Source of the DNA: Tubulanus polymorphus | Taxonomy: Eukaryota > Nemertea > Palaeonemertea > Tubulaniformes > Tubulanidae | Assembly: GCF_964204645.1 (NCBI RefSeq) | Contig: NC_134025.1 | Coordinates: 9,925,001 to 9,989,000, forward strand | Direction: 5' to 3' | Length of the DNA stretch: 64,000 bases | The notes under the pieces: model-generated | Seen by the model: the letters and a program-made list of their open reading frames with translations, nothing else | Told to the model about the DNA's origin: nothing | Databases searched by the model: none | In this document: piece by piece, positions 1 through 64,000 of the stretch | How positions within the stretch are numbered: the stretch's first letter is position 1 | How the letters are laid out: the number at the start of each line of letters is the position of its first letter | Program-made: the position numbers and the translations under genes

Positions 1-1633
1 GTTACGCGGGCAATTATACGCCGTCGGGAATTCGAACTTCATTATATTTCAAAAAAGTTTTCGCGAAAAGAAAGACAATTTCGCCTCCTTGAAATAAACG
101 CCACTTCAATTAGACTTCGCGTATCGGTGAAAACAGATTGAGCAAACGGGATGCGCCTCGTGTTTCAGAACGGATGCGAGACTGTTGAGTCTATTGTGCC
201 GGCGAAACCCAGAAATCCGTTTCGAAGCGAACACGGCGACCTGCCGACACGAAAAACCGATTGAAAAAACCTCGCCGACTTTATTTAATTACTCCAAATA
301 GTTTCAAATCTTCGATGCCGATGAAAGGAACCATTATGTTACACAAAACACTATCATTCTAGCCGACTGATTACACGTGGTTATAAAGGATAATTGCCCT
401 CTTAATAATTTTCCAAATAATTAGAGTCATGTTTTCAGTCTCATTGGTAACGTGAGGAGCCTGCTCTTCGTCTTTGTCAACTTGACGCTTCTTCTTTCAT
501 AATTTCCAACTAGAGTCAAATATTGATTGAGTACCTAGAAACTATACCCACGGCAAGTTTCGATCGTAGGATGAACTGGTTTTGACCATGGACTTTAAGT
601 CGAAGAACGAAAATGCTTTAGAGTCCATTTTTTTCAGCGGTCAAATGTATCTAAACATTCAATGAATTATCATTCGAAATTCGAAAAAGGACGTTTTTGC
701 TATAAACCTGGATAAACAGATTCCCACTGCGTGAAGAATTCTGATCAGTAAACGGGTCTCGTGCTCGGCAGCGCCTATGTATATACCCCTCATATTCATT
801 ATTACTACATCGATCCCTGAAATGACTGTAAAAACGCATACCCCCAATAAATAGAAAATATGTTATGTACACAAATTGTATAGAAATGGATGTGATAAAC
901 ATCGATATAAGGTGCTAAGGTATTGCAGTGCCAATGAAAATCATTCTTCGCCATATCTGTGCGTATGAAAATGGTTATACGTTCATAAATTAGGTCTCTA
1001 ATCTACCGGCGTACAGCTCCATTCCCGAGAGCACGTCAACTCCGCTAAACGCACCAAAACCAGCTCGATGGCATATGGCCGGCACTTGAGAAAGATTCTC
1101 ATTACGATTTATTAGTAAATGGCACTCCAATATCGTTGATTTTTTTCCACAACGCCTGATTAATTCTAACGATATTAAAGTCTTCGGTTGGCGCTGTATT
1201 AGATTTTTGCGGCAGCTGCATACTTCGGTCGTTTAGATAACTACCCCGGGAGACGAACGACCCACGAGCGCGTTTCAATTCGTAAATTGTCTTGGAAAAC
1301 ATTTTGAGATTTAACGAAGTTGATTAGCTTCTGGTCAAGTGGGTGGCTCATTGCATGCCCCATTTTGCAATGATTTCCACCGAAATCAAGCGAACGACTT
1401 TGTAAAACTGTCATAATTACCTAAAGCTTTACCGTCTAAAGCTTACTGCTGTTGTTTCCTACACTTTTAGGACTTAAAACGATGAAAAGAAATTACGAAA
1501 GTAGAAGTTCGAAGCGCTCCTGAGTAATTTTCCAAATATATGATTCTTTAATTGAAGAATTTGGCAAAAATTAATCCGGACAATAACATTCATCATTCAG
1601 AAAGAAAATTGGAGCCATCTATCACAAGCCGCG
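1..1633. other. no feature recognised
   Basis: Mixed-composition sequence. The short frames at 651-902 and 1102-1302 have no splice context or recognisable protein. Nothing supported. Confidence 0.5.
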
Positions 1634-1930
1634 ATCAAACGAGCATTTTGGCCCATGCAACATTTGGCCCGGAACAACTGTTCACACGGGCGCCTATTTG
1701 GCCCGGGCCATATTTGGCCCGACTGAAATCGTCAGACCAAGCCCGAGCCATTTTTAGTACGTGTTTATTGCAACTGGTTCCGGAAGTGATTCACTTCGCT
1801 TTGTTTAAGCATTATTAAGTATCGAATGAGTGGCTTACGTGTGAACGCACTCTCTGATAACGCAGCGGCCAAATTCGACTCGGGCCTGATCCGTGCCAGT
1901 TTGGCCCGGGTCAAATCTTCACCGTGTGAT
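1634..1930. mobile_element. non-autonomous TIR element (GGCCC-rich), copy 1
   Basis: Begins ATCAAACGAGCATTTTGGCC and ends with the complement of ATCACACGGTGAAGATTTG, so the ends are inverted repeats. It is collinear with the element at 59577-59880 over its whole length. The right end is followed by a second CGTGTGAT, and the left is preceded by another ATCACAAGCC, so the true ends could be about 10 bases further out. No coding capacity; apparent ORFs across it are spurious. Confidence 0.65.
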
Positions 1931-4900
1931 CGTGTGATCGCAGCCACACCGAAATGAAACCTGTTTGCTGAAAACGTCAAATGTCAATGAATATGATGAG
2001 CGTGTTTGACGTACATAGGACCAGATAATTGGCACACACGTTTTATTACACATCATATCGTCTTCATCAACGCGATTCTGACAATCATATCTTGCAGCTG
2101 TTACGACGCGTTTGAGATGGACGATGCTATTCAATTCGAAACGAAGAACGAGTTCGAAGAGTCAAAAAGCTGACACCGCCGGCTATGAAAAGTTTCTGGT
2201 CACGTGTTTTCGAATAGCGGTCAAAGAATCGAACTTCATCAGCAATGTTCGGCAATTTCCGGAATATCACAGTAGATTTGAATCATGTTTACTTTTCACC
2301 TTTTATGAGCAGGTCATAGATAGAAGTTAAGTTTATTTAATTCTTACATTATCACATCACAAACCATGTCCACGCGAACCCACGAAAACCTTTATCAAGT
2401 ACCTTTATCAATGATTCTCCCTTTCGAAGATTCGATATTTACTTCATAAAATGACATATTTTACGAAAAAGGCAAAAACGGATATGTGAGGAGCGAACCT
2501 AAATAGTCTACACCCAACGCCTCATAGAATGTCTAATGACAATAATCTTTAACTAAGCCGGCCATTGAGTCTTTGTTTCTATTCGCCGTTTTTGGCGAAT
2601 GAGAAAGCATTTTTGGAATCAAGAGAGTAAGATTAAAGATAACCCGCAACCGGTCAAAGGATGATAAGATTTATATCAGTAAATTTTGTAACTGTCTTCT
2701 TTAAAAATCTCTTCGGTAAGGCTTTAATCCTCTCAAACAGATAGAAACGCGAGACGAACTTGGCAGAGATTAATACCTCGGTTGTCAAAATGTGTATCTA
2801 ATGTAACGGATTAGTCGATTTTTTATCAATTAAATCCGACGCTAACAACTTTATCAATCACCTCGCCGAGTCATGAATTTTGAATCAACAAACAATCAAC
2901 GGCTCGTGAAAACAGCGATCTTTACATAGAAAAAACATCATATCCGAATAGAATGGCGATGGCAGATTTTTCTCGGCGATGGCAGGCCTACACCTGCGCG
3001 CGTTTAAAAGAGCCGGCATTTAAAAAGTACCGAGAGGTGCATCGTGATTAATGACAATCTTATGGGACGCTTCGACATTCCGTAGACAAAGCCCTGGTCT
3101 GTGATAACAAGAAAACTAAAAAGCATCCCGGCCGCGTTAAAGATCCAATTTTAATCCAAAAAAAATCAGCATATTTTTAATCTTCTCGCGATTCGCTTTC
3201 GAGTTAATTGCCTTTGCGCGCTACTATCTCCAGCTACTTGGCTTTTGTTTCTATTCGCGTTTATCGCCGAACGAGAAAGTCATTTTATTTCTTTTTTTTA
3301 ATACTCGATTGGGTGTTTGAAGTTCTGTATCGTCGGGAAGTTTATCATTTATAAGCCGGCCGCCAGGAGCGGCGACACATTCCGAATGTTTGTTCAGTAT
3401 ATTAGATTCTTGTTTCAAAATACCGACATCGCGCATCGTCGACGTTCGAAAACTCAAATAGTTATCGAATCATAAACGAACTGAATTTTCAATTAAGTGT
3501 GAAACTCCCAGTGTGAAAATTATGACATAGCAAATAGACTTTGGGTGAAAAGTAGAATTGCGAGATGACTTTTTCCAAAATTGTAGTAAGCGAATTTCTG
3601 AATTGTTTAATTCTTCTTTCATAGAATTAGCTTTCGGCAATTACGTACCAACATTATTTACTTGCTCACCTTTTTTTCTTCACGAAACTCGTGCATAAGA
3701 CAATAACCAGCTCTCCGCTACCAATTCGATTGCCAAGTCAATAACATAACGCACGCCCTGCAAATGTCGCTTGCTTAGGTCCAGTTGTGAATGGGATTCG
3801 AAATTGAACTTTGCCTCTAATACCAGGAAGCCATAGAATTTATTGCCTCTGAAATGTACTGCTACAGATTTACTGTCACTTCGTATTTTACTCACGGGAC
3901 CACGACGGATTGAGTTTAAAGCAACGTGTAAACATCTCGAGGAGCTTATCTATTCCGAGGGCATGCGCTGCCCTGATTCAAATTTATAAATCAACTCGTA
4001 AAAAAAACCTATCCCAGTTACATCTCGACGTGTTGAACAAACTAAAATCGTCGTCAGTTTTTTTTTCCTCCCAAATTAGATCTCCGCTACTTCCACAGTA
4101 TGAAGATGGCTGCTAATGACAGTCGAGTCTTTGTGACAGCAGCTATATATAACTACAAAGAAATGCTAAGGAGACGCATGCCAAACGCACATAAGGTCGT
4201 GACCCGCGGTCACGAGCCTTTATGTTTAATTTCGAACTTACTTTTAGACAAAAAGAAAAAGGCAGCAGCAAAAACAAGACACAAGGCGCCATTATGAAGA
4301 GAAGATGTTACTATCACCTTTAGATTACATTGACGCCTAAGTCGATGGAGTTAAGGTTTTTTTCATTATATGTAGAAAATGAGTATTGGGCCATTTTACA
4401 AATAAAAATTTCATCAAATATGAAAGGGCTCTGCTCATAATCTTCTAAGAAAAATGAGGTCGTAGTCAATCAATGAAATTACTGAATGAACGTGTTCGCT
4501 GATTATCTAAGCCTTTATTTTCAAATACTTACATCGAATAAAACTGTGTGAATGAAAACTGAACGGCTACTAAATCCACGAAAGAATTGAAATAAGAAAC
4601 GGTTGTTTAATGAGTAAATCCTATCGTTTCGCGATAAATCGCGGACCGACCTATATCCTCGCGTAACGAACATTAAATCCAACGAAGGAGAATATTCCAG
4701 CTGACCGAAAAGATATTCGGAGATGGCGCACAGCGAACTGGCCGGACCCAGATGGCGTCACTCGTATACGACGACTCTCCGACGCTTTGTGAGATTCCGG
4801 ACGGCGATCACTTTTGTCTGGTCACTGAAAAACATAATTATCAAAGACCCTCGGTGACATCCGCTCGAACAACAATTTTTGCGCCTTGTACTCCGCTATC

Positions 4901-6856
4901 GGACGCAGTCGTTCTTACATTGTCGATCCGTGCGTGCAAAATGTATATACAAAAGGAGTAAACACGTTTAGATGATGATCTGTTATGTATTTGCGTTAGA
5001 TGCATTTTTTCAGTGCATTATGCTTTTGATAGATAATGCACGCGTCTTGCGCGTATGCAATTCGGAAAAGATTCGGATTTTTTTTCATTTATCGTATCTT
5101 TTTCCGCAGATCAAATTGCTAATTTCTTTGTTCTAAATGGATGTTCTGTATATATATATATATAATAAGTAACGATAATCCCTATCTAATATTAGATTAT
5201 CAAGATTAGATCGTTTTTCCAAACTTACCTCCCAGCCCTAAGCGAGTCCCCTTTAAAGTGATGTCGTATACGAGCGCCGCTCGTCTTCTATCAACGCTAG
5301 CCTTTTATCATCTAAACGGTGGGGTCGCGCCTTCTTGACACCGAAATGGTATCCATGTGGCCATTATGACCCGATAGAGAACCCGGAAAATTTCGATTTT
5401 AGTAGACTACTAATCATTTTCATATACGAACGAAGGCTCGTGATTGGTCCTTCGCATCGTGACGTCGGGAATTCTGCCGTCTCGTTCGAAATAAGACCCG
5501 AACTGCGGCGATGGTTGGCTATTTTTGAAACGCGGGAATAATGAATCGCGCTACGAGGGAAAACATGACGCTAAAGAAAAATAAACGATACCGTTATAGT
5601 GAAACAAATTAAATGCAATGGGCGAACTAAGGCTAATACACTCATTCTCGTGAAAACATTTTCATAAAACGTCGCGAATTCATCCCCCATCGGAAGAAGG
5701 ATTGGACCCTTGAGATTTCACACATGCTTTAAATCTGTGCAGTTATCTGAATTATTTATGTTTTTGGGAAAATGGATTTTATTACGTAATAGGACGAGGA
5801 AATAAATCGCCATTTCTTTCAATCATTTCGTCAACGTTAACGCGTCACTGTTTCGACTGTTACTCGAAATCGGCAAGAATGGCGGCACTCCACGAGGTTA
5901 AATCTCAGTTGGGTAAACGCACGAACAATACTCGCGTATAAAAACATAACAACCGAAAGATCCTTTGTGGTTGACACGCTCGCTTTTTTCTACAACACCG
6001 AACGAACAGCCGCCACGGAGCAGTACGTGCCGATCCGAGTAACGACGCGAACGGGATTTCGTTTGGAGGTTTATACGGCGGAATCGTATATTCACAAAAT
6101 CTAAAAGGGCAACACGAAGAAATGAAGAAAATCCCCCGAATGGTGTCCGTATGCGGCGTATAGATTGCTTTGGGAGGTCGTCACTATTGAAACCGGCTCA
6201 TGAGCTCGTAATTGAATCGATTAGCCGCAACATTTTCGAAATTTGCCGTGCCAGCATTATTTCGAGGAAAAAAAATAAAGCGCCTCAGGGATATATTTTT
6301 TCTATCCTTATTTCCATTTAGCTGCCTAAAAGACCTCCTTAGTAATTACACGAGGGACTTAATGAAATTACAGCGTTGCTCTCTTCAAGACTATGAAAGT
6401 AGTCGACGCTTTGTAAAAAAGCTTTCATTAGAAATATGTAATTGTAAAAGAATTAACGCATGTTTGATGAAAAATTGCCTGCCTCAAAACTTTTTCTTTT
6501 TAATTCAAGCTTGAAGTAATCATCCTGACGAAATAGTTACTCCGGGATACAACCTTGCCATATTGATAATGTTTCAGAATATTTCAAATCAAATAGATTT
6601 TTGCCATTATTCGCCTGAAAAGATATGTCCATTTGTATAAAGCTTGCAGAGTTGTAACAAAAGATCCTTGGTCACTGTATCGAAAACGATAATGTTTAAC
6701 CTGTCCTAAAATTCACCACGACGTCTTCGAGCTAAGATGGCATTCAAGCCAATATGATTCTATATCTGCACAACTTGGACTCTAGGATTTTACTGTATAT
6801 TTCAGCCTCTACAGTGTATCATAGTTACGATAACTGAATCTCAAAGACAACTATAG
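1931..6856. other. no gene supported
   Basis: Contains a reverse-strand stretch (3680-3850) that opens after an acceptor-like TACATTTCAG and reads FYGFLVLEAKFNF, and a + strand frame at 4752-4961 starting at a good ATG (CCAGATGGCG). Both look mildly coding but lack partner exons. A reverse-strand donor-like site (GGAG/GTAAGT) is at about 5225. None is strong enough to call a gene. Confidence 0.4.
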
Positions 6857-6971
6857 AACTGGACCCATTTCCACAGTTGTGAGTTAAGATTTGACCCAGG
6901 AGTAGCACTGATAATGAACTGATTTTCACCCTGAGTTAACTTTAACCCAGGACTGTGAAACTGGATCCTGG
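6857..6971. mobile_element. short inverted-repeat element
   Basis: Left arm around AACTGGACCCATTTCCACAG and right arm whose complement reads CCAGGATCCAGTTTCACAG form an imperfect roughly 40-bp inverted repeat with a 35-40 base loop. A half-like relative (CTGGATTCAGTTCCACAGG) occurs near 40048. Probably a decayed MITE. Confidence 0.45.
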
Positions 6972-9900
6972 ATACTTCATGGTGACGTGAGCTTTGCTAG
7001 AAACATGAAAAAGTCAACAAAATTAAAAGTTGAAAATCTGAAAGCACAAGGCTGATCACGAGCTTATATAAAAGCCCAGCTTAGCATGTGGGTCATTGAC
7101 GCATCCATAACAATATTGAACAGCACCATGTTATTGGAATCACATTGTGCCGTTCAGGTAGAGAGCTTCATAAAATCCCCTGGTATCGCTAGATTCCCAC
7201 GATAGTACCTTATTAACCACTGATTTTGTTTATTGGTTATAAATCGAATCACTAGGTAATTTGATGATGTCGTATGGGAATCTACCGAGGCAGCTGTCAA
7301 TTCTGAGAATGTCTCATTCTCGTTGTACTATTCATACTTCATTCATACAATACGCGAGGATGCCAGGAAAAAGATTCTAGACTTTTTTTTAGTTTATCAT
7401 TTCAACTGATAATTTTTCAAATCAAATACGAATTCAATACCTTTACAGGGATTTGCATTGAATGCGTGATTTTGATTAAGCATACTTTAAATCTCCATGC
7501 GTGGTCACACATATCAGGTTAACGCCGAGAAATATAGATGAATGGATTATTAGAAATTTGCCCGTGTAGTCTGTGCAACGTTATAGTCTTTTTTTTCATT
7601 CCTTCGTAAAAGTTAATCTTTCGTCGAGAAATCTGATCATTGAGGATTAAGCCGATATACGGTTTTTTGAATTTTTCCCTTAAATTTACATTGTCGTCGC
7701 CGTACTGCTGAAATACCCGATACACGTCATTAGACTTATAAGCTTTTCAAAAAAAATGTATCATCATTTTCATTTCTTTGCGGGAGAGAGTCCGAAACAA
7801 AAGATGAAACGTCTGCCTAAAGCAATGCGGATTTACAATTTTTGCAAATGTGTTTTCTTCAAAATTTCTTCATTAGCAAATAGGAGGTGTACGGTTACGA
7901 ATGATGCGAGCTTTTCGAATTACTGGAATAAAATGAAATATATGTTTTTTTATTCGCCGATATGGTTTTTAACGAGAAGAGTATTCCAGGCGATAAGCTT
8001 TTCGGATCCCATTATTGTTACCATAAACTGAAAGCGCCAACGCGTCCTGCGCTCGCAGTTGTAAACACGTGATTTACTTTTTAAATGCCTCGTGAAATTT
8101 TAGCCGAAGCAAACAACGTTTCATTCTTCGACGAACGACTCACTGTCGTCTGTCAACCGATGCAGCGAACGACCAATCGGAGAAGTTTTTCAAGTCTACA
8201 ATGCCCCGCCCACAAAAAACACGTGCCGGCGCACGGAAGAGCGCGAAAAACTTATGGAATAACTGAAGAATTCACCAAGTTAAGAAACCCCCCCCCCACA
8301 AGTCTGAACAGAACTGTAGTAATATGTCGATATACGGTTATGATAGTAAGAAATCCACATCTGCACGTCCAAGGTCATAAATACTTGGACCAGGCCACCG
8401 AAAAATGTGCTTGAATATGAAGTCGCAACAGGTGGAAATTTGCTTAATTTTTTTTACCCGGAATCCTTTGTATGTCCGGCATGCTGCAAATACCACTGTT
8501 AAATGAATCAGATAAAGTCAAAGAGGTTGATTAGATAGATAGATAATCTGAGTGGATAAGCTCGTTCTGACACATTCTACACCAGCTTAGTTTTCATACT
8601 AACGTGTTATCCCTTGCAGGACAGGCGTATCGATACAAGGGCATCGTTAAAAAGAATTTAAGATAAAGGCTTGTAATATTTTTCAACTTTTTCACACCGT
8701 TAAACAATGATATCGTGACCAACATCTGCCGATATTTTCAATCGTATCTAGAATTTGGCTTTAGTCCATTTAAAGGTAGGTTCCGTGTACGTTATGTCCA
8801 GAAAAAAATCCAGATCACATTCCACAGCTTTTTAAACCTAAATTACTGAAACGTTGAGCTGCAAGACTCTCTTGTCGTAAGTTTCATGCGTAAGGCGAAC
8901 GTGAAAAGTACCATTCAACACCTGATAAACCGAAGCCTAGACGCAGCGCACGCGCGCCTTTTCGTGACCCTCGTTTTTGCCCTACAAATAAACAAACGCT
9001 ACTCGAATCCAGGTTCAAATTGCCGCATCACAACATGTCTTTGTCCACGTAGCAAACGACGGTTATTTTCAAATAAATCGTTTATTTCAAGCACGTTTTC
9101 CTCGCATACGCGGCTGAAGTCACGATTAAGCTTATTTCTTCGTACATAAGTTTATCTGCTTTGTAATACATATACGCGATGTCGGGAAACTTCAATCGTG
9201 AGGGTCAAACTGCAGTATTTTTAAGGCTATTATGCTTCATATAAAGAAAACCGAGCGAGACAGATGTCTCGGTTGCTTTCATGACATTTTCACAAGAATG
9301 GCTACCCGGGCATAAACATGGCCCAGTTAAAAATGCGTCTTTCAACAAAAAGTTTTAGTTAAAAATGCCGTTACGCAAGTGCACCTTGGGAATGCAAAGT
9401 TTTCTGATTGTGTACAGGTATTGCGGTTTGAAAAGCGCGCTTTTCTCCGCAGTTTTGGAGCTTTTAGCGGCGCCCGTTTTGCGCAAAACCTTCCGAAACG
9501 CCGATAAAGCGCACAGACAAGCCGTCGCAAAAAGGTTAACTAAAAATAGTTAGCGTTAATATTAGCAACGCCTTAATTAATTGTTCGAACAGCGAAGATA
9601 TGTCGATTTTACCGACGCCATCTTCAGACGTTTGCCAGAACTATATCAGTCGCTTGGCGCCCAGATTTGAACGTACTTTAAATTCTCCCGCGCTCTTGTG
9701 AAGCTGCGCACGTCACTGGAGGAAATGCGATATAAGAAAAAAAGTGACCAGTTCAATTTTTAATCATTATTTACCCATCTATCCTTGCGCGAAAAATAAC
9801 TGACTATTTTCCTTGTGACAACGCGAGAGAAAGGGCATTTGGACGCCGACATCGGAACAGAACGCAGAGATGGTACTTTTTCAGATCTCGCACCACCAAG

Positions 9901-12900
9901 GTAGGACACTTTGTAACTTAGGTTTTTGCATAATATTATGCAAGTTTAACGTCATTTCGAGGCTTTTGTTAGGTTTTTATTTCAATTTTGTTTGTTTTTT
10001 ACCACTGGCGTGTTCAACAAAACACTTTCAGCGGGTTGTTCGGTGTTTCAAATTTTGTCAACTCACTTCAATTTCTCTAACAAACACTATTTCATTAGAC
10101 GAATGTTTGTTTCTTATTTTCAAACAACAACTTGTTTATTTTTTGTACATTTATTCGAAATTCGTCTGGGCGTTCGTTTCGGGACCTTTCGGGATGGCAA
10201 TTCCTTTCGAAGCAAAGGCAATCGTTGCGAAAATGATTGGAGTGTGAGAATGGCGATATAACTTCGCCAGACAATCGCTGTAGTAGGAGAAATTTGGTGA
10301 AAGGGGTATTTTACGACGGCTAAGAAGCTACGCATGACACGATAGATGGAGTTACGTAACAAAGCGTCGTCGTTTTGGCTCTTTGTTTTCTTTTGCTTTT
10401 TCTTAGCTTTCTATCGGACGAAGCTGTCCGGGATGGTCGCATCCAACACAATAAAAGCCACAACAAACATACTGTCTGTATGATTAGTAAATATCGACGA
10501 ATATTATTGCTTTGCAAACCACTTTCATCCGGGTCGATGCTTTAATTTTGATGAATTTAAAAATCGTTGCGGAGAGGTTCTTTGTTGTGTTCGATCAAGA
10601 CGCGCTGTGGTAGCCGACCGGGTTATCCAAGTTTATGTCATGGGGTAACTGGTATCGTAAACCTCTTCGATAGCGGGCCGTCGAACTGTCTTCGATTCCA
10701 ATTTTTTTACCAATTCTGAATTATCCCACATTTTATTGTATAAAGTAGGAACTCATCGGAATGATTTTGATTTGTATTTTGGGCGGGTTTTGGAATTACT
10801 CATTTTTTGCATGTTAACTACATACGAAGTTTGCTTTTATTACGATATTTCTGTTCTTAATTTGTAAATGTCTTCGGCGTCCGTAGGAATGCACTTTGCA
10901 AATATCGCAAACTTCTGCTAAGGCAACGAGCTGACACACGATCGAAAATGGGCTTTAGGTCGATAGATCTAGAATTTTCCTTTTTTACATAAATCTTGAC
11001 TAATTATACACGAATTCATTCAAGATAACTGTAAACTATAGGTCATTCGTCAACTTAGTTATACATCTATGATTAATTTTTCGGGTACGTCTGAAATTCT
11101 TTGACTCGTTCTCGACCACAAATTCTTTCGAGCCTTATTTCAAAATACCGCTACGAATGTTTCGATAATAGTCTTCGACGATTCCGGCCGCATTTACCGC
11201 ATAACTACATTCTTTAGCCGATAAACACCACCGAAACCGACCTCGAGTCAGCCCTTATGCTCCTTGTATGGACTTACGCTCGTGGAATGTCCTGTGTATT
11301 CGGTCAAATTCGGCACACTTCATTCGGCGTTGTAATTTACGGAAAAATCTCGGCGTGGTTATACCGGCGCAGCAGTTCGACTCGCGTTGAGCCAGCTGGG
11401 TCAAGCTGGAGCAGTTGTATTTTTTCCATTCGAAGGAATAAACCGATTACTTTGCGACCGACAGAAACTTGTTGAGGCGCACTAACAAGTGCATGGCCGG
11501 AAGAGGCAATGTCAATCAGTCAGTCAGACGGTCCAACTACGATAACTTATTTCCTCCAAGCGATCAGCACCATATGAATGAAACGGGATGTGTTTTGGAT
11601 TTGGAAGTTTAGCACAAAGAGCGCATCGGTGCCCGTGCGTCTTTCGCTCAAAAGCCTATAATTAGGACGTATAACACAAGAAGTCATTTTTTTATTTCAT
11701 TACTTAATCAATATAATTTTTTTTCCGCTACTTTATATCAATGAATCTGCGACCTACATCTTGCCCGAACCCTACCGATGCGAACTATTCATCTTTAGCG
11801 GGCGAGATTTTTTCTGATATTAACCCGGAGAGCGGTAATTAAGCTGTCAAATTACAAGTAGGGACGATCTCGCGTGTAAAACATCAAAAGGTGGTAACTT
11901 CGATTCTAATTTCCGCATAGAAACCAAATGCGCGACAAAACAATATATCAAAACAGTTTACATTACAGTAATCATTTTAACCCTGCCACGTCTGCTGCGC
12001 GGTGCTGCGTGGTCTATTTACGTCTTTACACCGAGTCCTTCGTCGCCATCCCGTGATGCCGTTTCGCGCCATTACTTCCCGAGACACAAACAACTTACAC
12101 ATTTACAAAACGACACTTACCGAAGCCGATCGATAAATACGCATCTTATAATAACAAAGTTAGCTTCCATTCTATTGCGATCCGATAAAGAGAGATAAGC
12201 GATATTGAATTGAGTGACCACGCGGCGGTCAAGTAATCTGATTTATGCTAGACCTGTATAACCGACACCGCGCATTAAGCGCACCGGTAGAGTATCCTTG
12301 GAAATGCTCGCCGGTAGATTGTGAAGGCTAAGTCGGCGCTTTGTCTTTTTATATCCAACCTGTAGGCAGTCTTTTAATGCCTTATTTTTATGCAAGCAGG
12401 TCATTGAGAACCTACCGATTCTTCTATTGCCATTCGATACGTCAAAATCGTTCGAACTGTCGACTCGTGCGTCGCATTTCATTCGGGAAATCATTCGCCA
12501 GTCCTCCAAACGTAACCGCCCTTCGGCGCAACGTGCTAGTGTCACCTTGGCGCAGCGACCCGTATATAGAGAGGCGGTATAAAGTCATCAAATTGTCGTT
12601 GAAAGCAGATTAATAGTTTCGAGAAGACGAAAACATTTCCGTGTATTTTTTTCATTACAAGTCATCGCGAAATATTCCCACACGCCTTCCGGGGTACAAT
12701 AAGGATAATAATATTCCTTTTCTGACAAGTACTCACTCGGCCGCCAACTAAAACAGGGATTGCTGACTGAAGAGAAAGGTAAGCCTTCAGGCGATTCACA
12801 ATCCGTACTATCGATAGAAATGTAGAGCCCTCCGTACAATTGCGACCAGTTCAAGTTTCTTTGTTTAATTCGTAGATGAATTTCCATAAAATGTCAAAAC

Positions 12901-15900
12901 GCTTCAGATCCCATTACTAAGATTTTGCGCTAAAAACGACTGATATACAGTCGCTCAAACTCTTTCTCTCATTGCAACCATGGATTCGGGGCATTCTCTA
13001 TAAAAAAACCATTGTTATTTAAAAAGAAACGAAATTGTAAGGCCCGATGACAGGTTCAGAATTTTATGGGAAATCTAAGAATTTTGATGACCGTGCGCGG
13101 GAATACATTTCACCCGAATGCCAACCGATTCTGACATTTTCAAAACAAATTTAAAATAACAACATATGCCGTATATTTTTAACTGAATTGAAATTCAGTT
13201 ACTGGAATCGTGTAGGTGTTAAATAGAAACGCTGTCTTTTTGCCGTTGCGCCCTTGTTTTGCGAAAAGCTTTATCTTAATATCGCGTCGAAAAGCACGCC
13301 AGCCTGTTCAAGACGCATTCAACAATTTAAACAATTCACCCGCCTTTATACCATTGAAGTCGGACTTTCGTTTGTTCTCGAGAATAACATCGTCGCGCCC
13401 TGAAACTCGCGAACATGTGCTTCGGTGCCAACTGGTGCAAAATTCTCGCAATACACACCGGCCGCTAAGAGAGAACGAAATTGTCAAAATGGCCTGCCAC
13501 AACGCCATCTTACGAAAAACTATTCAACTAAGCAGTCAGAAAAACTCAAATTATCACATTAACCAGCATCAAAATTCGTCCATCTTTTAGTAGAATATTC
13601 TTTAGAAATTTCTTATAAAGCGAATGCTATCTAGAATCATTCCTGGCCGATTTAATGACTACGTGACATATTCGAAACGGCAAAAGCCGTCAATAATAGA
13701 TTATCTTTATTCGCGATCTTCATCCTTCATGCATAACGAAAACCTTTTGCGAGAAATAAAAATCCTAATCTCTCGAAGCTAGATTTTAATTCGAAATCGA
13801 ATCGTTTGTCCCGAGGATAGGATGGACCCTGAGAAGACAAGCCTCCGGCGAGAGCGCGCTACAGACAAAGAATATTTTCCGGTTTTTGCGTCTATAAAAG
13901 ACGAAATTTGCACCTGAGAGATGCATTTTTTATAGAGCATTTTGACCGCCTGCGAACTCGGTGATAACAATAGGATGAATATTTGAATCACTGTCAGCCT
14001 TGAGTAACCAGTGATTAAAGGAAGATCGTAAGATTTCTGCAATCTGTCTATCATATAAACAGATTTTCTTTAAGAAACAAACTAAAAACTTGAAAGAACT
14101 CAGAATTTGTAGGTAAATTTCAACACTTATATGGCGCTCATTCGCTGTTTATGCATGCGATCGTTTATGTTTGTCAGTATGCCGACTGTATAAAGCAAAA
14201 AGCTATTTCAAACTATACATATTAGTTTTTAACATTGGGCCCTATCCATATTGCGAGGTCATTCCAGTTTATAATACGGAGAAATATATTTAAAAAGGAG
14301 ATTTTTTAACGAACACCCTGATCTAGTAAAAACAAGGAAAAAAAATCACCGTAAAAACCGCGCTGCTGTTACCGCGGCAAAAACTCAATATGATTAGGTC
14401 GACCAGAATCTCATTAATTTGTATGTTTATGTAATATCTGAAACCAGTTACGTTCTCTCTCTGTCACGCGTAGAATATTGTCACTTTTGAATGCAACATT
14501 ACGTTTTAAACTCATCCTCGAGTATCACTTGGCTGGATTACGGACATAAAAGCGTCACTCGATGAAGTCAGTGGAACAATTGTTCCAGCGACGATCGAGC
14601 AAAGGACTCCTCACCCACGTGGCAGTTGCTGAGTCAACAACCCTCGGCAGAACCTTTTTATCCGTAAAAACGATGCCACTCAAAAAATTTTCATATCAAG
14701 AGTGATATGCGGGGAAGTGTTTGCACACTCTCGACAGGAATCGTCAAACTGAAGCGACGTCGAATTCGTGAATGGCCCATAGTTTATTTGACGAACAAAT
14801 GTTAGTTGTGGCAACCGTACATTATCAGGTGTTTTTTTTTCTTTCGGGCAGGTGGGCGCATCTGTTGATGATGCAGATAACCGACCGGGGGTATAGGATT
14901 AACTGTACCCGGTGCGCTCAGGCGAACTGGCTTGCAATTCACTATAGCTCCGTATAGTTAATACTTATATCAATTTTGACATCCAGTCGATTTTAGAGCA
15001 TTAACGCATCGCATCGTATAATATTAGAATCCGAATAACATTTAATAAAATTATTGGCATCAGCGTCTAATAACGTCATTAGCCGACAACCTGTTCTGGC
15101 TGTTTGACTGGTTCTTCGACTTGTCGGCTGGGCGATAATCGAAATACGAAATGCTACGTGTTGCCAATTAGCCGCCACTAAAATAGTCCGATTTACACCG
15201 AAAAAAAATCATCTATTCCAACCGTGCCATCGCGCGTTTACCAATTAATTCAATAAAAACATATTATTTAACATCATAATGAAATGGGCTCGGATTAAAA
15301 AAGATATCATTTCGTTCGTGCACGCGACCGGTTTACGTAAGATTACACACTAACAATTAGCAAGGCTACACCTGCAAACTTAGCTGTTGGTTGAATTTAC
15401 AACTGAATACGACTTCAAAAGCACAGATTTCAATCGGGCCTCCGCGGCTAGCTTCGAAATCTTATCTTGTTATTCATGATACTAATTCTACCACTAAATT
15501 TATTGCGGCAAACTTTGGTCTCCGGCTTCCGCTAGCGCCGTTGCTGCAGTAGCAGATATTGTCTGATAATTCATGGACGGATGTTCAATTTGAATGGTTA
15601 ATTTCATAAGAGATAATTCGAGCGGCGACGGTTTGTTTTCGTTTCCAGCGGCGCCACGATGGCCAAATTAGCCGATTTGACAATTGATAGAATGCTAAAT
15701 TCGAAATAATTCCCAAAGAACGAGTGCGGGTCCTTTTTGGAAGTATCATACGTGTTCAACTGAAAAGAACTGATAAATACACGCGAAATCAATCATTTTC
15801 CCATCAGCCGCGTATTCATCGGTTATCAAAGTAGTCATTGAAGCAGCAGATTCACTCTCGACACGACCGGTCGCGACATGTCGGCGAAAGAAAAGAAAAT

Positions 15901-18900
15901 ACGTTGACATATAGGTAAACAGAGGGCTTATTAATCACGACAGCCGCGTGGCAACTGATTTGTATGCCGAGTTAAAACGCCGGCTATCCATCTTACGATT
16001 GTCGACGGCGCACGATGTGTTGCGAGGATTTTGCGGGCTGAAAAGCTAGAAATTGCGTTCTGAAAGGCGTAATTGATGTCAGAAATTTGCTGATGATGTG
16101 GCGACGGCGCAAAGCGTTCGTTCTCGCTTCCCCGATCCGTGTCACTCGTCCATTTGAGATCGGACGCGAACGCTGCGGCCGTCGCTCTGTATTCATACCG
16201 ACGATGCGTTATAGCCGTGAACATTAATCTTGATTATTCGATCTCGAAGGTGTAAATCTGGCCCGTTGGTAATTCAAGTGTAAATGGAATCAGCAATTAC
16301 GAGAATATCATGTTACACATATCCACTTTTACTTAAACACCCGTTCTGTACCACTTATATGCTCATTTCTTCTTCATTACTCGTTAATAATAAGCTATTC
16401 ATGAACTGTTGTTTCTCTTTGGGTTTGAGGAACCTGTTATAAGCCCGGATCAAACGGCAAATTAGAAAAATGCATTTTTATTCAATGTAACAGCAGACAG
16501 GTTTCTATTTGTTGCATTCAGATGACGAGTCTTTCTTGTAGTTCTTTTAGCCTCATAACGAAGCTCATAGGAATGACAACGAACGACCTAATATCAATCC
16601 CCGTCATTAGCGAAACCCCACGATATATATCTAAAACAACCGCTATTGCTTTTTCGGGTGGAATACTTCCACCCATCTTCAGAATTTATTATTATTGTTT
16701 CATTCCTTACGTTTTTGGTGGATATTTCCACCCTTCTTCAGAGTTTTTATTTGATGCGTTTTTATTCAAGACTGGACATAGTCCCAACTATTCAATCCCT
16801 GTGTTTGCGTGGGTGAAAAAAAAATTAATTGTTACGAACACAGAATATCTCGGCATTCTTTCATGAAACCTGCTGAGTCCAATCGTCTATTTGAAAAATG
16901 CGACACAAAGCTGAGACTCGTGCGCGACTGTCTTTTGGAATAATCGAGGAAACCATATGGCTATGGCGTGATGTCGAAGGCGTCCGAGGCATTACCGTTT
17001 AAAGACGCGCTCGTGTGCTTCCAAACGTAATAGAAATCAGGACCAATCTGACATTTGTCATTTATTTCGAATAAGAAAAACGACTACACGTCGTTCCATC
17101 TGCTGGCCTTCCTAAATTAAAAAGTTTTCAGTTTGATTACTAACACGGAAAATATCCGTATGGCTGCGGCGTTCGTGAACATTATCCTTACAATCGAATA
17201 CACGGAATGGAACGACTTTCCCTTAGTAGAAAACACTGTAGTGTGTACGCCATCCTCGAGCGAGGCCCATCGGATCACCGGGGCATAGCTTTTCATTCAT
17301 TTTTTGGAAAACCGGTTTCTAATACGGCCGATAAATATAGCGCCATACAACCATCACACACCGCATCAATCTTACAACGTGGTAATTATGCCACCAACGC
17401 GAAGGAATGAATTTGATATTAAAAAGCGTATTATCTTTAAGTTCTTACATTCTGTATCGTTTGGTCACCAACGTGTACACAGTATGCCCGCATCGCCAGA
17501 AGCCACCGTATTGTCAAGCAACGCAATAAAGTAATTAGCAAACCTACTTTGAGTCAGCCGGGCGAGAAATGCTCCCTATCATTGTACAATAATAAATCGT
17601 TCTCGACGTTTGTTTTAGTGACAGCGACATCCCATAAAACGATCCCTCAGTCGATCGTTACCGGATTTATTACCGAATTAGAAGCCTCTTCTTTGACCCG
17701 CTACGATCCGCGATCAGTTACAAAAACCGGCCGTCAAGGATAATCATTCATTGTTTTTTTACCGAATTGATAAAAAATATTTCCGATAAGAATGATCTTC
17801 ATGAATACATAACTACCCTAATGACAACAAGGTTCATTATCATAACAAGGACAATCCGATGCACAATTGAATTATATACAATACCAATCCCTTTTTATCA
17901 AAGGTCAAGGGCGCGCAATGTCTCTCTCTCTCTCTTTCTATTTATCTCCAATTCGATTTTTTGCGTTGATTAAATCTAAATGCATGCAGTCTCAATTCTT
18001 ATAAATCGAAACGTATTAGATTACCCTCAAACATGAATCCTTTGTATGCTTCTATATGGAGTTTCTTTAGTTCATTAGTAATCGATATCGTATCTATATT
18101 CAAACAAGAATCAGCCATGTGATACGTTTCCTCGCTACTAGATGTCACTAAGTGGCGAAGAAGCAACAAGCGCTAATTTCTTTTCTAATTCGAAAATGTT
18201 CATATTCATGATGTCGCGAACAAAATGCTTATAATGTGGTCCCGTATCGACGACGATCATAAAAGTAGTGCCATCCCCGTATCTTTTGGTTTCCGCTTAA
18301 TTTCTACTCGAAAACCGTATCAAATTCCACTTCGAAAGCTATCCTACATAAAATGCTTATCTGACGTACTTAACCGTTAGATAAAATAACATATTTTTCC
18401 AGTAGTTTTGTTTTATTTCGTTCGGATAACATGCGTTTAACGTGTTTATTGCGTGGCGGATGAATATGCGTTTGACAATTTAAGGGCGTTGGTTGTTAGC
18501 GGCTGGTTTTCAATCATATATAAAACGTTTCTGGTGACAAATTTCGATGCTAAGGTTACAAATATGTCTTCTCAACGAAAACACTTCCAAGATGAAGTAG
18601 AAAACGTTAAGAAATGATCATTGATGCCATCGTTTTCGTTGGGTTTAGTAGAAATCGGATGCCGAGTCATTGACTTAAAAAGTAAAATATACGTGACAGC
18701 ATGTACGGAATCGACGACGAAATAAGCACGATTTGCCATGAAATTCTGATCAAAATGCTCAGTATCGGTTAGACTGAACGCTCTATTGGTGACATACTGC
18801 AAAAACATCATCAACCTTGACCTACATAACAAGATTTCGTCGCAGAAAGCAAAAAATGTCGTTCATCAGATTGTCTGATTTTATAACGAAACTTCGTATG

Positions 18901-21306
18901 AAACTCGGTGTAAAACTTCTATTTGAACGTTAGTTCTAATTCTACCGTGCTTTGGACGAATTCGACCGTTATTTAGTGAGTTAATGATTGTGTAAAGCTT
19001 TTAGTATACGGAATATGTTTATACCACGTAGCTGCCAATTTTCCGAATCATATCGCAAAATCACATTGGAAACGGGGAAATTCCCAGAGCTCTTCACACC
19101 AAAGCCCGTTTTGTTGCAATTAGGAGAAATTTCCTCGCAAACTGAGCGCCATCAGCACTGACCTACATTATACGTAATTCGACGACAAGAGTCGTGCTGT
19201 ACTGGCTTTGAAAAAAAAAGAATTTTTCACCATGGGCGATTGAATCAAATGGAATATTTTAATGCACAGAGACCCATCCAGTGCAGATGGTGTATTATAA
19301 TTAATGAGTTTTCTCAATTTAATCTCTTCACGTGGCCTTTGTTCCAGTTACAATCTCAAAACTGACGCGCGCGCAACGGCGCTTCTTAATTGAGTAAATT
19401 TTGTGATTTTTTTTTTCATGGAAACGGATGCAATTATTCAGAATTGCTGATTACAGAGAGTGGCACAAACGGGATTCTGACGAATCGAACTTTGTCATTT
19501 GAAAAGGAAGTAAACATAATTGCGCGCATAAAGGGCTTCTGCGGCAATATGCGGCAATATGCAAAGAGGGTCGCTGTGGGAAAACTCGAGTTTGATTTCA
19601 ATGTAAATGCACATTTGAATTTCAGGCTGGAAAATTTCGTCGCGCGAACAGATCATTATAATCCGGTGGTTGTCATGTAATGTTAACAAACGGCACTTGA
19701 ACCGGTGCAAAATGCATCGATAAACACGAAACCGGTGATCTAACGAATTAATTGCCGATCGGGTTGAATGGGGCTTAAAAAAGTTCCCATTCTCGACATT
19801 GCGTCTCGTTCGATGTCCAGACTAAGATAACAATAGACTACCGACGTTACAGAAACGACAAAACAATAACACCTTCTGACATCCCAGGGTCAACGCGCGC
19901 CTCGAATCATTCTTCGTCTCTTAGTTCGTTTGAATATTCTTAAAGTCTCTCAATTTTTTCGTGAATCCTGAAACAGATGTCTGCGTGTTCTATTCAAATC
20001 TATTGTTTCGTTTCGTAACAAGGGGGAATTTGAAAATGAGTCGTCGGCCTTTTTAGACAAAAGAGAATACCAAGAGGTTGGAGTTAGGATGAAGGGTGTG
20101 ATTATGATGCCCAGGCCGACGTGCAGTGACGGGCCTTTTTTCAGGAAGATTAAAATATAGATTTTTTTCTAAATACCTCCTCGGGCCACGGATTCAGAAG
20201 AATAGATAATCATTAAAAATTAAGTTTGTGCCTTAAAGGATTTCAGTGGCCACTGACTCAGCTAGGGAAATATTGTTGGTGACAAAGAACCTAACAGGGT
20301 AAGCAGCTCCAACGTGTCTAACGGAAAATCTTTGCATATAAACTTTTGAATATCATAGATTATAGGAAATGACTCCCAGAAATATAACCTATCGTGATTA
20401 TCTATTCCCCCTCTAATTCTGATTTATTTAATGATGTCAACCGAAATAACTATATTGGCGAAACATGTGGGTAGAATAAGCCAAATGAATCTTTATTTTC
20501 AAACTTAAAGAAGTTTAGATTATCGACGAGTGAGGAACTTTTTTGATGAAGATATCATTCACACAGCCGTGTAGTTTATATATTCGCTTGCATAGACGTA
20601 TTCGGTTCGCATACTCATCAGGATTACTTCACGCCGAATAGGACTGAAACGTTATGTTCTCTTTCATTTTCACGTGCATCGAAATAATCACCCGCAAGGT
20701 GAATGTAACCACGATATACATCCTTCGAGTTCTTCGTTAGGTCTAAGTGATTGTCAGCGTGATCAGTTAACTCTGAAATCGTCGCTACGATGCGAGAGAG
20801 ACGTAAACAAGAATACATTAACCGGAGCTGTCTCTTCTTTCTTGGCTGTCTGCAATGGCGATGTAAGCATTGCCGTATCATCTTGTCATCGTCAACGGAA
20901 TCTCTGAGACTTAAACCATTTCGTGACATTTTACGCGATGTCATAGCCGCAGAGGTTGTATTCCGTGATCTTGTGTAATTCGCTGTTGCGTTGGTCATTG
21001 TTCGTGGACGCAACTCCCCTGGAAAAGAATGGACAACCGTTTTCTTTTGTGACAGGTCGCCGTCTTAAAAGAACGATTTGCATAATGTTCGTGCTATAAG
21101 GATCTATTGTTAGATCCGTTCTTTTCAGTCGAAGTAGCAGTTCGCTTTCGACTCCTGCGGATTTACTGGTCAGGGCGGTATTCGCGGACCGGCGCTTTTG
21201 CAGATAACAATTTTTGTTCAACTCGCATACACCGAGCACAAGCGACTAATTAATGTAACCGGTCCTATCGTCACATAGGCCTACAAGTAAACGTATTGAA
21301 ATCACC
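6972..21306. other. long non-coding stretch
   Basis: No exon chain found in 14 kb. Noted sites: an ATG followed by a donor at 9870-9900 (CCAAG/GTAGGA), a strong acceptor-like tract at 14831-14851 (a 10-T tract, then CTTTCGGGCAG), a reverse donor near 12113 (CGGTAAGTG), a 16-bp palindrome (14572-14587), the hairpin pair at 16656-16732, and a CT run at 17917-17936. Long frames at 9870-10247, 13216-13590 and 20624-21013 have no recognisable content. Confidence 0.4.
16656..16732. repeat. two hairpin-containing direct repeats
   Basis: GGGTGGAATACTTCCACCC (16656-16673) recurs 61 bases later as GGTGGATATTTCCACC (16717-16732). Each is followed by C(A/T)TCTTCAGA and an AT-rich spacer. Small tandem duplication; role unknown. 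Confidence 0.7.
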
Positions 21307-21445
21307 ATGGAGAGCTTCGCTTATAAATGTCCAACTACGGAAATTTCCTCCCAAGGTATCGACGACGTTACGATGGACATTGGAAGTCAGAAACTTTTCG
21401 CTAGGATGTGCTTGGAATTTATGGATCTTTCTACCGATTATCAAG
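21307..21445 (+). CDS. first exon of an unrecognised small protein
   Basis: ATG in a near-ideal context (ATCACCATGGAG) opens 46 codons, starting MESFAYKCPTTEISSQ and ending CLEFMDLSTDYQ, then a consensus donor CAAG/GTGAGTAA in phase 1. An in-frame stop lies upstream at 21256 and no other Met intervenes. The frame is shorter than 60 codons but its signals are better than those of any longer ORF nearby. It joins in frame to the exon at 22758. There is no signal peptide, membrane segment or motif I recognise, and I cannot name the family. Confidence 0.55.
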
Positions 21446-21904
21446 GTGAGTAAATGGCGTACGCAGGTCGCGGACAATCCAGTCAGTGGTTGTCCGACCG
21501 CCCCCGTGGTTCAACTTATCTCAACGGTCAGCGTGTGGAGTGTGCTTGAAATCATCTGGAACGCTCGGTTGATCTGGTTTGTCCACGCGAATATTCATTA
21601 TACAGCGATTTAACAGCGGTGACATCGTTGGAAACACGTATCCAATTACCTGAAAACACGGCAAGTGACAACAAAACGGCCAATTACTTCCGTCAGATTG
21701 GACGATATATCGAGTGAAACAGATTGGTGGTCACGCAGAAATGCGCAGCTCGACGTCTCGTTTTTTTGTAGTTTTTTCAGTATGGATTTCCTTTTCTAGC
21801 AAAAAATTTTCACTGGCTTGATGTTTCTTTTTGTCATCGGATTTTTTCATACTTAAATACACTACATCGTATGATGTATTATTTTCAAATTCTAATTGTC
21901 ATCT

Positions 21905-22028
21905 TACAGCCGTGTTTGGCTTTTCACATATATTGGATATCACATGGGGATATTATGTAACTTTTGAATTACGATTACTTGTATGTTTTGTAATATCATA
22001 ATATATATGGCAAATAAATATCTATCTA
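21905..22028 (+). mobile_element. possible LINE-type 3' tail
   Basis: Ends GGCAAATAAATATCTATCTATC, the microsatellite-like end typical of some non-LTR retrotransposons. Nothing coding upstream. Weak call. Confidence 0.3.
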
Positions 22029-22174
22029 TCATACGGACGTTAAGTTCCAGTGATCCCAAAATCTCCTTATAATTTCAAAAGATTTGATACAGTCGAAGAC
22101 ACATTTTTGAAATCCAGAGTGTATTTTGCTTATTGTTGGCCGATGCGAGTTTCTTTAGGTATGTGAAGGATACC

Positions 22175-22560
22175 AAACATGTTTTTGACACCGTAGAAAC
22201 CGTGACAATAATGTTTATATACATTGATAACTACTATGGTTTATTTAAGGGGGTACATATTGGCTTTCAAAATAACACATACAATATTGTGAATTTTAAT
22301 CTTTTTTTTCAATAAATATATTTCATGACACTTTCCATGAATTTTCATGTCTTTTTAATGACGAATTTGAATGGATGTGCCCTTCGTCATCAATAATGGG
22401 GCTAGCCTGGTCGGACTGGTTGCCGATCAATTCAATTCAATTGTCGATATATTCAAATTCAAAATAACCTTATTGCTCATTAATGTTACATTGTATTCGC
22501 TTTCGATGATATTAGGCGGTATAGGCATCAGTTGGCTTTCAAGTTAGTTTTCGCGTTATC
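22175..22560. repeat. dispersed repeat, copy 1
   Basis: Collinear with 50400-50832. Shared blocks include a short one around ACCGTAGAAACCGTGACAAT, TTTGAATGGATGTGCC, GACTGGTTGCCGATCAATTC and CGATATATTCAAATTCAAAA. Identity is high in the last 120 bases and lower before. No coding capacity or recognisable ends; the element class is unknown. Confidence 0.7.
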
Positions 22561-22757
22561 AATAATTCTGCCAATTCATCCCAAGCAAGATTAAAGACCG
22601 TCGCTCACATATAGGCATAGGCAGCTATAAATCTCAAGCGTTACCGTTAATCGTACCTATACTTGCCACCGTTATATGCCAACGATAAAGCGTATGTAAC
22701 GATCAAAAGAGAATAAAATGATGATAAAATGATTCATGAAACATTTTCTATTTGTAG

Positions 22758-22874
22758 TAAAATGCGATCACGACCTCTACAACGGAGCGCGCATTTCTCC
22801 GACTACTTTGACGTTTGGCTTGCGACCAGACTTCCTGACCAAGTCACCGATCAGCCCGTTCTATTCACATTTCG
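22758..22874 (+). CDS. second exon of the unrecognised small protein
   Basis: Acceptor TTTTCTATTTGTAG, donor TTCG/GTAAGT (consensus), 117 nt, phase 1 in and out. With the preceding exon it reads ...DYQ-V-KCDHDLYNGARISPTTLTFG and ends SPISPFYSHF. The composition (Pro, Ser, aromatic residues) looks like ordered coding sequence. Function unknown. Intron 1 is 1.3 kb and contains a LINE-like tail and the first copy of a dispersed repeat. Agreement of both splice sites with phase is the main evidence. Confidence 0.55.
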
Positions 22875-23166
22875 GTAAGTTATACACTTTTTGATTACAA
22901 ACTGGTATATCCATCAATGGATTTACAGGTATGAGAATTATATACGTAATAGTATACGACGTGTACTAGACCTTTACTTTGGATTGGAAATGAAAACCTT
23001 ATTTTGTATACCTGTAAGTTTATTTATTTGGGCCTTCTTGAATCATAAGTCCAAAATATATGAATCGAGAGACCCTTAAAACCTTTTCGACTCCGTATTA
23101 CATAGTACATGTAGACGATAGTACATGTAGAAAAGGAAACAAAATAGGTTAGGTTGTAAATGCAAA

Positions 23167-23239
23167 AGGTTTCGGCGGGGCTCGAACCCGCGACCTTCTG
23201 CGTGTGAAGCAGACGTGATAACCACTACACTACGAAACC
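23167..23239 (-). tRNA. tRNA-Val, anticodon CAC
   Basis: On the - strand the sequence folds as a full cloverleaf. The acceptor is GGTTTCG/CGAAACC (7 bp). The A-box is TAGTGTAGTGGTTATCAC. The anticodon stem TCTGC/GCAGA encloses loop TTCACAC, giving anticodon CAC. The B-box arm is GCGGG-TTCGAGC-CCCGC. The D arm is identical to that of other animal tRNA-Val(CAC) genes. The discriminator base would be T, part of a TTTT run that can act as the Pol III terminator. There is no intron. Confidence 0.93.
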
Positions 23240-25550
23240 GGTTAGACAGTTCGTCTCTTAACTCAATCTATGAAATCTATTGCCCCTATATACCGCTAGA
23301 ATTTGCCAAATAGGTTTGAGTTTTTGGTATTCATCTATTTCAATCATTTTTGATTACGCGCGTACTTGGCAAATACACTTGGAGCTCGAACATTTAGATT
23401 TTGCGAAACGGTTTTTCATTCTGATTGGCTTTAGACTAAGTACATAGTATAGAATTGAAAACAAAATGAACTAAATCCCATTATGTAAATTGTTAAAGTG
23501 GGGATTGCGTTTCCATAGCAACAAATACACTTCAGCTAAATTTATCAAATACATCGAGGTATAATGAATTTAATCATGATTTCGTGACGTTTTCTGGCCA
23601 CACGCCTTCGATGATAAAACCATCCGAATAATCATCGAAATTATAGAATCGGAAAGGAAATTGTTTCCGTAATTCAAATAACCATACAAATACGTAGATA
23701 AACGAAAATAAGCACCGATCTCATAGCTATTGTTACGACTGTGAACCTGGCAAATACTAGATATTTATTTGAACGGGAAAATGTAAGTTGCGCGTACACA
23801 CTGCCAAATCCGAGAATTTGATCGATTTGGCGTGTAGGCATTGTATCAGATATGATAGCATTAACCGTTAGACCAATCAAAAGAACTTTTAATGGATACA
23901 AAAATCGATGAAGTTGCCGTAACTGAAATTTCTTTGGTGACAGCGCATTCATCGCGCTGGAAAATATCGCCTTCAGATGTAGCTGGCTCCGCGCGCGTGG
24001 AAAATTTTATCACGATGCATTTTTCTGATAGTCATTTTATGATGTGGAAATTAGCGATCCGTATCTGCCGTCCGGGCCACAAGAACACGTAATGAACATC
24101 GACACTCTTGCATACTCGGGATAGGTCTTAACGTTGTTGTTGATCGAGCTCCCGAGGGTTTTGTACTGTTGTGACGATAGTTCGTGCGATTTCGAGTCTC
24201 TAACGTAATATATCCGGCGGAATTTTTTTTTTTGTGAAACTTTAGAAGCGCAATACATATCTATTTATCATTTCGAGCGCTTAGTCAGTCATCATGCGCA
24301 CAACCGTGGCTGCAATTATCCACGGGACAGCGCTGTATTTGATTCGCCCCCCATTTTAAACGACGCTAATCAACTTTAGCCCATCGACATCGCAGACGAT
24401 TGCAACGTAAAATACGGCCCATCTGTCTTCATTTTCGGGATAGGATTCACGAGCATATTTATACGAGAAATTATTTTCTAAGTTTTATGCAACATAATGT
24501 TTGCCGCAACGCGGGAGGGTATGTTTCGATCGTTTATTAGAGCTTTTTCGTCGGTACATTAGGCGCCGTTGTGTAATGACGCCCAAAAGGCCGATGAAGC
24601 TCATTCAAGGCGTTATTAAAACCGCTTCACAACGCTCTTATTAAATTTGACGAAAAACCGTACTTTCTTTCGTCGCCAGCGGCCATAAACTGGTACTGGC
24701 GTTGCATCATTATATCGCCTCGGCAATTACGAATCTAAAATCTATTTTTGGCTCGAAACAAAGGAACCGGGCTACTTCGATTATTCACCGTTGAGAAGTT
24801 TGCGCACAAAGAAATAATCCGTTTTTGAATTTTAATGGGATGCCATTAAAATCCGAGCAAATGGTCCATTGTTATGTAGACAAATCAAGCAGCAACTTTG
24901 CATAACGCATCAATCACGTCGGTGCGCGTCACACGACATAGAAAAAAGTTTCAAGCATTTTATTTTAAAAAATCAAGCATATGCAATCTGGATAATCACG
25001 CACGGCGATGAATCAGATTCGGTCTAAGTAAACGAGGCTCTCACTTCACGAACACTTCAGTGCATTAAAGTTTTATTGCGACGGACTTATTTTTTTCCCG
25101 TGCGAAACCATAAAAGCTGCTTGCAAGTTGCCTATGCGTGCATCTTAACCATGAGCGGCAAGTTCGCTATTAATTAATTTCCCCAGGAAAAAGAATCGAC
25201 CGGGGCAGAGTACAGTTAGTAATAAAAGACACTCGATTGTACAAACAAGGCAAGGCGGATAATCGCGTCTTTTTGAATTGATTCGTTGACAGACAGCTCT
25301 TAGAGTGGCCATCTCAAACATAAGAACCTTAGCTAATAGATCATTTGAGGGTTTTCCTGTATATAATGACACCGCTGACTTGCAATATAGAGTTCGCGAT
25401 TAACGTGCATTAGGAATTACACCGCGCCGCATACGACAAGTTAGATTAAGAAACGCTTTTACCAAAGAGCGCGGCGTGTACTGCAAATATGAGCCACTTT
25501 ATATAAGCGATGTGTACGTACATACATAGGGGATTGACTTTTAAAAAGTT

Positions 25551-25780
25551 CAGGGGCGAAAGAAGGGGGTGTTCTCGGGGCGCCATAAACCTGCCTTCCT
25601 ATTGAGGTTACCCTTTTCATCGATTCAAAGATCGTTAAAACCGGAAAATTTGATGCTCGGAAATTGCATACTTCAAATTTATTTTCGGGACCCGCTCTAG
25701 TAGCAAATGACATGGCTGTTTTATCTGAAAAATGCCCTTTCTTTTCTTCTGGACTTCCAATTTTCCTAGATCCGACCCTG
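25551..25780. mobile_element. hAT-like MITE, copy 1
   Basis: About 230 bp. Left end CAGGGGCGAAAGA; the complement of the right end is CAGGGTCGGATCTAGGA. It shares its internal order with 28646-28887 (CCTGCCTT, TTGAGGTT, CAAAGATCGTTAAAAC, CTTTTCTTCTGGAC). Ends of the CAGGGGCGGATCTAG type are typical of non-autonomous hAT elements. An 8-bp target duplication is not evident. Confidence 0.6.
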
Positions 25781-26438
25781 AAGTTTCCCACGGTATGTTA
25801 GGACATTCTAGCAGTTTGAATAATGTATTGAAATATTATTTGCATGACGTTCATACTGGCAGTTGAATTCCGCTTTCAAATCTATAATGAAGATATTGTG
25901 CGACGCATCGAAATGGTTGGATCTTAGATAAAATCACGGTGAATTCGCCGACTCTAAAACAAGCTTATGAACGGCATCGATTTCCCAATGGCGGTGTAAA
26001 ATTCGTTGACTATGTTGTTGTTACTAGATGATATGATCGAATGCCTCGCGGCCTCGATGTGAAATGAAATGACTGAGAGAATAGCTGAATGTCTTAAATA
26101 AAGATTTTCAGGACAGATATGATATATGAGTCATGCGGGTTTTAGTGTTAAATATTGCATTTTTGGGACGTGGTTTTTTCGTCCGATCTCGATCGAATCG
26201 ATCGGATACGCCGCTGTACAATTTTCGATATGATCAGTTTAGGTTTGAATTATCCCCTCGCGCGCTCGCAGGCGGGTAGTATGTTCAAAGGATCACGCGC
26301 GGCGTACATTTCAAAAATAAATCGTGAAACTGAATAAGTCTGTGGAATGTATAATGATCGCGCATTTTGTTCAGATTCCAAGGCGACTTACTCGATACGA
26401 TGTATCAATCAAAATAGAACGTGGTTTATTCGTTGCAG

Positions 26439-26533
26439 ATCATAATTCTGACATCGACGAAGCCCTCGGGGATTCGACCACTCCGGGAAGCGATGATGCC
26501 CCTCCCGGCCATCAGCTATCGTTTTCTCTCTAA
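26439..26533 (+). CDS. candidate last exon (A) of the unrecognised small protein
   Basis: Acceptor TTTATTCGTTGCAG, then 31 codons to TAA, entered in phase 1. The join from 22874 gives Asp and an acidic, proline-rich tail (HNSDIDEALGDSTTPGSDD, then APPGHQ) with no GT donor before the stop, as expected for a terminal exon. The three exons total 351 nt, a 116-residue protein. Caution: the reverse strand is also open here for 94 codons, so the strand call is not secure. Confidence 0.35.
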
Positions 26534-28145
26534 AAAAAAGGCCTGCGCCTTTCGATAATTCTGATAAATCCTTACCAATCATTTCAAACGTTCGAACGGA
26601 ATCTGCGATGTGAGTCATTTTTTCAGCTAAAATTATCGGTATAATTTTGATGAAAAGCGTGCGGGTATTGAATATCGTGTGTGAAAGCAAGGACCTCGTC
26701 GAATTCTTTACACGTATTGCGTAACAACGATACCGACAATCTATTTAAAATGCGCAACTATCGCCGTAATGCATTCGCAAAATTAATGCGGCTCTGGCAA
26801 GTTAAATTAGAATTTGAATCTCCGAAGACGTTGTCGTTACCGCGAGTGTGTGCATGCGTCTCTGTCGTCTTCGTACACGACACGCAAGCTGACTCACGCT
26901 TTAGTCTCAAAATCAACTCATCAATTTCAAAGAAAAAGTTCACTCGACGAAGATTTTTCGGATTAAGCCGAGGGTCTCGTAATTAAAATTGATTTGCCGT
27001 CGCGAAATGATTGATAAAATTAAAGTAGTGACTCTCGGAGATAAAGGGCTTTGGGTGACGCGCGCCGTGATGTCACAACTGGCGAATTCCCCATATGATG
27101 ATATAAGCGGATCCATTAAGTTTCCCAGGCTCTTATGCGACGGAGGTCGTCGAATTGAACGCCTTAATTTTACTAATAAAAATTCAAATGCGGATGTTTG
27201 ATTCCCAGGCACAAAGGGACTTTAGCGAGACAAAGAACGGCGTTCGTTTGAAACTAGACCTACGGGTTGAATTATGCTTGAAATCCGTAGAGGAGGGAAC
27301 GGGCTCTTGTTTTGCATTGACACATATCGCGGCGACAATTTTCAATATAACGGTGGTGATTGGTTCGATTGAAAACACCAAAATAAGTGTTTTGACTAAT
27401 CATGTATACTAAAGCTTGGAATACGAGGCCACAATTGTGAAACTAAATGAAATGGTATAAGATTTTCAAACGATGTCTTTGAATACTTCATTTTCTAGTG
27501 ATATAAATAGAAAGATAAGTCGGTATTTATTCTAACGATTTCGTATCGTAAACGCTGTAGGCCCAACGGAAAAATGCCTTGTACACCGGCCACTTTGAGG
27601 TCACTAGAAGGAGTCAAAAAACAGAAATAGGTAGATAAGATTCATAGTTGGATACGAAAGGCAGATAAACCTAATCTAGAGTTAAGATTATGTATGAAAA
27701 CATCTAAGAAGGGCATTTTCCCATCCTGGTCCTAATCGAAGGTGAAATTCAAGGATGGATAAAGGGTGTTTAAAAAGGCCAAGAAAGGGTCAAGGTTTAA
27801 AACCATTTGACACCAAACATATTAAGAGAAATCATCCACATATCTAAGCCAAATAAGTGGCACGGAACCGGTATATAGGGGTAGAATTTCATATTCAAGT
27901 TCTAAGAAATGAAAAGTAGGAGTGGTTTTCACGTAAAAACTTCGAGCTCCACCGCCGTTAAATGCAACGTTTCAATGTCTATGCTTGAATATAATGTGCT
28001 CTAAATAAACAGGTAAGATAGGTAAGTAAGCTTGCTTTTTGTTATCGTAGTTGTGCTTATCTATTAACGTGGGTATTAAGCTGGACACTATAGAGTCGTT
28101 CTTCGTGCCCTCGTCGAACCTACGCCAATGATTGTCCGTAGATCG

Positions 28146-28183
28146 GACCATGGATGTATAATCTAGTTCATACGTCCATGGTC
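28146..28183. repeat. palindromic repeat, best-preserved copy
   Basis: Arms GACCATGGATGTAT (28146-28159) and ATACGTCCATGGTC (28170-28183) are complementary except for one T/C difference, around a 10-base loop AATCTAGTTC. The same sequence recurs at 53363-53413 (longer loop), 59658-59696, and as a half-site at 57591-57607, so this is a dispersed family and not a single regulatory palindrome. Confidence 0.7.
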
Positions 28184-28293
28184 GGACTTACTCGAAATTC
28201 TAATGTAACAATGCATCTATGTTATTTGTGTTTTCGTGTATCATCATGTTGTTCAGATCGCTGTTCCGCGAGTGAATGTTTAGTCTCTTTCAG

Positions 28294-28493
28294 ATGAAGC
28301 AGATATTGATTTCGTGATTTCTGATTTTGGGAATCCCACAATCTCTATGAAATATTCTGGCACAGTGGTAAACGAGAAATGCCAATCGTGTTTAAGTGCC
28401 GTAAAAGCGCACATCATGCAAAAAGTAATAAATGTCAGACGATGGGATTTTAGGTGGATGAATTTCCAAATATTAATGGCAGATGGTACGTGA
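28294..28493 (+). CDS. candidate exon (B), alternative or separate, unrecognised
   Basis: After TAGTCTCTTTCAG a phase-1 frame stays open for 64 codons, beginning DEADIDFVISDFGNPTISM and ending RWMNFQILMAD. It can end at a donor GATG/GTACGTGA (28485) or read three codons on to TGA (28491-28493). Its phase lets it join the 22874 donor as an alternative to exon A, and both begin with Asp and an acidic stretch. No family recognised. Confidence 0.3.
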
Positions 28494-28645
28494 TTGAAAC
28501 GAGAGTTCGTGAGTCATTCTATGCGCATTGTATTGCCTAATTCCGTGGGTTTCATAAATGCAAACACACTGATCTCGACAGACATGATGTTGTTGAGCAG
28601 ATATTTTATACTTTTCAACATACGGGATGTATAGTGTGTTTATAT

Positions 28646-28887
28646 CAGGGGCAGATTTAGGGGGTGATGGTCTCAGGGGCCCAGACCCCTGCCTTACCTT
28701 TGAGGTTGCCTTTTTCTTAAAACAAAGATCGCTAAAACGAAAATTGCAACTTTAAGAGTGGATGTCTTAGAAATTATACATAACCCTAAATTTGTGGGTT
28801 TTGCACTAAAATTCTTTGATTTGGTTGCTTTAACCGAGAATTTACTTTTCTTCTGGACCCTGGCCTTCCATTCCTAGATCCGCATTG
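28646..28887. mobile_element. hAT-like MITE, copy 2
   Basis: Left end CAGGGGCAGATTTAGG; right end CCTAGATCCGCATTG (decayed). Same family and orientation as 25551-25780. No coding capacity. Confidence 0.6.
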
Positions 28888-29865
28888 CCAAAAGAACGCT
28901 TTCGACGCTTGTTATAGTGTTTCCCTTGAAAAAAATGAATTCATGGGCGGGTGCTATTTTTTTGATGGATTGATCCCCGATTGGCTGCGCCGTCTCCTGT
29001 AAAAACAGTTTTTCCTGTTTGAAAATTCGCGCCGTCGCCAACCTTCTGATCGGTGCTTCCATCTGATGGAAACATCTCGAACCTGACGCAAACAGTTTCG
29101 CCATCTATCGTTTTAAATTAGAACTGGTAGGTCGTAATAGGTGACAATTCCGGTAGATGGAAGCTGGTAGCTTTTTGTTCGCCGGCTTTGTGCCTTGACC
29201 CGGTTCGACAACAATGGCATTAGCCGTGAAGAAAAGATGGCTCTTCTATTCGTTCAGAATCATGAATTCATCAGCGAGAAAAAATCGATGCTCAACTGAA
29301 TCGGGAATACAGTTTTCTCGGAAACGCATTTCAAGACCTAGATTCCGTGCGTGTGTGTATAAGATCGCGCTGTAGTCGATACACAACCTCCGTATTAAAC
29401 GATGAAAGCTCTATACGCATCTTAGATTTTAGATAGGGTTCAAGCACACAAGCGACTGCGCTGAAAGCTCATTTTCGGGGATGCTCGACCAGTATGTATT
29501 TATTCTCGAAGCAAATTAACCAGAATGAAAAATTAATCAACCTATTGCGGAAGATGAACCTGACAAAAATGCAATCCATCGCGAAGGCACTGGCTGTTCG
29601 TCGGGGGTGATTTCCAAAATGTCAAATGAATGGATAGGATTGAAAAATTTATTGGGGAGAGCGGGCCGGGTTAATATGATATTATTTCCAGCTTATGTCA
29701 TACAAAATTAATGATTTACATTATAAGTATTCACAGAATTTGTACATGCATAAGACTGAGGGACACAGTGCGAGGGCTGTGCTTAGAATTATCAATACGT
29801 GCTGATATGACTTTCCATCAATAATGGTCATTAAAGCATTCCGAGAACTTTCCTATAAAAACTTT
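28888..29865. other. no gene supported
   Basis: A reverse frame (28874-29104) and a + strand open stretch from 29171 to about 29300 look slightly coding but have poor splice signals. Otherwise nothing seen. Confidence 0.4.
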
Positions 29866-30065
29866 TTATTATTATTATTATTCTTTATTTACGAATTAAA
29901 TTACATTAGAAAATTACAGATAATAATATGATATGATGGATACCAGGAGAAGTTAAAAACTTGTAACCATAAAGCATGGCCCTGGCACCCATGGAAACCA
30001 CACGCACACACATGTACACATGCACACAACCTTTCACCAAACTATCGCACTTGGACAGGCACACG
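29866..30065 (-). mobile_element. LINE-type 3' end with (TAA)n tail
   Basis: Read on the - strand, the segment runs to AATTCGTAAATAAAGAATAA and then TAATAATAATAAT, the tail style of CR1/L2-type retrotransposons. It is preceded by a CA/TG-rich stretch. No reverse transcriptase frame remains, so the element is 5'-truncated. Class by pattern only. Confidence 0.4.
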
Positions 30066-31010
30066 CATGAAAATCATGACAAGGCAGTGAAAAAATGACA
30101 CAATAATAATTTTTCTGAAATACAGTTCGGTTTATATCGGATTGAATGTCGATATTTACGGTACATTTCCAAAGGTGCATTGGATTAGGTGAACTTAACT
30201 GTAATGAGACAGTGCACCTAAGTACGTAATATAATATTGTGACATACATCTAAAATGCCGCGAATCTATGTTACGATATTTTCAGAAAGATATATTCGCC
30301 GATGTTCCGAATTTTATTGCTGAATAAATATTCATCATAAATGATTTCTGTGGCCATTTTCTTTCATCAACAATATATGCGATGATTTGTTGGTTCAATA
30401 ATTCGTGCTGCAAAGTGCAGTGGAATTACGAATAGATAAATACCGTGATTATTAATGTCTGTACAGCAATGCTGCGAGTAAACGACGATAAATTTCAAAC
30501 TTTAATCAAACAATACTAACAAATATATCAAAAACATATCACCGGACCTGAATTGACGGGGATAGTTTTTTTCCAGGAAAGTCGAGTGTTACGCAAATAT
30601 GTCGAGAAGATTGATATAAACATTTCATCAAATTTCAAACTCATAAGTTCGTAGAATATGCGGACGTGCTTGTTCATCCACAGTCCCGAATTGTCCAAAT
30701 TGAACGAACAAATTTTCTTAAAAAGCAATAATACGTTTATTGAAAGATAACAACGAAGATATAACATCACCATTTACCCCGTGAAGACAATAATTACACA
30801 GATCACATGATGATATGTCATCTTTGTTTTGATCGTTCTTATCAAATCGATCATCCGTTAAACCGTAGATTATATTCATTACATCAAAAACTGATATTTA
30901 AAAGGTGGCCAGCGGTAGGTGAAAAACATGTATATACACTACCTATTTTTAGATAATGATACGATGATGAAATACAATACAATAATCCGTGGTTCCTTAC
31001 TGGGTATACC

Positions 31011-31265
31011 CACGGGCTGATCTAGAGCTGTTTTAGGGAGGGATGCAACCCGAAAATCGGGTATATCATTTGAGTAAAAGGGTACTCCGAAAAAAGCTCA
31101 TTGGAGAACATGAACGCATTTTTGGAAATACAGAACAAGCTTTATATGAATATAAACTTTTTCAGGTATCAGTTCAATATTTTTCATTTTCCCGTAAACT
31201 TTCAGGGCAACTTGACACTTGGAAGGGGGTGCACCCCCTGCATCCTCCCCTTGAATCCGCCCCTG
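31011..31265. mobile_element. hAT-like MITE, copy 3
   Basis: Left end CACGGGCTGATCTAGAG; the complement of the right end is CAGGGGCGGATTCAAGG, with GGGGGTGCACCCCC near the right. Ends match the other two copies, while the interior differs. The open frame 31043-31435 begins inside it and is not a gene. Confidence 0.5.
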
Positions 31266-33071
31266 TGATACTGGTCATCTTGAAATACCGAATGTCGTTC
31301 TTTTTGATGAAACATTACATTTTCTCAATTCGATATCTGGTCAACTCGGTAAAAAATGCAGATTATCGAGCATTCAGGCAGATCCACTGTATATGTACCA
31401 ATTATCCATCGTTTGACTTTGAATCATATCGTTAATTCAAAAAAGGCGGTCCGGTACAAATATTCAAGAAGTTGTTAAGCCTTTCCGACAATTAAGCAGA
31501 TTACATATCAGGAAGCTGATTTTTAGGGCGTAATGTTCTTGGAAATGTTTTCATTAATCCCCGGGGATGCGCTAATTCGTTTATTACTTGAAATATTCCA
31601 TCCGTTTAAGTGCGCAATCCAGGGAAAATAAACCCGCGGCGGCATTCTCGACGGCATTCGTCGAAACTAAAACTTTGATTATTTGAAATACTGCGGAAAA
31701 AATGGAATATATAATCTATTTTTCCAGACTTCAATTCGTCAATCCACTATGTGTTAATGATCTTGATATGTTTATAGGGCACAATGTGTGTCGAGCTCAA
31801 TTGACAGGCAGTTGAAATCTTTGTTCTTTCTCTACTCGGTATCTCTTTGATGCTAATTCCTTGAAGATCGAGGTGTTCAGATTTGCCATATGGGCCCTAC
31901 ATTGAATTTTTGAAGTATCAAGGATCTCGCTGGCTATCGATTCTGTTGTGATACCCGTATAGATCTTGGTTATTCATGATTGGTAGAGCCCCCTACCAGA
32001 ATTGGTACAGAGTGAGTGCTTTCCTCCTGCACGGCAAGGGGGCTGATGGATTTTGGAGACTAAGTGGCACCGATGTGCAATTTTCAGTCGCACGGTCGTG
32101 GAAGCCCCATCAACCCTCGATTTAAAAGAGACATTTTGATATGTTGCATCGACTCCTGACGCCATATCCAGGCACCGACTGCAATGCGGTTCCAAGAAAG
32201 CTGCCATTCCTTATGACAAACGAACCTTAAATATGTCGTTCAGGACTGTACTCGACGCCCTTCCATCGTTCTATTTTCTCATTAACAACAATTTTGGTAT
32301 TAACATCTCAAATGTACCCTCCTATTGCCTGTAAATCATGTTTTATATGCTTAGATAGATCTGAGATCATGTACCTTCGACGAATACACTCTCTCGCAGT
32401 ACACAATATGCATTCGCACTGATGGCAGCATGCAAACAACGGATAGTTTAGGGCTATACTCCAACTGCGCAAAATAGCGAGGAATTGTGTAACAATATTG
32501 TGCAATACTTCTGTCATGGCATCGTCCACTAAAGAAAAACTTGTTCCGCGTATTCTTGAACATTTTAGAAATTTCGTAAATCATGGCTTGATTAGCCTTT
32601 GATAAAAATCTCAATTAGGTTTGAGGAAAATCACATGTGTTATTTGGAAAACTGCTGTATGTGCGCAGAGCGCTTATCACCGGAGGAATATCTACCTCAA
32701 GGTTAGTGGCAAGATCTATTCGAAACTTCTTTTGATTTTTTTTCACATCCGGTACGGGTTTACGTTTTATTTTCAATGTCTGATTTTGTATGTCGATATC
32801 TTTGAAAAATCAATGATTGTGTAGCCTATTACCAATTCAAACTTAAGGTTTTAAGTAGTAAGTGTTAAGTGTATCAATAACGTTGTAGTGATACACAGTA
32901 GTGAAATAGAAGTCGTGGAGATGGCCAGTCACTTCCGCCACCGGGAAGTTTTTAGATAGAACTTTCGTGTATAATTCAACAGGACCTATGTATGTGGCAT
33001 TGTATTTGTCATTGAGAATTGACAGTAATTGTATATTCTATTTGAATACGTGTGGACCTACATTTTCCATC

Positions 33072-33115
<44 letters not shown>

Positions 33116-36100
33116 GATAGTCCTCCCTCAACCTGCCTGCGTGCGCTATTAAATGCAATTTCCAGGAAGGCTTTCACAGTAGAGCTGAAATATTGATTCG
33201 CACTGGCCTTGACCGAGAACTAGCTGTATAAAGCTTGCAATGGTAGGCCTACTGGAATAGGTTTTGCACGATCTGCAAATAAATCATCGACATTTCGGTT
33301 TCATTTTTCTGGTCAGTAATAGATATGTCGAGGATAAAATATATGGCGATCGTATTACCAGGAAGAACAACTCAACCAAAAGAATATTTCAAACCAACAT
33401 ATTCTAATATCGCATCCAAGCGTATCAAGAATGGTATAATAGATATAAATTCTTACTATAGATTTGGCAAAGATTATCTCTTATTTAGGCTTATATACAA
33501 ATATACATGGACTATTGGAGTCCAACCATCTCTAACAATGCCTTTTGATGGTCTATACGTACAAATAGCTTTAGTGGGCAACCGGAAGTGGAAACGTGCA
33601 CGGTCTTCCAAGTCATCCTATCCAACATCCTGAATTAACTAAATCAACTTGACAAATCCGATGTATCTCTTGATCAACGAACATTTTTATGAATCATCGG
33701 TATTTAACAGCATCATAAATAGCAAATGCCATTGATGAAGCAGTGCCCATTCTACTGTAACATCAGGCGGAGGTCATGACCGGGGGATTGGTGTGTACAG
33801 CAAATTCTTAAAGTGTGTACCCTTGAACTCCGATGTATTAAAGCATTTTGCCATACGTTTGGTATTTCAATCAACTGTTCATGAGCAATCGCCCCGGGAT
33901 TTCGTTTAATTCCAACATTGATGTACTTCACAGGGCTTTTGTAAATTCTTTTAGCTGATCATCCTCAAAACATTTTCCGTGTCACCAAAAAGTTCAAATC
34001 ACAAAAACCTTGCATGATCTCCTCGATTATCGAAACAGCATTCGCTGCTTCATTAAAATCTTCTTTTTGATCAAGAATGGACGTTTCTGCGTTATTGGGA
34101 CCAAAGGCAATTAGACCTTGAGATAGATGTTCGGGAAGTTTCCCATTAAGTATCGAGTTTTTCGTGCTTTTTCTTCAAAAGCTCAAGTTTAGAGTCAACA
34201 CCACACTTGATTATCGGAAGACTAAGAGTCGTGAAACTTACAGGTGGCAATTCACATGGCTACTGAATCACTTTCCCGATATTCACGATAAAGTTTCAAC
34301 TTTTTAAAAGTAGGTACACTATATTGGCAGCAATTTGGTTGATCGTGAATTCATCATTTTGAAATAATCCTTTATGTGGATATCATATCGTACGCTAGGG
34401 AATTCGTCAGAACATAGCTATAATCTTCGGTGCCATCGATTCCAAACATCGACATCGGCCACATAAATTTCCTTGTTAGCTAACAACTTCTGACAAGTAT
34501 AGCCATTACAATATCACATAAGTCACGATTTTAACAAAAATGAATTCATTCCGATGAAGATATACGAATGGCCACCGTGCTTTTTTGCTTGCGCGCGATA
34601 ACATCGCTATACTTCCGGGGTACCGTCGGAAGTGCGTTGCGAATGTACTACGAAATGATAGTATAGTGTGTAGTAAGAAATAATAACTAGTTCAAAAATG
34701 ACCAAGCAAAATGAACTTTGATGTTTATTGCAATTTCTTAACATGGCAAAATTCAACTCTCTCATAAAATGACATGTATTATTCTCATAAATGTGTCAAT
34801 ATCTTTTTCAGTACGGTTCATTCACCGCACTGTTTGCACTGGCAGTGGTGCCTATAATGTGCATTTAACTTAGATTGATATGGAAAATGAATCTTTTTGG
34901 GGTGCATACACTGTATATACTTCTTTTTGATGATACAACCAAAATCATTTTGAGATGGAGCTCGCCGTACACGATCTCTGTAGTCGGCATATTAATGTAG
35001 GTTTGCTCTGGCGTAACCTCGTTATTGGCATCTCCACTCCTAGTTTTCCCTACTGCTGCATGCACGAGAACGCTGGAGTACACCATAAAACCATCACAAG
35101 GCCTTCATTGAGAAAATACCTGAATGGAACACGCTGTAAGTAATCAATGGGAGTCGTGTTTAATTTGCAGGGAGCGCTGCATTGCTCGATTACTGGGATT
35201 GGCCAAGCAAACGGCTTGCTTCCCGGGGGTGAGAAGCGAGCGAACTCATGAATGAACTGTGTAGTGTGTGATATAGCTTTTCCTGAATGAGTCACTATCG
35301 TATTGATTTTTGTCCGCACACTCGGAGTATGCGATACGGCATCGGCATCAGCATCAGCGGCATCATTTCTTTTGCGCAGCTCATTCCTCGCCAGGGACGA
35401 TAGTAAATCCAGTACTAATGCGGGGGAGGTTTACATCTAGGTCATGGCCACCGTGATTCATGTTCAGCTCACGATCGGTGAACTCTGGTGAGTTCCGCGA
35501 GCAACGAGCAACTCGTTTCGTGCAGCGGAAGTAAAGCGTAGATCAGATATTAGTGACGTGGATTGCAAATTTAGAATTTTATACTTTGATATTCCTGACG
35601 TAATCTTTTTGATTAGACAGCGCGCGCAGTCGATGAACAAACTATATCTCAAATTGCAAATTGAAAGATTAGCAGGCAAAGGCTGATGCTTCCCACAATC
35701 AGCGATGCTTGAAGCTTTTTGGGAAGGATTATTTTTGTTCGCAAGTATTTGATGCCAATAGGTCCCCAGCTTCCCACCATCAATTTCTATCTCAATAACG
35801 ATCCATGATGAAGTTGCTGTTACCATAAGATGAAGTGACCTTAGGATGAACTCGGGCCTTTTCAACATTGCTATCGCATGCTCAGCGCCATTTTCATGTT
35901 TTGACTATATAGCACCGGTTTTTCATTTTCATATCTTTCTGTGACATGCAAATGATTAATTCTTAAAGAGAGTTTTCATGGATTAGATTAAAAAATGCAA
36001 AAACCAAATTCCTGTTTCGTCATTACATAGAGGCTCGTTGTAGCTATTTAAAACATTGGATCCTCTACCAAAGATGTATTACATAGAGCATTTGGTCCAA

Positions 36101-39100
36101 ACGTCTTAACCATGCATTGAGTCTTGAGTATTATTTTTCAAGTTAAGGAAGATGACTAAGGACCGCGGCCAATGGACCAAACTGATAAGTTTCAAATTAT
36201 CCAAGTTGAAGCAATTTAAAAATCATCAACGCTTATTTCGAATTCGAATGGTGCAGTCTTAATAATTGAAGCGTGGACGACAATATTGTCATGTGAAATG
36301 GCAAGTGACCTTCGCGCTTTGTAATTATAGCTCCGCAGAGATATCTGCAAACAGCACGAGCGCATGATGCAGCACCGCTTCCAATGCAGCATTATGATAT
36401 AATGGGTTAAACGTAAAGATTACCCAGGAGTGGCCATGGTTTATACAATTTCTGTCATATCAAATCGATTGTCAACCCGATGGAAATATTCTGCGCTTTA
36501 ATATGATACGTACGGAGAAGCGCCAGGTTCAGTAAAAATACATCAGTCAGGGAGGACTAATGTGCTTCATGCGGTATAAGCGATACCAACTACCTGACGG
36601 CGTATTGGTTTCGAGAGGAGTCCAGTAGCTGTGAACCCAATATCGCCTGTACCGTGAGACTCTCAAGCTGTTGACGAGGGTGGAATCTAGAGTAATTGTG
36701 CAAATGTAAATAACGAATGACATCGGCCAATCCCTTAATGATTTGGTATGGAAATAATCAAAGACGAATTCACATTTATACAATAAACACGACATCGTCC
36801 TTGGTTTTCAACGCTATTGAACACTGCGTGCATCCAAATCATATTACACAGAACATATCAATTTCTTCATTCAGCATGTTGGAGAATTTTGGATATTTTG
36901 GCACGGACTCTGGAATCAAACAACATAGTGTCTCATGATGAAGTTGCTTTTCATTTTCTACGATGCATTAATCGATTCCTTTCGCAAATAATATCGTTGC
37001 ATCGAGGATGCCTCGAATTGCTCTTTGCTAGCGTTTTTCTTCATTACTCAGAATGAGATATCGCTTTTTCAAAGGGATTTCACTAAGGTCAGATCGGGTT
37101 TATTAAATTCAATCTAGCTTTGTAGATTTCTTTTTGTAAAACATCTTCCGTCGACGACGGTGGTTCACCGCCGTGTTTCTGATATTCTGCTCGTGAGCTG
37201 GTATCGGAGGGATGCTGCTGACGTGGAAAAATCAGCTGATATCGCCTGCCACTCCTGCAAAACACTCTGGCGTGCATTTTTTCATGAACAGTCGTATACT
37301 CATCTCAACTCCTTACTTTGAGGCATGTGATACTGCCCTATGAAATGAAAGACCGACGCTTTCTTGACGACTAAAAGATGAAGAAATGGAGAATATGTAT
37401 CTAACAGTGGAGTCGATTTCAATGCACAGATCAATGGTGTCCTTGTGAGCCTTGCAATTTGTCACACTTCACTTAGTCGATGTGGGAGCGAGATCGCTGC
37501 GCAGGCCTCATTCCTAATGCCTTGTTTTAGGCTCAAAATGGCCCAGGGGTGACTCGGCGATGGGGAATGAATGTAATTTCAGCCTTGCATGCGAGTTTAT
37601 CAGGCGTTACAAAAATATTAATTTATGCTCATCAGGATCCAACAACGTCGATTGCACGACCTGACTGCTGTTAGACACTGTCATATCCTTCCGACTGCAG
37701 ACGACCCGCCGAAGGTCAAGGTCGATTATTTGCCGCGATCGTCGGCATGGGAGATACAAGTCGTTATATCTTGGTGACCGGGAATGGTGACCAAAGGCTC
37801 TAAAACAGGTATGCACAACTCCTAAAACCGATTGTTTTGTTAAGTCGTAATTGATAGTTGCTCCTGCAGATTTGTCTTTTTTGCCGCCTGTTAGGTTGTT
37901 CTCAGCTCGCTAGTACTGCAAATCAACAGAAAGAGGACCAGCTAATTTTGCAAATACATCACCGATAAAGCATTCAAACAAACAAACAAACATCTAATGT
38001 ACCTGCCGTGCAACCATATCGATGATATCGTGTTTAAGTTCGGTTGTTTTTTCGGCTAGAGGTCAAGAACCATCGAGACGCATATATATGTAATGGCCGA
38101 CACATTTATCTAGGCCTACGATAGCGCGTCGCCGTAATTTTTCATCTAGCGCCGATGCAATTCGATTGATCGAGTTGAACGATCAATAGATATCACTTCG
38201 ATAGGCCTATGGTGAACAGTACGAAGGATACTTCAGCTTATAATTCAATGTAACAGCCATTTTCTGCAAATATTCCCAGTGAACTTTGTAGATATCAGTT
38301 CCGGGCTCCACGAGAGTCGTCGGTTTTGATTCGTCGACGTCACCCACAGACAAAATCATTATAATAATTTCCAGACCAGTGTCTCATGTAAAATGAGTTT
38401 TTTACCACGTTTCCCAGGTTATAGCAGTGCGATTAGATTATCTATGAACGAATTGTTGCAACGTTTTAATAATTCATACATAAATGAAATTAGTTTCGGT
38501 GTACATGAATAAAGCAGGAATACTATAAGTAGGTTTTAGTCTGATAAATCAACCTGTTTCCAATAAAAGAACAGCAATGCCGCGTATTGAATGATACACG
38601 ATATTTTTCTTGATAATATGTAGCACTACTCTTCTGCGTCGGGTCTTTCTGCCAAAATGTTTCCCACTGCGCATGCGCGTCGCAAACATATTCTATGAAA
38701 TACGTAGGTATGCACTACAAGGCTATTATTTGGCACTCATTTTTGCGGGGTCTTTTCGCTGAGGAATTTACCTGATTTTTTTAGTCTCCGGGATATAGGT
38801 GAACCATCTGTCGACATGTCCAGCCGCTTTTGTCCTTTCAGAGATGGCCATTTTCGTGACCGCAACAGATTGCACCTCGCTGTTTTTAACCTGCATTCAT
38901 TGAACACAATAAAAAAGCAGAATTTCGAATGGATGATATATCAAATGATTTTGTATATGAAAGAAGTAATTTTATCTTCGGAGATTTGTTTTTCATATGT
39001 GTATATATATGTATTGATGTCAATGTCAAGTTAATAACGAAATGTACGAAACTAAACAACAGAAATGATGTAAAAAATCAAATCCGTAACAGCTTCCATA

Positions 39101-42061
39101 AGCGATTGCGTCATTTGGCTGACTTCCACGCCACCTATTGTTGATCTCAATTTAAACAATCTAAAGTTTATATGGAAACTATGACAATGTAGGTTATCTA
39201 ATTTAAAGAAAAAAGAGGAATACCTTCTGATATCATCAACTTCATCCTGCGTTATTTCTTCATCATACTGGCTTAGATACTCGGTCAAAACGCGTTTGGC
39301 AAATAATCTGGATCCAATCGCCACAAACACGTCTTAACGGGTGAGAGTTAATAACCGGTTTTTCGGTTTTTTCAGTCGAATTGATTTCAAATATATGGAT
39401 AAATTCGAAATATCTTAGCGTAAATGGCATGTAAACGATAGCAAAATTGGAAGTATGTTTTGACCAAATTTTCCGAGCCAAGTACTCCCGTGGGCCTAAA
39501 TCTTTTGAGCTTTTGAGATCATTATTTCATCAACGCGTACTTCACACTGAGCTCGTATCGATGTCGTATGTGTGTAGTGTGAAATTTGAGAAATTCTGTT
39601 GAATGATGGCTCCAGTTTCGCGTTGTGTAAACTCGGTATTAATTGAGTTGATACGAGGCTTCAGATACTCAAAATCGGGGTCAATTGTAACGATTATTGG
39701 CTTTTTCATACATCGGTGAATGTGATCGTGTGTTTTGCGTCCTTTTTCAAGTGTTTCACTGGATCTTTTTGCACCGAGTTTTTTGTATCAATACTTAACC
39801 TTGTTTCCCTATAACAACCATCCAACTGACGATGCTTTGATTAATGGGATCGTGTTTTGATCATTTTCCTGCATCGTCGGATGGCCACACACACAAAATT
39901 CATATCATCAACGGAGTCTAAGGGAAAAGGGGGGTTAGACATCCTAAGCTACTCACCCATACAATTCAGCAAGTATCCGAACTATCATTTTCTTATCCAT
40001 AAAAAAACTCGAAAATCTTTACAAATGTAAAAACTCCTTGCCGCAATCTGGATTCAGTTCCACAGGTGTGAGTTCAAATGAACTTATCATGTCTGTGGGC
40101 TTAGGTCTATTGAACGGGGCCCTTGAAGATAATCTTTCGTATTCTTTTATCGACATCTGATATATTCGTAAACAATGAACTAGTAACATCATTTTTCTGT
40201 CTTCGATCGCTGTGTGTAACTTGTGCCTTTTCTTGGTCTAGTTTTCATCTATTTTTGGTTTTATTTGAACAGTGCAGTCAAAATTCAAACAATGTATTCG
40301 TTTATTTCAAAAAATGGAGATACATGTAAACAGTAAAAACACGATTTGCTATTGCCATAGATTTCATTAAGTAAAAATAATTTCATAGGGTAAATCAATA
40401 TCAGCGGAGTTGTCCACTGTAGCGTTAAATTCGGCATAATATTCGCATGGTCGAAATGTGCAGTGATAAGTGATCGGAGTGTCTTTTTCTCGAAAAACCT
40501 CATAAGATTCGATCCTCGTCGTGATATATTGCGTCTTTTGTGATCGAAAAATGCGCGTGGGTATAGGAATTTATCACATCGACAGCCGACCTATGCAATA
40601 TGTTGCAAATTCGCCGAGCATTAAGAAACCCTATACAAAACGTCTAGCTACCGTTTGGGTGACAATGCACCAGCAGCGGGTATAATGGCGATGATGCATG
40701 CACGCATCCCCGTCTCCAGCGCTATTATGCAATATTACGTAATCAATGGATATGTCGCAATATCACTACGCGACTAGACAAAATTGTCAGATTCCAGCCG
40801 AAATAGTTCGTTCCAGACAGTGCATGTAACTTGTTCGATCAAGTTTTCTTTAATGCATTTAGGTTTTGCGAGAGCTATCATTTACAATGCAAACATTACT
40901 TTTTGACTCCTATATCGTAACGGATCACCGGCGATAATAATATGGAAACTAATGTTGGGTACATGTAATTATGAAAAGCACAGGCGTGGTTTTCGTTATA
41001 TCCCGCCCAGTTATAGATGGGTATCGGGGGAAGAAGTTGACATTACCTGTCTAGGGTAGGGTTGTGGTATGCTTGTATGGAAGAAATTAGACCCCCCGAT
41101 AAACTAGTAAACTCGATAGCCGTATGGGCGACGTTTAAAAACTTGGCTGTCGTCGTTTCGACGTTCAGTCATCGCAATCTTCTTAGTCTTTCCTTCTTCT
41201 CGTGGTACCGGCTTCAATTCGGAATAGCTAGGATTTTACCGATTTATCCTCGGTGTGCGAGGCGAACAGATTTGGATTTATTTCATTATTTTCAGATGCG
41301 GACCCGATAGTTCCAAATTGGCACATCTGTTCGCCGGTCAGACGTTCTCCGATTCATGTTTGCATTTTCCATTCGTATAATTGATAGAAACTTTCATTCA
41401 GCTCGAAAAAAAACGCGACGGCTCTGCGGTTTTTCTATGCGTCATTCTTGACAACGGAGAAAAGACCGGTACAATGGTAACCATTGTTGACCGCTGGTCA
41501 GTCATTATGGTCAAAGAAAACAGGTTTAGAATCTAACACCACTCGAGAGCGTTTCATCAAAAACTTAAATTTCTATGATTTTTTCGTCATGATTCTTTTA
41601 ATGCAGCGAAATGCACCACGTGATTGATGCCGAGTGTATAGTTATCAGCGGAATGAGCACTAACTTGTCATCTGAGGTATTGCTAGTAGGCATTCATTTC
41701 AATGGAAGTGGACATTTGACCACTGGCTGACCATTGGCTTTTTTCAATGGTGATATGGCCGGATTTGCTGTTTTGGATACATTGTTACAATCGTCATGAG
41801 AGGTCGCACCTCTAAATAATGAACCTCTTTTTATATTGACGAACAAAAACCTTGAAGTCAGTAGAAAACCAAACGTTCACTCGTTCACATATCGAATACG
41901 GTCGTAACTTTGCGGGTAGAATTCAAATACGAAAATGATGACCAGGTTTACAAGGCTTATCTCGCTGACCTGGAATTGATTGAAAGACTCATCAGTAGAT
42001 ACCTAAAATCATACCGCTGGATATTACATTTCGGCTGTAAAAAGAAATATCAAGGACAAAG
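31266..42061. other. non-coding or decayed sequence upstream of lin-28
   Basis: Holds the CT microsatellite and reverse-strand stretches at about 33700-34600 that read as protein-like fragments broken by stops, which suggests an old degraded element or pseudogene I cannot identify. A + strand frame at 36875-37056 opens in phase 1 after TTTCTTCATTCAG and runs 60 codons to a stop; it could be a terminal exon. A reverse frame at 35464-35868 is the longest here but has no recognisable domain. No gene is called. Confidence 0.4.
33075..33113. repeat. (CT)n microsatellite
   Basis: Uninterrupted CT dinucleotides over 39 bases. Confidence 0.97.
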
Positions 42062-42221
42062 ATGGATTTTGCAATGGCGCTGATCCATCATCGACCGCAA
42101 CATCCAAACATTATGTTTTTCACGGATTTTATGGATGATGTACTTCTGAACGGAACGTTCAACAGTACGAGTACAACGACAGACGTCACCACAAGTCCAG
42201 AAACGTCCATGTCGGAAGAAG
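42062..42221 (+). CDS. lin-28: lin-28 candidate alternative first coding exon 1a
   Basis: Would encode the N-terminus of the longest lin-28 isoform: 53 codons plus one base. The ATG has a good context (A at -3, G at +4). The peptide starts MDFAMALIHHRPQH and ends in a Ser/Thr-rich stretch and MSEEG, with no signal peptide or domain. The exon stops at GAAG followed by the donor GTACGT, in phase 1, which is the phase needed by the cold-shock exon at 54209. Joined to the common exons (160+122+155+220 nt) the frame closes at 218 residues, close to LIN28 in other animals (about 195-230). The intron would be nearly 12 kb. A short upstream frame (41935-41979) precedes it. The phase match alone has a one-in-three chance of being accidental, and the N-terminus is not conserved enough to recognise, so this rests on start context, donor and phase. 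Confidence 0.5.
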
Positions 42222-43716
42222 GTACGTTGCTTGGTAAATGTTAGTAATATTCATGTCTTGAACGGTTACGTTTTGCAACTCTGAGACGTTTCACATGAGA
42301 AGATGACTGTAGTTCGATTATAGCTTGAACACTGGAAATATGTGTTTATATGGTTTTGTAAATCGTGTTTAGTTTCCTTTTCTCGGTGCGCGAGTTACGA
42401 TATTTCAAGTGATATGCAATAGATGGCGACACGCGAATCGTCGTCTGGGCGCCAACCTTGATACTGAAGTTCTTGGCGGATGTTGTTTATACCTTTGCTG
42501 ATTCTTTGTTTCATGTAAACAGGAAAAAGAAGCAGATTCACTGAAAATATGAACATGCCACGGGCTGTTTTCTATTGTTTCTAGTTCTCTTCCACGTTCA
42601 GTTATATGTCAGCTTTTATCTTATATATACTTCATACTGAAATTTAATTTTCATAAGATTTCCCGTATATTTGATCATACGCACTTTTGTAGACCTTTAT
42701 AACTCAAGGATAACCATGAACAAATCGGTTACGCGCGATAGTGTGTATGTGTGTGAAAATTGTGTGAAAATAGCTTTAGAAACCATAAAATCACTGTTTC
42801 CATTTTTTTCTTCTATTACATGTTCTCTGTAGTTCTCGCTATTTTCCATCTTCACGGATTCCGTGCGAAAAAGAGCAGCATATTAACATTCGTGTTTAAT
42901 TCTATCTGTCAGATATCCAATCACGACATCGGGGAAAAAATCTGATCAGTAATTTGTCAATACGGAATTATGTAACATTCTTCGAGAACCATATGCGAGA
43001 ATAAGTTTATATCTATATATGTATATAATAATAATCTCGGCCCACTCGGGTGTATTTTGTAATACGAAAAGTTGTTAGTAGGGTGTGGTAATTTATCCGC
43101 TGGAAAAAAAACAACTAAAACTGTAATATTCTAACCCTTCTCCCAACTCGGACTGATGTCCATTGTCCGAATATACAGTAAAGGTCCCATATATCGCCCC
43201 GTTGGGACCGATGAAAATACGGCGTTACAACGAATTTGGTGATATAAAGGTCGATTTCGGATTGAACAAATTTGTTCTCTGAAAGAAAAATTTTGGCGTT
43301 AAAGAGAGCAGTGCCATTGAAAAGGATTGCATTATTACGAACTTTGGCTGTATATATATACTAGCCAGTAAGGTATCGGTATTTCTTTTCATAATAACCG
43401 TCACCACAGGTGATATCCTCCGCACTGCGGCTCAGCTCAGAACATTCCAAAAACTCGGCCATAACAAGCAATTGCGGCCGCGGTGAGATCGGTGCAATGG
43501 GTACTTTCACGAAAATATGATTGGATTTTCTCGGGCGAGAAATGTACACATAGAAAGCTTCCTCTAAAACTGTTTTTAGCGCGTCAAACGTCAATCAGTT
43601 CCATTGTGTACACGAGCTGAATGATAACCATGAAATTATTTTGCCATAAAAACGAGTGGGTGCCGGGCCCCGCAAAACTGATATATGCGCGTGATAATAA
43701 AGACTTACTTTTGTCA

Positions 43717-43735
43717 GTGTGTGTGTGTGTGTGTG
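43717..43735. repeat. (GT)n microsatellite
   Basis: Uninterrupted GT run of 19 bases in the putative first lin-28 intron. Confidence 0.95.
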
Positions 43736-46700
43736 CTTGTGATGGTGTGAAGGAGAAAGCGTTGTTTTTTGTGTACGCGATATAAAAGAATGACTGAGGT
43801 CACACGGGATCACTGGTTCAGATATTGGTGAATGAATGACACCGTGGACACGACGTATATTCTTTCATTGTAAAAAAGGAAATAGCAGGTGAAAGTTATG
43901 CACCGAATATTTAAAGAATTCATTTAGTTTTGCGCGGATTCATCATAACGGACTTTTCAAAACCGGATATTGTTCGTTGAACGAATGCCGATAAGGTTAG
44001 TTTTCTTTCAAAATATCAGTTTTAGGTCACCGGTCGATGGTCATCGTGTGCGTAGGCTACTCGATCTTGCACCGTACAAGCCCAACCAAATGATCCAACA
44101 GCGCGCGTGTAAATCTTAAATATTTTCGGGAGCTCACCGTTAGCCATTGATCTCGAATTTCGACTTAACTAATTTTGCGCTGTACGAAAGTAGTTATATT
44201 CTATTTCGAATTAAACTATATAAATCGTGCTCAGAAATTATCATTATCTTTCGCGGCCGCCATGTTGTATTGTCGGTTGAGACAAGACAATTTTCGTACA
44301 CGCACAGCTCTGAGAAATCTTGTCTGTAACTCTACAGATATTTCGCTAGCATATCTGATTTTGTAGTTTGTTTTCGTCGCACGCAACTTAGGCATTATAT
44401 ATGTTTATAGTTTTTGGAAGTATTTCCATATCGACTTCGACAGTGCAGACCATAGGTCACGTGAACAGTAGGAAGCGTTTCAAATTCGCGAGTTGAAAAT
44501 CAATTCAAAATCGCGCCAACATGATCGTTAAACATTGCATATAACGTATTTGTTAATTTGGAAATGAATGCACTAACACCTTGGTGTTTTTACCGGGTGC
44601 GTCATGCAGAAGAGGTCATTTGAAAAGAGTGACAGTGATAGGTGGCTTCCGATTGGCGGAAACCCCCAGAATAGCAGACGGACCTGCATTTGTAATTAGC
44701 ACAAAGCTGCATGTAACTGAAGGTCACATGGAAGGGAAGACATCTACTCCCAAAGATGGAAATATGAACTAGGTTTGTCAACGTTTACTCTGGATAGAGT
44801 GTTGTCTGGATCTTTTTTCGCTGCCGAAGCTGTCAAACTCAAGCAGCAAGGTGGAGAGGGTGACTAGATGTGTTCATAATGACCTCAGGTGCAGTTCAAA
44901 ACTAGATTTCTACTAAAATGTCACAGCGATAGAAAATAATTTCGTATATAATCTCTTTTTTAGTTTTTTATTCTTTATTTTCATGTTTTCAACGTCTGTC
45001 AATACGGGTAAACGTTGTATTTAATTATTATCTGTTTATGCGTTGCGTTTAGAAGGAAATATATCCAACATGGCCGAATGTATACGTAGTACGGAACGCA
45101 GAATCGAAAACGAAAGATATTTTGGGAATTTATCGTAAACGAAAATAAAGTTCATCGACGCGGCGGTTTTCCGAAAACGTTCACAGGAGAGATGACGCAG
45201 TAGTGATCGGTGAATGACCTTGAATGCTTTCCTAAGCGCAGGTCTCAACTTGTGTTGTTTATTCGAGCACCGGAAGATTATGAAATTACGTTTTCGGGAT
45301 GATTTTTCCTCTCCAATAACGGCGAATTCGACAAAATGAAACGGTGGTGTTTTTGATGGAATGTTTAATGCGTGCATATCTAATGTGTGTATGTATGTGT
45401 GTATGTATACGCATTCGTGAAAAACTCCCCGTATAGATTTCAGGTTTTAATTGGATTGCAGTATCAAAATAGGCTAATTGCTGCCTGCACATTAGTGATA
45501 CTAAATCTAAAATAGTTGACTCCCGGATCGGTAGAATCTCAACACGTTACGTTGGGCTACTGCTCTCCGTAAACGACTGAATGCATTATTTACTACGCAA
45601 TTGCGCAATGTGACCTCGATATAGTGGAACTCGGAGCTCGGAAAAACACCCTACACATGCCGGTGACGATTTCACGACTCCAGACGCTTAAACATTACGA
45701 ATATTAACTTACCTGCAGAAGAAAACCATACGAACAATTGGATCTATATCCAAACGTATAAACGATCCGTGAATGAAAAAGAGCGCGATTGAATGAATGA
45801 GTCGATGGACAATCCCTAAGACGTTAGTACTGCGCAAACCAAAATGGTGGCGCACTTTGCTTCGCTCTCTCGAGCTCGCTGCTACGACGTATGATGACAC
45901 TCCGATCAGCCGTGTTACAATCGTCTTTATCGTTACAGCAAAAGGCAGCTACGTCGTTGAAACGGGTTCCGTTCGGGCCCCCGTTCGTTTTTGGACTGTT
46001 CACAGCACGTAGTTGTTTATACAGCCTACCTCGATAGTGAGAAAATAGGTTCATCCACCAGTGCAATATCGGAAAATGGCGCATTACCAAGAAGCCTTTT
46101 ATGTTGCGCTTCCAGTAGGCTAATAAAGCAATTGTACGTCCATAATTTAGCCGCCCTCGAGGCCATTAAGTCTTTAAATCTCTTCTATCTTGATCGTTGC
46201 GTGTCCCGAGTAAGGCTCACTGCGAAATCCGTGTTGGCGTTCGGGTGGGGTAGTGACATATTTTCATCCGATTTATTGCCGATTAAACGAAAATGACAAT
46301 TGGTCTTTATCTTTGCGCCAACTGACCATCAAAAGGACAACCGAGACACATCAAATGTCTTACTATTGTTTTATCTGTGAATAAGAATAATTTAGTGCTT
46401 GATTCGAAGTCCATCATCGGGTAATAGGCCGGCATGATTCCCTTTTATGTTGATCGCCACGATTCCGACAATGTTAGTCCTTGAGCCCGTTTCCGTAGTG
46501 CGTTCGGAGACCTGGATTTAGTATACATTTAAACTCGCGCCTGTAATTCGGACTGCTAGAATATTTCGACTCGTTCCTTTTTCGTGACGTAAAAAAACCG
46601 TATCTCAAATCGTCATAATCGATGCTCCGATTGCTCCCCTGCCGGTCGGTATTGCCAGCCGTCGACGAGGGCGCGCACTAAAATCTTGTTGCCAATGTTG

Positions 46701-48426
46701 TTTGCAGGAATCGCCGAATGCCCTATCATGTACGCCACCGAGGGCTTAACTGGTCCAGTATTCTATTGATGGGGCGGTGACAATAAATCTATGGCTACGT
46801 CGATGGGTATGTACTAAAAATTTCGTTTAGTGCATGTGAAAGTTATTTTTGTACCGTCAATTTTTAAATTTGATCGCGCACAATGCATTTTACACGAGTC
46901 GCGTGTCGAATTGAACACTTACCTGTCATCGTAAAGAGGGTCTATAACTATGCCTCTTGAAAAGGTGTTTTCATTAGTATTCTATATCAAAATGGGTGAA
47001 TACAATGTACCGAAGACTTTATTGCATCATCTTGACATTTGCGCATTGAATGTTTAGTTCACTTCTTATTGCATTGTGAAAAGAACACGGGCATAAAAGG
47101 AAAAACCAGGAATTTTTTCGAGGCTCAACGTCGAAATGAACTAAAACCGTATTTACAAGTTTGCACCGTATAATAGTTTTTTTTCGAAAATTCTAAATAT
47201 GATTTATTCATATGGCTTTGTGGTTCCACTCTTTCTTCGAATTGGCTTTTTCACTTTTTAGGCAATTTTAAAATGCCTTCATTCAGAAAGAACCGTGTAG
47301 CTTTTCGGCAGCTTGTGGTTCGAATTCAACAACGGATAGAAATACTAAAACTGTCTGACATTTTCTAATTCGCATGAGATCTATTTTGATGCCTCTATTT
47401 TTATGGGCGAACTTTCGGTGGTTCGTTTACACCACGTTCCGTGCTTGAATATGAATGAAAAAATATGCGAAGCCCTTCAGATTTTGGCAAACTTATGTTG
47501 TGTGTCCAGCTGCAGTTGTGCAGTTTCTCGATAAGTCTGAATGTCATTCGCCGTTATTTTTCACGATATGCGAAATTTGTTTCGGAAAGATTGAATTGGC
47601 GAAATATTATATATGCCCGTAAAATATTCCTCCAGTGCACGCACAGACAACGTATTCGGAGTTTCGGTTTTGATAAATAAATGGTGAATGATTTCATAAG
47701 TGAAATAGGGTATTTCGCGACGGTTTAATTTCTATGGTCATCTTTCTCTGGGCTGTTTTATTTTCGGAGATTTCCAATTCTTCGATTCTATGGAGAATTG
47801 TGTCGTATTTCGAAAACGTATGTCAGCTATTTCAAATTTGGTAAAATGGCGCTCAGTCGTGGCGCGTCTGCTGTTTAGGTTAATAACCAGATCTCGTGCT
47901 AACCTGGGCTTTTTTAATCTCCCGTGGCTTCTTCTTGAGCCCTATGATTTGCCCTATGTTCTCCGTGTCATCGTGTCATCATGTCCTCTTCGGACGATTA
48001 GTATTCAATCAGGTACATCCGACTGCGTCAGCAGTCGCTTCCTAATGAGGTTTTAATTTGCGTATTGGTCAGTTTTATCGATCCCGGTTTTGTCCGGTAA
48101 AGAAAGGAGTGACCAAGCAGTTGTTCCGGCGCATGAATATACAATTGTTCCGTGTCGACTTCACATTTTCATCTCATCTGTTTCATACTTATATGCATTA
48201 TGAATGATTCCTTATTTGCCTTGGTATTTTAGTGCTCCGAGCACTGCGATGGTTGGTGCGAACGGCTCGCCAGCCGAGGCTTCGCAATAGCATATATTAT
48301 GCGTAGTATCGGATACATCGCTTATAATATCATTAGTGATTCTGCCGGGAAGCGTCAGCGCTTGGTATACATACGTACATACCAAGACTCGTAGGCTACT
48401 TAGTCGAAAACTATCTTAGTTACCTA

Positions 48427-48456
48427 TTTTCTATCCATTTATAAATGGATAGAAAA
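48427..48456. repeat. perfect 30-bp palindrome
   Basis: TTTTCTATCCATTTA is followed immediately by its exact complement TAAATGGATAGAAAA, with no loop. A second hairpin with arms CTTGGTAT/ATACCAAG is 40 bases upstream (48361-48386). Confidence 0.9.
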
Positions 48457-48719
48457 AATTTCGGTAACAAAATATATACTTATCATTTTAAGAATTGCAC
48501 CGACATACCAATGGTACATTCGGTTGGCAAATTCTACATTTCAATTGATTAATTCAGAATAAATATAATTTTTTGATGATTAGTTTATGACGAAATATTG
48601 GATAATGTCAGTGGGCAAACCAGTGTTATATTGAATTTTACTCAATCTAACGATAATCATAAAAAAAGGTATCAAATCATTTACTTAACGTAATTACACA
48701 TTACTTAATGACTGTTATT

Positions 48720-48872
48720 GTTACTATTTTTTTATTACTGATTGGATTTCCTATACAACAATTCCCCTTTATTGTACTTAATTGTGATTTAAGTAATTTT
48801 TGTGCCCTGTGCAATGTTACTTGTGGAGTAATAAACTGAACCGAAGAAATATTATTATTATAAAAAAATTGC
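48720..48872 (+). mobile_element. possible LINE-type 3' tail
   Basis: Ends GTAATAAACTGAACCGAAG then ATTATTATTATAAAAAAA, like 3' ends of CR1/L2-type LINEs. No coding sequence attached. Weak call. Confidence 0.3.
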
Positions 48873-50399
48873 TATGTATTCATATAGAGGAGCATTGCCG
48901 AAGGCAATCCTGACTGCAATTTTTGATTTTGTATTACATTTAATACTCTGATGCCCTTGAGGAAAATAGAAACCCGCGGCTTCAATGGCGAAAATGAATT
49001 GGAATAAAACGAACGTGTCCCCAATTCAAGTTGTAACTTATCTTTTGCAAGTTTATATTAGGGTCCATCCATAATTTCCGCTAGGCTACTTGAAGGTATG
49101 CGGATTATTTATTTCGTCGGCAGCTATGTGAACTTATTGAATTTCAAGTTGGAAATACGTAAGCAGTTATGCTCTTCAAGATATAACCCCCCCCCCCCTC
49201 TCAATCTCTAAATGTATACTGGGCATACTTGTAACGTGGTCCATCGCTGTCTACGCGATGACTGGTCGATCACCGATCAAGTGAACAACTCTTTTCACGC
49301 GAATGATATCCACATCTGTTCACCTTACATTAAACATGTAAATATGAAGCGGAAGAACGATGAGCGATGATATGTATCAAATAAAACTAGGGATATTTGA
49401 TAATTATTCATAGTGGGCACATCAGGGAGCGGCAGGCGCTATTGTCAAGACTGAACATGAAACCTGTTTTGTTTTCTTCGCCATACGATACACAGGAATA
49501 CGAGATAATATATATCGAAAATACTTTTGTGTGAAATCGTCAAATTGGTGAAACGTTAGCGCGCGATGCTGCACGGTCGGGTCAATCAGAAGACACCTGA
49601 GAAACTCTGAGGACGAAAACGACGTTCTCTGCGCCGTCTCGAAGAAAAACTGGAAGCCGTCGAACAAGATATTGTATCTTGCAGCAGGTTAAAAGTTCAG
49701 TGACTAAACTTGTCAGGGAATGGCGCGCAATATTTCCATCGGAGAGCGATGATATTCATCTTTCATAGATCAGCACCGTGCATCGTTTTCATCAGATCGT
49801 ATAATGTTATCAGGATCGGCTTATAACCAATTGTCTCACCGGGGTCCCACTTACGAGTACTAACACACACCTCGCGTCGATGTGACGTTTCGATTCGGAC
49901 TGACAAACCGGAACACGCGCTGTTTATAGTGCGTCATTGTATAGGGCTCGTATTTGAAGTTTGGGGGTAAATAGTAGCTTAGATCATCCAGTAGCCCAGA
50001 TACTTTCTTTTTAAATATAAAGTACATGTGACACTGGGTGATCTAAGCTACAGTATTCACCCCTCCAAGAGCCCCTGTGCATTTAAATAAAATGTTTATC
50101 TTACGCATTGATTGGAAATGGCTTAGAATTAGACGCGCGCGTGGGCCGCATACTGCCACTTTGAAACTTTTCTATATAAAAGCGCATGTCGTTACGTCGT
50201 CTCAAGGCGAATAAGAACAAATAATCCGAGTCTCGGTACAATGATTCAGAGATGATGAAGAGGTGAAACTCAGGTGAAAACACACCCCAGTAGCGGTAGC
50301 TAGTTATCAGCGATACCAAATCAATTCCCCGTATAACACATGTCTGAAGCAAATTGAACGGATAGCAATCTTAAAAGTACCTTTCATAGGTTTCACCGT

Positions 50400-50832
50400 G
50401 AAAATTCATTGTTGACGCCGTAAAAACCGTAACAGTAATGTTTTTCATTACATCGATATTACTATGCGTTATTTTTGGGGTACCGTGTGAGTCGATGTGC
50501 ACTACGTCATCAATATTGGCGTTTCAAAATATCGATAACAATTGTGAATTTTGGCTTTCATTTTGTAATTAAACATATTTCATGACTCTTATTTTCTTTT
50601 TGATATATTTGTAATAACGTATTTTTAATAATGAAGTTTGAATGGATGTGCCATACGCCATCAACATTGGGGAAAGACTGGTTGCCGATCAATTCAATTC
50701 AATATCGATATATTCAAATTCAAAATAACGTTGTTGATCCTTAGTATTATATCATATTATTCGTTCTCGATAATATCAGGAAATATACATGCGTTATGTT
50801 TATTCGGCGTCAATAAACTTTCAAGTTTATTG
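50400..50832. repeat. dispersed repeat, copy 2
   Basis: Second copy of the repeat at 22175-22560, same orientation, 28 kb away. Both end soon after CTTTCAAG. Small frames within it are spurious. Confidence 0.7.
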
Positions 50833-52697
50833 TTTACCTAAGAAGGTCCGCATCATAGACTGGAAGTTTCTAGAATGACTTCTTACATTGATTTTCTAGC
50901 GGGGGTAACATTATATCACATTTGCCACTTTTCATTTGTATTTATGTACTGGCCTTCATGCCATCGATTCTTTCATCCGACCGAAAATATCTGAACGGTC
51001 GAAAAAAACAATCGACTCCTGTGAAGTCGAAGCAATGTCATCGTATCGATGAGAACAATAGCCCACGCAAAATATGCCGTGCGTACTTTATCAAAGACAA
51101 TGGATTGGCGAGTTGTCTTTTGTCGACGACCTCGCGTGGACCGTTGCATTTCGTCATAGCGGTCAATAGTTTGACTTGACCCCCGAGCCAACGCTTCCAT
51201 CGAAATGCGATATATTTCGGTTTTCGTCGCTGTTTATCAAAATGCAGCGGGTTAGTCTAGTGGTTGGTGATAATCCGTCTAGTTTGTTATCAGATTCAAT
51301 TTCATCAATCACAAGCTTCTGACAAACCGCCTGCCCCATTCCTTGCACAAGCCTATCGACTGAACGTGATAATCGAATATGAAATAAGATGACTATTAAT
51401 TTACCAATTTTCTGTGTTATTTAGGCGTTTTACCCAATATACATAATATGATAACGTGCACCTGACACCTCGGCGCGTTTCCCTTCTCGCGCGCACGCGT
51501 CAAACGCATTTTTCGCGTGATTTTCGCATCGATGATCGCGTTAAAAGCGCAATTGAAAACCGGTGTATTCGGTTACTAGAAATTCGTGGACTAATTACAT
51601 AGTATCTGCCTCCCCGGCTCATTTTCAATCGTGTGAATTGAGGGTCCATCCACCGTGAACATTTCAAAATCTGACAAGCTTAAAAAATTGCGAATGTGAT
51701 GACTTCTGGAGGAGATGAAACGAAATATCAGATAGACGGGTCGCCGAACAACAGTGACACTGGAATAAAGGGCCAGTTACTTAATGTGACAGGTTTTAAA
51801 AGTCAATGTTAAAGCATTGAAATGAATATGTCCATAATTATTTTATGGCTCGCCCTAGATGCATGCCTATGCTTTACACTGGACCCCAGATCCGGATTCT
51901 TTTAGACGCCATTCTACACCCAATATCATTTCTAAGAAACGATGCTGCGTCGGTATCCGTATAGTTATACCTTTTGGCGGTTTGTTTCGTGTTTCAATAG
52001 CTAAACACTAGCCACACGATCATCGTTTCGAAAAATTCTTCCGTTCAAAGATGACGTCATCGCATTCGAAGCGTTGTGTGGAGTTAGATTGGAAACGCTG
52101 CTGACATTGTCATCGGTAGTCGAGATGTTTTTGACACGAATATATGCCCATCGCTTCTTTGTCGAATTGTCGTGTTAACGAGGCAGGGGCCAGAATTTGG
52201 AGGCTTTCTCTGTTATTTTTGTCGTATAACGAGACCGCGTTTTTATCGCCATGCGACGTGAAAACAAAGTCGAACCTCTAAGACTTGTGCGTACGCCTTT
52301 GATTCTGTCACGAACGCCCTACGAACCAGAGGTAACTAAAGATAGATATCTGATTTGATTTAAGCGGTGATTATCAAAGTACAGAATATATACATTTATA
52401 ACTGGTTATATATTAAACATGGAAATCATCAGGACCTCGGAAATCATAGTAATGACTGTCAAGCCGGGGCCATAGAAAAGCCAGAAAATTACCGAAACTG
52501 ATAGCCGTTTAGTCCGAGAAATGGGTATTTATCTACAAATTATGGCCTTCTTATTTCGTTAAATCACTATATGCAACGCTTTAAAATGCTAAATGAAAAA
52601 TAGATGGATGCTTTGTTCCCGCTAATACGACTTATACGAATAATTCACTATGCCAGTTCCCAATGTTGCAGAAATTCAATAATGAAACAACGACGAA

Positions 52698-52736
52698 TAT
52701 AAAAGATCGGTGATTATGACGTTTGTTCGTTCAGAA
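52698..52736 (+). promoter_or_regulatory. putative promoter for lin-28 exon 1b (TATA box and initiator-like TCAGA)
   Basis: TATAAAAG at 52698-52705 is followed about 35 bases later by TTCAGA (around 52730-52735), which resembles an initiator. A CpG-rich stretch follows to about 53170 and would be the leader of exon 1b. Spacing is slightly longer than the usual 28-34 bases. Confidence 0.35.
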
Positions 52737-53102
52737 TCGCATTGTTCGATCGTTTTCGACTCCTGTCGAGTACCGGTCCATATATTTCATATTCTCCGGT
52801 GATATATGTCGTAACGGTATAATCGAACTGTCTCAGGCCCCCGCCGAGTGCGCATGCAATCGCAGTAGCGGAGCGGAGCTCGCCGGCATTGTTGCATCAT
52901 TGTTGTTTTCTATAGAATCCGACGCCGACTCGTGCGCCGTTCTGAAAACAATGACGAGCCTCCCATACGTAATACTACTCTCACTGTTGACGCAACGAAC
53001 GTACATACCCGTTTTTCCGAGTCGTTTTAATGTTGCGCGCAACGATGCTGCTGTTGGTATTGCATTCTGCGGCTGCCGGAAGTCGTTAAAGGTGGACAGA
53101 AA

Positions 53103-53136
53103 ATGGCGATTGGACCTGCAATCTATGATTGTCAAG
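53103..53136 (+). CDS. lin-28: lin-28 candidate alternative first coding exon 1b
   Basis: A very short first exon of 11 codons plus one base, MAIGPAIYDCQ, then a donor (CAAG/GTAGGG) in phase 1. It can join the acceptor at 54209 to give a 176-residue Lin-28. The ATG has A at -3 and G at +4 and is the first in-frame Met after a stop near 53030. It lies at the right edge of a CpG-rich stretch (about 52720-53170) that is open on both strands, with a TATAAAAG box at 52698, as expected for a promoter with a 5' UTR. The larger overlapping frame at 52723-53196 is more likely a product of that base composition than a protein. Several short upstream ATGs lie in the putative leader. Support is by pattern only. 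Confidence 0.35.
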
Positions 53137-53362
53137 GTAGGGTTTGCCTTGTGTGAAGGCGTTCGTCGCTTTTCGTCAGCTTCACCGCTTTTTTAATTGG
53201 AAGAGTCGCTTTGCGATTAATTTCCTAGGTTTTAATACATCATTAGCTTACCGAATGACGGACACAGGGTTTCTTCGCTTGGCAAGCTTTGGTTGCCTTT
53301 CGCCACGCCAACGCAGAGTGGTCGGAGCCAAACCCAAGTGCCAAGCGAAGATGGACGATTTG

Positions 53363-53413
53363 ACCATGGAGGTATAATCTAGAGTTTCACACTCTTATAT
53401 ACGTCCAAGACCA
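53363..53413. repeat. palindromic repeat with enlarged loop
   Basis: Left arm GACCATGGAGGTATAATCTAG, then AGAGTTTCACACTCT (itself a small inverted repeat), then ATATACGTCCAAGACC. Same arms as at 28146-28183 with a few changes and about 14 extra central bases. Confidence 0.55.
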
Positions 53414-53737
53414 GACCCATCCATACCGTTCGTTTATGAAGGTTCCATTATTTCTTGCAAATAAATTTCGTGGATGGAAAATATTCTTTTGACAACGAAA
53501 ACAGAATAAAGAAAATAAAGGGGAATAAAAATATCGCACGTTTTAGGCTTAAAAGCAAACTCAATAAAGTTGAATTGTATTCGATTTATACTAAAAACAT
53601 GGGCTTGGTTCACAAAGTAGTTTTAATATTACCTACATTTTTGTCGTAGCATATGTCGTAACATGGACAGTAGATATGATAAACTGTCGAAGCCATGTTG
53701 TTGGCTATTCATAGTTTTCGAAAATTACGTAATTAAT

Positions 53738-53925
53738 GCGCGCGCGCAAGCGCGCGCTATCTGCGGTTTAATTTCAATTACGTCACTATAGACTCGTCGA
53801 ATGGTCAGCTACGAGGGCAATAGGTCAGTGGTCCATTTATCAATACGCTATTGGTGAGCGTTGACCGCACGTGTAGGATCTCATACTATCTCGGATCTAG
53901 TGTTATATATATTATACATGCGATA
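53738..53925 (+). promoter_or_regulatory. putative proximal promoter region of lin-28 exon 1c
   Basis: Within 280 bases upstream of the exon 1c ATG are a GC-alternating palindrome (53738-53757), a CRE-like TTACGTCA (53778-53785), an inverted CCAAT box ATTGG (53850-53854), an E-box CACGTG (53868-53873), and a TATATATA stretch (around 53904-53911). The last would place a start site near 53935, 75-80 bases before the ATG. Each motif alone is weak; their clustering in front of a coding exon is the argument. Confidence 0.35.
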
Positions 53926-53954
53926 GGATACGGATCGCGACATACATCAAATAT

Positions 53955-54020
53955 ATGCGGTTATTACTATGGGAATTATTTGCTATTGAATATCAGAATA
54001 AAACAAAGCAGAATGAGTAA
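53955..54020 (+). promoter_or_regulatory. upstream open reading frame overlapping the exon 1c start
   Basis: ATG at 53955 opens a 21-codon frame that ends at TAA 54018-54020. It overlaps the lin-28 start codon (54013) in another frame; the sequence ATGAGTAA contains both. If transcription starts near 53935 this frame would be in the leader and could limit or regulate translation of isoform 1c. No transcript evidence. Confidence 0.35.
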
Positions 54021-54064
54021 CGCTACTAAATCTGAAGAACCGGTTGTTGATGATCCCGTCGAAG
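54013..54064 (+). CDS. lin-28: lin-28 candidate first coding exon 1c (nearest to the body)
   Basis: Encodes MSNATKSEEPVVDDPVE plus the first base of a Gly codon, then a donor (GAAG/GTACTT). The intron to the next exon is only 144 bp (54065-54208), ending in TTTCTTTGCAG. The join reads ...[22 protein letters not shown]. The short acidic leader before the cold-shock domain is like that of insect and vertebrate LIN28. Total predicted protein is 182 residues. This ATG is the first in-frame Met and has A at -3. It is overlapped by the end of an upstream frame (53955-54020). If only one first exon is real, this one is the most likely because of its proximity, acidic composition and good splice sites. 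Confidence 0.7.
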
Positions 54065-54208
54065 GTACTTCTAAGAAGACTATTATATAGTCTCTTCTTT
54101 TCTTTCTTACATTTGTAGTGTTGACAATGCCGCATTGGTTTTACAGTTTCGGGCCAGTTTTCGAAGCAATTTTAGCTGATTTTAAACGTGTATTTGTTTT
54201 CTTTGCAG

Positions 54209-54330
54209 GGGCACCTGAAGGCCAGGCACCGACAGTACGAAAGAAGGGCAAGTGTAAATGGTTTAACGTCGTGAAAAAGTACGGGTTTATCACCCCTAAC
54301 GACGGGGGCCAGGACGTTTTTGTCCATCAG
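54209..54330 (+). CDS. lin-28: lin-28 exon 2: first half of the cold-shock domain
   Basis: Lin-28 binds the terminal loop and the GGAG motif of let-7 precursor RNAs and blocks their maturation; it also binds mRNAs. This exon carries the N-terminal half of the cold-shock domain: GKCKWFN, the RNP1-type segment KYGFITPN, and RNP2-type DVFVHQ, the strands that stack on RNA bases through Trp, Phe and His. The acceptor is TTTTCTTTGCAG and the donor CAG/GTGCGT. It enters in phase 1 and leaves in phase 0 directly after VHQ. One oddity: the Gly usual before the aromatic residue of RNP1 (MGFGF in vertebrates, KGWGF in fly) is Lys here (KKYGF). Family assignment is secure because the segment reads almost residue for residue like insect Lin-28. 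Confidence 0.96.
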
Positions 54331-57300
54331 GTGCGTATTTCCGATTATTTTGCGTAATTTTCATAATGTTTTATAACATTAATTTGACCAATTGAATTCA
54401 ATAAATGTAGCGCTACAGTTTGTGGCCTTATCTTGATTTAACGGTCGTTCTACACGTTTGTCGAATTCCAAGAAATTATGGACGATAATCGTATGCAATT
54501 TCAATTCAATAAACAACGACTCTAGTTTATATCGCCTGACCGAATAAGTAAACGTGTTCGTACAAGAACCACCAAAAGCTCTGAACTTAGTTATATTTAG
54601 GCGTGTAGGCGTTTATTAATCAATACGGTTTAAATGATTTTCGTGAATAATTAGCTAAGCAAAGCAGGGCGAATCAAAATCGATTGCTCAAGTTCAAATT
54701 ATTTAGTAAAACTGCACTATTCCTAACTCGTTTCTCCTTTACGATTAAAACCTTGTATATCATCCAGATAGCTACAATCTGCTGTCGAAAAGTCTTCAAT
54801 CGGTAACCAATAACATGGAACGTAAACATTACGATTAGACAATATCTCGTACATATAACTCCGATGTATTTTAAAGGTAACGCTTTTGTAGGTCACTAAG
54901 GCCGAATCTCTATTGTGACCATTCTGTATACGGTATTTACTACAAGGTCCTACAATCTTCGTCTTCACCCACTGACCCCTCGATGACCCTCCAAAAGTGG
55001 AGCATTTATTAATTAATGTTACGTAAGAATTTCCTCTGCGGTTCTGCCTTTGTTAGTATGGGCGATATAAATACCTCAGCTGGCTATTATATGTCTATTA
55101 ACACATAATATAATGTACTAAGCCTCTTCTGAATCAAAAGACTTTTATGATATCCAAAATGTGGTTACCACGGCACAGATATAGCTAATGTTTTTGGAAT
55201 AATAATTCGCGCGAATCGATGACGAAAGGTTCGTCGAATAGAAACAAAATAATCCAGGTTTTTATTCGAATATTGCGTTAGAATCTACAGAAATAAGTTC
55301 ACGTGTTTTACTATGGTTTTTCGTGAAATAACAGATCTATTTTCTCGAATAAATCGAGTAATCAAAAAATGAAACATTTCTATACATAAAACATTAGGAC
55401 ATGGAATCTAGTGCTTGAAAAACGATTAATTTTCGCTCTTTTCAAGATTTTTTTATTTTATCGAAATTTAGTACTGACGAATTGCATGAAATAACTGATT
55501 GAAATATTGAAGATTATTTGACAGAAAAATTAAATGCGTGCGCGGATGTCTGCGGCTAGATCGATTGCTGATGAATCGAAAAACTTCTCGAATTGTCTTT
55601 TGCCATGCATATTTGCTATCGAAAATGTGACAAACGAATAGATCTTTTTTTCAATACATCAAAGATGGCTAAGGCAAGTTGATACAGATCCTCGATTTAC
55701 GCCATACTTTTAAAATTGCTGAACAGACGTTTAATTTTGCCACGTCGCAGATGGCCTGTCGCTAGTACATTTAAAAAGGCTATAAATACTACAAGTATTG
55801 TGATTTTAAGCGGCGTCTGTCGACCCTTATTTTTGAATTGATTTTTACCCCGGGTCGAGATGATTTGCATTAAATCTGTCCACGAATTAGGCCCACCGAA
55901 CTGCGTGGTACGACGCCTGTGGGCAGAAATGTTTTGATCCCGAACGATTGGCCGTCAGATTTGTCGAAGCCGATTAATCGGTGGGCTATTCTTCTAATCA
56001 AAAATTCTCACGTGTCTAAAAACTGCCAATATACTACAACACATATATATATATACATGTGCGTGTGATGCGAGTTTTTGTGAGAGGAAATCAAGCTTCG
56101 GAACCGTCAACGCGCGGATTAATTACGCCCGGTGTGTGATTTCAGTGAATTTAGTTGAAAAACAGTGATTTTTCTTGAAATGTTCTATACGGATTAATTA
56201 TGTTCTGATGTGGGGAGGATCAGTCATTTTGAAGAATGAAATTTGACTTGGTACGTAATGCATTTAATGAGGGTAGTGTTCATTACCGCACAATTCGATC
56301 TCAAATGAGCATACGCGTAGGTGTTTTATTTTATAAGGCATATATTTTTAGCAAATACACTTCGAAGTTACATACGAATTCACATGATATGATTATAATA
56401 TATCTATAGGTGTAAATTAGGCGTTACAGATCATCAGAGTAAGAAATCAGAAAAAAAACTAGATGAAGATCTACTACCTGAATGGAAAATTCTGAATTCC
56501 CTGATTTTTCCGATTTCAGGGTAAATGAAAATGATAGTAAAGTATATAGCTGGAATTTTGTTGGCTTTGTTATATTGACAAATAAGAAAGTATAGAAATG
56601 GCGTCCGTTGCCTCCAGACCTCATGAACCATATCGGATACATTCAGCAAATCGTTTATATCTATGGCAAGAAAGTATCTTTGTTATCAAGGCAAAAATGT
56701 TATCAGGGAATTTGAAAATGGAAAATCTGCGTCGTAACCCATTTTGTCCACACTTTACGGGCCCGTCTCATCAATATAATGCTGTTTGTTTACGTTATTA
56801 ATCAGATATTTAAGAATGAATTCTCATTGAGGTGGTAATGGGCGAAATGACGAGTGATTTTAGTTATGTTGATTGACCACGTCGCCTATATATAAAATTT
56901 CTAAATAGCAAGCGAAATTGTTTTTTCGCGAAGATGTTTGCCAAGTCGATTTTCGTGGCGAAAAAGAATGTAAAAGCCTAGCTCGGAAATGAAATATTCA
57001 GCAACTTGTCTAGCACTATACGACTGAGACATTGAATACCGTTAGTAAAAGAAGGTAATTCGCCATTTCGTGTTTTACTGATTATCACTATTGATCATTA
57101 TTTGCGTCGTCGAGTGGTCAACATGAAGAAAAAGATTAAATTTTGCCGTATCATAGGGCATCCCATTTATTTTTGGCACAAGTGGTTCACAGGTCAATAC
57201 GTTGGTAAAAATAAACTCGCTCCGAAGGCCGAACAAAAGGCCGATGCATTCCTATTTTAGGAATCTCTTCCGTAAAATCTGTCCAGTAAATTCTTGAGGT

Positions 57301-58810
57301 CGACGTCCGTGAAAATTGTCGGTTATTTTGAATTATGGTGTTTTAGTCTACAGTATAATGAATCTATAAAAATTCATAAGCTTCGCGATCGTTTCGATAA
57401 TTCAGATAAACTCGTATAGGCTAATGCATTATGATTCGGTATTTAAGATTCGATAACGGATTGAATCTTAAATGTCGTCTCGAAAACGATAAATGTTTAA
57501 TTTTCCTATCGATTATACATTGCTTCTGGATGCAGCCGTCGAAATTATGATGATTAAACACACGGTTCGTCACAGCGCGGAGCTCGAATTTATGCGTCCA
57601 TGGTCGCTGTGAGATTCCCGTTCCCGGACACCGTCATGGTCGGCAGGCATTATTGGTCGGTGCTTATTTTCAAAACCTTCATCGAACATTCGATAAAATC
57701 CAGAAATAATATTTTCAAACCTATGGACATGACGGGCGAACACTACTATACTTTGCGATGATAATTATTCAAGAAAACGAAGATGGATTTACTTCGAGTA
57801 GCTAGGTTATTATCATGGGGTCAGGGTTTTAACAATAAACTCCAAAATCGTAGCTGGTCGTATATGTGCAAATTGTGACGATAAAGAAAGAGCTATGGGC
57901 TAACAACATAATCTCCCTAACAAATCTCAGGCGAAACTAGTTGTATTATTGTGCGGAGTATGTTTTTTGCTCAGGTTGGTTTCCAAAAATGGCAATGCAA
58001 CTTTTTAGAATGGATGAACGCTATAACCCTTTTTAAACGACAGACTCCGTGTGTCCGGCGGTTCTCGCAGCGCTTGTAGTATTTTTGAAAGGGAAGGAAA
58101 ACAAAAGATTTTCGCAGTCTAACTAACCATAGACCGATTTTGGAAAAAATGTCGGCTAATCTGACACTTCTCAAGCATTCGATACCCTAAACGCGGCTTT
58201 TGGCATTATGTTGGGTAATTAGTACTCAAAATCTTGACAATCTGACAGGCTTCGTATTACCTATTAGGTACGGACTATTATCTAAAATACTGAAAAATGC
58301 TCGCTGATCTCAGACTGATGCAGCGTACTTAGACTTCCACCGGAGTCTGACGTTTTGCACACGGAGAGGGAAACTTTCATACTTAGTCATGGCTAGGAAT
58401 TTAGTCGAGATTATTTCCTGGCGAGATTAAAAATCGGTAGCGCCAGGTATTAAAGTCCTCGCATTTTAATGAGCGTCGCTTTAGAAAAACGCGCTGCCGT
58501 CTGCTCCCGATATTGATTTACAGTATCTTTGATTTGTGGAACTTATCCCCGAGTCTTTCTGTATGGAAAATGGTTCGCGCGACGCTCCCCGCAATAGGCT
58601 TTGCTAATGAATTCAAACTGCTGGAGGCTGCGTCTTAAATATTGGCTTCTATTTTGGGAAGATTGTTGTCTGTATTCGCCATTGTATTATTCTCATTATA
58701 TTAAGGATTCTATTTGTCGACGCGCAGTTCCCGATTTAGATGGAGGGAACCTTGTGATTTTTGACCCAATTAATCGAGTTAACAATTTCGACGCCATTTT
58801 CTGTTTTCAG
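54331..58810 (+). other. lin-28 intron within the cold-shock domain
   Basis: Bounded by CAG/GTGCGT and TTTTCTGTTTTCAG. It is AT-rich with scattered TA repeats. A half-copy of the GACCATGGAC palindromic repeat is at 57591-57607. I see no further exon, RNA gene or complete transposon in it. Confidence 0.85.
57591..57607. repeat. half copy of the palindromic repeat
   Basis: TTATGCGTCCATGGTC matches the right arm of the family; no matching left arm is seen upstream. Confidence 0.35.
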
Positions 58811-58965
58811 TCTGTCATCCAAAGGTCGGGATTCCGAAGTTTGGCCGACGAAGAAGAAGTTGAATTCGAATGCCGCTGTTCCGACAAGGGCATCGAGGCG
58901 ACGCTGGTGTGCGGACCGAATGGTTCGGACTGCCGTGGCCGGCCGCCCAGACAAAGGAAGTTCAA
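58811..58965 (+). CDS. lin-28: lin-28 exon 3: second half of the cold-shock domain and linker
   Basis: Begins after TTTTCTGTTTTCAG with SVIQRSGFRSLADEEEVEFE, the Lin-28 signature that completes the cold-shock barrel. It continues with an invertebrate-like GIEATLVCGPNGSDC and ends in a basic linker RGRPPRQRKF that leads to the zinc knuckles. The donor is AA/GTACGTAAAC and leaves two bases, which combine with the first base of the next exon to form Lys. Compared with fly Lin-28 the segment differs by only a few substitutions. The upstream intron is about 4.5 kb, the downstream about 2.6 kb. In the genomic frame the open reading continues on both sides of the exon, which makes a larger false ORF (58601-59098). 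Confidence 0.96.
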
Positions 58966-59576
58966 GTACGTAAACAATATACCACGGTGCCCTTCCCTAT
59001 ACTCGCCCACGTACCTCTTTAAGAAATGTCACGTTTTACTTAATAACCGACATTGGAACGAGAAAGCAGAATCAAACATACAACTGAAGAAACCTTAACT
59101 TCTGTCGTGATTACCCAGATGTCGAGATAATTTGAGATGAAACTGGGTATCATCGGGGATATTTTAGATTTGCTGTCATTTCCGTGTCACGGTAAGGAGA
59201 GCTCGTACACACGAGTCCTCAAATGAAAGTTTATTGTCCCATACGCATTAATTATTTTCATAGCTCGAATGACTTGTCATAAAACCTGATCTTATCCTGC
59301 CAACCATCGTAAGATGGATCAACGCGGTTTTTTTTGTTCACCTGTATATACGACACGTCCTTGTGGGTAAATCTTTTACGGCTTGTGAATGACTCACGTG
59401 TGAACCCCTACAGGGGACGTATTCCTAACACCATCGTCAAATTGTTTTGTTGTTAGCCCTTTAGTGTATTATGATTCTCAGATATACATATATACCCTAA
59501 ATAACTTCATCGTGCGTGTTTCTTCTGCTGGAAAAGTATTTTTGAAATCGCCCCGCAAAAACGCACTGTAGCCGTA

Positions 59577-59880
59577 ATCACACGAACGTTTTTGGCCCGT
59601 ACCCAATTAGGCCCGGAACAACCGTTCGCGCGGGTGACAAATGGACATGTTTGGCCCGACCATGGACGTATAAGTCTAGTTTATGACGGACCAGGCCCGA
59701 TCCAAAGTTTAGCACGGGTCTAATTATTGCGTGTGAATTGCAACTGGTTCTGGGAGTTACACACTTCGCTTTGCTTTTGTTAAGCATCGAGTGAGTGTTT
59801 TACGTGTGAACGCACTCTCTAATTAGGCATGGGCCAAATTTGACTCCGGCCTGATCCGGGCCAAATCGCCTGCGTGTGAT
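59577..59880. mobile_element. non-autonomous TIR element (GGCCC-rich), copy 2
   Basis: About 304 bp with imperfect terminal inverted repeats: ATCACACGAACGTTTTTGG at the left and, at the right, a stretch whose complement reads ATCACACGCAGGCGATTTGG. It shares long internal blocks with the element at 1634-1930, including TTGCAACTGGTTC, CACTTCGCTTTG and ACGTGTGAACGCACTCTCT, and has many TTGGCCCG motifs. No coding capacity. A target-site duplication is not clear. It carries a degenerate copy of the GACCATGGAC palindromic repeat at 59658-59696 that copy 1 lacks. The family is not recognised. Confidence 0.65.
59658..59696. repeat. palindromic repeat GACCATGGACGTAT, nested copy
   Basis: Left arm GACCATGGACGTATAA, centre GTCTAG, degenerate right arm (TTATGACGGACCAGG). 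It is related to the well-preserved copy at 28146-28183. It sits where copy 1 of the host TIR element has an unrelated 11-base stretch, so it may have inserted there. Confidence 0.5.
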
Positions 59881-61166
59881 GGCGGCTATTATCGTGCATT
59901 CGTGAAATGTTCCGGATTAGTGAGACGTTTACTGAAAACTCACCGAATATTGCGCACTTTGCCGAATGTTGGCAAATTTCTGTCGTTGTTTGACTTGCTA
60001 GAGTATTCACTATTCGTGTCATTCCATCGTGATCTCTTTCTATGATTATGAAAACGGACTGCCGATATGGCAAACAATTATTTTCTTCATTTTTGCCACT
60101 CCTTTATAGTTCAAATAAAACGCTTTAGTCTGGGATGCGGTTGCGCGTGGGCTTCGTTATGAATTGTAAAAATAACCGTCAGACCAATTTAGCTGTTTTT
60201 AAGAAACCGCAACCTTGCTGTAGGTGACCCCGCAAATTTCTAAATTTCTTTCTGCATGACCTACATATTGGCGTTGTAGATCGTTGGCACATTTCACCAC
60301 ATCCGTTGCGCTTGGTGTCGGTGTACCACTCATACCGCATTCATATTACTCGTTCGTGCACGATTTGTACGAGCATATCATTCGCCACCTAGCGGATCCG
60401 TGAAAATATTTTTCATCGCTAGGTTAACTCCGCAATTTTGATTAATTTGGTGTTCTGTGACCTCGTCGACAGAGCGTAAGGTGCAAGAAATACATTCTTA
60501 GAACTTATTACATGTTCTTGGTATACGATTGACCTCATTTCAAATTTACGATCTGTGAACTCAATTGCCGTTTCGACCAGTGGCGTTTATAACCCCTAAA
60601 CCCCACGTTTCGTTTTCCGATATATATTTCATCTAACCATAATAGGTGAACTTATTAAATACGCGTGTCTATCCGATTGAGGAAGCCATTCTCCAGGGTG
60701 TGATGTTTGACTAAAAGTGGGCATGCGCCGTTTCCAGGAAAAGGCAGTCTGTCTAGGGCATCTTCGTACACAACGCACAGCGCTTCTGCTGCTGCTGCTG
60801 CTCAACGAAATTATGCAATTGATTGAGAATCATTCCGTTGCCATGGTTTCCATGAAGGATTCGATCTCATTATGAATGCATTAGACTCTGTTTCGAATCG
60901 CGTTAGCTCGTTTCGTCTGTTCTTGACATCAGCCGCGACGTCATGAAAAAGTTTTATTTATTAATTAGTCCGATTTGAGGCGAGAACATGGCGTTGAGAT
61001 GATTCGTCGTTTTCTCAATTAGTCAATTCATTCGATGTGACGATCGCGAGAAGATTATTTGAATTTTTGAAAACGCGGCCGTACCCGAGGTCATGCTCCC
61101 CTGCAAAAGCCACTACGTAAATTTTCAAAAAAAAAAGTTTGAACTATGCTTTAATAACGTGAGATA

Positions 61167-61260
61167 ACAGTCCTGCAATCACGAAGCCGAGAAGTTTAAC
61201 AGTCCTACAATCACGAAGCCAAGAAGTTTAACAGTCCTACGATCACGAAGCCAAGAAGTT
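61167..61260 (+). repeat. 32-bp tandem repeat, three units
   Basis: Units start ACAGTCCTG/ACAGTCCTAC at 61167, 61199 and 61231, each containing ATCACGAAGCC and AAGAAGTT. Only a few substitutions separate the units, so expansion is recent. It lies in the last lin-28 intron. Confidence 0.9.
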
Positions 61261-61613
61261 AGAATAAAGAACTTTTTTTATTAGAAATTCGAATTTTCGA
61301 TTTTCCGCTGAAAACCATTGTCAAGGAATGACCTGAAATACAACATATCATAGTTTATATAGCAAAACGAATGATACACGCTATTGCACAGATTACTGGG
61401 CGTCAGTGACCAAAGAAGAAATGATCTGGGACAAAAGTTTATCATGGGAAGAGAAACCAAGGTTACCATTGACACAAGAATTGCAGTGTGAATTTATATT
61501 TTAACTTTTCGGATTTCAGTGATTGCGGGACTTACCTTAATTCGCGACTCATTGCGTAGTTGTTTTTTTTTTACCTCGTCTTTAATAGTTTGATATAATT
61601 TCTTTATTTATAG

Positions 61614-61833
61614 ATGCTACAATTGCGGGGAGTACAGCAATCACCTAGCCTTGAAGTGCCCGAAAGGACCGTTGCCGAAAAGCTGTTACGAGTGCCTGTC
61701 TTCTGACCATTTAATCAAAGACTGTCCGAAGAGGGAAGAAAAAACTACGGGTAACGATGGTGACGAGTCTGGAGCCGAATCCAGTCCTCAGCATATCAAA
61801 AACTCAGGGAAAAATGGCGACCAGGCCACGTAG
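61614..61833 (+). CDS. lin-28: lin-28 exon 4: two CCHC zinc knuckles, C-terminal tail and stop
   Basis: Starts after TTTATTTATAG and restores frame as Lys, then gives two retroviral-type zinc knuckles. The first, CYNCGEYSNHLALKC, has spacing C-x2-C-x5-H-x4-C, one residue longer than the vertebrate form but like fly and worm. The second, CYECLSSDHLIKDC, is canonical C-x2-C-x4-H-x4-C. The linker PKGPLPKS matches the family. In the protein these knuckles recognise the GGAG motif of pre-let-7. A hydrophilic tail rich in Glu, Ser, Asn and Lys follows, with the stop TAG at 61831. A perfect 8-mer match to the lin-4/miR-125 seed lies in this tail at 61803-61810. Just upstream, in the intron, is a 32-bp tandem repeat. 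Confidence 0.96.
61803..61810 (+). promoter_or_regulatory. lin-28: lin-4/miR-125 seed match in the last coding exon
   Basis: CTCAGGGA is a perfect 8-mer complement of the lin-4/miR-125 seed. It lies in coding sequence (codons for Asn-Ser-Gly-Lys), about 20 bases before the stop. lin-28 is a classical lin-4/miR-125 target, but through its 3' UTR in worm and mammals. I see no further supplementary pairing upstream, and a single 8-mer can arise by chance. Confidence 0.35.
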
Positions 61834-61977
61834 CCTGGAGGAGATAATGAAGAACGTCCTTCGTATGCACGCGTTTTTTTGTAAGACGAAGTCGTATGTC
61901 CATCGTGTTTATCATTCACAACGTCGCGTTATTCTTGAAAAAAAAAGCGTATATACCATTTGAGGAGACTTTAAAAA

Positions 61978-61983
61978 AATAAA
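61978..61983 (+). terminator. lin-28: putative proximal poly(A) signal of lin-28
   Basis: AATAAA, 145 bases after the stop and upstream of the let-7 site. Cleavage here would produce a short 3' UTR without the let-7 element. Only the hexamer supports it. Confidence 0.35.
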
Positions 61984-62684
61984 TGGCGTACGATATAAAT
62001 ATAGATATCGATATAAATATTAGTTGATAGGTTCCAATTGTTATTACTACGAACTATTAACTTAAAGTCTATGTCCTAGATTTCATTACATATTATATCG
62101 ACGGCGAAGAAAGAATGCCATTCTCAGATACTAAAACCTTTTTTTCGTGTAAACCTATGAAATGAGTTTAGAAAATATACATTTCCCGCAGTATTATGGT
62201 TTTACTTGGTACGGGGAGGTCGACCTCCCTGCTTGGCCAGAGGCAGTCAGAGCGAGTCATTGCATGTCGTGTCTTCATTATTTTTCGTCAGGCATAGATT
62301 ATCATTTGTTGCGCAGTGTGTGTATATTCGTAATCAGCATACGTGAAATTTTGCGGCGTCCCACAGTCAACGAAGACTCCTGCGCGCGCAGTTCTTTTAA
62401 CTTAAGCTTTTTACATCATTTTTACATCGGGCCTTTTCGCGAAATGAATGTTAGCTCGGATTTGTCAGAAATCGTCGGCTCCAAAATAACGCGCGCAAGT
62501 AATTCATGATAACGGAAATTTTGTAGGACTTGGGTTGTCGAAAACAAAAACAAAAAACACTCTTTCCCCTAATGTATGTATATATAGTTTGTAGTTGTCG
62601 TCATTGTAGATGTTCTTTTAGTATCGTTGATCAGGTTGAAAATCGTTCCGGATTCCGGGTTAATAACGAACCAACTTTTTACTG

Positions 62685-62698
62685 CAACCACTACCTCA
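62685..62698 (+). promoter_or_regulatory. lin-28: let-7 microRNA target site in lin-28 3' UTR
   Basis: CTACCTCA at 62691-62698 is a perfect 8-mer for the let-7 seed, including A opposite position 1. The next base (A, 62690) pairs with position 9. After a one-base bulge in the microRNA, CAACC (62685-62689) pairs with positions 11-15. Let-7 sites in lin-28 3' UTRs are known across animals: Lin-28 blocks let-7 maturation and let-7 represses lin-28. The site is about 860 bases after the stop codon, so it needs a long 3' UTR. Confidence 0.75.
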
Positions 62699-63847
62699 CA
62701 CACGTATTGGTCGTCGTGTTTGTTTGACCGGTCGTTGTATTGGGCACAAACGCGCGCCGCGTTTTCGTTTCTGTGACTGTGTCGTTTCAAATGAATAGGC
62801 GTTTTGTTTATAGCTTTTTTTCTGTGTAATTCTTACCGTAAATTACCCGTCCCCGACAACAGTTTGGCGAAGTAAGGGATTTCGTATATATTTTTTGTTG
62901 TTTTTTTTTCTTTAGTAATTTTTGTATCAGTCAACAGCAGCAGAACTCGTGGCATCATTGTTTCTATAGGAATGCTCGCTTAAGTGTTAAAGAGCTTTGA
63001 TTATGTTTCCTAGTCGAAAGATAAATCCAATCCAACAAACTTGAGTATAATACTATTATGTAAACACCGCGGACATAGTCATTGGCTAGGCATGGTCATC
63101 AGTATACTTATAATGATAACAAAATAACAAAATTGAATTCGCAGCATCTATTTACAGTTAGGGTTTTTCTACAGTCGTCGTAGAATTTTCATATATATAT
63201 TTTCTTGCCTGATAGAGCTAGCACAAATTGCGTTGGTTTGTTTGTCGACAGCTTCAGTGTGGACTCGAAGTACTGCCTCTGCCTTTTGGACAGGAGTTGC
63301 CTCACGTTTTGCTCATCACTACTCGTTCGTTCTTTTGTCCCATTCGATATGTATGATAATGTACATAAAATGTGTGCGGCCGAATTATATTACGATTAGG
63401 ACAAAATTCGGGAAATTCGTCAAAACTATATTTTATTATCAAACACGCGCGTTAAGAGAGAATGGGGAAATACTAACAGAATAGGTATTTACTACTCATT
63501 ACCTTAATTACTCCCAACTTGATCTATCATATTACGATATTTGAAGGGCTAATCTCATTGACATAAGTAATGCACTTCGGTACCCGCGCGCATCTCTGCT
63601 TTCTCATGCTATATTACTTACAAATCATGAGGGAGAGCTCCGTTCGAGCTAGCGCGATACATTTTTATATACCGAATATTAGTAATACGGATCTCGAAAA
63701 TGTCGAACGAAGTATATACGAACGGTTTCTAATCTGAACACGTCACGAAGGTCAAGTCTTAATTTCGATGTATCATAAATGGGAGTGCCGTTGTCTGTCT
63801 TGTGGCTTATACAATTAACATATTATATCTACTATACTTATATGTAT

Positions 63848-63872
63848 ATACGTATATATATATATATATATT
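63848..63872. repeat. (TA)n repeat
   Basis: TA dinucleotides with one interruption near the end of the window. Shorter TA runs occur at 5149-5164 and 56045-56056. Confidence 0.9.
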
Positions 63873-64000
63873 AGCCGGTAATCATAATACTGTCATTGAG
63901 GTGATTTAATTTCGTATTGCGGATTTATTTCTTAGTCATTTTTAGAAAAAGGCCGTGTTCTTAATGATACTAATAACAATATGAATGTTTTAATATTTTC

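Follow-up and report, generated by a model that had tools for sequence, protein, structure and literature searches.

The coding sequence of lin-28 in the nemertean Tubulanus polymorphus most likely starts in a distal exon (A), with a proximal exon (C) as a plausible second start and a third candidate (B) that is probably not a coding start, a reading to which we assign a probability of roughly 0.65. The gene was studied within a 64,000-nucleotide stretch of contig NC_134025.1 (positions 9,925,001 to 9,989,000 of the forward strand), the whole of which is here called the window, with positions counted from its first letter. An initial annotation had proposed three in-phase first exons; taken singly, A is well supported and C possible, whereas B is doubtful. 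The underlying geometry was described correctly: the three open reading frames begin with ATGs at 42062, 53103 and 54013, run to donors at 42221, 53136 and 54064, and each ends in phase 1 at AAG/GT. Joined to a common acceptor, TTTCTTTGCAG just before 54209, all three rebuild the same glycine, as had been noted (...SEE-G-APEGQ for A, ...YDCQ-G-APEGQ for B and ...DPVE-G-APEGQ for C), preceded on the joined frames by the 53, 11 and 17 residues originally counted, and the full products would be 218, 176 and 182 amino acids long.

The lin-28 gene and its shared exons

The plus strand between 54 and 62 kb of the window carries an ordinary lin-28 gene, a gene that sets developmental timing. Its three common exons (54209-54330, 58811-58965 and 61614 to a TAG at 61831) join in frame in the assembled open reading frame. 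The first encodes the first half of the cold-shock domain (PF00313, E 4.3e-11; genome match 7.5e-10) between an acceptor of 7.1 bits and a donor of 6.2 bits. The second encodes the other half, with an acceptor of 5.1 bits and a donor of 2.6 bits; taken alone it falls under the curated cut-off of PF00313 (1.6e-5) and lies above the cut-off in the genome search. The last coding exon (61614-61833; acceptor 4.0 bits) holds two CCHC zinc knuckles (PF00098, 6.7e-5), the C-terminus and the stop codon, and is followed by an AATAAA at 61978.

Members of the Lin-28 family repress let-7 maturation. The product assembled here has the architecture by which the family is recognised, namely one cold-shock domain, with PF00313 extending over both halves, followed in the same polypeptide by two CCHC knuckles. 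Its top five PDB matches are all Lin-28 A (8ops being the best, E 1.1e-25) and span the cold-shock domain and both knuckles. The second knuckle matches PF00098 and the phmmer match to Lin-28 A runs unbroken through both; the Lin-28-specific knuckle model PF21890 does not reach its threshold (15.4 of 27 bits, E 0.021). Across the genome (268 Mb in 77 contigs) the cold-shock family matches listed number seven: the two lin-28 exons, three on contig C1 near 23.36 Mb and two on contig C7. Judging from these listed matches, lin-28 looks single-copy.

Several smaller features accompany the gene. The first zinc knuckle (61615-61659, CYNCGEYSNHLALKC) has the spacing C-X2-C-X5-H-X4-C, one residue longer than that of human Lin-28 A in the alignment and the same as in Drosophila. 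The last intron contains three copies of a 32-base unit (61165-61260), and the coding region has a seed match of the lin-4/miR-125 type, CTCAGGG, at its end (61803-61809). At 62691-62698, some 860 nt past the stop codon and downstream of the AATAAA, there is a let-7 seed match, CTACCTCA; it may be due to chance, since the same string is also present at 32692. Elsewhere in the window a tRNA-Val (CAC) gene lies on the minus strand at 23167-23239. The observed/expected ratio of CpG is 1.38. Scans with the conserved part of lin-28 gave two pattern matches among viral contigs and 64 among prokaryote genome contigs, and a scan of viral contigs with exon A and the beginning of the common exon gave ten; none of these was confirmed.

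Coding content of the probable distal exon

Coding potential was scored with a three-periodic model whose training set came from this genome and held 13,632 codons in 36 loci, comprising all 15 GPCR loci and 30 kinase loci less nine with stops inside the match; for four of these loci (L013, L016, L026 and L028) a shorter open frame than that listed was used. Exon A and the greater part of the lin-28 coding sequence were kept out of the background of the main model, and the ranking was repeated in the further variants against the window as a whole. General consensus values, with no training on this genome, served for splice-site weights, start-codon context and core-promoter motifs. The model is a blunt tool, as the lin-28 exons already known receive low scores from it (4.3, 0.1 and 0.9 bits). 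Real coding pieces of 160 nt have a median score of 7.8 (n=241).

Exon A (42062-42221, plus strand) extends from an ATG in the context ACAAAGATGG to a donor of 5.7 bits at AAG/GTACGT, encoding 53 amino acids plus one base. Its own frame scores 13.4 bits, against -15.2 and -8.3 for the other two forward frames and at best 8.0 on the reverse strand. Among the 146 ATG-open 160-nt frames on both strands of the window, two nested A starts rank first and second (15.3 and 13.4); the next frame reaches 6.8, and the 95th percentile stands at 2.9. The 13.4 bits of A were reached by 0.05% of ATG-open null draws at window composition and 0.2% at the composition of A (4000 draws each), and 72% of real 160-nt pieces score at or below it (n=238). 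When first-exon candidates with donors of at least 1.5 bits were ranked in all phases and on both strands (n=146), A from its nested ATG at 42074 again had the top coding score. In 1-54208, A is the only phase-1 candidate of at least 160 nt with a donor of at least 5 bits, where 40 shuffles gave 0.175. Of all the candidates, only A stands out singly on its coding content.

This ranking largely withstands changes to the model, an A start coming first in four of five further variants and second in the fifth, though with a narrower lead. The K=2 variant gives 12.9 and 10.9 for the A starts, with a minus-strand frame at 16224 close behind at 10.8; training on kinases alone lets that frame outscore A (9.0 against 7.9). 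The frame itself, ATG-open from about 16224 down to 15931, comes next after A in several variants and is possibly part of another gene. Upstream of A there are ATGs at 41819, 41935 and 41938, which would precede its start in transcripts that begin before them.

Where A is spliced can be narrowed by what lies downstream. With acceptor and donor both required to reach 2 bits, none of the internal exons that begin in the interval from A to 54118 has a positive coding score; among the 15 internal-exon candidates on the plus strand from 42230 to 62500 the best is the cold-shock exon 54209-54330, in the right phase for A. Exon A moreover has a single match in its own genome, also when 60-80 bases of flanking sequence are included on each side. 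The join from A to 54209 is thus the simplest reading, and it is on these grounds that we infer it. A GPCR reading of exon A, suggested by its NxS/T motifs, was rejected, as none of the 7tm_1 matches listed (at least 150 in the genome) falls within the window. A text search of the literature with five peptide strings found no papers. Short last exons in the phase of A are possible at 14 places before 54118; two of them have scores barely above zero (0.8 and 0.5 bits, each with 23 codons), and a small separate gene at A is therefore possible.

Proximal candidates and promoter context

As a set, the three first exons are not clearly above chance expectation. Between 42000 and 54208 there are six phase-1 ATG-to-donor candidates with donors of at least 1.7 bits, against 4.26 +/- 2.02 in 100 dinucleotide shuffles, and the other three, ending at 48012, 50486 and 51250, have coding scores of -33.0, -0.6 and -0.9. 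Two candidates (A and B) have donors of at least 5 bits, against 0.43 +/- 0.65 in shuffles, and two (B and C) lie in the last 1.2 kb, against a mean of 0.44 in 300 shuffles; both counts are mildly unusual and not decisive. The shared glycine codon is weak evidence, because phase alone picks about one donor in three. Within the last intron, an in-frame ATG at 54127 (coding score -3.8) reads unspliced across the acceptor and on into the cold-shock exon; retention of the intron with this ATG would yield a further N-terminus.

Exon C (54013-54064, plus strand; 17 amino acids) is compatible with coding sequence. Its score of 2.3 equals the mean of real length-matched pieces, 46% of which score at or below it, and the same value is reached by 9% of null draws at window composition or 16% at the composition of A; estimated from means and spreads, length-matched scores favour coding about two to one. 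ATGs at 53918, 53955 and 53969 lie upstream and become relevant if transcripts start that far up. The narrower form of our reading, in which A alone is used and both B and C are products of chance, is counted within the probability given above and strikes us as a serious contender at a little under even odds: in its favour, A lies far above its null, and C has a weak donor of 1.8 bits and a score that null draws reach at the rates just given; against it stands the score of C at the mean of real coding pieces of its length.

The reverse arrangement, in which C alone is the real lin-28 first exon, B belongs to the leader and A is either a short open reading frame without splicing or opens another, unrecognised gene, we consider unlikely. 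C lies just 144 nt from the acceptor with a coding score that fits, and the overall number of candidates is close to chance expectation. Read past its donor, A ends by eye within a few codons and might encode a short peptide without splicing, and the two short last exons described above could serve a separate gene. Against this, none of the internal-exon candidates starting from A to 54118 scores above zero, A lacks a second genome match, none of the listed 7tm_1 matches (at least 150) lies in the window, and the donor of C is weak at 1.8 bits.

Exon B (53103-53136, plus strand; 11 amino acids) has a donor of 5.2 bits and a coding score of -3.8, which puts it among the bottom 4% of real coding pieces of its length and is equalled or beaten in 77% or 83% of null draws. 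Between 52780 and its start lie five ATGs, two of which open reading frames of 19 and 81 codons. On the strength of its low score and these upstream ATGs, B is better read as leader sequence, or as no exon, than as a coding start. The two upstream reading frames, 53030-53089 (MLRATMLLLVLHSAAAGSR*) and 52951-53196 (MTSLPYVILLSLL...), begin with hydrophobic N-termini resembling signal peptides. The stretch just upstream of B has a G+C content at the 99th percentile for the window and may mark a promoter. That all three first exons are used, each from its own promoter and with distinct expression, is the least probable arrangement: the frames all fit, two donors of at least 5 bits within 12 kb are more than the 0.43 expected from shuffles and the G+C-rich stretch before B is promoter-like, but B scores as non-coding behind its five upstream ATGs and promoter motifs are at background level.

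A TATA-like context had been put forward for two of the first exons; the motif TATAWAWR occurs with up to one mismatch at 7.5 per kb. Paired TATA and Inr matches were counted 44 times on the plus and 45 times on the minus strand of the window, and promoter motifs are at background frequency. The exact TATATATA at 53904, which belongs to exon C, carries little weight, as there are 52 exact matches on the plus strand of the window (overlapping ones counted).

Alternative starts in lin-28 genes

A transcript from A would lose an intron of 12 kb on joining the cold-shock exon at 54209 and encode the 218-residue protein, in which a 53-residue N-terminal extension, rich in Ser/Thr in its second half, would precede the cold-shock domain. 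A proximal start in C, removing an intron of 144 nt, would give the 182-residue protein instead. Neither C nor B does well as a cassette in transcripts joining A to 54209, their acceptors in frame reaching only -2.1 and -3.3 bits for C and -3.1 and -5.4 bits for B. Since the acceptors that would join C's donor within an A transcript are this poor, A and C would each need their own transcription start if both are used. The choice between them would alter the N-terminus and the 5' leader and leave the RNA-binding domains unchanged.

Genes with alternative first exons are those whose transcripts join two or more first exons to one acceptor, with a separate promoter for each. That this gene produces two or three Lin-28 proteins with distinct N-termini from promoters 12 kb apart is a tentative proposal that we rate as rather unlikely; on that view the distal Ser/Thr-rich N-terminus would tune the stability or partner binding of Lin-28 by stage. 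It was also claimed that stage- or tissue-specific lin-28 isoforms are known in some animals; alternative N-termini are on record for C. elegans lin-28 and human LIN28B (PMC10363060). The C. elegans gene has two isoforms with alternative N-termini, which are stated to be produced, whereas the alternative starts described here are predicted. Human LIN28B has a second, AluJb-derived promoter whose transcript encodes a longer protein with extra N-terminal residues (PMC10363060); that promoter stems from a transposable element, whereas exon A and its flanks have a single genome match.

Drosophila lin-28, as curated in the available parts of two reports, has a single protein isoform and five coding exons (PMC12402932, PMC12174996), in contrast to the four coding exons of each transcript model here, and its first coding exon is described in one of them as poorly conserved between D. 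melanogaster and D. mojavensis (PMC12402932). Synteny with the Drosophila neighbours Separase and Eaf6 is not conserved, the family hits lying on contig C6 and, on contig C1, at a distance of about 15 Mb. A search of the literature found no report of alternative first exons in insect lin-28 in the titles and abstract openings of the matches listed. Long reads from an ant have added alternative first exons to the annotation, including one in Ilp2 that is caste-biased and seemingly affects the 5' UTR alone, and the portion of that study available has no mention of lin-28 (PMC8626913).

For the nemertean gene, the sequence shows the identity as lin-28, the frames, the splice motifs and the coding signal of A; the junctions and transcription starts are predicted, and stage- or tissue-specific isoforms are a hypothesis. 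At present the finding is mostly a refinement of the gene model; a confirmed distal isoform, if true, would offer a testable case of promoter choice in a developmental-timing gene.
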